46,473 bases of DNA from Candidatus Loosdrechtia aerotolerans. GTDB taxonomy: Bacteria > Planctomycetota > Brocadiia > Brocadiales > Brocadiaceae. The notes under the pieces are model-generated. The model was not told the origin of the DNA and searched no databases. It saw only the letters and a list, made by a program, of their open reading frames with translations. Every line of letters begins with the position of its first letter. The stretch's first letter is position 1. A program made the position numbers and the translations under genes. This document shows positions 1 to 46,473 of this stretch, in pieces. The stretch lies in assembly GCA_021646405.1 (NCBI GenBank), contig SOER01000025.1:1-46473 (forward strand). Direction: 5' to 3'.

Positions 1-139
1 GTATATAAGCCCTTCGGGCTTTGTTTGAAAATAGTAACGGCGTTTTTACCAGAAGTATGAAGATTTACCCACACAAAACTGAGAAGACCCGTATTTCTTA
101 CACCATAAAATATTGTGCAAAAACTTATGGTCAGGTACT
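1..139 (-). mobile_element. Truncated copy of the 460-bp TA-flanked MITE
   Basis: This is the inverted counterpart of 15257-15396, with one mismatch that I can find over 139 bases. It ends in the terminal repeat GGTCAGGTACT followed by TA at 140-141. It begins inside the first hairpin region (AAGCCC-GAA-GGGCTT) and runs off the left edge, so only one end of the element is visible. The near identity with the complete copy implies recent movement or gene conversion. Confidence 0.85.
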
Positions 140-311
140 TAACCTGCGGCCGCAGGTCTTTAGCCTGCGCATACTCCCGCTCAAATTCCAGAAAAAGTAC
201 AGCACTATTCATTTGCTTGATCCTCTGGTTCTGGAGCTTATCCTTATCCACATTTTTAAAATACCGTAAAACAGAGTACAGGTCGCTCCTCTGGAGCTCT
301 CTTTGTGTTGT

Positions 312-392
312 GGTTTTCTTTCTACAAACAGATCGCGCTCCTAACGGAGCTGTATCAACAGAGGGAAACGTAATCCTTTGGGAGATATTGAT
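312..392 (+). repeat. Dispersed REP-like repeat (TTTCTACAAACAGAT ... CGCTCC/GGAGC)
   Basis: About 80 bases here match 33263-33340 in the same orientation with only a few differences. Both contain TTTCTACAAACAGATCG, a GCTCC...GGAGC mini-hairpin and GGGAAACGTAATCCTTTGGG. A shorter relative lies at 24901-24957, where the hairpin and the TTTCTACAAACAGAT block occur in the opposite order. This is a REP-like family and not coding. Confidence 0.8.
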
Positions 393-407
393 ACTGATAA
401 AGTACTT

Positions 408-612
408 AATCCCGAAGGGGTGAAATGATTATAGCAAAAGAATAAACCACAGACTAATAACCCCGAAGGGGTGACATTATGAAGCTGTGTTTTGGCACCA
501 CCGTTCCGGGTTAGCTGTTATTTTCATTTTTTATTTACAAGTATGTCACCCCTTCGGGGTTTACAATTCTTCTTAGGTCTTTTGCTATAATCATGACATC
601 CCTTCGGGATTA
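408..612. repeat. Nested long inverted repeat with CCCGAAGGG palindromes
   Basis: Three blocks on the left pair in mirror order with three on the right. 459-477 pairs with 543-561 (19 bp, perfect), 425-441 pairs with 578-594 (17 bp, perfect), and the CCCGAAGGG motif near 411-419 pairs with CCCTTCGGG near 600-608. Transcript or single-stranded DNA could fold into one interrupted hairpin of about 200 nt. The four CCC-GAA-GGG or complementary palindromes resemble REP units. No transposase is adjacent. Confidence 0.75.
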
Positions 613-725
613 AAAACAATTGAACAGAAAGAATCACTGTTGCATCATAGTAACATCATTAACCTTATAACAACACCTCCCCGTAAACCCGCTTAGTTAA
701 AATGAAAATTCCTATACAATGAATA

Positions 726-866
726 TAACTGCTCAGGTTCAGGGTTCAAGGTTAACGGTTTAAGGATCAGGTAAGGAGCAAGACTGACCGCCCTGTGCTC
801 TCCATAAACCTCCAAACAGTCCTTTTTCTGACGCTTTTAACCCTGAACCTTGAACCTGAGCAGTTA
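726..866. repeat. 141-bp inverted-repeat element (TAACTGCTCAGGTTC family)
   Basis: The ends 726-755 and 837-866 are 30-base inverted repeats differing at two positions, both starting TAACTGCTCAGGTTCA. The interior has no ORF. A larger relative lies at 6220-6518, a tiny one at 29989-30020 and a hairpin with the same core at 46039-46064. The structure is that of a miniature inverted-repeat element. Confidence 0.75.
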
Positions 867-900
867 AGAGATAAGAATGTAACAGAGTAACAGTGAAAAT

Positions 901-948
901 GTGTCGTGACACGTTATCGCGTCTCTTCCTGTGTGTGACATGTCACGC
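901..948. promoter_or_regulatory. Pair of GTGTC/GACAC-type palindromes
   Basis: GTGTCGTGACAC (901-912) is a palindrome with a two-base centre. GTGTGACATGTCACGC (933-948) is a near-perfect palindrome. The second closely matches GTGCGACATGTCACAC at 34251-34266. They could be operators or fragments of a dispersed repeat; no gene start is close enough to decide. Confidence 0.35.
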
Positions 949-1065
949 TTTTTCATTTCTATGGTAAGGGGTTGGTAAGGGGTTTCTTCTTTTTTTCCCC
1001 TGAAATGCGCCAATTTACTACATGTGACTTGCTATAGAAAACAAATACGGTAATTGTTACAGCCG

Positions 1066-1080
1066 TGGCATACCTTTTGA
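1066..1080 (+). promoter_or_regulatory. Possible sigma-54 (-24/-12) promoter for the export genes
   Basis: TGGCAT-ACCTT-TTGA has the TGGCA element and the correct five-base gap to TTG, but ends in A where the consensus has C. It resembles TGGCAC-ACCTC-TTGT at 16418-16432 upstream of another polysaccharide gene. It lies about 490 bases before the gene at 1570, so the link is tentative. Confidence 0.3.
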
Positions 1081-1569
1081 GAAGTAGGCTAATGCACTCG
1101 ATATCTTATTGATTATATTGACGCATTACAAAGAAAAATGAGAATAGCAAAAAGGTATTTTTTTTATCGAATTGAACAGCATACGAGTAAAAGCCGGTCT
1201 TATGAATGGCGCTTTTTCATACCACAGATAAACAACCAATACTTCGGAAGATATTCCAAAACCCAAACCGATATTTTAGAAGATATCCCGAGATCCAAAT
1301 TTAATACCCTTGGGGATAGTGTATCAGATGCTTGTAGTGATAGATCTTCTCTAGGAATCAGATTGCTGCACAACTTCTGTTTTTTGTTACTCTTATAAAG
1401 CAAGAGGTGTACTAAAACGTTTCGATATATTTCATGAAGCCAGTAGATTGATTATGATGAAAAGGGCAACACGTATTATGAATAATTTTTCTTGACCGGA
1501 TAGTACGTAAGGATATCTCTGTTTAATTTTGTTTTTCAGGAGAAGGTTTTATCATATACCATAACAATC

Positions 1570-2418
1570 ATGAATAAAAGAACAATAATAGCGTTGATGG
1601 CTTTCTGTTACATTGGTCTTTTTTGTATACTGTCTGTGAATCTTCACGCTGAAAATCGGCCAGATAAGAAATATACCCTGGGTCCTGAAGATGTTCTCGA
1701 TATACGCGTCTGGGACAATGATGATTTAAATCGTATCGTTGAGGTTTCACAAGACGGGGAATTTACCTTTCCCCTTATTGGCCGGGTTCAGGCAAGTGGT
1801 CTTTCGGTTTTTGAGCTTGAAAACCTTATAAAAAAAAGACTGGGTGATGGTTATCTCATCGCACCTCAGGTAACTATTGTTGTAGTAGAAAGCAGAAGTC
1901 AAAAGGTATACATCCTTGGTGAGGTAAACAGGCCGGGAAGTTATCCTATAAAAGGGAGCATTCATGTCCTCGAATTAATATCACAAGCAGGGGGCTTGAC
2001 AGATAGTGCTGGGCGGATAGTCACTATCGTGCGACCCAAACCTTCTTCACAACGCAGCAATTCTTCGTTGGTAAAAGAAGGGAGAGAAAATGAGATTATT
2101 ACACTCGATTTGGGAAAATTTGACGCCAGGAACATGCTGAATACTTTTTTTGTAACCACAGGTGATACCATCCATGTGGATCCAGTACCGAGGATTTTTG
2201 TAACCGGAGAAGTTATAAACCCGGGTGAGCTTAAATGGGAGAAAGGATTGACAGTCAGGCGGGCTATATCCCTTGCGGGAGGACCTACTGAAAAAGCATC
2301 TCCCGGACGTGTAATAATTGTTCGTATGAAAAATGGAAAAGAAAAAGAGTTCAAATCGAAAATGGATGAATTTGTAATGCCTGATGATATTATTAAAGTA
2401 CCCGGGCGTTATTTCTGA
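1570..2418 (+). CDS. Outer-membrane polysaccharide export protein (Wza-like, Poly_export + SLBB)
   Basis: This 282-residue protein should form or gate the outer-membrane channel for exopolysaccharide. A signal peptide covers about residues 1-27 (hydrophobic core, then NLHA before ENRP), with no lipobox cysteine at the cleavage site. A polysaccharide-export domain follows (about 35-110, containing YTLGPEDVLDIRVW), then two SLBB-like segments starting near VYILGEVNRPGSY and IFVTGEVINPGEL. It is shorter than E. coli Wza (about 380 residues) and lacks an obvious C-terminal amphipathic helix, as in many short export proteins that need a partner. No strong ribosome-binding site precedes the ATG; AGGAG lies about 25 bases upstream. 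It is followed after 33 bases by the chain-length regulator, so the two are probably co-transcribed. Confidence 0.9.
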   Translation: MNKRTIIALMAFCYIGLFCILSVNLHAENRPDKKYTLGPEDVLDIRVWDNDDLNRIVEVSQDGEFTFPLIGRVQASGLSVFELENLIKKRLGDGYLIAPQVTIVVVESRSQKVYILGEVNRPGSYPIKGSIHVLELISQAGGLTDSAGRIVTIVRPKPSSQRSNSSLVKEGRENEIITLDLGKFDARNMLNTFFVTTGDTIHVDPVPRIFVTGEVINPGELKWEKGLTVRRAISLAGGPTEKASPGRVIIVRMKNGKEKEFKSKMDEFVMPDDIIKVPGRYF

Positions 2419-2451
2419 TAAATTTTATAGGGGCAAAGTAGGTACCGAATA

Positions 2452-4989
2452 ATGAATCCAGAATATCTCTTACAGCAAGCAGCACACTCACGGCAAGTAC
2501 ATTTAATTGATTGCTTTAATATCATTAGAAAACATAAATGGGTTGTTATTATTTTCTTCCTGGTTGTAGTCTCTGCAGTTACAGCGGTAACATTTTCTGC
2601 CACGCCTGTCTATAAAGCTACTGCACAGATTATCATCGAAAGACGGTCTCTTTTTACCAGCGGGATGGTGAATGTTGCGAACATGGATCCCTACGATCAG
2701 AATTATCACCAAACACAATATAATTTATTAATGAGCAGAAGCCTCGCAAGGCGTGTGATCGAAGATTTGGACCTGGCGGAGGGTTTTGCAGCACTGCCAA
2801 ATACTTCATCACATGAATCTGCTGATATTTCTGGTTCATCAGAAACCCAAATACCATCTTATATTGTTAACTGGTATTTGTCAAACCTTGAGATTGTACC
2901 TCTTCCAGGTACCCACCTCCTGGATATTAACTATCTGAATTCCTCACCTGAAATGGCTGCACGCATTGTCAATGCACATGCTCACGCGTTTATTGAGAGA
3001 AATGCTCAAAGGCAGCGTTTGGTCTCATTTCGCACGCTAGATTGGCTTAAGACGCAACTTCTGGCCCAGAAAATGAAAGTAGGAACATCTCAGCAGGCAA
3101 TTTATGAGTATAAATATCAACAACTAAAATCGTTTTCTCCTGGTGATGAAAGTATTTTTTCACTGCCGGAACTTATGGAGAGCTATGTTATTCAGGACCT
3201 CCGCAGACGGTTATCTGAATTTCAGGCGCTGAGGCTGGAGATGTCTACCAAATATGGTCCTAAATATCCGAAAATTGTTGAGGTCGATGCTAATATCAGG
3301 CGATTAGAACAGAAACTCACAGATGAAGTGTACAGGATAAGGGATTCAATAAAAATGGAACTGGATCGAATAGTGGCCCTTGAAGAGACTGCCCGGAAGA
3401 ATCAGCATTCTCTCCAACAGATGTCTGCATCTCCTGAAAAAGCTATTAACTATAACCTGCTGCATTTGGAGGCAGAGAACGACCAGACAATGTACGATAT
3501 CTTACTAAAACACTTAAAAGAGATTAGCCTTACCGGTGATATGGAGAGGGACAATATTCGTATTGTGGATGAGGCAGAACTACCACTCTTTCCAACCAAG
3601 CCAAGGGTATTCTTAAATATCTCTCTGGCCGTGATATTAGGTTTGACATTTGGTACAGGGCTCGCCTTTTTCCTTGAATATATGGATAAAACGGTAAAGA
3701 CCCCTAAAGATATTATGCAACATCTGGGATTGTCAGTACTTGGTATGGTACCTTATGACAGGTCTTTAAAGCGAAATAAGATGCTTGCTTTACCACCGGG
3801 TGATTCATGTGGCAGTGGGAACAGTTTTAAAGATAGTTATTACAAATATGATGTTTCTTACGGCCTTATTGCTAAACTGCCATTAATGCAATCCCGGGCA
3901 TCTGGTCAGGTATTTTTAGTAGAGAGTACCATTGCCGGTGAGGGGAAGAGTACCGTTCTTGCTAAATCTGCCATAAGTCTGGCAAAAGGAGTGCTGCGGG
4001 TAATTATGGTTGATGCCGACTTGCAGCGGCCTTCTTTACACTACCTATTCGGATTAGAGAATGGCAGGGGGGAAAGCGGATTGATAAACGCCATGGAAGG
4101 GATTCTGTCACAGGGACTGAAAAAGGGAAGCTTACATGAGTACAGCATAGATGATCTTTTTTCACTTATTGCCTTAAAAAAACAGAGCGGACAGCTTGTC
4201 ATTACCAATGATACACAGTCCATGTCAGCTATCTTTGAAAATGGCCGCCTTTTTCATATGCAAAATCAAGTTATTTCAAACACCAATCAGCCTCCAAGTA
4301 CCAATCGGCTTGGCAGCATACTCATACGGGAGGGGATTATTACAGAAAGTCAACTGAAAGATGCCCTGGAAAGAAATCAGCGTACAGGCCAACCGTTAGG
4401 TTACATTCTTATTAATGCAGGATATATTAATCAGAGTCAATTACAAAGGCCTTTAAAGCTGCAGATAGAGGAACGCCTCCAGAAATTGTTTAGCTGGAAA
4501 CAGGGTACTTTCGCTTTTAAACCGGGCAGGGTAGAAACATACGAAGACAAAAGAATCTATTTTGAAGAAGATTATGTACCGCTTATCAATCGCTTAGGCG
4601 CTTTAGCAGGAAGCCGTTTAATTGAAAAGGAGGTCTTGTCTTATGCGAAGTCTGTCCATGAGTCAAATCTGACACTCCTACCTGCTGGTACTGGCGGAGG
4701 AAACGTAAAACTCGATGGGCCTCTCTATTACACGTTACTTTCAAAATTTTTAACCATTTTGAAACAACACTACGATGTAGTACTGGTAGATGGTCCTCCA
4801 TTCCAGGAAGCTGCAAGCAGTGTAACGCCTTTACTTCCTCTGGTGGACGGGGTAATTTTTGTAATAAAAGCTGGGAAGGCATCAATTGAGAGTATTCATA
4901 GGGCGACCACCCATATTAAAAGTGTTAATTCAAATATTATTGGCGTAGTCCTGAATCAGACAAAAACAGGATATAATGATTTGTCATAA
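2452..4989 (+). CDS. Wzc/GumC-type chain-length regulator fused to a BY-kinase-like ATPase with a DUF4388/MshEN-like insertion
   Basis: This 845-residue inner-membrane protein would control polysaccharide chain length and export. A Wzz domain starts with a membrane helix at about 30-50. A long helical periplasmic part follows (about 200-345), then a second helix at about 386-409 after a proline-rich PLFPTKP motif. The cytoplasmic ATPase has Walker A at 492-501 (GEGKST, K499), Walker A' at 517-527 (VDADLQRP) and Walker B at 774-783 (YDVVLVDGPP). Between A' and B lie about 165 extra residues (about 564-727). They begin like DUF4388/PATAN (DLFSLIALKKQSGQLVI), continue with an MshEN-like segment from R619 (RLGSILIREGIITESQL ... 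LGYILINAGYI), and end with the LFSWKQGTFAFKPG stretch typical of DUF4388 proteins. The tail has one tyrosine (Y841) rather than a tyrosine cluster, so autophosphorylation may be absent. Confidence 0.9.
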   Translation: MNPEYLLQQAAHSRQVHLIDCFNIIRKHKWVVIIFFLVVVSAVTAVTFSATPVYKATAQIIIERRSLFTSGMVNVANMDPYDQNYHQTQYNLLMSRSLARRVIEDLDLAEGFAALPNTSSHESADISGSSETQIPSYIVNWYLSNLEIVPLPGTHLLDINYLNSSPEMAARIVNAHAHAFIERNAQRQRLVSFRTLDWLKTQLLAQKMKVGTSQQAIYEYKYQQLKSFSPGDESIFSLPELMESYVIQDLRRRLSEFQALRLEMSTKYGPKYPKIVEVDANIRRLEQKLTDEVYRIRDSIKMELDRIVALEETARKNQHSLQQMSASPEKAINYNLLHLEAENDQTMYDILLKHLKEISLTGDMERDNIRIVDEAELPLFPTKPRVFLNISLAVILGLTFGTGLAFFLEYMDKTVKTPKDIMQHLGLSVLGMVPYDRSLKRNKMLALPPGDSCGSGNSFKDSYYKYDVSYGLIAKLPLMQSRASGQVFLVESTIAGEGKSTVLAKSAISLAKGVLRVIMVDADLQRPSLHYLFGLENGRGESGLINAMEGILSQGLKKGSLHEYSIDDLFSLIALKKQSGQLVITNDTQSMSAIFENGRLFHMQNQVISNTNQPPSTNRLGSILIREGIITESQLKDALERNQRTGQPLGYILINAGYINQSQLQRPLKLQIEERLQKLFSWKQGTFAFKPGRVETYEDKRIYFEEDYVPLINRLGALAGSRLIEKEVLSYAKSVHESNLTLLPAGTGGGNVKLDGPLYYTLLSKFLTILKQHYDVVLVDGPPFQEAASSVTPLLPLVDGVIFVIKAGKASIESIHRATTHIKSVNSNIIGVVLNQTKTGYNDLS

Positions 4990-5013
4990 GTAGCACAGGA
5001 TTTTTAGCATATC

Positions 5014-5079
5014 ATGAAGAATAAAATTATCCAGAATAATTGGTTGATAACAGGGGGGCTTGATTTACATGAAGAATAA
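5014..5079 (+). other. 21-codon leader ORF made by duplication of the epimerase start
   Basis: Bases 5013-5057 repeat 5068-5112 with about 41 of 45 identical, an offset of 55 bases. The first copy carries its own ATG and would encode a peptide starting MKNKIIQNNWLITGG, like the epimerase start, then run out of frame to TAA at 5077-5079, just past the real start at 5069. Either it is a neutral local duplication or its translation affects initiation of the epimerase. I cannot tell which from sequence. Confidence 0.6.
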
Positions 5080-6094
5080 AATCACCCAGAATAATTGGTT
5101 GATAACGGGAGGATGTGGATTTATCGGTAATAATCTCATCAAGAGATTAATCAAAGACAGATTAGGGAAGAAAATTTGTATCCTTGACAATTTAAGGGTT
5201 GGAACAATTGAAGATCTCGAATCAGTCCTCATTGAGTTTGGAAATTTCAGCAGAACATCAAGTGATACAAAAATTAATTATACTTTTGAGATGGAGACGC
5301 ATTCAACCATAGAACTCCTGGTTGGTGATATCCGTAACAAAAAGATTGTAGAGGATGCAATTAAGGATGTAAATGTAGTTGTGCATCTTGCTGCAAATAC
5401 TGGTGTGGGGGCATCAGTTGAAAATCCAATACAGGATATGGAAGTGAATGTGACAGGTACTCTTAATTTACTTGAGGCATCAAGAAAGAACCACGTAAAG
5501 CAATTTATCTTCGCCTCGTCCGGAGCAACTATTGGTGAAGTAGAGCCGCCAGTCCATGAAGGAAAGGTTCCCAAACCAGTTTCACCCTATGGGGCAAGCA
5601 AACTTTCTGGAGAGGGTTATTGTTCTGCCTACTACCGTGCTTTTGGTATAAAGACGATTTCTTTGCGTTTTGGGAATGTCTACGGTCCCTTGTCAAGACA
5701 TAAAAATAGCGTTGTTGCAATGTTCATGAAGCGAGCTTTGAATGGTAAAACCCTCGAGATATATGGTGATGGTAAACAAACTCGTGATTTTATTTATATC
5801 GATGACCTCGTGGATGCTATTATCCTTGCTTCGAAAACAGAAATAGGGGGAGAGGTTTTCCAGATCGCTACCTACAAAGAAACAACCATTAATGAAATAG
5901 CCGATGCTGTGAAAGAGCTAATTGAAAAAGAAACCGATGAAAAGGTAAATATTGTATATAGAGACTGTAGACCCGGTGATGTAAAAAGAAATTTCTCTGA
6001 TATTTCAAAAGCGAGAAAGATATTAGGTTTTGAACCAAAATACGATTTAGTTGCAGGATTAAGAAAGACATTTGAGTGTTTTGTTCATAAGTGA
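5069..6094 (+). CDS. NAD-dependent nucleotide-sugar epimerase/dehydratase (UDP-glucose 4-epimerase-like)
   Basis: This is an extended short-chain dehydrogenase that should interconvert or dehydrate nucleotide sugars for the glycan. The NAD-binding GGCGFIG motif lies at about residues 14-20. The catalytic YGASK motif and upstream SSG serine are present, followed by RFGNVYGP, the usual substrate-binding loop. Near the end RPGDVKRNFSDISKA is the signature of UDP-sugar 4-epimerases. I chose ATG 5069 because a G-rich Shine-Dalgarno (AGGGGGG) lies nine bases upstream and it starts the conserved fold; the TTG at 5060 only adds three residues. It is 341 residues, normal for the family. The first codons are duplicated upstream. 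The exact sugar cannot be read from sequence. Confidence 0.92.
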   Translation: MKNKITQNNWLITGGCGFIGNNLIKRLIKDRLGKKICILDNLRVGTIEDLESVLIEFGNFSRTSSDTKINYTFEMETHSTIELLVGDIRNKKIVEDAIKDVNVVVHLAANTGVGASVENPIQDMEVNVTGTLNLLEASRKNHVKQFIFASSGATIGEVEPPVHEGKVPKPVSPYGASKLSGEGYCSAYYRAFGIKTISLRFGNVYGPLSRHKNSVVAMFMKRALNGKTLEIYGDGKQTRDFIYIDDLVDAIILASKTEIGGEVFQIATYKETTINEIADAVKELIEKETDEKVNIVYRDCRPGDVKRNFSDISKARKILGFEPKYDLVAGLRKTFECFVHK

Positions 6095-6219
6095 TAATCG
6101 TTGTTTGTTAGATCAAAAAGATTTGGTTTATAATAGACAACTATGTGGTATAGAGCAGGCTTTTGCTTGCACATTTCTGTATTACATCGCCTTTTTTAAT
6201 TTTTTAACGAAATAATTTG

Positions 6220-6518
6220 TAATTATTCAGGTTCCCGGTTCAGGGTTAGGGGCATATGCATCAAGCTAAGCCTTAGGAGAGACGCAAAATCTTGCGTCTC
6301 TACCTGGCCTGCCACAGGCTTGTTCCCAAACCATGTGCTGAGTCTTTGCCGAAGCATCTGTTTTCCTCTTCCTCTTGTTCCCAACCTCTATTTGGGAACA
6401 CAATGGGCATCGGAACTCTGTTTCGATGACGAAACACGAAACAGAGTTTCGTTTGAAATGGTGTTCCCAAACAGAGGTTGGGAACAAGCCAACTCTGAAC
6501 CCTGAACCTGAGTAGTTA
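6220..6518. repeat. About 300-bp nested inverted-repeat element between epimerase and flippase genes
   Basis: The ends resemble the 726-866 element (TAATTATTCAGGTTC on the left; the right end is the complement of TAACTACTCAGGTTC). Inside, 6374-6401 and 6461-6488 form a 28-base inverted repeat with one mismatch (CTTGTTCCCAACCTCT...). Inside that, AACTCTGTTTCG pairs with CGAAACAGAGTT around 6414-6448. A separate hairpin AGAGACGCAA/TTGCGTCTCT lies at 6278-6301. Pieces recur at 22018-22060 and 27130-27230. It has no plausible gene and may be a MITE that captured other palindromes. Confidence 0.75.
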
Positions 6519-6571
6519 CAATAATTTACTCATTTTAAAAATAGCCATAACATAAGAGAGATAAATCAAAA

Positions 6572-8110
6572 ATGACCATTCCGGTACCGAGCAAAAAGAC
6601 CGATCGTACTTCCCAGAGCATCATTCACCGTACCTTGAGTGGTTTTTCCTGGACGTTTTCAGGTACAGGTGTGCGGGTTGGTTTGGAGCTGTTGGTGATG
6701 GCCGTGCTGGCCAGGCTTCTTACTCCCAGAGACTTTGGGGTTGTTGCTGTAGCTGTGCTCGTAGTGAGACTCGCAGAGGTATTCGCCCAGATAGGTATTG
6801 GTCCGGCGATAGTTCAACGGATAGATCTCAAGGCGATACATATGCGTGCGGGCTTTACTATTTCATGGCTTTCAGGCCTGTTTCTCATGTTTCTTGTTTC
6901 ATTCCTTGCTCCGCAGATTTCTTCTTTTTTCCAAATGGAAGAGCTGATACCTGTTGTTCGGGTTACGTCAATTGTATTCTTTTTTCACGGGATATGTTTG
7001 GTAGCAGAGTCCCTCTTGCAGCGGGAGTTTCAATTCAGATGGTTAGCAATAGTCCAGGTAGTTTCTTATGCGATAGGCTATGGCGGTGCTGGAATTTGTT
7101 TCGCATTCTTAGGGTTTGGCGTATGGAGCCTGGTTTTCGCTTTTATTTCACAAATGGTAGTGAAAAGTATTTTTTTACTGATAATCAAGCATCATCCGAT
7201 GCGACCATCGCTTGAACGCCGTGCTGTTGCCGATCTGATGTATTTCGGCGGTGGATTTACCCTTTCCCGGATTGGTAACGCAATTGCAGGACAGGGAGAC
7301 TACCTGGTCGTAGGGCGTTGGCTCGGAGCAGATGCACTGGGGTTTTATGGGAGGGCTTATCAATTAATGACGATACCTGCAATGCTCTTTGCCAAGATTA
7401 TTGACACGGTGCTTTTCCCTGCAATGGCAAAGATTCAGATGCAGCAAGACCGTTTAAGAACCGCATACAGAAGAGGAGTAGCATTAATTGCCCTGATTGT
7501 TTTACCTGCAAGTGCAACTGCATATATGTTATCCCCTGAAATAATTACGGTAGTTTTTGGGCCTAAGTGGCTTGAGGCCGTTGTGCCTTTCAAGATCTTT
7601 GCTATGGCTATCCTGTTCCGTACAAGTTACAAAATGAGTGATTCTCTTGCCAGAGCGACAGGGGCAGTTTATAAAAGGGCCTGGCGGCAGGGTGTCTACG
7701 CTGCCCTCGTTTTAGGAGGTGCCATAATTGGCCAGTATTGGGGTATACACGGGGTTGCTTATGGGGTTTTTTTTGCTATTGTAGTGAATTTTATACTCAT
7801 GGCCCATCTGAGTTTGGCAGCGTTGTCATTATCCTGGAAGGAGTTCTTTGTTGTTCATGTATCTGCATTACCCCTGACGGCCATTGTCCTGTTAGAAGTA
7901 TTTAGTATAACTACTGTGTTAAGAAATGCAGCAATGCCGGCACTGGTAATCCTTGCTTCATCGATGGTGTGTGTCCTTGTTACTATAACCCTGCTTTTCT
8001 ACCTTTCGTCTAAAAGTATGCTGGGAAGGGATGGGATATGGATGCTCCAGACGTTATCAAATTATATCCCAAATAAGATAAATCCGTTTAAGAACAGAGC
8101 TGCCCTTTAA
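6572..8110 (+). CDS. Polysaccharide flippase (Wzx-like, MOP superfamily)
   Basis: This 512-residue integral membrane protein has about 12-14 hydrophobic segments and no large soluble domain. It opens with an amphipathic stretch and GFSWTFSGTGVRVGLELLVM, then LTPRDFGVVAVAVLVV, the typical N-terminus of lipopolysaccharide flippases that move lipid-linked repeat units across the inner membrane. A conserved YLVVGRWLGADALGFYGRAYQL block at about residues 246-267 is characteristic of this branch. The C-terminus is a basic tail. It sits downstream of the epimerase, separated by the repeat element, so it may have its own promoter. Its presence next to a Wza, a Wzc and an O-antigen polymerase/ligase points to a Wzx/Wzy-dependent pathway. 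Confidence 0.9.
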   Translation: MTIPVPSKKTDRTSQSIIHRTLSGFSWTFSGTGVRVGLELLVMAVLARLLTPRDFGVVAVAVLVVRLAEVFAQIGIGPAIVQRIDLKAIHMRAGFTISWLSGLFLMFLVSFLAPQISSFFQMEELIPVVRVTSIVFFFHGICLVAESLLQREFQFRWLAIVQVVSYAIGYGGAGICFAFLGFGVWSLVFAFISQMVVKSIFLLIIKHHPMRPSLERRAVADLMYFGGGFTLSRIGNAIAGQGDYLVVGRWLGADALGFYGRAYQLMTIPAMLFAKIIDTVLFPAMAKIQMQQDRLRTAYRRGVALIALIVLPASATAYMLSPEIITVVFGPKWLEAVVPFKIFAMAILFRTSYKMSDSLARATGAVYKRAWRQGVYAALVLGGAIIGQYWGIHGVAYGVFFAIVVNFILMAHLSLAALSLSWKEFFVVHVSALPLTAIVLLEVFSITTVLRNAAMPALVILASSMVCVLVTITLLFYLSSKSMLGRDGIWMLQTLSNYIPNKINPFKNRAAL

Positions 8111-8360
8111 CAAATTTTTGACATGAGAAGAAAACTTCAGTGGAGAGATAGATATTTGCGTGCCTTGTATGCCGCTCTTCCGGAGCTTAACATTGGTATT
8201 AAGGAATTTACAAGATATGAGTATTTGTAGTATACGTATACTTACTTACTTTTCATCGTATAGTATATAAAGAACTTTAAAGCTGCGGTTGCAGAGCGAA
8301 GTGTCTCTTCGCCCTAGAGTGAAAAAGTTCTGTAAGTCCTAATTTATCAGTGAGAGATCA

Positions 8361-9071
8361 ATGATTATTGAAATAACAGGAGAGCCGGGAGTAGGAAAAA
8401 CGACTGTATTACGGGAGATTTACGATAAGATTAAGAGTAAACCGATACTCTTTTCAGACGATCTGGTCTTAAAACACTTTAAACTCAATTTTATTGCACC
8501 GGTGTTTCTGCGCCGGATTTTAACCGATATACTATTATTTTTAATGTTTTTGCCTCACTTCAAAAAATATAAAGCCTTGCTGTTCTCTACCATCAAGGGG
8601 TTGAAGGATACCAACGAAAGTAAAAGATTCAAGATGAATATCCTGAGAAATACTATACTCAAATTTGGCAGATTTGAATTTATATCAAAATATTTTACCC
8701 AAAAAATCGTCCTTGTTGATGAGGGAATATCCCATATTCCATTTAACCTTATAGATTACACCGGCAGGAGGAACATTGACCCTGAATCAATATTTACACC
8801 TTTAGCAACGGTGGTTTCTCAGATAAAAGTTATCATACTGCATCAGAAATTAATAAATATCAGTCATCGTCTTGCCCGGCGAGGACATAAAAGAATTAAA
8901 CAGGGTAAGGATTATTCATTGGAGCAGTTTCTTCATAGGAACAGTCAGTTAGTGGAGGCATACAGAGGAATGCCTGCAGGGATATTTTTAAGTAAAAATA
9001 TGTTAGAGTTAGATGACAAAATTGATTATGAAAGTATCATTCACTTTTTTGAGAGAACAATTGAAAAATGA
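8361..9071 (+). CDS. P-loop nucleotide-binding protein, kinase-like
   Basis: This 236-residue soluble protein starts with a clear Walker A (GEPGVGKTT, about residues 7-15). A hydrophobic strand ending in aspartate-glutamate (KIVLVDEGISH, about 115-125) is the likely Walker B. The C-terminal half is rich in basic residues, including RLARRGHKRIKQGKDY, which may form a lid. It does not match a specific kinase that I can name; it resembles nucleoside/nucleotide-kinase-type P-loop proteins. Its last four bases overlap the start of the next gene (ATGA), which has its own P-loop kinase domain, so the two are probably translated together and may work on the same substrate. A role in the glycan pathway is inferred from location only. 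Confidence 0.7.
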   Translation: MIIEITGEPGVGKTTVLREIYDKIKSKPILFSDDLVLKHFKLNFIAPVFLRRILTDILLFLMFLPHFKKYKALLFSTIKGLKDTNESKRFKMNILRNTILKFGRFEFISKYFTQKIVLVDEGISHIPFNLIDYTGRRNIDPESIFTPLATVVSQIKVIILHQKLINISHRLARRGHKRIKQGKDYSLEQFLHRNSQLVEAYRGMPAGIFLSKNMLELDDKIDYESIIHFFERTIEK

Positions 9072-10510
9072 ACGCTTCTATCCTTAATCTCTCAAGGCAA
9101 CTTATTGATGCTCTTAATTTGCATTCGATCGATTACTGCCACTGGAAAAATAATCACAACCTTATGAAAAGTTTATCCGGTGAAGATGATTTGGATTTGC
9201 TTATCAATAAGAACCAGTTTTCTGATTTTATAAAAATTATTTGTTCACTGGGATTTAAAGAGGCATACAATGAAAAGATTACCTTTCCTTTTATATACCA
9301 TTTTTATGGGTTAGACACAGAAACCGGTATACTACTTCATTTGCATGTACATATAAAGATGATTACCGGTGAGAGCCATACGAAAAATTATCATCTGCCA
9401 TTGGAAAAAATGATCCTTGAGAACACTACGAGTCACTCATCAGGGTGCAGGATTCCACAACCGGAAGTGGAATTGATTATCTTCATCCTCCGATACTATA
9501 TTAAGATTTCATGCTTGCCCGGAGCAATACTTCTTTGGAAGAGAATGAAAGCCTTCAGCAGTGAATTTTTAACCCTGTATCAAAATGTTGATTTAAACAG
9601 GGTGGACATTCTTCTTCAATCGTATTTTCAATATATTTCGGTTGAATTTTTCAGGAAGATGCTCGATGAATATACACAAAGGAAGGTTTTGAGAAAAAGG
9701 TTGTTTCTCGGTCTTGCATTGAGACGGAAATTATCCCCTTTACGCCGGATGGGGGTTATTTCCTCATTCTTTGCACGGTATTATCAGATATTGTATCGCG
9801 CGTTGAATAAACTTGTTTTCAGGGAAAAAAAATTTCTTACTACCCACGGGGCAATTATTGCAATTACCGGCCTTGATGCTACGGGTAAATCAACCATTAC
9901 GTCCGAGTTGAAACGCTGGTTAGGTACATACTTTAATACACATTTTATCCATGTAGGACGGCCTAAGGTAAGATTAGAAACGGTATTGTTCCGGGCTGTA
10001 CTGTGGTTAAAGAAAACAAAAGGTTCAAAACCAGAATCTTTTATTACGAAATTACAAAAACCGGGCGTTATTTTTGCTATCCGCTATGCAGTCCTGGCAT
10101 ATGAAAGATTCCAGCTTTTGAAAAAAGCGAATCGTCTGATGGCCCGGGGTTACATTGTAATCTGTGACCGGTATCCGTCCGTGAATTTTGGGAAGATGGA
10201 CAGCCCCCGGATTGGTGAGAGAAATGGTAATGCTTTTATAAACTTTATGGGAAGGTTGGAGGACAGGTTGTACAGGACAATACCTCTTCCCGATGTAATA
10301 TATAATCTTAAAATACCAGTTGACCTTGCTATTGAGCGGAATCAGGCAAGGATAAAGGATGATAAGGAAACCGATGACCAATTGCGTTTACGCTATAGTG
10401 AAAATGCCGACCTTCGTTATAATGCCTTCAATTTTGAAGTAATAGATACGTCACGTAAACTCCCTGTTGTACTGAGAGAGTTAAAAGAGAAAGTATGGGA
10501 AAAACTCTAA
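9068..10510 (+). CDS. Nucleotidyltransferase-like domain fused to a thymidylate-kinase-like domain
   Basis: The first part of this 480-residue protein contains YCHWKNN and GEDDLDLLIN (about residues 19-45), a pattern seen in nucleotidyltransferase-fold proteins of polysaccharide clusters. The last 200 residues form a thymidylate-kinase-like P-loop domain: Walker A GLDATGKST near residue 270, a DRYPS motif near 368 and an arginine-rich lid. A real dTMP kinase is about 210 residues and stands alone, so this is probably a paralogue phosphorylating another small molecule or lipid. The gene overlaps its upstream P-loop partner by four bases and is followed 46 bases later by the O-antigen ligase-like gene. 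Substrate unknown. Confidence 0.75.
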   Translation: MNASILNLSRQLIDALNLHSIDYCHWKNNHNLMKSLSGEDDLDLLINKNQFSDFIKIICSLGFKEAYNEKITFPFIYHFYGLDTETGILLHLHVHIKMITGESHTKNYHLPLEKMILENTTSHSSGCRIPQPEVELIIFILRYYIKISCLPGAILLWKRMKAFSSEFLTLYQNVDLNRVDILLQSYFQYISVEFFRKMLDEYTQRKVLRKRLFLGLALRRKLSPLRRMGVISSFFARYYQILYRALNKLVFREKKFLTTHGAIIAITGLDATGKSTITSELKRWLGTYFNTHFIHVGRPKVRLETVLFRAVLWLKKTKGSKPESFITKLQKPGVIFAIRYAVLAYERFQLLKKANRLMARGYIVICDRYPSVNFGKMDSPRIGERNGNAFINFMGRLEDRLYRTIPLPDVIYNLKIPVDLAIERNQARIKDDKETDDQLRLRYSENADLRYNAFNFEVIDTSRKLPVVLRELKEKVWEKL

Positions 10511-10556
10511 AAAAGCATGTGCTGTATTCAACAAATCTTACAGGTAAAATTTTTCT

Positions 10557-11831
10557 ATGAGATCTCTAGAACATAATCGAAATACTGTCATCTCTGGTTT
10601 GACGATTGCTACATTTGCAACGCTCCCTTTGTATCTGTTTCAATCCGGTGGTTTTCAAATTGTAGATGCAATAATAATTTTACTCTCGGCTGCACTATTC
10701 ATAACGATTACTTATTGTGAAGTTCAAACAGGGCTATATTTAATAGGTCCATTTATACCGTTTATTTCATGGGTGGTTATTGTCAATTCATACTATGCAA
10801 CGGAAGCTATTTCAGAAACAGGATATCTCCTCAGTACTGCACAACTTATTTTTGGATTCTATGTATTATTTTTGTTCTCTATAGCATTCAAGCGGATCTT
10901 ATCAAATCTTTGGGGAATATCCTGTCTCTATTGGGGCTTGTTAGCATCGTGTCTAACCCCGTGGTTAATGAGAGCAAATAGTAAAACACTAAGAAGCGCT
11001 TTATCATTCAATAATCCAAATCAATTAGCGTATTATTCAATATTAATACTCTCCATGCTCTTGTTCGTTAATCTTTTGAATACAAAAACACGAAGGAAAA
11101 GTATAGTACACTGGATATTGAATATTACCATTATCATAATCTGTAATATCTTTGTTCTGGTATCCGCTTCAAGGGCCGGTACTGTTGTTGTAATTTTATT
11201 AGATATTTGTTTACTCTACATACTCTTAAAAGAGTATATAAAATTGTTTGTGTCATTAGCCGTCATGCTGGTTTTTCTTTCAGTAACGCTTTCAGTAGTG
11301 AGTAAACACTATGGAGCCGTTTTTACTCCAAGATCTCAGAATACAACAGAAATTAAGGATACAACACAAATGAGTCGTATAGAGGCAATAAATTATCGAT
11401 TTTCCCGTGGCGGTAATGTAATAGAGGTTCTCGGTAAACGTGTATCGTATATTCAAAATGATGATACCTTTAGTATTTTATTCGGTAACGGTGGGCGGAA
11501 ATTCGTGCGTCAAAAAGAAAAAAGTATTGAAGATTTGTCTATGAGAGAGGTACATAATGCGCCCGTGGAGATTTATGATTCCTACGGTATTGTGGGTGCT
11601 GTGTTATTTTTAGGAGGTTCAGTATTTTTTGTGATGAGACTTGGAACTTTCCCCTCTAAATGGCTTTTTTTTATAACATTGCTGTTATATAACATATCCC
11701 ATAATGGTATACGTTTCCGGAGTATGTGGGTCGCTATTGCATTGGTTTCTATCGTTTCTCTCCTCAAGAAAGACCAATTGAGTACACAATATCAATTCAC
11801 AAAGCTGCGGCCTGTGGATTATACACGTTGA
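10557..11831 (+). CDS. O-antigen ligase/polymerase-like membrane protein (Wzy/WaaL family)
   Basis: This 424-residue protein has about ten hydrophobic helices and a large extracytoplasmic loop (about residues 255-340). The loop is preceded by LVSASRAGTVVVI and contains HNAPVEIYDSYGIVG, matching the central loop of O-antigen ligases and polymerases. These enzymes join lipid-linked oligosaccharides into a polymer or transfer them to an acceptor; both use the same fold, so the role cannot be separated by sequence. With the flippase and Wzc-like protein nearby, a polymerase role is more likely. The start has only a weak upstream AGG. Confidence 0.8.
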   Translation: MRSLEHNRNTVISGLTIATFATLPLYLFQSGGFQIVDAIIILLSAALFITITYCEVQTGLYLIGPFIPFISWVVIVNSYYATEAISETGYLLSTAQLIFGFYVLFLFSIAFKRILSNLWGISCLYWGLLASCLTPWLMRANSKTLRSALSFNNPNQLAYYSILILSMLLFVNLLNTKTRRKSIVHWILNITIIIICNIFVLVSASRAGTVVVILLDICLLYILLKEYIKLFVSLAVMLVFLSVTLSVVSKHYGAVFTPRSQNTTEIKDTTQMSRIEAINYRFSRGGNVIEVLGKRVSYIQNDDTFSILFGNGGRKFVRQKEKSIEDLSMREVHNAPVEIYDSYGIVGAVLFLGGSVFFVMRLGTFPSKWLFFITLLLYNISHNGIRFRSMWVAIALVSIVSLLKKDQLSTQYQFTKLRPVDYTR

Positions 11832-11896
11832 ATGTCTGTTGTAAGATATCATGTGTGTTATGTTTTGTAGTATGACTTTTTTTATAAGAAGAGATA

Positions 11897-13765
11897 ATGA
11901 AGTTTTTTTCTGCTTTCCTTATATTTTTCATAAGTATTTACTGTTATAACAGTCTCTGTAACTATAGTTTTGCATTTAAGAACTGTTTCGCAGGCACCTA
12001 TTACGTCTCACGGGACGGCAGTGACAGTAATAATGGAAGTTTATCTGCCCCCTGGGAGACCATAAAAAGCAGTATCCCGAAATTACAACCAGGAGATACC
12101 CTCCTGGTAAGAGGCGGAACGTACTATGAGAGTGAGATTGTAACCGATATTCGGGGAACTGAGTCAAACAGGATTACCATAAAGAATTATCCCGGAGAGG
12201 AACCTGTCATTGATGGCGGGTATAGAGAGTTCAGGGAAGTGCCTAATTCCGATTGGGAACTCTACGATTCTAAAAGAGATATCTACCGGTCAGTAGATAC
12301 CTATCCGGATGCAGGCATGGTCTATGGATATTTCGGAAGCGATAATGACAATTACCGGCTTGTTTCTTATGAAAGGTACAATGACCTGAGTTCAGATAAC
12401 GAGGATTATACCAATTCTGGCAATATCTATATTGGTCCGGGGGTATTCTGGAAGAGTTCTGACAAAAGGATATATATACGATTACAGCCCGGTAAGCAGG
12501 CAATTTTCATGGGGTATAAGATTTCATCGGACACTGATCCCCGTTCAACAAAATTGTATATTTTCCCCCATCATGAAATTTTCACGTTTAAAAAGGGAGG
12601 TTCTTACATTAATATTGAAGGCATGAATCTCCGATATCAGAACAATATCCTTGAATTTAAATCAAAATCACATCACATCTCTATCAAGAATTGTACGATG
12701 AGAGGTGGCAGGACACCCGTTCTTGTCTGTGACGGTGCTCATAATCTTTTATTTGACGGCATTACATTCAAAGGCAGTGTTCCGCCCTGGATTGCCTGGA
12801 GTGATGTAAAGTGTGGTGCTAAGCCGGGGCATAGTTTTCAGGGGCCAGCAATAGGTATTCAGCGTTCTGCAAACACAATTGAGATCAGGAATTGTCTGTT
12901 TCATAGTACCTGGGATGGTATTAATGCAACAAAAAAATCATTTAACCTTTATATTCATCATAATGAGTTCAGGAATACAAGGGATGATGTGGTTCAATTA
13001 GGGTCGGGATGTTATGACGTTGAGATCAATGACAATAAGATGATCTTTGTCTCAAAAGGGGTCTCCCGGCATGGATCAGGTTCCTCCCGCAAGCCCGGAA
13101 CAAAATACGTTCACCATAATATCATCGACTGCAGTAAGCCGATGTTGGGTGGCAGGCAAGATCCCAATAAGTTACTGGATGAAAAGCGTCGTGGACCAGA
13201 CAATGATGGAATGGTATGGGCCCGCCCGTTCGGAAGTCATCGGGCAGGTGGGTATGGCAGAGGTGATCCATGGAAGATATATAATAATACGGTAATTCTT
13301 GGACAGGAGATTAATAACAGGGGAGCGGGACATGAGTATGTCCTGAAACGGTTTTACCGCAATTGTCCTCAGGAGGTTTACAACAATATCTTTATCCAAA
13401 CCATGGACCACTGGCTGGCGAGAGAATCAAGGGTAGCGGACGGCTCTCAAATCTATGACGGGAATGTTTATTTTCGCACGGTGGATAATCCAAAGAATTA
13501 TTTTTTTTTGTCATGGAAAGACAGAAGGGATTCGAAAGATTTTACAAGTCTCGAGGCATTTAAATCGTCACTCTATTTTCATGTTACAAAAAAATATTAT
13601 TCTCCCGGATGGGAAGCTTCTGGTGTTGAAGCTGATCCGCAACTGGATGATGAATACCGGCCAAACCCTGGTAGTCCCGCGGCAAAAGGAGCAGTTCCTC
13701 TGCCGGCAGGCTGGCCAGGTAATGATGGGAAAAAATACCGGGGAGCACTTCCTCCAAAAGATTAA
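11897..13765 (+). CDS. Secreted right-handed parallel beta-helix protein
   Basis: This 622-residue protein begins with a signal peptide (about 1-27, hydrophobic core LIFFISIYCYNS). Then comes TYYVSRDGSDSNNGS, the N-terminal motif of DUF1565/pectate-lyase-like proteins, followed by PGDTLLVRGGTYYES. Repeating strand-turn motifs (IEGMNLRYQNN, IKNCTMRGG, IEIRNCLFHS, LYIHHNEFRNT, VEINDNKMIF) build a beta-helix. Such proteins in exopolysaccharide operons are usually polysaccharide lyases, epimerases or hydrolases that act on the polymer in the periplasm. I can see acidic and basic residues on the helix but cannot assign the catalytic set. It is followed after 27 bases by a glycosyltransferase. Confidence 0.8.
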   Translation: MKFFSAFLIFFISIYCYNSLCNYSFAFKNCFAGTYYVSRDGSDSNNGSLSAPWETIKSSIPKLQPGDTLLVRGGTYYESEIVTDIRGTESNRITIKNYPGEEPVIDGGYREFREVPNSDWELYDSKRDIYRSVDTYPDAGMVYGYFGSDNDNYRLVSYERYNDLSSDNEDYTNSGNIYIGPGVFWKSSDKRIYIRLQPGKQAIFMGYKISSDTDPRSTKLYIFPHHEIFTFKKGGSYINIEGMNLRYQNNILEFKSKSHHISIKNCTMRGGRTPVLVCDGAHNLLFDGITFKGSVPPWIAWSDVKCGAKPGHSFQGPAIGIQRSANTIEIRNCLFHSTWDGINATKKSFNLYIHHNEFRNTRDDVVQLGSGCYDVEINDNKMIFVSKGVSRHGSGSSRKPGTKYVHHNIIDCSKPMLGGRQDPNKLLDEKRRGPDNDGMVWARPFGSHRAGGYGRGDPWKIYNNTVILGQEINNRGAGHEYVLKRFYRNCPQEVYNNIFIQTMDHWLARESRVADGSQIYDGNVYFRTVDNPKNYFFLSWKDRRDSKDFTSLEAFKSSLYFHVTKKYYSPGWEASGVEADPQLDDEYRPNPGSPAAKGAVPLPAGWPGNDGKKYRGALPPKD

Positions 13766-13792
13766 TTCATAGAACAGGAGAATTACACGCAT

Positions 13793-14938
13793 ATGAAAAA
13801 AAAAGCCCTCTTTGTCGCCAATACAGGATTTGCATTGTTTAATTTCAGGATTCCTTTGATGAAATCCCTTTCTGAAAAAGGATGGTCTGTTATTGCAGTA
13901 GCCAATGATGAATCTGATTTTACTGATAAATTCTCAGAAGAGGGTATAAAATTTATCAATATCAGTATTGATCATAAAGGGAAAAACCCTCTTGCTGATA
14001 TGGCACTTATTTGGAGATTGAAGGCACTTTATAATCAAGAATCCCCGACGCTCGTCCACCATTTTACCATCAAACCTGTTATTTTTGGCTCGTTGGCTGC
14101 AAAACGGGCAAAGGTTCCTGTTATTGTAAACACGATTACGGGTCTTGGTTATGTATTTAATAAAGGTGGTCTTCTCATGCGTACTGTTATAAGGCTGTAT
14201 AAATATGCTTTATCTGGCCGGCCACAGGTAATTTTTCAAAACCATGACGATTATCGGTTATTTCTTGCAAATCATATCATCAGGAAAACAAATGCCCGTA
14301 TTATTCTTGGCTCTGGAGTTAATACGGAAGTTATTTGTCCACGTGTTACTGAAAGGTCTCATAACGGGATGCAATTTTTGTTGGTCTCGAGGATGCTCTG
14401 GAGTAAAGGTGTGGGTGAATATGTTGCAGCAGCAGAAAAAATCAAAAAACAGAATCCAGGGTGTAGTTTTATTATGGCGGGTGGAGCTTCCGGTGGTGGA
14501 GCAAAGGGAAATCCGGACGCAATTCCTGAAAAATGGCTCCGGGATGCTGAGGCAAGAGGAATTGTTACATGGCTTGGACGTATCCCCTTTCATGATGTTA
14601 TAACTCAGTTAGATAATTCAGATGTGTTTGTTCTCCCTTCATATTATCCGGAAGGGGTACCACGGTCATTAATAGAAGCAGCAGCAAAAGGAAAACCACT
14701 TATTACAACGGATACACCAGGTTGTCGGGAGGTTGTCATTGACGGCAATAATGGTTTTTTAACCCCGCCCAGGGATGTTAATTCATTAGCAAATTGCCTG
14801 CTAACGTTTATTCAACATCCGGAGTTAATAGAAAAAATGGGAACAGCAAGCCGAAAAATGGCAATCGATATCTTTGATGAACGAAAAGTTCTGGATCAGA
14901 CTTTCCAGGTATATAAGGATGCCGGAGCCCCGTTATAA
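13793..14938 (+). CDS. Glycosyltransferase family 4
   Basis: This 381-residue GT-B enzyme transfers a sugar from a nucleotide donor to the growing lipid-linked oligosaccharide at the cytoplasmic face. The N-terminus ALFVANTGFALFNFRIPLM is typical of GT4 enzymes of the capsule type. The middle contains NTITGLGYVF and PQVIFQN, and the C-terminal donor domain carries LLVSRMLWSKGVGEYV, then the signature PEGVPRSLIEAAAKGKPLI with the conserved E-x7-E-like pair. It ends with the usual DERKVLDQTFQVY helix. AGGAG lies about 13 bases before the ATG. It closes the plus-strand block before the repeat island. Donor and acceptor cannot be read from sequence. Confidence 0.9.
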   Translation: MKKKALFVANTGFALFNFRIPLMKSLSEKGWSVIAVANDESDFTDKFSEEGIKFINISIDHKGKNPLADMALIWRLKALYNQESPTLVHHFTIKPVIFGSLAAKRAKVPVIVNTITGLGYVFNKGGLLMRTVIRLYKYALSGRPQVIFQNHDDYRLFLANHIIRKTNARIILGSGVNTEVICPRVTERSHNGMQFLLVSRMLWSKGVGEYVAAAEKIKKQNPGCSFIMAGGASGGGAKGNPDAIPEKWLRDAEARGIVTWLGRIPFHDVITQLDNSDVFVLPSYYPEGVPRSLIEAAAKGKPLITTDTPGCREVVIDGNNGFLTPPRDVNSLANCLLTFIQHPELIEKMGTASRKMAIDIFDERKVLDQTFQVYKDAGAPL

Positions 14939-15256
14939 ATGATATGAAACACGAGATTCGAAATACGAAACTTGTCCTGAGCGAAGTGAACGGATCCGAA
15001 ACAAATTCCAAAATACAAAAAGGAGACCATCCCCCATATGCATCAAGCTAAGGAATAATGCTGTACTTTTTCTGTTCCCCACACAAAGCCGCAAGGATAC
15101 CAGGATATATGGTATGTTCCTATTCTGTATTCCTCACATTCTATCCTTCATCATTCTTTTATATCTCGTTCCAACGCTTTGCGTTGAAATGCGCTCCAGG
15201 ACGCTCTGTGTCCTGCTTTGGATAGTTATAGTACTCCACGGATGAAACCGGACATA

Positions 15257-15716
15257 AGTACCTGACCATAAGTTTTTGCACAATATTTTATGGTGTAAGA
15301 AATACGGGTCTTCTCAGTTTTGTGTGGGTAAATCTTCATACTTCTGGTAAAAACGCCGTCACTATTTTCAAACAAAGCCCGAAGGGCTTATATACGAAAG
15401 CCCAGGGCAACGCGCCCTGGGTATAGATGGGATTCATGTAATTTTCTGTCACCCTTTCAGGGTGAATTCTCTTGTTTTTTCATTATCCCAGGGTAAAAAT
15501 TTACCCTGGGCTATCAGAGAAAAGCCCTTTGGGCTTTAAAAAGGATTTGGTTTTATAGGTTTTCATAAATACTCCTTTCTCTTGGCAAAGTAGTATACCT
15601 ACTCACGACAATTTTAATGAAAAAAGTTACCTATATCCTACATTCCGCACGTAAAAGTCATAAGTTGTTGAAACTCCTTATGAATAAAAACGTACAAAAA
15701 TTTGTGGTCAGGTACT
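15257..15716 (+). mobile_element. Complete 460-bp non-autonomous element with TA duplication and five hairpins
   Basis: The element runs from AGTACCTGACCA to TGGTCAGGTACT and is flanked by TA on both sides (15255-15256, 15717-15718). Its 25-base terminal repeats match at 22 positions. TA duplication is the hallmark of IS630/Tc1-mariner transposition, so it is probably mobilised by such a transposase in trans. Five consecutive stem-loops lie in its centre: 15375-15389, 15401-15421, 15449-15465, 15487-15510 and 15521-15537. No transposase is encoded. Copies cut by the window edges lie at 1-139 and 46215-46473, and a deleted relative at about 27422-27499. Confidence 0.85.
15501..15566 (-). CDS. 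21-residue ORF inside the MITE
   Basis: On the minus strand GAGAAAGGAG stands six bases before ATG at 15566, followed by 21 codons (MKTYKTKSFLKPKG..., basic) and a TAA that falls within the stem of the fourth hairpin. The same ORF is intact in the right-edge copy (46365-46430). The ribosome-binding site is among the better ones in the window, so translation is plausible. No homologue is known to me, and its conservation may only reflect recent copying. Confidence 0.4.
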   Translation of the reverse strand: MKTYKTKSFLKPKGLFSDSPG

Positions 15717-15720
15717 TATC

Positions 15721-15861
15721 TTCGGCAACTTGTTGCCATAAAATGTAGCCGCATCTCTTTAGGGTGCGCCCCGTGATAACATGCGGAATGATGCAGTACT
15801 TTTTTCTGGTATAGAAAGCGTAAGGTGGCGCATAGATGATAGCATAGTGAGGAAAGGCACC
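15721..15861 (-). repeat. Dispersed repeat next to the MITE, inverted relative to 33100-33220
   Basis: Read on the minus strand, this segment (CCTCACTATGCTATCATCTA ... GGGGCGCACCCTAAAGAGATGCGG ... GGCAACAAGTTGCC) aligns with about 33100-33220. A shorter fragment with CAGAAAAAGTACAGCA also occurs at about 190-210 and, inverted, at 15060-15080. At 33186-33237 the family carries a perfect 25-bp palindrome, which is broken here by ACATTTTAT between the two arms. It abuts the right end of the MITE, so the MITE may have inserted into or beside it. Confidence 0.65.
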
Positions 15862-16417
15862 TTAGCTTGATTGTATAGAAATTTTCATTTGTTCAGTATA
15901 AGATGCTCTCTTAACACCATAAAAAGACGAGATTCTTCGCGGAGTTTACACTGAATGAAGTGAATGTGCTCAGAATGACAAATTCCCTGCTGACATCTCA
16001 TCTAAAGTGGAATGAAGGATTTCAGGATGGCAACCTGTATTCTGTCACCCTGAGTGAAGCGAAGGGTCTCATCCTTGATGAAAGAGATTCATTCTTGCAC
16101 TATAGAGGAACACCATGTATTGTCATAGGGTATATACCAAAAGTCGGATGTCCGGGGTGTAACAACTATACCATGGAGTGTGTTGAGTAAAAGTCCGCCG
16201 GAGGCGTTAAGTTTTTGCATATGAGACACCCCCCTTGGCCCCTCTTTTCTCTCTTATCCTTACCCGCATCTTTTTGTTTTCCCCGTAGGGGAGAAATGAT
16301 AATAGGCAGGCAATTTATTGCCTGTTTTAGATTTAAATAAAATGAAAATTCCTATACGATCGGGATAATAAAAAATCTTTACTATTTTCTATCGTATTCT
16401 CTATTCTTCTTAATATT

Positions 16418-16432
16418 TGGCACACCTCTTGT
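16418..16432 (+). promoter_or_regulatory. Possible sigma-54 promoter upstream of the membrane glycosyltransferase
   Basis: TGGCAC-ACCTC-TTGT matches the -24/-12 pattern except for T in place of the C of TTGC. It lies about 115 bases before the gene at 16546 and resembles the motif at 1066-1080. RpoN control of exopolysaccharide genes is known in other bacteria; here it is inference. Confidence 0.4.
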
Positions 16433-16545
16433 ATGATAGTGCATACAGTGTCGTGAAAAAAAATTTATATCGTGGTATTTTATGTACTCCTTTTTATCCA
16501 AATAAATATACGATAAAAATGCAGAGGGCTTAACTTCCTGAGGCA

Positions 16546-17715
16546 ATGATGATAATAAGTATTTTTCTATTTACCCTCTCTTTATCAGGAATTTTACTGA
16601 TTTTCTTATTCGATCCTATTCTGGTCTGTATTGGATATCTTACCAAACGGAAAAAGGTTATTACCTATCCACCCATACGTCCATCGGTAAGCCTGCTTAT
16701 TGTAGTCCGTAATGCAGAGAACCTGATTGTCGATAAGATTAAGAACTCTTTATCTATTCATTATCCTTCAGATGATTATGAAATAGTTATTTTTTCTGAC
16801 GGTTCTACCGATGGGACTGAAGATAAAATAAAATTCTTTCCTGATAAAAGAATTCGTTTCTTATCTTCCCCGGTTCATGAAGGGAAAAATAGTGGAATTA
16901 ACAAAGCAATCCCTTATTGTACAGGAGAAATAATTGTCTTCTCCGATGTAGATGCTATTATTGATAAGGATGCTATAATACACCTCACAAAATATTTCAG
17001 TGATCCGGAAGTTGGGGGAGTTTGCGGGAATATTCATGAGAAAGCAAAAGATGTCCAGAGTAACTACGTCACCGTTAAAAGCGTGATTAAAAGGCTGGAA
17101 AATCAAATTGTAAGTACCACGTCAAATAAAGGAAAACTCTACGCGGTTCGGAAAAGCCTGTTCCCTGTAATACCTCTGCAGGCAATAGATGATCTGTATG
17201 TATGTTTATCAGTTGTACACCAAAAGTATAAATTTTTATTCGCTCCGGAAGCTAATGCCTTTAGTAAAACATTTCCGAAAAATTCAATCCATGAGATTAA
17301 AAGACGCCGCAGGACTATAATAGGAAGCCTCTGCGCTGTGTCTATGGTGGAAGAGTTATTGAACCCCTTTAAATTTGGCATATTCTCTATACGGTTAATA
17401 CTCAACAAGATCATGAAAAGGTTACTCGCTGCTTTTCTCCTGTTCCTGTTTTTTAGCAGTCTCTATTTATCTCCCTTTTGTTATGCTGCAAAAATACTGA
17501 TGATAGCACAGACAAGTTTTTATATGCTTGCCCTTTCATACAGGATAGTGTTTCAATACACCCCGGGTTCCAACGTTATCAAAGAGGTAACCTCTGTTGT
17601 CTATTATTTTTGCATCGGAACTTATGGGAACCTCATTGGAGTACTCGATTTTATCATGGGGAAACAGATAGTAAAGTGGGAACCATTGAATACAGATGTA
17701 TCAAGTATGAAATAA
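16546..17715 (+). CDS. Membrane-bound glycosyltransferase family 2 (processive type)
   Basis: This 389-residue inner-membrane enzyme has an N-terminal membrane helix (about 3-28), a GT-A catalytic domain and two or more C-terminal helices (about 285-360). The catalytic part shows IVVRNAENLI, the first aspartate region IFSDGSTDGTEDKI and the metal-binding VFSDVDAII. IDDLYVCLSVV supplies the probable general-base aspartates, and RRRRTIIGSL stands where processive synthases have Q/RxxRW. The altered last motif makes processivity uncertain. A GAGG sequence lies just upstream of the ATG. The gene converges with the minus-strand glycosyltransferase, and their 3' ends overlap by 15 bases. It may extend or start the polysaccharide backbone. 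Confidence 0.85.
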   Translation: MMIISIFLFTLSLSGILLIFLFDPILVCIGYLTKRKKVITYPPIRPSVSLLIVVRNAENLIVDKIKNSLSIHYPSDDYEIVIFSDGSTDGTEDKIKFFPDKRIRFLSSPVHEGKNSGINKAIPYCTGEIIVFSDVDAIIDKDAIIHLTKYFSDPEVGGVCGNIHEKAKDVQSNYVTVKSVIKRLENQIVSTTSNKGKLYAVRKSLFPVIPLQAIDDLYVCLSVVHQKYKFLFAPEANAFSKTFPKNSIHEIKRRRRTIIGSLCAVSMVEELLNPFKFGIFSIRLILNKIMKRLLAAFLLFLFFSSLYLSPFCYAAKILMIAQTSFYMLALSYRIVFQYTPGSNVIKEVTSVVYYFCIGTYGNLIGVLDFIMGKQIVKWEPLNTDVSSMK

Positions 17716-18630
17716 TGATCTCAACAGAGAATAACACCGTACCCTGAATTCCCTCGCTTTTATAAATTTGCCTGCATTGAGAAAAGAGAGCCCCAGGTTA
17801 CAATAGCTTCTTATCTGAAACGGGTAAAGCGTTATGGCTTTTAAGAGTGCTTTCCTCCCTTTTCGGACATCTCCGGCGCAGCAATAAAAGATCCCGAGAT
17901 ACATATAAAATTCGCCATGACCTTTCCTATTGAGCATAAAGAACCGGTTGTGCTTTTTGAAGAGCATCTCCATTCCTTTGTTTCTAACCGCCAGATCAGC
18001 AGAAAGCGCATTTTTATGCTTGCAATATAAAACCATAGGTTTTTCTATATAATCAATGTGAAAGTCCCTTGAGATTCGGATCCACATATCGTAATCAGTC
18101 CCAAAGGCTATATTCTCATCGAATAGATCTATCCTTTTAAAGCACTCTTTCTTTAACATGACCGTTGATGGTTTTCCAATATAATTCCGAATAAACATAT
18201 CATAATAAATGTATCCCCGTTTGCTTGGAATGCTCCGCTGCAATACCTTTCTCTTCGTTTCATCTACTGTTAAAAAACCGGTATATATACATCCAACTTC
18301 TTGCGGGCTATTTTGTAGCAGATCAATTTGTAATTCAAGTTTCTCTGGCAACCATTCATCATCATCATCCAAAAATGCTATATATCTGCCATTTGAATGC
18401 TTTATTCCGGTATTCCTGGTACCTGCCTCTCCTTTATTTTTTTCATGCCGTATATATTTTATTCTTGTATCATGAAAATTTTTTACAACCTCTTGTGTAT
18501 TATCCTTTGAGTTATCATCTATCACGAGTATCTCAAAATCCTGATATGTCTGATTTAACACACTGGCAATCGCTGAATAAAGAAATTGAGCACGATTATG
18601 GGTAGGAATGATAACACTAACTACTGGCAT
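17701..18630 (-). CDS. Glycosyltransferase family 2
   Basis: This 309-residue GT-A enzyme starts MPVVSVIIPTHNRAQFLYSA and shows LVIDDNSKDNT and the metal-binding FLDDDDEWLPEKL triad (about residues 85-97). TDYDMWIRISRDF supplies the usual ED-like base region. The C-terminal 60 residues resemble a TPR-like helical tail (GDVRKGRKALLKAITLYP). I place the start at 18630 and not at the upstream in-frame ATG because AAGGAG lies ten bases before it, inside the end of the preceding gene, whose stop is one base upstream. The two genes are therefore translationally coupled. Its sugar is unknown. Confidence 0.88.
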   Translation of the reverse strand: MPVVSVIIPTHNRAQFLYSAIASVLNQTYQDFEILVIDDNSKDNTQEVVKNFHDTRIKYIRHEKNKGEAGTRNTGIKHSNGRYIAFLDDDDEWLPEKLELQIDLLQNSPQEVGCIYTGFLTVDETKRKVLQRSIPSKRGYIYYDMFIRNYIGKPSTVMLKKECFKRIDLFDENIAFGTDYDMWIRISRDFHIDYIEKPMVLYCKHKNALSADLAVRNKGMEMLFKKHNRFFMLNRKGHGEFYMYLGIFYCCAGDVRKGRKALLKAITLYPFQIRSYCNLGLSFLNAGKFIKAREFRVRCYSLLRSLFHT

Positions 18631-18631
18631 T

Positions 18632-21289
18632 TTACAACAACTCCTTACCTTTACATTTACCATATCGGACTGATCTTAACAATGCAAAAGGTCCGGCTAC
18701 ATTACCTATCGCTTCAAGTATGAAGAACGTTAACGGGTACTTATTTTTACCATACAAGCGTTGTATGAACCGGCGGAAATGCGTCTTCGGTATTTTAATC
18801 AGTAGCTCTGGCAGCGTACGCAAATCACGATCACAAATCAATGTAGTAAGATGGTAAACAACGTATTCTTTGCTATAATGGTAAATCCATCGGCAGAGAG
18901 ATCGTACATCTCTGTGATATTTGTACCAAACAAAGGCCGATGGCTCATAGATGAGTGTATATCCTGTTTTGAGAACCCTGTAAAAAAGATACGGATCCCC
19001 CCCGCAGCTAACAGGTATATCAGTGCTTAACATTTCATCTGTCAAACCTATTTGAGGATGGTTGAAAATAGCAGCACGGAAAGCAACGTTTGTCATCGAA
19101 CCAAGGTCCCATACTGGTACGGCGCAGCGCTGGAACGATTTAAACCAATCTCCGTCTCTCTCTATTGGCTCAAAGCCACGCCTCTGTCCGAAGTGCTTTT
19201 CAAAGAGGATTTGGGCAGTAGTCTCAAGTTCTTGTGGTAAGACGTTACCAGCTACAATCATCACGTCGCTTCTGGCAAATGGTGCAACTAATTTTTCCAG
19301 CCAATCAGCTGGCATTGTAACCGTGTCATCAATAACGATAATAATATCACCTTTGCCCACCATGAAGTCTTTATTACAGGCATAGACCCGCCCATTACGG
19401 AATTTATTTACCAGCACTACGTCTGGAAATTCAGCTATTACAGAGGTAGCAGGGCTCAAAGCCGGGCTATTATTTACAACCGTAATATCAACGTGCCGGG
19501 ATGATTCCTGAGCTACAAGACATCGTAAACAATCACGCAGGCTATTGGACTGGCCATATGTCCTCACTACAACCGAAACCGGGATATCCGGAGATAATTT
19601 TATACGGGCAGCCATTGTCTGATCTTCAGACAAAGAATAGAACCGGACCAATGCTGCCTGTGCAGCGGATTGTACAGGGTATAAGCCCGGAGTATTACTC
19701 GTCTCAAGGAGTTTATAACCAAGGCTATCAATAAGAGCATCCCGTAAGCGTGCCGGTCCAACGGATTTGTGGTAATTTGCAATATCTGTCATGCCAAGAA
19801 GATTGCCACCCCGGGTTACAAAGATCCGCACATGATTATAATCTGTTATATCCGTAAGTGCATGAAGAGGGCGGCTTAAATCAATGGTACGTACAGCAAT
19901 AGCATTTGATTTGTAAGGAACTGCCGGTTGTTGTCCGGTTGTTTCAGGTATACGTATCTGATTAACAGGACCAAAGACATTTTCAATCTCAGCCGCAGTG
20001 CGGCGTGCTTTTCGATAACGGAATAAATCAAATAAGGTATGATGAGTTACCATACTCTGAAGCTCAGTTTGAAATACATTCTGCGTGTTGTAGATTTTAC
20101 GTATAAGCAGAAAAAGCAGACTGCGTATACATCCGTAACATATTTTCTGCAATCCTAACCGGATAAGGGCAAAACGCTCATCCGGATAGGCCAGGGCACT
20201 GCGTACAAGGTACGCCTGGAATCCTGTACCCCAGGTTGCGATTTGAGCCCGCAATTGTGCAGAATCACGGCGGTGACAATGGCGTACTATTGCCCTCGGC
20301 TCATAGACGAGCATATACCCTTCCTTCAATACACGAAAAAACATTTCAAGATCGCCTCCACCGTTAGTAACAGTTCCCACATCAAGGGCAGGATCAAAGA
20401 AACCAATATGGTCAAATAATTTACGCCGGTAAGCCATATTGGCACCTGTACCAAACCTGCCCGTATGGCCATAAATACTCGCAACTTTTTTGCCACTTTC
20501 CCGGTTTATGTGATACCATTTGCGCTCAAAACCCCGCCCAAAACTCCCGTGCTGTTCAAAAAGGATCTGCGCATCGGTTTCTAACTCATAAGGTACGACT
20601 AATCCTACAAGAGCCGCCACTTCACTATCTTCGGCAAAGACTTCAGCTACAGCGCGTACCCATCCCGGGTCAACCACCACATCATCATCAGTATAAGCAA
20701 TGATCTCACCCCGTGCTTCGGTGATTGCACGGTTCCGCGCCCAATTGAGCCCGGGCCGGGGTTCATGAATATATCGTACGCCCTGATATTTTGTCCGTAC
20801 CAGTTGTTCGGTAGCGGTATCGTTCGGCGCATTATCCACAACCAGGATATCAAGAGAGGGGTAACTAAGATGGTTCAATGAATCGAGGCAACGAGCCAGA
20901 TCGGCAGTACGGTTACGGGTACAAACCGCTACGGTAACCAATGGCAGACACCCGTTGTAAGCTGCATGCGGTATATCAAACAGACGGGAGATATGAAGAT
21001 CGCCAGGCTGTGAAGGCATCATCAGTCCATCGTACAGAAGATGGCGTACAATTGCCTGATGATGCTTTATCACGATATTTTTATTAAGAAGTGATGTTGA
21101 ACAGTATCCGTCGGCTACAGGTATTTTAACAGAACCAATTGGAGTGCCGTGGAACCGAACCAATGCTTGTATGAACTCATATCCGTACATACAATCAATA
21201 TTTTTGAGTGGCTGGCTTAGTTCAATATCAATTACCTTAATGGGTTTAAACAGGGTATCTGGTGCACTCTTATTTTGATCATTTTCCAT
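18632..21289 (-). CDS. Tandem two-domain glycosyltransferase family 2 protein
   Basis: This 885-residue protein consists of two copies of the same module. Each has an accessory segment (KVIDIELSQPLKNI... and AVRTIDLSRPLHAL...) followed by a GT-A catalytic domain. The first has PLVTVAVCTRNRTADLARCL, DILVVDNAPND and AYTDDDVVVDPGWV. The second has PVSVVVRTYGQSNSLRDCL, ITVVNNSP and VIDDTVTMPADWL. In the second domain the metal-binding triad reads DDT rather than DDD, so it may be less active or use different chemistry. Each half also contains the ETDAQILFEQH/ETTAQILFEKHFG stretch, confirming internal duplication. The start has only a weak ribosome-binding site. Confidence 0.85.
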   Translation of the reverse strand: MENDQNKSAPDTLFKPIKVIDIELSQPLKNIDCMYGYEFIQALVRFHGTPIGSVKIPVADGYCSTSLLNKNIVIKHHQAIVRHLLYDGLMMPSQPGDLHISRLFDIPHAAYNGCLPLVTVAVCTRNRTADLARCLDSLNHLSYPSLDILVVDNAPNDTATEQLVRTKYQGVRYIHEPRPGLNWARNRAITEARGEIIAYTDDDVVVDPGWVRAVAEVFAEDSEVAALVGLVVPYELETDAQILFEQHGSFGRGFERKWYHINRESGKKVASIYGHTGRFGTGANMAYRRKLFDHIGFFDPALDVGTVTNGGGDLEMFFRVLKEGYMLVYEPRAIVRHCHRRDSAQLRAQIATWGTGFQAYLVRSALAYPDERFALIRLGLQKICYGCIRSLLFLLIRKIYNTQNVFQTELQSMVTHHTLFDLFRYRKARRTAAEIENVFGPVNQIRIPETTGQQPAVPYKSNAIAVRTIDLSRPLHALTDITDYNHVRIFVTRGGNLLGMTDIANYHKSVGPARLRDALIDSLGYKLLETSNTPGLYPVQSAAQAALVRFYSLSEDQTMAARIKLSPDIPVSVVVRTYGQSNSLRDCLRCLVAQESSRHVDITVVNNSPALSPATSVIAEFPDVVLVNKFRNGRVYACNKDFMVGKGDIIIVIDDTVTMPADWLEKLVAPFARSDVMIVAGNVLPQELETTAQILFEKHFGQRRGFEPIERDGDWFKSFQRCAVPVWDLGSMTNVAFRAAIFNHPQIGLTDEMLSTDIPVSCGGDPYLFYRVLKTGYTLIYEPSAFVWYKYHRDVRSLCRWIYHYSKEYVVYHLTTLICDRDLRTLPELLIKIPKTHFRRFIQRLYGKNKYPLTFFILEAIGNVAGPFALLRSVRYGKCKGKELL

Positions 21290-21307
21290 TCTTAAAAATA
21301 TTCTCTG

Positions 21308-21793
21308 CTAGTGCTCTTCAATCGTTACTTTTGTTATGGTATCACCCTGTTGGGTCGTGTCGACGACATCCTGTCCGCGGATCACTTTACCAAAAACCGT
21401 GTGTTTGCCATTCAGGTGTGGCTGCGGGGAATGTGTTATAAAGAACTGACTTCCATTGGTATTTGGCCCTGCGTTTGCCATAGAAATAACACCCGTATCG
21501 TGGGTTAACGGGTTACCCTTTACTTCGTCTTCGAACCGGTAACCTGGCCCGCCCATTCCGGTACCTGTGGGATCGCCTCCCTGGATCATAAAATTACTGA
21601 TCACCCGGTGAAACGAAACACCGTCATAAAACCCTTCCCTGGCCAGGAAAACAAAATTATTAACCGTTTTTGGCGCATGCTGAGGATAGAGTTCTATCTC
21701 GATTGTACCCCTGTTGGTCTCAATTGTCACCTTGTAGGTTTTTTCTGGATCAATCTGCATTGCCGGCGGGCTACTCCACTGTTTCTGTTGCAT
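21308..21793 (-). CDS. Peptidyl-prolyl cis-trans isomerase, cyclophilin type
   Basis: This 161-residue protein catalyses proline isomerisation during folding. It contains the cyclophilin core: [38 protein letters not shown] with the catalytic arginine, FEDE, then [17 protein letters not shown] and [12 protein letters not shown]. The length matches the short bacterial cytoplasmic form and there is no signal peptide. AAAGGG stands seven bases before the ATG. It lies 19 bases upstream of the tandem glycosyltransferase and could be co-transcribed with it, though no functional link is evident. Confidence 0.95.
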
Positions 21794-22188
21794 GTATTAT
21801 CCCTTTCTATAACGAAATAAAATGTAACTATTCATACTGTTAACGACTTCGATTATACCATTCCATAATGTATGAAACAACGTTATAAAAATTTCACAGC
21901 ACATCCCATCTTCCGCAGTTATAAATGAAAGAAATAACAATTTTCCACATGAGGACCGAGTAAACGAATAATTTTTTGATGAATCGGTTTGAGGGGGAAT
22001 ATTCTCCTTGACCCTAAACCATGTACTGAGCCTGCCGAAGTATCTGTTTGAAAACAGACCAAACATGGAAAGACGGTCTAACATTTGCGAAGAGGGCACA
22101 CACCTGATAACGTAATTCTCGCTATACTATAGTTTTTTTGCTATCTTACGACATGGTTTTGTACGATCTTATACGACTGTCATGAGGA
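21794..22188. other. Divergent intergenic region
   Basis: This roughly 395-base gap lies between the minus-strand cyclophilin and the plus-strand ATPase and should hold both promoters. A segment at about 22018-22060 (AAACCATGTACTGAGCCTGCCGAAG...) is a fragment of the repeat seen at 6328-6360 and, inverted, at 27180-27215. TATACT at 22123-22128 is a possible -10 box for the ATPase, but I find no matching -35. No gene is visible. Confidence 0.5.
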
Positions 22189-22197
22189 ATGAGAGGA

Positions 22198-24849
22198 ATG
22201 AACTGGTATCAACTCCATATAAACGACGTAATGAAAAAACTCGGAACATCAGAGAAAGGGCTGACGGATGAGGAGGCGAGAGAGCGTCTTGAACAATACG
22301 GTCCCAACAAACTTACCGAGGAAGAGAAGATAAGCAAAATAAAGATTCTTCTCCATCAGTTTATCAGTCCATTGATTTATATCCTTCTTGTTGCAGCGCT
22401 TGTCACATTCCTGCTCAAAGAATATATCGATTCAACTGTTATCATGGCGGCTGTTGCCCTCAATACAATTATTGGTTTCTTCCAGGAATTTAAAGCAGAA
22501 CAAAGTGTAAGGGCATTGAGGAAGATGCTCATTCCAAAAGCCAAGGTGCTGAGAGGCGGTCATGAAAGAGAAATACACAGCGAAGAGCTCGTACCCGGCG
22601 ACGTCGTTTTTCTTACATCGGGGAGTAAGGCACCGGCAGACTTAAGACTCTTGAAAACCCTTGAATTAAGAGTCGACGAGGCCATGCTCACAGGTGAATC
22701 CCTCCCTGTAGATAAAGTAACTTTACCAATACAGGAGGATAATCTACCACCCGGGGACAGGGTAAACATGGTCTTTACCGGAACAATTGTCGTAAGCGGA
22801 AGGGGAAGAGGTATTGTAACTGAAACGGGAAACAGGACCATTCTCGGCCAGATTGCCAAAGATGTCAGGGAGACAGTGAAGACAAAAACGCCCCTCCAGC
22901 ATAAACTGGAACGGTTTGCAAAGATATTAGGAGTTGTTATTATTGGGTTTTCCGGAATACTCTTTGGTATAGGGTTATTACGCGGAGCAGATCTCGCTGA
23001 AATGTTTATGGCTGCGGTTGCCACAGCCGTATCAGCTATACCCGAGGGTCTTCCGATTGCGGTAACTATAACCATGGCAATCGGCGTATCCAGAATGGCA
23101 AGGAGAAATGCTATCATACGGAAACTCCCTGCCGTAGAAACCCTTGGGAGTACTACCGTTATCTGTTCGGATAAAACAGGTACCCTCACGAAGAATGAGA
23201 TGACGGTCAAACTCATTTACGATGAGAATCATATCTACGAAGCGGCAGGGGTAGGATACGAGCCCAAAGGTGAGATTCTCCGTGACGAAATACCCATTGA
23301 ACCAAAAGACAGAGAAGGCATTTTATCTGTTTTACGCATAGGGTTACTCTGTAATGAATCCAACGTTTATGTTGAAGACAGCCAGTATAAGGTTGACGGA
23401 GACCCAACAGAAGGAGCACTTATTGTATCAGCCATGAAGGGTAAGCTCGAGCCCGAGGAAGAAAAGAGGAAATATCCACAGGTAGCAATTATACCCTTTG
23501 AATCCGAACATGGTTATATGGCCACCCTCAATAAACGTCAGGATAAAAAATATATCTTCGTAAAAGGTGCACCGGAAAGGATCCTGGACAGGTGTACCAC
23601 ATTTAAAACGAATAAGGAAGAGACCCTTCATATTGCAGATACTTTTGCAAAAGAAGGTCTCCGTGTACTTGCCTTTGCGTATAAGGAAGTCCCGGAAGAT
23701 ATGGAAGAACTTACCCACCGGGATATAGATTCAAACCTGACCTTTACAGGCCTTCAAGGTATGTTTGATCCGCCGAGACCGGAAGTAATACAGGCGATAG
23801 AGGGATGTAAACAAGCAGGGATCAGGACAATCATGATAACCGGTGACCATGCCGTTACTGCAACAGCAATTGCAAAAGAACTCGGGATAGCAGGGCCTGA
23901 TGCCCAGGTTTGTACCGGAAAAGAACTCGAGACAATGAACGATGAAGAACTATTTCGCCTGGTAAAAGACGTATCGGTATACGCCAGGGTATCGCCGGAA
24001 CACAAGTTACGAATAGTGAATCAATTAAAAAGGCATAATGAGGTTGTAGCAGTAACAGGAGACGGGGTTAACGATGCACCAGCCCTGAAAACTGCACATG
24101 TTGGTATTGCCATGGGGAAGATAGGAACCGATGTTGCAAAAGAGGCATCCGATACCGTTCTTACCGATGATAATTTTGCAAGCATTTTTGCAGCGGTTGA
24201 AGAGGGAAGGGTCGTATATAGTAATATTAAGAAGGTTGCCCTTTTTCTCGTTTCCTGTGGTTTCGGAGAACTGGTCGCCATTATCACAACGGTATCGATG
24301 GGTTACCACATACCATACACCCCGGTTCAAATACTCTGGTTGAACCTGGTAACCAATGGACTTCAGGACATGGCCCTTGCTTTTGAACCAGCAGAAAAGG
24401 GCATTTTACAACAACCTCCACGGCCCGCAAAAGAACGTATCCTCTCCGGTGTTATGATTCAAAAGACAATTATCATGGGGCTTGTCATGGCTGCAGGTAC
24501 GGTTTTTCTCTATATTTCAGATCTGAAACTGGGGGCGCCTTTGCAAGAGGCACGCACAGAGGCTCTTACTGCAATGGTGGTCTTTCAATTTTATCAGGCA
24601 TTCAACTGCCGTTCTGAAACCCGATCCATTTTCAGGATGAATCCTCTTGAGAACCCGTTTTTATTTTTCGGTTTGATAGCCGCCATCTTTGCCCATCTCG
24701 CCGTACTATATGTACCTGCCCTTCAATGGGTTTTTGGTACAGTACCACTGAAAAAAGTGGAATGGGCTGGTATCGGAGTGATAACGGTGTCCATTATTCT
24801 TGTTGTTGAAATCGAAAAACTGATACGAAGAAAAGTACGAAAGAAATAA
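22198..24849 (+). CDS. P-type cation-transporting ATPase (P2-type, calcium pump-like)
   Basis: This 883-residue membrane pump couples ATP hydrolysis to cation export. It has an N-terminal cation-ATPase domain, the actuator motif TGES, a PEGLP motif in M4 (AVSAIPEGLPIAVT), the phosphorylated aspartate in DKTGTLTKNEMT, a nucleotide-binding domain with FVKGAPERIL, and the hinge TGDGVNDAPALKTAHVGIAMG. Four hydrophobic helices follow, including LWLNLVTNGLQDMALAFEP (M6). PEGLP plus this M6 places it with Ca2+/Mn2+ or Na+ pumps rather than heavy-metal ATPases; the ion is uncertain. I prefer ATG 22198 because TGAGGA lies nine bases upstream, whereas ATG 22189 has the same motif directly abutting it. 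Confidence 0.9.
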   Translation: MNWYQLHINDVMKKLGTSEKGLTDEEARERLEQYGPNKLTEEEKISKIKILLHQFISPLIYILLVAALVTFLLKEYIDSTVIMAAVALNTIIGFFQEFKAEQSVRALRKMLIPKAKVLRGGHEREIHSEELVPGDVVFLTSGSKAPADLRLLKTLELRVDEAMLTGESLPVDKVTLPIQEDNLPPGDRVNMVFTGTIVVSGRGRGIVTETGNRTILGQIAKDVRETVKTKTPLQHKLERFAKILGVVIIGFSGILFGIGLLRGADLAEMFMAAVATAVSAIPEGLPIAVTITMAIGVSRMARRNAIIRKLPAVETLGSTTVICSDKTGTLTKNEMTVKLIYDENHIYEAAGVGYEPKGEILRDEIPIEPKDREGILSVLRIGLLCNESNVYVEDSQYKVDGDPTEGALIVSAMKGKLEPEEEKRKYPQVAIIPFESEHGYMATLNKRQDKKYIFVKGAPERILDRCTTFKTNKEETLHIADTFAKEGLRVLAFAYKEVPEDMEELTHRDIDSNLTFTGLQGMFDPPRPEVIQAIEGCKQAGIRTIMITGDHAVTATAIAKELGIAGPDAQVCTGKELETMNDEELFRLVKDVSVYARVSPEHKLRIVNQLKRHNEVVAVTGDGVNDAPALKTAHVGIAMGKIGTDVAKEASDTVLTDDNFASIFAAVEEGRVVYSNIKKVALFLVSCGFGELVAIITTVSMGYHIPYTPVQILWLNLVTNGLQDMALAFEPAEKGILQQPPRPAKERILSGVMIQKTIIMGLVMAAGTVFLYISDLKLGAPLQEARTEALTAMVVFQFYQAFNCRSETRSIFRMNPLENPFLFFGLIAAIFAHLAVLYVPALQWVFGTVPLKKVEWAGIGVITVSIILVVEIEKLIRRKVRKK

Positions 24850-25481
24850 TTATGAAATCAAATATGATAAAAAATATTTGTTTGAGTGGATAGAATGAAC
24901 AGGCCGCTCCTACGGAGCTGGCATTACTATAATTACATTGATTTCTACAAACAGATTGTCTTTGCCGTAAAAGACAGATGGAATTTTAAAACGTACTCTT
25001 TCATATTCTGTTCAGTCTTATCTGTTGAATATTCTCTGCAGAACACTATCGATGAAGAAAGCAAGAAAGAAAAAAAGAGGAGAACATCTCAGGAAAGCAG
25101 GAATGGCAGGAAGGGGGAAAGAGGAAATTGATAGGATGTGGGAGCACTCTATCTTTACAGATCAAGACCTTCTTGTTTTTTAAGCTTTTTAAGCCATTGT
25201 AGAAAAGAGAATCCTTTTTCCTGTATTCCTGCTTTCCTGAGATGCTGTAGTTATCGTAAAAACAGTAATCATGCAGACAAAACGGAAAGGCCCTGCAAAA
25301 ACATTTATCTGCTGTTTGTGCTTGACGCCCATTCTGTTATACGATACTATGCAAACAGTGGCGGATCAGAAAAGTATAGCACCCATTAAATAAAACCGAA
25401 AAACAAATCCCAAATTTCAAACAGTGTGACTTGGAGATTGGAATACCATAAATATCAGACAGGTCAGAAGGGAGGTAGTAA
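24850..25481. other. Gene-free region with REP-like and inverted repeats
   Basis: The gap holds a REP-like unit at 24901-24957 (CGCTCC-TAC-GGAGC, then TTTCTACAAACAGAT). Perfect 20-base inverted repeats lie at 25085-25104 and 25225-25244 (CATCTCAGGAAAGCAGGAAT and its complement), enclosing 120 bases. The second structure looks like a 160-bp miniature element. The open frame across 24886-25131 is read through the repeat and has no homology that I recognise. Confidence 0.65.
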
Positions 25482-27110
25482 ATGTCTCTTCATTACGCAC
25501 GCCCCGGTAAGGCTATCAATATCCGATATACAACCCTCCTGCCGGTTGTCATACCTGTTGTTCTTCTTGTTACCGCTGCTTATATCCAGTGGGTGACTGT
25601 TGGCCTCCCGGAGTTACCACCTGTTCCTGAAGCGGTTCATGAGCCGCAGGGCTTCCCGGCCTGGCTCCGCATCACTCACTTTATTAACCTGCTTTTCCTG
25701 GTACTGCTCATTCGCAGCGGCCTGCAGATCCTCATGGACCATCCCCGGTTGTACTGGAACGTTCACTGCACACCCGGTACGGAATGGCTGCGTCTGACGT
25801 CAGTCGAAATATCTCCGGACCACATCTGGACGGCAAAAGAGGATTCCCGGTACCTTTCACCCTGGGCTGGACTACCCGGCTATCGGCATACCATCGGCAT
25901 GGCCCGGCACTGGCACTTCCTTAGTGTCCTGTTCTGGGTTGCAAACGGTATGATCTATGTAATCCTGCTGTTCGGGACAGGGGAGTGGCGGCGCCTGGTG
26001 CCGGACTCCTGGCAAATCCTGCCGGATGCCTGGGCTATCTTTGCCCACTATGCCACGTTTCACCCACCTCCGGAACCTGACAGCTTTTACCGTTACAACG
26101 CACTACAACAGCTTGTATACTTCGCGGTAGTCTTCGTCCTTGCCCCGCTGGCAATCGTGACCGGTCCCTCGATGTCTCCGGCCCTGACGAATCGCTTCCG
26201 CTGGTACCCCCGCCTGCCCGGCAACCGGCAGATCGGCCGGTCGATCCATTTTTTTATCATGTGCGGCTTCATCTTTTTTCTCGTCATCCACGTTGCCATA
26301 GTAACCTTAACCGGACTGGTCCGTAATATGAACCATATTGTTCTGGGTGTCAATACCTCAGAAATAACAGGTACTTACCTCGGCATGGCAGGTATCGGCT
26401 TTGTTATAGTGATGAATGCACTCGCTAACTGGACGGCATGGAGATACCCGCGGGCACTACAGCACCTTGCAAAGGGGATTGTCACTCCGGTCATGGCCTT
26501 CCTGCTCGGCCGTGCTGCCCCGTATGCCGAGTTCCACCAAAAGGACATATCTCCCTTCCTGTGGGCAAACGGCAAGGTGCCTGCCTGTAATGAGTGGAAA
26601 TCCCTGGCCATTGATAATTTCCGAAGCTATCGTCTCAAAGTATATGGACTGGTGAATAACCCGGTAGAGTTGTCGCTCGAAGAGTTGCAGACGATGGGCA
26701 AAAAGACCCAGATCACACTGCATCACTGTATTCAGGGGTGGTCGGGTATAGCGGCATGGGGAGGGCTGCCGCTCGCCACGTTGATCCAGCTCGTACAACC
26801 GAAACCGGAGGCACGGGCAGTGGTCTTCTATTCCTTCGGCGAAGGTGCGGCGGGAGGCCGCTTTTACGACAGCCTGCCGATTGAGAATGCGCTGCACCAG
26901 CAAACCTTGCTGGCATACGAGATGAACTATTCACCACTCACGATATTGCACGGGGCACCACTGCGGCTGCGCGTCGAGAACCAGCTCGGCTTCAAGATGG
27001 TAAAATGGATTGAGGCCATTGAGTTTGTCGAGGACATCAAAACTATTGGTAAAGGCGAGGGTGGTTACAACGAAGACAACGAATACTTTGGCGAGCTTGC
27101 GAATATTTAA
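25482..27110 (+). CDS. Cytochrome b561-like membrane domain fused to a sulfite-oxidase-type molybdopterin domain
   Basis: The first 340 residues of this 542-residue protein form about six membrane helices with histidines placed as in b-type cytochromes (HFINLLFLVL, HWHFLSVLFW, HFFIMCGFIFF, VIHVAIV). The last 190 residues are an oxidoreductase molybdopterin-binding domain: FRSYRLKVYGLVNNPVELSLEEL, then LHHCIQGWSGIAAWGG with the molybdenum-ligating cysteine at residue 416. In MsrP/MsrQ (YedY/YedZ) these are separate proteins; here they are one chain. There is no Tat signal, and the catalytic part follows the last helix. GGGAGG precedes the ATG by about six bases. The coding sequence looks GC-richer than its neighbours, suggesting transfer. 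Substrate unknown. Confidence 0.85.
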   Translation: MSLHYARPGKAINIRYTTLLPVVIPVVLLVTAAYIQWVTVGLPELPPVPEAVHEPQGFPAWLRITHFINLLFLVLLIRSGLQILMDHPRLYWNVHCTPGTEWLRLTSVEISPDHIWTAKEDSRYLSPWAGLPGYRHTIGMARHWHFLSVLFWVANGMIYVILLFGTGEWRRLVPDSWQILPDAWAIFAHYATFHPPPEPDSFYRYNALQQLVYFAVVFVLAPLAIVTGPSMSPALTNRFRWYPRLPGNRQIGRSIHFFIMCGFIFFLVIHVAIVTLTGLVRNMNHIVLGVNTSEITGTYLGMAGIGFVIVMNALANWTAWRYPRALQHLAKGIVTPVMAFLLGRAAPYAEFHQKDISPFLWANGKVPACNEWKSLAIDNFRSYRLKVYGLVNNPVELSLEELQTMGKKTQITLHHCIQGWSGIAAWGGLPLATLIQLVQPKPEARAVVFYSFGEGAAGGRFYDSLPIENALHQQTLLAYEMNYSPLTILHGAPLRLRVENQLGFKMVKWIEAIEFVEDIKTIGKGEGGYNEDNEYFGELANI

Positions 27111-27421
27111 TGACCGTTCAGGCGAAATTCTGTTTCATGCTTCATCATCGAAACAGAGTTTCGAGGCCCTTTGCGTCCCCAGACAGATGCTTCGGCAGAC
27201 TCAGCGCATGGTTTGGGAACAAACAAGCAGGTGAACAGGCAATCAGGTGAGAGCAGGCGAGCAAACTTTTTGCGAACGCTGGGTGAGGAGTGGCAGTTGT
27301 CCCCCTCTGGGAGGAGATCTTATTCTTACCCACATCTTAACCCGTTCTTTTGAATAGTTTTTTAAGAATTCATGAATCCTCTTCTCACTGTTCGAGTTTA
27401 ATTCCTGACCTTTGTGACTGA

Positions 27422-27499
27422 TAAGTACTGTACATAAATATTCGCATATTGAAATTCCCGGGTAATAAAAATGTACAAAAATTTGTGGTCAGGTACTTA
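27422..27499 (+). mobile_element. Deletion derivative of the MITE
   Basis: The right end GTACAAAAATTTGTGGTCAG followed by GTACTTA equals the MITE terminus. The left end TAAGTACTGTACATAAAT is a diverged version of TAAGTACCTGACCATAAGT. Only about 78 bases remain, with the hairpin core lost. TA stands at both ends. Confidence 0.55.
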
Positions 27500-27610
27500 A
27501 GTAGAATATGTAAACGTAAAAACACATATTTTTATAAACAATATTTATTTGAGTATTATTAAATACGTTGACGTTCGCCTTTTATTTATGATAATATTCT
27601 GACAATTTAA

Positions 27611-27757
27611 ATGAGAAAATTAGCTGGATTTCTAAAAACAAAAACAAAGGATGTTCATACTAATAAACTATTAGATTTAATAATAAATTTTCCAGAGAGG
27701 ACATTACATAAAATTAGTTTAGACCAGAGATTCAAAAACATTATCAAATATATATAA
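27611..27757 (+). CDS. Possible 48-residue hypothetical protein
   Basis: ATG at 27611 opens 48 codons (MRKLAGFLKTKTKDVHTNK..., lysine-rich) ending in TAA at 27755-27757. It lies in very AT-rich DNA and lacks a clear ribosome-binding site. I do not recognise it; it may be a gene remnant or chance. Confidence 0.2.
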   Translation: MRKLAGFLKTKTKDVHTNKLLDLIINFPERTLHKISLDQRFKNIIKYI

Positions 27758-28067
27758 GGTGTAACCAGGGCATAACAAAGATCAAAATTCGTATTATTTG
27801 GCCTTGAGATACAGATTGAGGCAATGGAACCATTTCTTTAAACTAAGAATATCGTTGCTCTTATATACATGCCGCTTCATAAATCGGAACAGGAAGCTTT
27901 TATAAAGCGGTATCCAGCCGCAAAGTATATTATTACTTAAATGATAGATAAAGCAGCATAAAAAGTATCCATCAAACGTGGGTTAAGCTTGACACGTTTT
28001 TCATTCAAGCGTAATTGTCCGCGCTGGCTATGCAAATTGTTGAGATTAAAATGAGGGCCAAAAACAA

Positions 28068-28950
28068 ATGATTCGACATAAACAACCACTTGCCGAGGTC
28101 TTCGGATATTTGGTTGGTGATCAATCACCCCAAGCTATCCGATACCGCTCGCATCGCCTCTGTCCATTTAATAACAAAGTTTCCCAATTGCACTAAGGAC
28201 AAAGCAAAGGACCCTCTCGGTGTATGCAGTGTATTCCACAATGATAAGCCAGTAATAACATGTCCTATCAGATTTAGGGAGGATTGGCTTATCACCGATG
28301 ATGCAGCATCTTTTTTCTTTAGTGAAGATACTGCATGGAGTTCCCTTACAGAAGTCCGTTTGAATGACGCCCAAGGAAAGTCAGCTGGCAATATTGACGT
28401 TGTTCTTGTTGCATACGATGACCATGGGAAAATCTTTGATTTTGGCGTTCTCGAAATACAAGCAGTTTACATCTCCGGAAATGTTCGTGACCCCTTCGGG
28501 TATTATATAAAAGCTCCCAAGTCTAGGGGACAAATGAATTGGTCAAATCAGCCAAATTATCCACGTCCGGATTATCTCTCATCTTCCCGTAAACGACTTG
28601 CTCCACAGTTACTGTTTAAAGGGGGAATCCTTCATTCATGGCAGAAGAAAATAGCCGTAGCATTGAACAAAAACTTTTTTGACACACTTCCATCCCTGAC
28701 GACGGTACATAAATCGAAAGCAGATATCGCATGGTTAATATACGATCTTGAATTGATCAAAGATGGTGTTCATAATAGGTATAAACTCATGAAAATTGAT
28801 GAAGTATTTACTGAATTCGAACCCGCACTTTTGTCGATTACTACTCCGGTACCGGGGAAGATCAATGATTTTTTAGAACTGCTTCAGGACAAACTTGACG
28901 GGCAGATCGTGACACCACCAAATAATAAGACAATTGAAAGGCCATTTTAA
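28068..28950 (+). pseudogene. NotI-family type II restriction endonuclease, frameshifted
   Basis: The reading frame from ATG 28068 (GAGGG nine bases upstream) gives MIRHKQPLAEVFGYL... HRLCPFNNKV and stops at 28194-28196. A second frame continues with FPNCTKDKAKDPLGVCSVF ... ITCPIRFREDWLI ... NIDVVLVAYDD ... LEIQAVYISGN to 28950. Removing one T from GTTTCCC (28179-28185) joins them as NNKVPNCTKDKA, the continuous sequence expected of NotI-family enzymes, giving 293 residues. The four cysteines (LCPF, PNC, GVC, ITC) correspond to the iron-binding cysteines described for NotI, and the D...ExQ pair is the likely catalytic centre. The shift falls between cysteines 1 and 2, so the product is either dead or a sequencing error. 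The methyltransferase follows immediately. Confidence 0.8.
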
Positions 28951-28951
28951 A

Positions 28952-29953
28952 ATGAAACTACCCAAACAACGGTCGTTATTTCCAGAGCTAAGTGGAGATT
29001 TGTCACCACCAAAACCTGTTAATGTTGCCTGCATTCCACAGAGAAGCCCTTTTCGCTATCCGGGGGGAAAAACGTGGTTCGTTCCTACTTTCCGAGATTG
29101 GGCCGCAAATCATTATCCAGAGCCCAAAATATTAATCGAACCTTTTGCCGGTGGTGGAATTATAAGTCTCACAGCCCTGTTTGAAAATCTCGTCTCACGT
29201 GTCGTCATGGTTGAAATTGATGAGGATATAGCGGCGGTATGGCAATCAGTAGTAGATGGACACGCAGAATGGATTGCAAATAAGATACTTTCCTTTGATC
29301 TGACAAAGGAATCAGTTGTTGCTGAGATAACTAAATCAAACGTAGACACAAGGGAAAAAGCCTTTCATACTATCCTGAAGAATCGCACATTTCACGGAGG
29401 CATTTTAGCGGAAGGATCAGGTTTCTTAAAGTACGGAGAGAACGGGAAAGGCATAAAATCCCGATGGTATCCTACAACTCTTGCCAAAAGATTTTTTAAT
29501 CTGAAACACGTTGCTGACAGAATCTCATTTCATAAGGAAGACGGATTGAAAGTTATTCAAAGATATTCACAACATCGGGACGTAATTTTCTTCATTGATC
29601 CTCCTTACACCGCTGGAGGAAAGAGAGCGGGTAAAAGGCTTTATCGTCACTTCACCCTTGATCATGAGCAATTATTTACGCTCTGTGAATCAATTAAAGG
29701 AGATTTTTTGATGACCTATGATAATACAGATGAGGCCAAATCTATGGCTAGAAACCATAGATTTCAAATGCGTCTTATTCCTATGAAGAACACTCATCAT
29801 GCGACAATGGAGGAACTCGTTATTGGAAGAGACCTATCATGGATGGATCGTTACCCTGCAGTACACGAACCCCTTACAGAATACAATATCGTATGCAAAA
29901 AAGAGAGGGTCCCAAAAAAGTGCTCCAGCGGACAGAGTAAACCACGCCACTGA
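28952..29953 (+). CDS. DNA N6-adenine methyltransferase, D12 (Dam) class
   Basis: This 333-residue enzyme should protect the genome from the NotI-family nuclease encoded one base upstream. The motifs are in D12 order: FRYPGGK (about 34-40), the SAM-binding EPFAGGG (63-69), and the catalytic DPPY (216-219). GGILAEGSGFL, typical of this class, lies between them. I choose ATG 28952 because AAAGG lies about 11 bases upstream, although an in-frame TTG at 28934 would add six residues. DPPY indicates adenine as the usual target; the recognition sequence is unknown. Unlike the nuclease it is intact, as expected when a restriction system decays but protection remains. Confidence 0.85.
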   Translation: MKLPKQRSLFPELSGDLSPPKPVNVACIPQRSPFRYPGGKTWFVPTFRDWAANHYPEPKILIEPFAGGGIISLTALFENLVSRVVMVEIDEDIAAVWQSVVDGHAEWIANKILSFDLTKESVVAEITKSNVDTREKAFHTILKNRTFHGGILAEGSGFLKYGENGKGIKSRWYPTTLAKRFFNLKHVADRISFHKEDGLKVIQRYSQHRDVIFFIDPPYTAGGKRAGKRLYRHFTLDHEQLFTLCESIKGDFLMTYDNTDEAKSMARNHRFQMRLIPMKNTHHATMEELVIGRDLSWMDRYPAVHEPLTEYNIVCKKERVPKKCSSGQSKPRH

Positions 29954-30288
29954 ACTTTATCGTTAGGCTAACAAAAGAATATGAGTGACTACTCAGGTAC
30001 TTTTACAAAACCTGAATAGTTGCCAAGCATTTATAATTTCTTTTTTGACTCAAAAACCTTTCCATGAAACGTAGCTTCTTGAAATTTCCCCCTCTTACTT
30101 CCTACTTTTTCTATAAAACAAAAGAGTATACCGTTCGTATTCTGTACCTTTCATACGCATTATCAAATATTCTCAAAAATCTTTACTGCTCAGTTTATAC
30201 TCAAAATTAGATTTGTTAATAAAGCTGTTTTTGTTATTATTTAATATCAGATTCATTCACAAGAGATAAAGGACAGAAAGAGGGTACT
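29954..30288. other. Intergenic region with a small inverted repeat
   Basis: 29989-30020 holds a short hairpin (ACTACTCAGGT ... ACCTGAATAGT) of the TAACTNCTCAGGTT family. The rest is AT-rich with no gene. AGAGGG at 30279-30284 is the ribosome-binding site for the broken fxsA gene. Confidence 0.5.
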
Positions 30289-30689
30289 ATGGTTCTTCGA
30301 CTCATTTTATTATTCACTATCATTCCTTTAATCGAGCTATATCTCCTGATACAAATAGGGAGTATTTAGGTGCTCTTCCGACGGTGATGATAGTATTCAT
30401 AACCGGGATAGTGGGAGGATTGCTTGCCAAAAGCCAGGGGCTGAGTATTTACAGGGGGATAAGAAGAGATTTACACGATGGAATTGTTCCCACAGAAAGC
30501 CTGCTGGATGGTTTATTTATTTTAATTGCAGGTGTATTGCTTATTACCCCCGGGCTGATAACAGATATTGCAGGCTTTCTTATCATGACACCGGTTTTCA
30601 GGCGATGGATGAGAAAACAATTAACGAAGAAATTTCACCAGAGGTTTAAAACACAAAAATTTTATTTTCATTCTCAGGATCGTAAATAA
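30289..30689 (+). pseudogene. fxsA: FxsA family membrane protein, frameshifted
   Basis: ATG 30289, with AGAGGG upstream, opens MVLRLILLFTIIPLIELYLLIQIGS and then stops at TAG 30367-30369. The adjacent frame carries YLGALPTVMIVFITGIVGGLLAKSQGLSIY ... LLDGLFILIAGVLLITPGLITDIAGFLIMTP, the rest of an FxsA protein. Adding one base near 30361-30363 restores IQIGS-YLGALPT and a protein of about 133 residues, normal for the family. FxsA proteins are small inner-membrane proteins with three to four helices; E. coli FxsA suppresses phage T7 exclusion by the F plasmid. Whether the shift is real needs reads. An internal ATG at 30384 could still express the C-terminal 101 residues. Confidence 0.75.
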
Positions 30690-30760
30690 AAGAGTGGTGG
30701 ATGAGTTCCGTTTTATCCGCCTCATCTTTCGTTCTGCAAATATTTTCCTTCGTGGTTTCA

Positions 30761-33070
30761 CTATTTACGAGTACCGGGAGAGGCAGTCCCTGGAAGAGAA
30801 CCCTCCTCCGGGTCAATCTCACATACACCACCAATACATGCCGGCTCTTTTGCTCCTGATGTAAGGTCTTCTTTCTCGTATAATACAATACGGGAAAAAT
30901 CAATCTCTGGCAGGTTCGCGATCCGCTTTTGGTATTCGTCTGCCGTGATCTCTTCAAATGGTGCAAGCTGATATACAGTTTTCGATTTAGGCAAGAATGA
31001 CAATCCGCCGAGCAGATCCCAGTTTTTATAAAGCCAGTCTGCCGTCTCAATCCATTCATCTTCTGCAACAGAAATGGTAACGGAGGGATTATGTTCGGTA
31101 TAACATTTCTTGACCGTTTTCCAGTACCCGAGTAGGTCAAGAGCACTGAGTTTTTCCTTCGTTATGCTTCCTTCCGGCGATTGTACCGGAAATTCCAGTA
31201 CATAAGTTGTAGCCGTTGCTATATCTTGACCAACCTCCGGATAATACGGAAATTTTTGTTCTTTTAGCATCATGAATAACGGATCACCTGCCGAAATACG
31301 GACCCTGCGGATATAGTACCTGGCAAAACGCGGGTGCATGCCTGAGGCCGAATTAACAAGCTGAGAAACCGTGCCGGAAGGTTTAACACAGGTAACAGCA
31401 GTAGACTCACGTATACCAAATAATTGAGCATAGATCCGGTTAATTTTCATGGCATGTTCTCTTAATCGTACCAGTATTTTTGGATCCCGCACTGCAGGAG
31501 AATCCCACTGTCCGGTAATAGAGACTCCCAAAAGCCGTTCTTCTTCACAATTCGTTTTCCATTCCGAAGAGAGATAGGAAAAGTCCGTCAGCATAGATTG
31601 GTAGGTGCCTACTATTGAGGCAAGCCTGATTTTATTAAGCAAGGTTGTTTCAAAATCATCCGGACGGGCAATTACCTCACTCAGGTTACAAAACTGCTTT
31701 GAGCGCAGGATAATTTCACCGCACGGATTTATGCCGCTTGTCATCCAGTATGGTTCAAACCCCTTCCATCGCCGGACAGGAACCTGTTTTGGCAGATTGC
31801 CGCGGTTAAAGAGCCCGCGTTCACCCGTTCCGGATACTGCAAGGGCAAGCCATTCTTTCAGGAAATCAACACTATCCGGTTTTGCAAGATAAACGGCCGA
31901 ATCGTTCGCCATCGATCGCTGTGGTTCATTTATATAGAAGTAACCTCTCTTGGCCTGACGCATATCGTCATCATCAAAATCCGAGAGAGAAATCAAAGCT
32001 GCGCGGCGTACTCCTCCCATTTCCACAACCTCACCGATTTTACAAGTAATGTCATGCATATCGATATTGCGTAAACGTTTCCCCTGAGCACCGAGGATTT
32101 TTGTGCGGACGTAATTTAGCAGGGATTGAAGTGGTCCCGGACCGGAACTGCGTCCACCCATCGTACGTAAACGGGACCCGGCCGGTCTGACCTGTGAATA
32201 ATCAAACCGGATATCCCTCCCTTCATACCAGGTACGCAACCCTATCTTGAGCGCATCTGCCCAACCTTCCTTGCTATCTCCAACCGTATGTACAGGAAGG
32301 AGTTCACCCGTTTGCCTCTGAATTATTGGCAGTTGTTGAACATTTTGACTTTCTACGGAGAAACCTACTCCGACACCTGACATCAAAAGATACATAATTT
32401 CAGCCAAATCTTTGAGTTGTGAAGGGGCAGTGTATGAACAATTGTATGCAGCAGCATTGTTCGTTCGGGCAGCCTTGCCGGCAGACCATAAAAGCCGCAT
32501 GGAAGGCATTACCTGCTGGTTCAGGATTGCCTTCTCTGTCTCTTCATACTCTTGTGGCTTTAAACGGTCACCCAGATTTTCATGCATAAAACGCATATAC
32601 CGGTCTACGGTCTCAATCCATGTCTCACGCCTTTCTTCCTCCTCGATCCAGCGAGAATACGTCCGGTAGTAGATAAATTCGGAGAAGGTGCTGGAGAAAT
32701 ACTTTTTGCTCTCTGCCACATATTGTTTAACAGAGTCCGGAACCGTAAGGGCTTTTTTGCGGATTTCTGCCCGTTCATGCCGGTAGAGAATGTATGCCTT
32801 GGCCGTTTTCGGAAATTCATTCAGGATAAGTGCCTCTTCTACAATATCCTGAATCTCCTCGACATGTGGAATATGCGCTGCCGGGTAATGCCTGTTCAGC
32901 TCCGTTACGACCTCATGTGATATCCGCAAGGGGTCCTTTTCCAGATCACCCTCTTTGCTTGCCTGCATAGCCCGGTACACTGCATTCGTAATGCGTGTCT
33001 GATCGAAGGGTATGATTCTTCCATCCCGCTTTCTGATATGGCTAAATTTGCTCTTTGTGGAATTGGGCAT
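30761..33070 (-). CDS. nrdJ: Adenosylcobalamin-dependent ribonucleoside-triphosphate reductase (class II)
   Basis: This 769-residue enzyme makes deoxynucleotides using vitamin B12 and no oxygen-dependent radical. An ATP-cone domain (about 10-95, KRDGRIIPFDQTRITNAV) is followed by YYRTYSRWIEEEERRETW, the signature of Lactobacillus-type monomeric reductases. The core contains YNCSYTAP with the first redox cysteine, GVGVGFSVE, ERGLFNRGN, NPCGEIILRSKQFCNLSEV with the radical cysteine, and VKPSGTVSQLVN. The C-terminus carries the re-reducing pair in ACIGGVCEIDP. It works aerobically and anaerobically, consistent with the anaerobic setting. No cobalamin riboswitch is visible upstream. A perfect 25-bp palindrome lies 116 bases before the start. 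Confidence 0.93.
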   Translation of the reverse strand: MPNSTKSKFSHIRKRDGRIIPFDQTRITNAVYRAMQASKEGDLEKDPLRISHEVVTELNRHYPAAHIPHVEEIQDIVEEALILNEFPKTAKAYILYRHERAEIRKKALTVPDSVKQYVAESKKYFSSTFSEFIYYRTYSRWIEEEERRETWIETVDRYMRFMHENLGDRLKPQEYEETEKAILNQQVMPSMRLLWSAGKAARTNNAAAYNCSYTAPSQLKDLAEIMYLLMSGVGVGFSVESQNVQQLPIIQRQTGELLPVHTVGDSKEGWADALKIGLRTWYEGRDIRFDYSQVRPAGSRLRTMGGRSSGPGPLQSLLNYVRTKILGAQGKRLRNIDMHDITCKIGEVVEMGGVRRAALISLSDFDDDDMRQAKRGYFYINEPQRSMANDSAVYLAKPDSVDFLKEWLALAVSGTGERGLFNRGNLPKQVPVRRWKGFEPYWMTSGINPCGEIILRSKQFCNLSEVIARPDDFETTLLNKIRLASIVGTYQSMLTDFSYLSSEWKTNCEEERLLGVSITGQWDSPAVRDPKILVRLREHAMKINRIYAQLFGIRESTAVTCVKPSGTVSQLVNSASGMHPRFARYYIRRVRISAGDPLFMMLKEQKFPYYPEVGQDIATATTYVLEFPVQSPEGSITKEKLSALDLLGYWKTVKKCYTEHNPSVTISVAEDEWIETADWLYKNWDLLGGLSFLPKSKTVYQLAPFEEITADEYQKRIANLPEIDFSRIVLYEKEDLTSGAKEPACIGGVCEIDPEEGSLPGTASPGTRK

Positions 33071-33185
33071 AATTGTCTATAGAGAAAAAATAAGGTACTA
33101 TTCCTCACTATGCTATCAGCTATGCGCACCCTTACGCTCGCTCTATCAGAAAAGAGTACAGCGTTATTCCGCACTCTGGCATGAG

Positions 33186-33237
33186 GCGCACCCTAAAGGG
33201 ATGCGGCAACAAGTTGCCGCATCCCTTTAGGGTGCGC
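33186..33237. repeat. Perfect 25-bp palindrome with two-base loop
   Basis: GCGCACCCTAAAGGGATGCG plus GCAAC is followed by AA and then its exact complement. A stem of 25 bp with a two-base centre could extrude as a cruciform or fold strongly in RNA. No T-run follows on either strand, so it is not a classic terminator. Inside each arm CCCTAAAGGG is itself palindromic. Confidence 0.85.
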
Positions 33238-33262
33238 ACACTCACGACCAAACACCAAAAAA

Positions 33263-33340
33263 GGTTTTCTTTCTACAAACAGATCGCTCCTCATGGAGCT
33301 GTATCAAGAAAGGGAAACGTAATCCTTTGGGAGAACTGAT
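33263..33340 (+). repeat. Dispersed REP-like repeat, second copy
   Basis: This is the counterpart of 312-392 in the same orientation: TTTCTACAAACAGATCGCTC, then GGAGCTGTATCAA and GGGAAACGTAATCC. The mini-hairpin loop differs (CTCATGGAG versus CTAACGGAG), as expected for a drifting palindrome. Confidence 0.8.
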
Positions 33341-33426
33341 GGGGAGGGGGAAAACTTTAAAAAGAAAAGAACATTTAAAAGCAAACAAAGCAAACCATCA
33401 TGTCCTGCCCTCATACCTTCTCATGT

Positions 33427-33996
33427 TTATTTCCTCTCCATAGTAATATCAATATTTGTTCCATGAGAAGCAACGTCAAATACGGGAGAAAGCTTGCTGA
33501 GTGCCTTCAATCTCTCCAGATTCTCAGCATCCGTCTTCACTTTAAAATTAACCCGTATATTCTGGTAGCCATTCCGGACCTCATTTGTTAGCCCTAAAAA
33601 ACCGCGGAGATCAATATCACCTTCCAGTTCTGATTCTACTTCTTCCAGCTTAATACCCCGGATTGCTGCATGATATACCATGGTCGTGGTCAGGCAGCCT
33701 GCCAGGGCGTTGAGAAGATGTTCCACAGGATTCGCCCCAAAATCCCCGCCTGCAAGCAGGGGTGGTTCATCTGCATCTAAGAAAAAAGGTTTATCATGAG
33801 GATTCTCTTTCTTAGCACCATAAAAGCTCTTGATCGTAGATTGGTTATGTCCACCGTCGATCCATCGGTTGCTTATATGAAATTTGCATTTAGCAATCTC
33901 GTTATCGTCTTTTATGGCATTGACGGTATCCTCAATCATACTAACATTTACTCCATTTACGACTTTTTGTTCTGTTACAGTTTTTTGTTCTGCCAT
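33427..33996 (-). CDS. OsmC family peroxide-stress protein
   Basis: This 189-residue protein belongs to the OsmC/Ohr fold, which reduces organic hydroperoxides through two cysteines. The central helix region VEHLLNALAGCLTTTMVYHAA contains one conserved cysteine. The other position of the pair is not evident: the segment GDFGANPVEHLL has no cysteine, so peroxidase activity is uncertain. NRWIDGGHNQSTIKSFYGA at the N-terminal half is typical of the longer OsmC-like branch. I choose ATG 33996 because the strong AGGAGGT lies nine bases upstream; the ATG six bases earlier would be too close. It lies upstream of nrdJ on the same strand but separated by 350 bases of repeats. Confidence 0.85.
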   Translation of the reverse strand: MAEQKTVTEQKVVNGVNVSMIEDTVNAIKDDNEIAKCKFHISNRWIDGGHNQSTIKSFYGAKKENPHDKPFFLDADEPPLLAGGDFGANPVEHLLNALAGCLTTTMVYHAAIRGIKLEEVESELEGDIDLRGFLGLTNEVRNGYQNIRVNFKVKTDAENLERLKALSKLSPVFDVASHGTNIDITMERK

Positions 33997-34707
33997 TTTC
34001 ATTTACCTCCTAAACTACAAAAACAACTTCAACGGCATAAACACAGATTTGTGACAGTGTTTATTCGAGTAAAGCACCTGCTTTATTCCCTGGTACCGCA
34101 TTGCGGATTTGGCCTTGCCTTTAAAATAAGGGCTTTCCTGAAAGAATGTACCACATCTATACGCACTGTTGCACTCAATTTCAAACTATCATTAATATCT
34201 GAAGAATCAAATAGATTTTATTTTGCTTCTTTATGATTTTCGGCTTAAAAGTGCGACATGTCACACTTTTTGTGTGAGACACCCGGCCTCATGAAACACT
34301 TTTCCCAAAATCTATGAGAAGCTCATTGTTGTTTAATTTGTTTGTCTTGTCATTCTTAATTTTAGACACTTTTAATTATTGCAAATAATTTTGTTGCACA
34401 GATCGCATAAGTCTTCTATTACCAATAGCGTAAGAAAAAAAGCCTAAAAACTTAAGTCCTTACAAAAAAGCCGTTGTAAATTATTGTCTTTAATACTGTC
34501 CTTTTCTGTATTTATGGTATTAAATTTGATTACAGTACATCATTGAGAAAGGCAGACCCGGTATGATTAGAGGATGCAGAAGTAAGTCTTATAGGTACAT
34601 TTATTGGCATTGAAAAGGAGTTTGAACGACGCACCTTCACCTTTCTATCCAAATTAGCCTTATGTGACTTCTGCCAAAACAAACATTGATTGATAGGAGA
34701 AATTACA
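33997..34707. other. Divergent gene-free region with a CATG-centred palindrome
   Basis: No gene is visible. GTGCGACATGTCACAC (34251-34266) matches 933-948 and is followed within a few bases by TTTTTGTGTGAGACAC. An AT-rich stretch (34300-34540) leads to the sulfotransferase gene. AGGAG at about 34695-34699 is its ribosome-binding site. Confidence 0.5.
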
Positions 34708-35688
34708 ATGCAAAGTATTATTGTTATTTTAGGCTTTGGTAGATCCGGTACGACTTGGTTGTCTGATGTAATATCAAAGAAGATGGGAGGCTTAATACTT
34801 TTTGAGCCATTTCATCCGAGTGTAACAAACTGTTCAAGTCAATTTGCTTATTCCCACATATCTCAAGAAAAAGACTCAAAATTATTAGAAGGTTTTCTTA
34901 ATGACGTATTGAATAAAAGACACAAAAGAAAGTGGTTGCTGAGAAATCATATTCCAGTCAGCTTGGATGAAGTTACTGATGATTTTCAAGATACTGTATG
35001 GCAAGAGTGTAATATATTAGGATTTAAGGAGCCACGTGCGAGTTTTTTAATTTCGTGGTTACAAAAAAATTTTAATGCAAAAATTGTTTTTATTGTTCGC
35101 CATCCATGTGCTGTAATTGCTTCGATTAAAAAAAGAGTCAACTTTTGGGAAGAGTTTGGCTGGTCACAAAATTATAAAATGTTCCTTCAAAAAACAATAT
35201 TTAGTGAGAGTTTTCATAATCATGAGATTATTAATTATATTGATGTAGTAGAGAATGCACGTACAGACATTGAAAAAATGAGTGTAATGTGGAGTATCAC
35301 CCATTCAGTTGCAATTGAAGAATTAGAGAGACTGAGTATTCCCATATTTCATTATGAAGATTTTTATTATGCACCTTTTCTGTTCTTTAGGAATTTATTT
35401 GCATATATTGGTTATAGCGGGAGTAATTTACACCCATCATATTTTTTCACACCATCAATGACAACAGTAAAAACATTACATGGTTTATATAATTATGAAG
35501 GCAAGTTCGTAGAAAAAGGGGCTTCTTTGTTTTGGGAAAATATATTAGACGATAGCGAAGTTGATACAATAATGAAAATAGTCAACTCTTTTGGAATATA
35601 CATTTACGATAAGACTGGCTTTCCAGTAAGAAAAGCAAACAAAGAAACATACCTTAACAGAAGAGTAAAAGATCTTATAACACATTAA
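34708..35688 (+). CDS. Sulfotransferase family protein
   Basis: This 326-residue protein should transfer sulfate from PAPS to a sugar or other acceptor. The 5'-phosphosulfate loop GFGRSGTTWLSDVIS (about 9-23) and the 3'-phosphate motif IVFIVRHPCAVIASIKKR (about 124-141) are both present. I place the start at ATG 34708 because TAGGAG lies eight bases upstream. The coding sequence looks more AT-rich than the surrounding genes and it stands alone between repeats, so it was probably acquired. Sulfation of the surface glycan made by the first half of the window is possible but unsupported by proximity. Confidence 0.88.
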   Translation: MQSIIVILGFGRSGTTWLSDVISKKMGGLILFEPFHPSVTNCSSQFAYSHISQEKDSKLLEGFLNDVLNKRHKRKWLLRNHIPVSLDEVTDDFQDTVWQECNILGFKEPRASFLISWLQKNFNAKIVFIVRHPCAVIASIKKRVNFWEEFGWSQNYKMFLQKTIFSESFHNHEIINYIDVVENARTDIEKMSVMWSITHSVAIEELERLSIPIFHYEDFYYAPFLFFRNLFAYIGYSGSNLHPSYFFTPSMTTVKTLHGLYNYEGKFVEKGASLFWENILDDSEVDTIMKIVNSFGIYIYDKTGFPVRKANKETYLNRRVKDLITH

Positions 35689-35993
35689 CGTTTGAAAGAT
35701 GAGAGCTATAGTATCTACAGATGAAACCGAACAGAATATGGTGAAAGGAGAGTGTTTGGTTTGCACGCAGGTATATAGGACATATGGAACCCTGAGACTG
35801 TCATTGCGAGGAGTGAAGCAACGCGAAGCAATCTCTGTTCCTGAGACTTCGTCGTGAGCTCAGTCGAACGATTGCTTCGGAAAAAACCCTCGCAATGACC
35901 GGCGGGATAGTTTTCATTGGTTGAAGATATGTCCGGTTGGACTCTTTGAGTACTATAGATAGAGAAATTGGTTGTATTGTATTTGACATGTTT
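35689..35993. other. Intergenic region holding the GTCATTGCGAG repeat
   Basis: Apart from the inverted-repeat element at 35800-35899, I see no gene or terminator in these 305 bases. It separates the plus-strand sulfotransferase from the long minus-strand gene run that ends here, so both 3' ends face it. Confidence 0.5.
35800..35899. repeat. GTCATTGCGAG inverted-repeat element
   Basis: GTCATTGCGAG (35800-35810) and CTCGCAATGAC (35889-35899) are exact 11-base inverted ends of a 100-bp element containing GAAGCAACGCGAAGCAATCT. I recognise this as a widespread bacterial intergenic repeat known from several phyla. It can produce spurious ORFs and has no coding role. Confidence 0.85.
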
Positions 35994-36170
35994 TTACGCT
36001 TGTCTTAATACACCTAAAACCTTTGTTAAAACCTCTTTTTGTTTTTTCAATGTTTCTCTGAAATCCATACTATCCGTATCTGCGATTTCCATGCGGAGAT
36101 CAGAAATATCGTTCTCCAGGATCTGCATCAAGATGTCTTTTTCTTCTTCTGTGATAGAAAGCTGAATCAT
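35994..36170 (-). CDS. Small helical hypothetical protein
   Basis: This 58-residue protein (MIQLSITEEEKDILMQILEN...) is mostly charged helix with heptad-like leucines and isoleucines, suggesting a small coiled coil. I use ATG 36170 because AAGGAG lies seven bases upstream; the open frame extends further but lacks such a site. It follows the YbaK-like gene by 19 bases on the same strand, so the two are probably co-transcribed. I do not recognise the family. Confidence 0.6.
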   Translation of the reverse strand: MIQLSITEEEKDILMQILENDISDLRMEIADTDSMDFRETLKKQKEVLTKVLGVLRQA

Positions 36171-36189
36171 GGATATCTCCTTACAAAGA

Positions 36190-36660
36190 CTATTGAATCT
36201 CAATACAAAATTTCGATACTTTTGGTTGTACTAATCTCTCGAAGTCTTTATATCCCATCATAACGAGTTCCCTGTGGGAACCAGCATTAAATGCGATCTC
36301 TTTATTCTTTGCCAAATCTTCCGACACAAAGACTTCCATTCCATACAGATTACCAAATGGCGGCATAGCGCCCACCTCACATGCCGGAAACAAGCTTTTA
36401 AATTCTCTCTCATTTGCCAACTCAACAGAGTCTGAATCAACAACCTTTTTTAAGAGATCAAGATCTATTTTACAGGAAGCGGGAAGGACGGCCATAGCCA
36501 TTCTCCCGTCAATTTTGACCATAACGGTTTTTGCCAAATCTCTTTTGGGGATATGGGCAGAAACTGCCGTCTCCTGTGCTGTGAAAGCACGGGAATGATA
36601 TATGGTAATATACCGAACACCATGGGTATCCAGGAATGCTTTTAATCGTTTTACTGGCAT
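36190..36660 (-). CDS. YbaK/EbsC family aminoacyl-tRNA deacylase
   Basis: This 156-residue protein resembles YbaK/ProX editing enzymes that hydrolyse mischarged tRNA. HSRAFTAQETAVSAHIPKRDLAKTVMVKIDG is the family core, with the conserved lysine in AKTVMVK. EVGAMPPFGNLYGMEVFV contains the GxxxPxG-like loop. I choose ATG 36660 because GGAAGGAG stands six bases upstream. It leads the small hypothetical gene downstream. Which mischarged amino acid it edits cannot be read from sequence. Confidence 0.88.
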   Translation of the reverse strand: MPVKRLKAFLDTHGVRYITIYHSRAFTAQETAVSAHIPKRDLAKTVMVKIDGRMAMAVLPASCKIDLDLLKKVVDSDSVELANEREFKSLFPACEVGAMPPFGNLYGMEVFVSEDLAKNKEIAFNAGSHRELVMMGYKDFERLVQPKVSKFCIEIQ

Positions 36661-36833
36661 AAAAAACTCCTTCCCGATTTCATTCTTTTCTATTTCCATT
36701 TTGCCAAGGCATGCTCGAAATCACTCATCAAATCATCAACACTTTTAATCCCTATAGAAATCAAAAACAGACGAGTTTTCGACGATAGCTCCATCCGGCT
36801 TTAAAAGCCCGTTTCTTTCTGCATTGTGATTGC

Positions 36834-37400
36834 CTAAATTTGCTTACCTATCGAAAATGCCTTTCCAAGGCATTCACCAATGCCGTAATATGCACGGGTC
36901 TCGGGTGCGTATAGGATGGGATGCATTTTCTCTATATCAGTTATTCCATTTTCCCCAAGCACCGACTCTTCGGCTTTGACGTCTACAATCTGGCCAATAA
37001 ACTGTGTATGCAATCCTATTTCAACGGTATGGGTGAGTTTGCATTCTAAGATAAGAGGGAATTCTTCAATATACGGGGCATCTACCAGATCACTTTTTAC
37101 AGGGGTAAGCCCTGTTACAGAAAATTTATCCTCTTTGCTGCCGGATACAATCCCAAAATAATCAGACTGTTTTATATAATTCCGAGAAGGAATATTTACG
37201 GTAAAAGCCTTGCGTTCTACAACATTCCCGTACGTATAGGTAGCTTTCCTTAAAGATATTGCAATACTCGGCGGATTAGAACAGCAGAGGCCGCCCCATG
37301 CTACATTCATGGCATTTGGCTTTCCAGCTTTATCATACGTACCGATAATTAATACCGGTGTCGGGTATACTATCGTTTTTGCACCTAAAGATTTCTTCAT
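36834..37400 (-). CDS. Flavin reductase family FMN-binding protein
   Basis: This 188-residue protein belongs to the split-barrel flavin reductases, which bind FMN and reduce it with NAD(P)H or carry electrons to partners such as rubredoxin. [38 protein letters not shown] is the flavin-binding start and [24 protein letters not shown] follows. Short forms like this are common in anaerobes. GGAGGG lies just upstream of the ATG. It follows the ferritin-like gene and the 22-codon membrane ORF on the same strand, so a shared oxidative-stress operon is plausible. Confidence 0.88.
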
Positions 37401-37440
37401 CTTCCCTCCATGACTTTACGTGATTTTCAAACGTTTCCAT

Positions 37441-37509
37441 TTACCTTACTAACAGTCCTGTAAACCATCCTGCAATTATACCGCTAATAATCCATACGAT
37501 AAGATACAT
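37441..37509 (-). CDS. 22-residue membrane micropeptide
   Basis: ATG 37509 shares its A with the last base of the upstream ferritin-like gene's TAA (TAATG), and GAGG lies seven bases before it. The peptide MYLIVWIISGIIAGWFTG plus four residues is one hydrophobic helix ending in arginine. It resembles the first helix of GlsB/YeaQ/YmgE-type small membrane proteins, cut short by TAA at 37441-37443. It sits 40 bases before the flavin reductase start. The coupling and composition suggest a real small protein, but an alternative is a truncated remnant. Confidence 0.55.
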   Translation of the reverse strand: MYLIVWIISGIIAGWFTGLLVR

Positions 37510-38009
37510 TATCTATCCTCATGTAACACATTCAATTGTTCAGTAAGTAATTTGAGATGTTTTTTTTCCTCCTTTACCAGGCGTTCAAATGCCTGTTTCC
37601 CTGACTCATATATCGTTATTTTTGCAGCCTCAGTGTAATACAGTATGGAATCCTTTTCTGCCTGAATGCCAATCTTCAACGCATCAACGTCTGTTTTTAT
37701 TTCATTTACCAGCGCCCTGGCTTTGCCTTTTTGTGTAAAGATACCTGTATCAATTAAATATTTTAAATAGAGATCAACCGTATATTCCTCAGGATTCACA
37801 GAAGGGTTTACTGAAGAGGGTATTTCAAGATACGCCTTTTGAAAACAGATAAAATGTTCCTTCTCATCAGAAGCCAGCTTTGAAAATACCTCTTTTACCC
37901 GGGCGTCTTTAGCGTTCTTTGCGAGTGCAGAGTAAAATTCCAAACCCTCTTCTTCGATATTTATAGCAATTTTTAATGCCTCTGCATCATTGAAATTTTC
38001 ATATTTCAT
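37509..38009 (-). CDS. Ferritin-like/rubrerythrin-type diiron protein
   Basis: This 166-residue protein is a helical diiron protein that should reduce peroxide or handle iron. The ligand pattern is visible as EEEGLEFYSALAKNAKD, then SDEKEHFICF in the first half, and IQAEKDSILYYTEAAK with VKEEKKHLKLLTEQ in the second. It lacks the rubredoxin domain of true rubrerythrin, as many erythrin-type proteins do. Its stop overlaps the start of the 22-codon ORF. The glutamate dehydrogenase gene lies 44 bases upstream on the same strand. Confidence 0.85.
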   Translation of the reverse strand: MKYENFNDAEALKIAINIEEEGLEFYSALAKNAKDARVKEVFSKLASDEKEHFICFQKAYLEIPSSVNPSVNPEEYTVDLYLKYLIDTGIFTQKGKARALVNEIKTDVDALKIGIQAEKDSILYYTEAAKITIYESGKQAFERLVKEEKKHLKLLTEQLNVLHEDR

Positions 38010-38053
38010 TTCATGTTATTCTCTCAAATTTTTTATTATAATAAAACTGAAAC

Positions 38054-39313
38054 TTATGGATACACACCTCTTACTGAAATTGCATCTGCAACTTTTTTCA
38101 CAGCTAAAACCATAGCAGCAGTACGCAAGTTATATCCCTTTTCTTCTGAGAGGCGAAACACCTCTTCATACGCCCGGTCTAAAAGATTTTTCAGTCTGGT
38201 ATTTATCTCCTTTTCAGGCCAGAAAAAGCACTGTACATCCTGTACCCATTCAAAATACGAAACAACCACCCCGCCTGCATTAGCCAGTATATCAGGAACA
38301 ACGGGTATTTTACGCTCGTTCAACAGGTGATCTGCCTCTGGCGTTGTTGGCCCATTCGCTCCTTCAACAACCACCTTTGCCTTTATTCTGCCGGCATTTT
38401 CTTTTGTAATCTGATTCCCCAGTGCAGCAGGTATCAATACATCACAGGGCAATTCCAATAACGATGCATTTGTTATATTCTCAGCCTCAGAAAAATGTTC
38501 AAAAGAGCCTTTTTCCTGATAATATTTCATAATGCTCGCATGGTCTAAACCTTTGGGATTATAGATACCACCGCGAGAACTACTTACGGCGATGATCCTG
38601 CAGCCCCGTTCAGAAAGGAATTTGCCAACAGCCGACCCTACATTACCGTATCCCTGAATCACTACTGCAAGCCCTTTAAGATCCATTTCCATAGATTCAA
38701 CGGTATTCTCAACAATATTGGCGACCCCAAGTCCTGTTGCATCCTTCCGGCCTAATGAACCACCTATATTTAAGGGTTTGCCCGTCACAATCCCGGGAGT
38801 ATAATACCCATTGTTGAAACTGTACGAATCCATTATCCATGCCATAATTTGTTCGTTCGTATTTACATCAGGAGCAGGGATATCTTTTTCAATACCAATG
38901 ATAGGCATAATGGCACAGGTATAACGCCGGGTAAGACGTTCCAATTCTCCTTTTGAAAGTTTTTTCGGATCACAAATAATACCGCCTTTCGCCCCTCCAA
39001 ATGGTACTCCTACGAGTGAACATTTCCACGTCATCTCCATGGCTAATGCCTTTAAGTCATCAAGAGTAAGGCCCGGATGATATCGCACACCACCCTTATA
39101 CGGACCACGCGAAGCGTTATGCTGTACACGAAATCCATGAAAGACCCCGAGAGAACCATTATCCATATGTACAGGAATAGAAACACTCAATATACGGTCA
39201 AAATTCCTGAGCACGTGATGAATGTCTTCGGGAAGCATCATGAGCCCCGATACGGTATCGAGCTGCGTTAATGCTGTTTGCCATGGATTATTCTCTGTTA
39301 ACTTTTCTGGCAT
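38054..39313 (-). CDS. gdhA: Glutamate dehydrogenase (Glu/Leu/Phe/Val family)
   Basis: This 419-residue enzyme interconverts glutamate and 2-oxoglutarate plus ammonium. It shows the dimerisation N-domain, PYKGGVRYHPGLTLDDLKALAMEMTWK, the catalytic-lysine motif GVPFGGAKGGI and MAWIMDSYS. The Rossmann domain includes VIQGYGNVGSAVGKFL, then PCDVLIPAALGNQIT and EGANGPTTPEAD. The length fits the roughly 410-420-residue NAD(P) class. Its start overlaps the end of the cysteine dioxygenase-like gene by 16 bases, so the two are translationally coupled, an unusual pairing. Confidence 0.95.
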   Translation of the reverse strand: MPEKLTENNPWQTALTQLDTVSGLMMLPEDIHHVLRNFDRILSVSIPVHMDNGSLGVFHGFRVQHNASRGPYKGGVRYHPGLTLDDLKALAMEMTWKCSLVGVPFGGAKGGIICDPKKLSKGELERLTRRYTCAIMPIIGIEKDIPAPDVNTNEQIMAWIMDSYSFNNGYYTPGIVTGKPLNIGGSLGRKDATGLGVANIVENTVESMEMDLKGLAVVIQGYGNVGSAVGKFLSERGCRIIAVSSSRGGIYNPKGLDHASIMKYYQEKGSFEHFSEAENITNASLLELPCDVLIPAALGNQITKENAGRIKAKVVVEGANGPTTPEADHLLNERKIPVVPDILANAGGVVVSYFEWVQDVQCFFWPEKEINTRLKNLLDRAYEEVFRLSEEKGYNLRTAAMVLAVKKVADAISVRGVYP

Positions 39314-39837
39314 TTCCCGGCTCCTTCTCTATGAGAATAATCGGCAACCCATTTTTCAACCTGGGTATTTTTCAAATTATAGAGGTTCATAAGTGTAAGA
39401 GGAGGAAAATAGATATTCAACGTCACCAATCCAGCGGTATGAACATTTGATACCCGGTGGATTGTCGTGAGATGTACACAGGCAAATTCTCCCGTATGGT
39501 ACCTGCTGGTAAGAGACGGCGAGATCATGCCCGTTGGCTGTTTCGAAAAAAGTTTCTCCGTCATAGTGCCTCCCTGTATAATCGTAATGCCAACAGAACT
39601 GCCGTGGTCATGTATGGGGGTATATTGTCCCTTATTATAGCATATAACAGTAACTTCACACTTGCTGCTGGCATAAATAATATTTCTCTTGTACCCATGA
39701 TCAGAAAAACTGACATACTTTTCAATCGGCAACTGTACTCCGTTCATTTTTACCGCATACTGTTTCAATTCATCGACATGCGGTTTATCCGGCAAAGATT
39801 CCAGACCATCAATAAAGTTTTTTAAAAGAATATCCAT
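39298..39837 (-). CDS. Cysteine dioxygenase-type cupin
   Basis: This 179-residue cupin resembles cysteine dioxygenases, which oxidise cysteine to cysteine sulfinate at a three-histidine iron site. The metal motif PIHDHGSSVG (about residues 74-83) supplies two histidines and LTTIHRVSN supplies the third. It lacks the long C-terminal extension of animal enzymes, as bacterial forms do. Its stop overlaps the glutamate dehydrogenase start by 16 bases. The substrate could be another thiol such as mercaptopropionate. An oxygen-using enzyme is noteworthy if the host is an anaerobe. Confidence 0.8.
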   Translation of the reverse strand: MDILLKNFIDGLESLPDKPHVDELKQYAVKMNGVQLPIEKYVSFSDHGYKRNIIYASSKCEVTVICYNKGQYTPIHDHGSSVGITIIQGGTMTEKLFSKQPTGMISPSLTSRYHTGEFACVHLTTIHRVSNVHTAGLVTLNIYFPPLTLMNLYNLKNTQVEKWVADYSHREGAGKCQKS

Positions 39838-39840
39838 ATA

Positions 39841-41037
39841 CTAAAAATTTTCTGGTAAATTCGGATAAATAACAGGTACTGCTTCATATTTAATCTGAAC
39901 AAGCTCACCGGTAAGCGCTTTCATAAACTCAATAAGATCACTTACTTCTTCAGGTGTAAGATGCAGTGGATGAATATGAGGACTCTTATTTTCACTCCGT
40001 CCTCCGCCGACATTGTAAAACTGCACAACCTCGAACAACGTTGGGAAGAATCCGTCGTGCATATAGGGAGCCGTCTCTGTAATATTTCTTAAGGTAGGTG
40101 TTTTGAATGCCCCTTTATCAGATTCTTCCTTTGTAACAATATACCGCCCGAGGTCTTCTTTAATCGGACCCTCTGCAGGCACACCAAGGTTGTGAAATTT
40201 ATTATCGGTAAAGTCGTTATGGCATATAATACATTCCGCCTTGTCAAGAAACAGGTCCATACCTCTCTTGGCTGATTCGTTCATGGCATTCACATCACCC
40301 TGCATATACCTGTCAAATGGTGAATTCGCATAGATAATCGTACGTTCAAACGCTGCAATAGCCTTCGCTATACCATCAGCGGTTACCCCGGTACCAAAAA
40401 CCTTTTTAAATTCATTACTATAATCAGGGATTCGGCTCAATTTCCGCACAACATTATCCAGGGTTTCAAACATCTCATCCGGATTCTGAACAGGACCTAA
40501 TGCCTGTGCTTCTAAAGAAGGGGCACGACCGTCCCAGAACTGCAGCTTGTTATAAACACAGTTGATAATCGTAGGGGAATGCCGGCCACCCTCCTTGGCG
40601 GCAGGGCCTCCCCGGAACCGGGGTAAACCGTCTGCAAAACCCAGGGCCGGATTATGGCAGGTAGCGCAGCTAATCCAGTTGTTTCCGGATAAACGGGGAT
40701 CGAAAAAAAGTTTTCTTCCCAGTTCAACCTTTGCCGCTGTCATGGGATTATCAGCAGGTATCGTTGGCGGTGGAAGCGGACCTATGGGAGGAAAATGTGG
40801 TATGTCCTCAGCATGCGCTGCATGCTTTTTTGCCGCCTCGTCTTCCTCTTCTTCATCCACATCAATATCCTCACCCTCTTTCTCTCCTATTTCCTGATCA
40901 TTCACGGGAATTATTAATGGTAAAGAGTCTTCTGTAAGGGAGAATGGTAACAATTCATTGCCATGAGCTGTTTGTAAAATGAAAACAAGAGAAATAATAC
41001 AGCCAAAAACATATTGTATACTACTCAAAATACCCAT
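39841..41037 (-). CDS. Di-haem cytochrome c peroxidase (MauG/CcpA family)
   Basis: This periplasmic 398-residue enzyme reduces hydrogen peroxide or oxidises a protein partner with two c-type haems. A signal peptide (IQYVFGCIISLVFILQTAHG) precedes an acidic, proline-rich linker of about 70 residues (DVDEEEEDEAAKKHAA ... PPIGPLPPP). The first haem motif CATCH (C124, C127, H128) and the second CIICH (C269, C272, H273) are present, and the family signature LGRKLFFDPRLSGNNWISC surrounds the first. I choose ATG 41037 since GGAGG lies six bases upstream; the ATG 42 bases earlier has none. The linker is unusual. The gene ends four bases before the cysteine dioxygenase-like gene. Confidence 0.92.
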   Translation of the reverse strand: MGILSSIQYVFGCIISLVFILQTAHGNELLPFSLTEDSLPLIIPVNDQEIGEKEGEDIDVDEEEEDEAAKKHAAHAEDIPHFPPIGPLPPPTIPADNPMTAAKVELGRKLFFDPRLSGNNWISCATCHNPALGFADGLPRFRGGPAAKEGGRHSPTIINCVYNKLQFWDGRAPSLEAQALGPVQNPDEMFETLDNVVRKLSRIPDYSNEFKKVFGTGVTADGIAKAIAAFERTIIYANSPFDRYMQGDVNAMNESAKRGMDLFLDKAECIICHNDFTDNKFHNLGVPAEGPIKEDLGRYIVTKEESDKGAFKTPTLRNITETAPYMHDGFFPTLFEVVQFYNVGGGRSENKSPHIHPLHLTPEEVSDLIEFMKALTGELVQIKYEAVPVIYPNLPENF

Positions 41038-41088
41038 ACAAATCCTCCACAAATAAATTTGACTTCTCAAGAGCGTCACGAAACATCA

Positions 41089-41112
41089 GGTTCAATCGAT
41101 ACCGATTGAACC
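41089..41112. promoter_or_regulatory. Perfect 10-bp palindrome upstream of the peroxidase gene
   Basis: GGTTCAATCG-ATAC-CGATTGAACC lies 52 bases before the peroxidase start, between it and the preceding membrane-protein gene. No T-run follows on either strand, so an operator is more likely than a terminator. The motif does not match a regulator site that I can name. Confidence 0.5.
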
Positions 41113-41161
41113 GGCGATACGCAGTATTATCAGAAATTATTTGACTAAATGTGTAGTATCT

Positions 41162-41590
41162 TTAGCCACCGAACAACGCTGAATATAAATACAGAGCAGC
41201 GTACAGAGCAACCTGAAAATAAACAGCAAAAAGAATCAGTACACCGTACATCGGTAACCTATTATAAAACTTTTTAAAGAACCTGTTTATGCATATCTTG
41301 ATGATTATCAAGAGAAAGATACTGGAACCAATATAAGCATGGATAGTACCCTTTGGTGGCAGATAGTTGATCCCCGATAGTTTTTTAAACATTACGGCAC
41401 TAATAAACAAATAAAAGGCAAAAAAAATGTATCCGGTAATGCGATGCGCCCACCTGAGAAAATTCGGGTGTTTTGAAGGGATCGCCCGGCCAATCAAAAG
41501 AACAATAAATATCGTGTTCACAATACCAAGGCCGAATAAACCGATAGCCAGAAGAGAATTTGTAACAGGATGATATTCCAGGAAGTTCAT
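41162..41590 (-). CDS. Small four-helix membrane protein, cytochrome b561-like
   Basis: This 142-residue integral membrane protein has four hydrophobic segments (about 10-32, 50-66, 85-100 and 113-135). Histidines at the helix edges (YHPVTNSLL, RWAHRITGY, GTIHAYIG) could bind haem b, as in small b-type cytochromes that pass electrons between quinol and periplasmic cytochromes. Location beside a di-haem peroxidase supports that, but no definite family signature is visible. It might equally be an unrelated membrane protein. Confidence 0.6.
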   Translation of the reverse strand: MNFLEYHPVTNSLLAIGLFGLGIVNTIFIVLLIGRAIPSKHPNFLRWAHRITGYIFFAFYLFISAVMFKKLSGINYLPPKGTIHAYIGSSIFLLIIIKICINRFFKKFYNRLPMYGVLILFAVYFQVALYAALYLYSALFGG

Positions 41591-41670
41591 ATCTACTCAC
41601 CTCCCTAACAAAAAAGATCAAACAGGATAAGCAACATTCGCAGATACCGTAAGGTGTAGTGTTATTCTCT

Positions 41671-42882
41671 TTATTTCAGTAAGCCTTTCATATCAAAACC
41701 CGGGTCTAATATCTTTTCTTTATCGTTACTGATATCCACATTCCTTTCCATGAGTTTCCTTATGTCAAACGCATTTTTGATATCGCCCAGGAGGATTGCA
41801 CCAATGATTCTTCCATCTTTTATAAAAAGCTTTTTATAGATGTTCTTTTCAATATCCTTGATCTTAACCTGTTCGACAGTTTCATCTTCCGTCTGTATAT
41901 CACCTATAGAGGTAAGATGAATACCCACAACCTTTAGGGTTGTAGAAGGAACGGTACCGGTATAAAGTTCATTCCCTCCTGTCATATTGATACCAGCAAC
42001 AACCCCCTGCCTTTGTGCCGCCGGCCAAATACCATATATTCTCCCCTTATGTTCAGCCACATCCCCTGCAGCATAGATATGGGGAATATTCGTTTCCATA
42101 CGGTCATTTACAAGAATCCCCCTGTTTACCGATATACCGATTTTTTGAGCCAGTGTTATATTTGGCCTGATACCTGCCAAAACCAGGATAAAGTCACTTT
42201 CAATGATTCTTCCGTCGTGGAGTTCCAATAATCTTGTTCCATCCCGCTCATTCACCGATTTGGATTGAGCACCAAGGATAAATTTAAGTCCCATATCCTC
42301 CAGCTGTTTTTGTAAAATAGCAGCACCTTCGGTATCCAACTGTCTCGGCAATAACCGATCAAAGATTTCAACAATGGTTATGGAAAGTCCCAGCTTTCTC
42401 AGTGCGTTTCCTGTTTCAAGGCCCAGCAATCCTCCGCCAATCAACGTGGCTGTTTTTGAGTGTAACGCAAGATCTGTAATGCGCAGGGTATCCTCAACAG
42501 TCCTCAGAGTTAGAACACCTTTCGTAGTCGTAATTCCATCGATAGGGGGCAAAGCGCTACTGCTGCCGGTATCGAAGAGTAACTTACTATAGGAAAAACG
42601 AGATTTATCAGCAAGAATAACTGTTTGATTTTCTCTATCAACATCTTTTACTTTACAGTTAAGGTATAACTGAATTTTATTTTTATGATACCACTCGAAT
42701 TTATATACGAAAATATCTTCAACGGTAACCTCTCTTGCCAGTAGTTCAGGAATTCTCGGTTTGGAGTACAACGGATAATTTTCCTGAGAAAAGATTATAA
42801 TCTCTGATGATGAATCTGATCTACGAATATTTTTTGCTGCTTCTGTTCCAGCTATCCCATTGCCAATAATAATATATTCCAT
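41671..42882 (-). CDS. FAD-dependent NAD(P)H oxidoreductase (rubredoxin/nitrite reductase type)
   Basis: This 403-residue flavoprotein has the FAD-binding YIIIGNGIAGTEAAKNI at the start, ENYPLYSKPRIPELLAREV, then the NAD-binding TLIGGGLLGLETGNALRKLG (about 147-166) and the second FAD motif HIYAAGDVAEHKG. This is the NirB-N/rubredoxin reductase class; it would reduce a small redox protein such as rubredoxin with NADH. In this neighbourhood the likely partners are the superoxide reductase- and peroxidase-type proteins. No rubredoxin is encoded in the window, so the acceptor is open. Confidence 0.88.
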   Translation of the reverse strand: MEYIIIGNGIAGTEAAKNIRRSDSSSEIIIFSQENYPLYSKPRIPELLAREVTVEDIFVYKFEWYHKNKIQLYLNCKVKDVDRENQTVILADKSRFSYSKLLFDTGSSSALPPIDGITTTKGVLTLRTVEDTLRITDLALHSKTATLIGGGLLGLETGNALRKLGLSITIVEIFDRLLPRQLDTEGAAILQKQLEDMGLKFILGAQSKSVNERDGTRLLELHDGRIIESDFILVLAGIRPNITLAQKIGISVNRGILVNDRMETNIPHIYAAGDVAEHKGRIYGIWPAAQRQGVVAGINMTGGNELYTGTVPSTTLKVVGIHLTSIGDIQTEDETVEQVKIKDIEKNIYKKLFIKDGRIIGAILLGDIKNAFDIRKLMERNVDISNDKEKILDPGFDMKGLLK

Positions 42883-42944
42883 ACCGTAACCGATACCTCT
42901 TTCTAACCTTTTAATTATAATGTATTGGGAGCTCTTACACGGGT

Positions 42945-44030
42945 TTACCGCCCAAAACAGATACCTATTGATTCGGCCGTTTTTACCAGTCCTTCTTCCG
43001 TAGGCACGGTTTTTTGTTCCTTAATAACCTCTTTTAAGGAGACAGATTCTACCCTTTGTCCTTTTAAACATACCATCTCACCGAACCGCTTGTTTGCAAT
43101 CAGGTCAACCGCTGTCACACCAAAGCGTGTCGAAAGAAGACGATCAAATGCATTAGGAGTGCCTCCTCTTTGTAAATGACCGAGAACAGTAACACGCACC
43201 TCCATATCAATACATTTCTCGATCTCGGCCCCAACCTTGCTTCCAATTCCACCCAAACGTTCAGCACGACCTCCTCTCTCAGCACCGCTAATTACCGTCA
43301 CTTCTCCCCCGATTGGTTTTGCACCCTCTGCCACAACTACGATACTCGATCTGCTGCCACTTTTCTTTCGGCTATTAATCTTATCGCATACCTTATCAAC
43401 GCTAAAAGGAATCTCAGGTATAAGAATTACATCTGCGCCACCGCTAATCCCTGTTTCTAACGCTATCCAGCCCACATAACGTCCCATCACTTCAACTACC
43501 ATAACCCGGTGATGGCTCTCTGCCGTGGTATGTAACCGGTCTAATGCATCGGTAGCTACCTGCACTGCCGTGTTAAACCCAAAGGTAACATCCGTTGCCG
43601 GGATATCATTATCGATAGTTTTCGGAACACCAACCGTAGGGCAACCCATATTGTAGAGTTCATATGCAATCCTCAGCGTACCATCACCGCCGATTACAAT
43701 TAAACCTTCCAGCCCCAACGATTCAGCATTTCTCATGATATCCCTGGAAACATCTATTACCTCGTGTACACCATCCTGAATAACTTTATACTCAAAGGGG
43801 TTTGCCCTCGTTGATGTACCGAGGATTGTCCCACCAACCGGAAGAATTCCGCGAATTCCCCATGGTGTCAGCACATGTGTCTTGTTAGGTAGCACAAGAC
43901 CATCAAAACCATCTTCAATTCCAATGACTTCGAAATTATATTTTACCGATGCAGATTTCACTACAGCCCGTATAACAGCATTTAATCCCGGGCAATCACC
44001 ACCACCTGTTAAAATACCAATCTTCTTCAT
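42945..44030 (-). CDS. 6-phosphofructokinase (ATP- or PPi-dependent)
   Basis: This 361-residue enzyme phosphorylates fructose 6-phosphate in glycolysis. The N-terminal GGGDCPGLN binds the phosphoryl donor. GGDGT (114-118) and PKTIDNDIPATD (136-147) are the catalytic loops, followed by MGRYVGWIALETGI and IPEIPFS. At the two positions used to predict the donor it has glycine (G117, ATP-type) and lysine (K137, as in PPi-type and group III enzymes), so the donor cannot be settled. AAAGGAAG stands about seven bases before the ATG. It lies upstream of the FAD oxidoreductase gene on the same strand. Confidence 0.92.
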   Translation of the reverse strand: MKKIGILTGGGDCPGLNAVIRAVVKSASVKYNFEVIGIEDGFDGLVLPNKTHVLTPWGIRGILPVGGTILGTSTRANPFEYKVIQDGVHEVIDVSRDIMRNAESLGLEGLIVIGGDGTLRIAYELYNMGCPTVGVPKTIDNDIPATDVTFGFNTAVQVATDALDRLHTTAESHHRVMVVEVMGRYVGWIALETGISGGADVILIPEIPFSVDKVCDKINSRKKSGSRSSIVVVAEGAKPIGGEVTVISGAERGGRAERLGGIGSKVGAEIEKCIDMEVRVTVLGHLQRGGTPNAFDRLLSTRFGVTAVDLIANKRFGEMVCLKGQRVESVSLKEVIKEQKTVPTEEGLVKTAESIGICFGR

Positions 44031-44104
44031 TCCACACTTCCTTTCGTAAGCTTCTTACAAAAATACGTTCAATGCTCATAACGATTATTGGTATCTCATA
44101 GAAT

Positions 44105-44461
44105 CTAAGGCTGAATCTTTGGGGCTAATAATCGTACATACCTTGCCAGGGCTCGTATTTCCTCCGGTTTTAGCTTATCACTCCAACGTGGCATCTTATT
44201 TTTACCATGGATGATAGAATCCAGTATCTCTTCATCAGTTTTCATTGCTTGCCATTGAGGATCAGAAAGATCCGGTGCGTCTAATGCACGACCCCTCTTT
44301 GTACCTTTACCATCATAACCATGGCAGGCAGTACAGTGGTACACAAACAGATCCCTTGCATTAACCTGTTTTCCCTCACCACTGGCTGTTGAGAAAACAG
44401 CAGAAAACACTATGAGAGCAGAAATAAGCGGTGTACCAGTGATATTCTTTCTCGTATCCAT
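44105..44461 (-). CDS. Monohaem class I cytochrome c
   Basis: This 118-residue periplasmic protein has a signal peptide (PLISALIVFSAVFSTASG) and one CTACH haem motif in VYHCTACHGYDGKGT. The sixth ligand is probably the methionine in GKNKMPRWSDKL, and ALARYVRLL is the final helix of the cytochrome c fold. Its ATG shares bases with the stop of the upstream cytochrome (TAATG), so the pair is translationally coupled. Such proteins carry electrons between the quinol pool or a cytochrome complex and peroxidases or reductases. Confidence 0.92.
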   Translation of the reverse strand: MDTRKNITGTPLISALIVFSAVFSTASGEGKQVNARDLFVYHCTACHGYDGKGTKRGRALDAPDLSDPQWQAMKTDEEILDSIIHGKNKMPRWSDKLKPEEIRALARYVRLLAPKIQP

Positions 44462-44814
44462 TATTCCTTTTTTCCAAAACCCCTGACAATGGGCACGAGG
44501 GCTTTAATTTCTTCCTCACTCAGTTTATCTTTGAATGGAAACATTTGACCGGCCGAACCTTCTGTAATTTGTTTAATAATCTGCTCATCGGTTATCTTTG
44601 TCTGCCATTGTGGATCGGTAAAATCACGGGCGCCCAAACCCTCCCCGAGATCAGTAGGCTTGCCATCTGTTCCATGACAGGTCTTGCAATGGGACATATA
44701 CAGCATTTCTGCATCGATGTTGGCTGCTCTTATGATGGAATTTCCCGAAAAATAAACGGCCATACCAAGGATGACTGCGGATGATGTTACAGCAAAAATC
44801 TTTTTCTTATCCAT
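44461..44814 (-). CDS. Monohaem class I cytochrome c
   Basis: This 117-residue protein has an N-terminal signal anchor (IFAVTSSAVILGMAVYFSG) and one CKTCH motif in YMSHCKTCHGTDGKPT. The methionine in GSAGQMFPFKDKL is the likely axial ligand, and the C-terminal helix is LVPIVRGFGKKE. AAGGAGGGGAT lies just upstream of the ATG, one of the strongest ribosome-binding sites in the window, so it may be abundant. It heads the pair and is a paralogue of its neighbour. Confidence 0.92.
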   Translation of the reverse strand: MDKKKIFAVTSSAVILGMAVYFSGNSIIRAANIDAEMLYMSHCKTCHGTDGKPTDLGEGLGARDFTDPQWQTKITDEQIIKQITEGSAGQMFPFKDKLSEEEIKALVPIVRGFGKKE

Positions 44815-44939
44815 ATCCCCTCCTTTATTTTAAGCTAAATTGGTTATGTAATAGTCCATTATATATACCTATAGAAACACCTTATTTATTTTTATTTATC
44901 CTTAACTGGTATACGATATACGAAACGCTGCCCGCTATT

Positions 44940-45134
44940 TTACTCTTCATAAGCAATAACCCGGATAATTCCCATTGTGTCACCGTGGGTACTGGTGGTA
45001 CTGTCAGAGACAGACACTATCTTTTTTATGCCGTTCGATTGTAAAAAGTCATTCACTTCCTTATCTAAGGTCATAAGTTCGCTGTGAACATGAAATATCC
45101 TTAATGTAGATGTAAAGGTCTTTATTTTTATCAT
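44940..45134 (-). CDS. Small protein resembling sporulation protein Cse60
   Basis: This 64-residue protein starts with MIKIKTFTSTLRIF, continues with LDKEVNDFLQSNGIKKIVSVSDS, and ends with GIIRVIAYEE. The beta-helix-beta-beta pattern and the terminal YEE fit the Cse60-like family of short proteins found in non-sporulating bacteria too; the function is unknown. It lies 30 bases downstream of the superoxide reductase-like gene and is likely co-transcribed. AAGGAG is visible just upstream. Confidence 0.6.
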   Translation of the reverse strand: MIKIKTFTSTLRIFHVHSELMTLDKEVNDFLQSNGIKKIVSVSDSTTSTHGDTMGIIRVIAYEE

Positions 45135-45164
45135 ATGTATCTCCTTATATACAGAAAAGAATTA

Positions 45165-45524
45165 TCAGGTAACGTTTACCTCCTTTATCCCTTCCCAAAT
45201 ACCGTGAAGGTTACAACGACTAAAGGCACGAAGCGTTCTCTTTCCCTCGTGAGGGAATGCGATGCTCAGTGAGACCTCTGGTATATTCATTTGGGTAAAA
45301 TCAACCCGCGATAGATAAATATCACCGCTATAAAGATCAATAAACTGAATAGAATGGCCATTTTCCATAGGATGCATTGTTTCTCCTACCTTTATGTTTA
45401 CCAGAAATGGCCGCCCAACCTTTATATCTCCCTGTGTAGTAATCACGGGTGCATGCGTTTTCGCCTTATCCGCTGGACCAGAAGCAATACTATTAACCTG
45501 ACAAAACAGACTTGTTTCCATCAT
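45165..45524 (-). CDS. Superoxide reductase-like protein (neelaredoxin type)
   Basis: This 119-residue protein has all five ligands of the superoxide reductase iron centre: H24 (THAPVI), H51 and H57 (HPMENGHSIQ), C104 and H107 (SRCNLHGIWEG). The desulforedoxin-type N-terminal domain is absent, as in neelaredoxins. In most such enzymes a glutamate-lysine pair precedes the first histidine; here the residues are K22-T23, so both positions differ. Superoxide reduction is thus probable but catalysis may be altered. GGAG lies about eight bases before the ATG, and a sigma-54-like promoter lies about 245 bases upstream. Confidence 0.78.
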   Translation of the reverse strand: MMETSLFCQVNSIASGPADKAKTHAPVITTQGDIKVGRPFLVNIKVGETMHPMENGHSIQFIDLYSGDIYLSRVDFTQMNIPEVSLSIAFPHEGKRTLRAFSRCNLHGIWEGIKEVNVT

Positions 45525-45768
45525 TATCCTATCTCCAAAAAATTTACCTGAATCGTTTGTAGTTCAGAAACGTATTTATTACTAAAATTTATCTAATTTT
45601 CTGGAAAAATGTTCTATACCCCTGGACTTATTTCTCTACCTTTCCTGGTACCGTACTTAACATCACAAAAATCATTTCTCTCATACCTTACAAAAACCAA
45701 TTTACTAATTAAACGAACCTAAATCTACAAAAAACTATTAACGATTAAGATTTTTACTTATAAAATTA

Positions 45769-45783
45769 GCAATAAAAGTGCCA
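45769..45783 (-). promoter_or_regulatory. Sigma-54-type promoter for the superoxide reductase-like gene
   Basis: On the minus strand TGGCAC-TTTTA-TTGC matches the -24/-12 consensus in both boxes with the correct spacing, followed by TAA. It points toward the gene at 45524, about 245 bases away. The long leader is unusual, so an upstream ORF or distant start is possible. Confidence 0.5.
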
Positions 45784-45802
45784 ATAGGTACAAGTTCTCA
45801 TT

Positions 45803-45817
45803 TGGCACCGCATTTGA
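45803..45817 (+). promoter_or_regulatory. Weaker divergent sigma-54-like site
   Basis: TGGCAC-CGCAT-TTGA on the plus strand lies 20 bases from the minus-strand site and has the right spacing but A in place of the final C. No gene follows within the window, so it may be chance. Confidence 0.2.
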
Positions 45818-46214
45818 TATACAACTGGCATTCAAGAGGTTTCCCGTCACGTTGGAGAAATTTCTTGAAGGCTGATATATCATACCATCAAAGTCAACAT
45901 GAGGCCTGGTGCGGAGAAATCTTCTTTTTCCCTCCTCTTTCACCCCATATGTATCGAGTTTATAACTTGAACCCCATGTTTTATATTGTTTATTTAGCCT
46001 ATTGATGATAAAGAGTGCTATTATTCAGTCAAACTTGTGGGTTCAGGGTTACAAACCTGAACCCGCTTCGGGGCACGAAATACGAAACAGATTCCGAGAT
46101 ACAAAATCCACCTCCACCTGCCTCCTCCATAGCTCATCCTTACCCACATGTTTTTCTCGTCATATCTCGTTTCAATGCTCCGCGTTGGAATGCGCTCTCG
46201 GACTCAGATAGGTA

Positions 46215-46473
46215 AGTACCTGACCACAAATTTTTGTACGTTTTTATTAATAAGGAGTTTCAACAACTTATGACTTTTACGTGCGGAATGTAGGATATAG
46301 GTAACTTTTTTCATTAAAATTGTCGTGAGTAGGTATACTACTTTGACAAGAGAAAGGAGTATTTATGAAAACCTATAAAACCAAATCCTTTTTAAAGCCC
46401 AAAGGGCTTTTCTCTGATAGCCCAGGGTAAATTTTTACCCTGGGATAATGAAAAAACAAGAGAATTCACCCTG
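46215..46473 (-). mobile_element. Truncated copy of the 460-bp MITE at the right edge
   Basis: This is inverted relative to 15257-15716 and matches 15458-15716 with about two mismatches in 259 bases. It starts AGTACCTGACCA after TA at 46213-46214 and runs off the right edge within the third hairpin. The 21-codon ORF (46365-46430) with AAAGGAG is intact. Confidence 0.85.
46365..46430 (+). CDS. 21-residue MITE ORF, second intact copy
   Basis: The same 21-codon frame as 15501-15566, with AAAGGAG six bases before the ATG and TAA inside the following hairpin stem. The two copies are identical over the ORF as far as I can see. Confidence 0.4.
   Translation: MKTYKTKSFLKPKGLFSDSPG

Follow-up and report, generated by a model that had tools for sequence, protein, structure and literature searches.

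Positions 2452-4989 on the forward strand of the window (i.e., the whole analysed stretch of 46,473 nucleotides) belong to a Wzx/Wzy locus for exopolysaccharide and encode a Wzc-like polysaccharide co-polymerase of 845 residues, whose P-loop ATPase fold is interrupted by a DUF4388 domain that encloses an MshEN-type cyclic di-GMP (c-di-GMP) motif. A sensory insert between Walker A' and Walker B had been claimed in the original prediction and was found there, with Walker A' at residue 521, the two MshEN motifs at residues 619 and 648, and Walker B at residue 776. The reading favoured here, regarded as reasonably probable as a whole, is that of a c-di-GMP-responsive Wzx/Wzy co-polymerase in which ligand binding would gate assembly or ATPase activity.

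The locus was typed as Wzx/Wzy based on the Pfam matches of the genes neighbouring the co-polymerase gene. A Wza-type gene lies directly upstream, and on the 3' side genes for an epimerase, a Wzx-type flippase, a weak Wzy-type candidate, and glycosyltransferases were identified:

1570-2418, + strand: Wza-type outer-membrane polysaccharide export protein, Poly_export and SLBB domains (PF02563, 3.7e-23; PF10531, 1.4e-23)
2452-4989, + strand: Wzc-like polysaccharide co-polymerase with the inset, 845 aa (Pfam Wzz, GNVR, AAA_31/CbiA/ParA)
6572-8110, + strand: Wzx-type flippase of the same locus (Pfam Polysacc_synt_3, 3.6e-77)
10557-11831, + strand: candidate Wzy-type polymerase (Wzy_C, 1.4e-5; 25.4 bits, below the Pfam cut-off of 31.7)

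A wza homologue was also located upstream of the co-polymerase gene in 13 of 14 homologous loci, across phyla, and the combination of Wzz, GNVR, and P-loop in one chain with a wza neighbour is that of the PCP-2a co-polymerases. Window positions 5014-5112 contain two tandem copies of the first part of the epimerase gene, about 55 bp apart, of which the upstream one is out of frame. Further along the window (28090-29953), a NotI-like restriction endonuclease (PF12183, 4.8e-57) adjoins an N6-adenine methyltransferase of the D12 class; for an enzyme of the NotI type, pairing with an adenine methylase is unexpected.

Within the protein, the domain order according to Pfam is Wzz (residues 16-106), GNVR (338-407), and the P-loop ATPase (from about 484 onwards). 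The ATPase retains Walker A, the DxD of Walker A', and Walker B of the BY-kinases, and the inset is situated as follows:

3937-3954, + strand: Walker A, GEGKST, residues 496-501 (E-G-K invariant in 20 carriers of the inset)
4012-4032, + strand: Walker A', DADLQRP, residues 521-527 (the arginine of DxDxR replaced by Q)
4093-4656, + strand: whole inserted region as modelled, residues 548-735 (alignment with insert-free paralogues; AlphaFold2)
4123-4536, + strand: DUF4388 (PF14332), residues 558-695, split around the MshEN motif (Pfam)
4306-4464, + strand: MshEN-type c-di-GMP motif, residues 619-671 (NF053729, contact residues, match to 5htl)
4777-4800, + strand: Walker B, VVLVDGPP, residues 776-783

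Besides the E-G-K of Walker A, both aspartates of DxD and the Walker B aspartate were invariant in the 20 carriers. Modelled by AlphaFold2 from a 15-row alignment, residues 440-845 had a mean pLDDT of 76 and, outside the inset, were aligned with the kinase domains of VpsO, CapAB, Wzc, Etk, and BceF at Z 20-24 over 192-213 residues. Hence, the protein shares Wzz, GNVR, and P-loop domains, the three Walker motifs, the wza gene directly upstream, and the predicted fold with Wzc-type co-polymerases and BY-kinases such as E. coli Wzc, S. aureus CapAB, and V. cholerae VpsO, unlike which it carries a sensory inset of about 175 residues between Walker A' and Walker B.

The inset had been placed at 4141-4632 with a length of about 165 residues; this stretch is in frame with the open reading frame (residues 564-727) and its position was accurate, while the extra sequence proved slightly larger, spanning about 175 residues at roughly 552-735. 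DUF4388, which may be equivalent to the PATAN domain, was matched with 82.6 bits (E = 3.1e-23, gathering cut-off 25, Pfam), and inside this match, as predicted, an MshEN-like segment was recovered at residues 619-669 by NF053729 ("c-di-GMP_motif, MshE-related", NCBIfam; E = 8e-16, 57.6 bits, cut-off 38). The motif pair, RLGSILIREGIITESQLKDALERN-QRTGQ-PLGYILINAGYINQSQLQRPLKLQ, consists of motif I (RLG...N, starting at residue 619), a spacer of five residues, and motif II (PLG...Q, starting at 648), and both 24-residue motifs together with the spacer fit the relaxed pattern given by Wang et al. (PMC5013675). Both families were matched by all 15 of the 15 aligned homologues. Since the inset is in frame and was found in homologues of several phyla, an origin as a sequencing or assembly artefact or by chance was rejected.

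Structure prediction of the inset alone (residues 548-735, pLDDT 82) likewise yielded the anticipated MshEN-like fold rather than an unrelated one. The best Foldseek match was MshE with c-di-GMP (5htl; probability 1.00, 52-56 residues, 1.2-1.8 Å), its E-value of only 0.04 being modest because the matched bundle is short. In VIA, the model was aligned with the MshE-type fold at Z 7.0 over 60 residues; all rows with Z of at least 5 were N-domains of MshE, PilF, or PilB, and the remaining rows did not exceed 3.0. The predicted four-helix bundle matches that of PilF GSPII-B as well as 5htl. Rows of GyrB/MutL ATPases obtained for the DUF4388 part (Z of about 3 or less) were judged meaningless.

The survey of homologues for the insertion point, proposed along with the original prediction, returned the same inset at the same point in 23 proteins. 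In a tree of these 23 carriers and 12 insert-free relatives that was built without the inset, the carriers formed one clade (support 100/100). They include the anammox genera Jettenia, Brocadia, Kuenenia, Scalindua, and Anammoxibacter, as well as Desulfobacterales and MAGs assigned to Nitrospirae, "Deferribacteres," and "Proteobacteria." Matches at E < 1e-80 among 294 sampled Planctomycetota genomes were all within the window's own family; other families of its order also have inset-bearing members. For 247 genomes from the phylum of a Desulfosudis carrier, the single match at this threshold was the carrier itself. Across 20 carriers, MshEN was the most conserved part (mean pairwise identity 0.73, compared to 0.47 overall, 0.54 and 0.62 for the two DUF4388 flanks, and 0.54 and 0.45 for the two P-loop halves). 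Unrelated long proteins, among them other proteins of Planctomycetota, commonly contain the nested DUF4388[MshEN] cassette as well, so that it gives the impression of a pre-existing sensor grafted into the co-polymerase. Regarding the origin of the insets in co-polymerases and stand-alone kinases, the free tree implied three changes, and a single origin was not rejected (AU p = 0.31). No relatives were found in viral contigs, and the inset had no match in plasmids.

The Walker A' consensus of BY-kinases is DxDxR. Its arginine is Q525 in the window protein and is not R in 19 of the 20 carriers; the EX2RX2R motif is missing in all 20 (present in 4/4 insert-free paralogues), and the NPSE-L segment is gone in the carrier family. 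The number of tail tyrosines varies among carriers from zero to six, with two to four in most, none in two, and one in the window protein, which therefore has no C-terminal tyrosine cluster of the BY-kinase type. With these features lost and the tyrosine tail short or missing, unlike in Wzc, CapAB, and VpsO, the "polysaccharide-export kinase" of the original prediction is retained as a Wzc-like ATPase co-polymerase, and judging by its motifs kinase activity appears doubtful. The score against TIGR01007 (tyrosine autokinase) is in line with this (73.6 bits, below the NCBI cut-off of 108).

These losses bear on the best-surviving alternative, according to which the inset binds c-di-GMP and, instead of replacing the phosphorylation cycle, tunes the tyrosine autophosphorylation of a BY-kinase that is still active, as in canonical Wzc. 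In its favour is L200 (G417:C5, around 47030-47551), a stand-alone BY-kinase of 417 aa with the same inset in the same place; the MshEN motif of L200 is intact (39.4 bits, cut-off 38; Q at both ligand-glutamine positions), and the kinase hallmarks are present (DTDLRKP, PPNPS, a long tyrosine tail, and 203 bits against TIGR01007 with a cut-off of 108). The genome was furthermore suspected to be without a BY-kinase phosphatase, which was partly rejected: no LMW-PTP was found in it, but a CpsB/CapC-type (PHP) phosphatase homologue is present outside the window (G000:C22:172941-173648) as a candidate partner for the BY-kinases of the genome. Given this phosphatase and the two to four tail tyrosines of most homologues, a phosphorylation cycle may persist. 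Against such tuning stand the single tail tyrosine of the window protein and the lack of any in two carriers, the TIGR01007 score below the cut-off, and the loss throughout the 20 carriers of EX2RX2R, which is needed for trans-autophosphorylation in Wzc (PMC3795738). Tuning of an active kinase is considered unlikely.

For ligand binding by the inset, the contact residues of V. cholerae MshE (R9 L10 G11 L25 L29 Q32 / R38 L39 G40 L54 L58 Q61) correspond to R L G L L N / P L G L L Q, so that 10 of 12 are identical, in agreement with the nucleotide-contacting residues expected from the original prediction. The two changes, Q32N and R38P, both fall inside the same relaxed pattern (Wang et al., PMC5013675). 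R9, G11, G40, L54, Q61, and the proline at the R38 position are invariant in the 20 carriers; position 32 varies (N in 14, H in four, and C and Q in one each). Both changes have partial experimental precedents by analogy with Thermus PilF, in whose GSPII-C domain P335 at the R38 position is the sole departure from the consensus (PMC11731258). A PilF construct with all three GSPII domains bound two c-di-GMP with KD values of 17 and 460 nM, the tight site being assigned to GSPII-B and the lack of binding to GSPII-A, and GSPII-B with Q190E at the Q32 position retained binding at 950 nM (PMC11731258). GSPII-A, with H33 and a degenerate motif II, does not bind (PMC12002112). This case, the two deviating contact positions, and the variability of the Q32 position were counted against the favoured reading; on the whole, the inset is nonetheless likely to bind c-di-GMP.

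If it does not, the MshEN inset would be a structural or protein-docking element, like MshEN domains whose binding has been lost, such as that of Xcc GspE. Apart from the Q32N and R38P deviations, this is suggested by L131 (G064:C483:223-3756), a stand-alone BY-kinase with a long tyrosine cluster whose copy of the same inset has lost both pocket glycines (RLA, RLS), which indicates that the cassette can persist without the canonical pocket. Degeneration as in GspE is, however, not favoured given that no residues of the protein are better conserved across phyla than those of the pocket, and PilF tolerates either change on its own, a proline where MshE has R38 or a substitution of Q32. The opposite pattern was moreover found in L138 (G063:C89:84662-88195, Desulfatitalea), which lies roughly 5 kb away from the intact L130 and is a divergent paralogue of the co-polymerase: its Walker A and Walker B residues are lost, while both RLG motifs and Q61 are kept, making it a possible pseudo-ATPase with a live sensor. 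Taken together, the losses in L131 and L138 indicate that sensor and enzyme can decay separately, and a non-binding inset in the window protein is rated as improbable. A pocket shifted to another cyclic dinucleotide (e.g., a cGAMP) or to a different small molecule is very improbable: VcMshEN also binds cGAMP, albeit more weakly (PMC5013675), and two pocket side chains are changed here, but it is the backbone amides of the G-x pair that confer specificity (PMC5013675), these glycines are kept, and three intact GGDEF domains with RxxD sites are encoded in the genome.

These three are part of six GGDEF-domain matches in the genome and have an intact GG(D/E)EF together with RxxD. On the receptor side, four MshEN matches were obtained, three of them above the cut-off, the only DUF4388 of the genome is that of the co-polymerase, and PilZ was not detected in the genome. 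No Rfam family was matched in the window, which thus contains no known c-di-GMP riboswitch.

For a c-di-GMP-responsive co-polymerase, the following sequence of events is proposed. A ready-made DUF4388/MshEN cassette would have been inserted into the P-loop domain at a surface loop, between the helix following Walker A' and the strand leading to Walker B. Diguanylate cyclases would raise c-di-GMP, one molecule of which would be bound by the MshEN four-helix bundle, and DUF4388 would relay the change to the ATPase lobes, altering the nucleotide state and/or the contacts between ring subunits. Provided that the ligand is bound, such gating of the co-polymerase can be expected with some confidence; provided that gating occurs, chain polymerisation and export would be switched, and the activating direction seems the somewhat better guess. 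In the clade of the window protein, c-di-GMP control may replace much of the assembly and disassembly cycle driven by tyrosine phosphorylation, a proposal put forward only tentatively; most hallmarks of that cycle have disappeared there. Doubtful, and more so than this replacement, is the generalisation to a phosphorylation-independent class of Wzc-like proteins, in anammox bacteria and several other phyla, in which a c-di-GMP sensor in the ATPase fold would drive ring assembly and disassembly.

Several known systems resemble parts of this architecture. In EpsG (TIGR03029), an MshEN-like segment and a BY-kinase domain of an exopolysaccharide pathway are likewise joined in one polypeptide, but MshEN is N-terminal to the kinase domain there, whereas in the window protein it lies inside the kinase fold and is nested in DUF4388. 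The window protein scored 46.6 bits against TIGR03029 (cut-off 313.8), and its internal inset matched the model weakly at positions 8-56, the kinase half of which begins near 104; the protein is accordingly not an EpsG-type fusion. Wang et al. 2016 (PMC5013675) list an MshEN protein of Methylobacillus exopolysaccharide synthesis, which on our reading is EpsG itself; EpsG and this entry imply that MshEN beside a BY-kinase was already known. With the MshEN/GSPII domains of V. cholerae MshE, T. thermophilus PilF, and E. coli NfrB, the inset shares the 53-residue double motif, the predicted four-helix bundle, and ten of the twelve contacts, but unlike them it is enclosed in DUF4388, has no MshEN_C subdomain, and carries a proline at the R38 position (20/20 carriers) and mostly an asparagine at the Q32 position. 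Direct switching of an exopolysaccharide enzyme by MshEN has a precedent in NfrB (PMC8669469). MshEN is nested in DUF4388 in this way in other proteins of Planctomycetota and Desulfobacterota too; among the hosts sampled, no P-loop motif was observed except in the kinases L131 and L200. BY-kinase hallmarks are also lost in the BY-pseudokinase co-polymerases EcpK/EpsV of M. xanthus and HfsB/HfsA of C. crescentus, which points to a phosphorylation-independent cycle (PMC12004946). In those systems, the Walker motifs are lost, the pseudokinase is a separate protein, and no ligand sensor is known (PMC12004946), unlike in the window protein, which keeps the Walker lysine and aspartates and has its sensor built in. 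The original prediction had regarded the architecture as undescribed. This holds for the cassette within the kinase fold, which appears to be the new part, no description of it having been found in the literature searched (with partial coverage); the DUF4388[MshEN] cassette as such occurs commonly and is not new.

While c-di-GMP is the general biofilm switch, the literature searched does not describe a Wzx/Wzy co-polymerase that it controls directly. If the favoured reading is true, the co-polymerase itself would be the point at which c-di-GMP is linked to polymerisation and export of the chain, in a genome without a detected PilZ receptor and in anammox bacteria, organisms in which the matrix of granules and biofilms is important for treating wastewater. 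The family would also offer a natural case for how co-polymerases cycle once the hallmarks of tyrosine phosphorylation erode.
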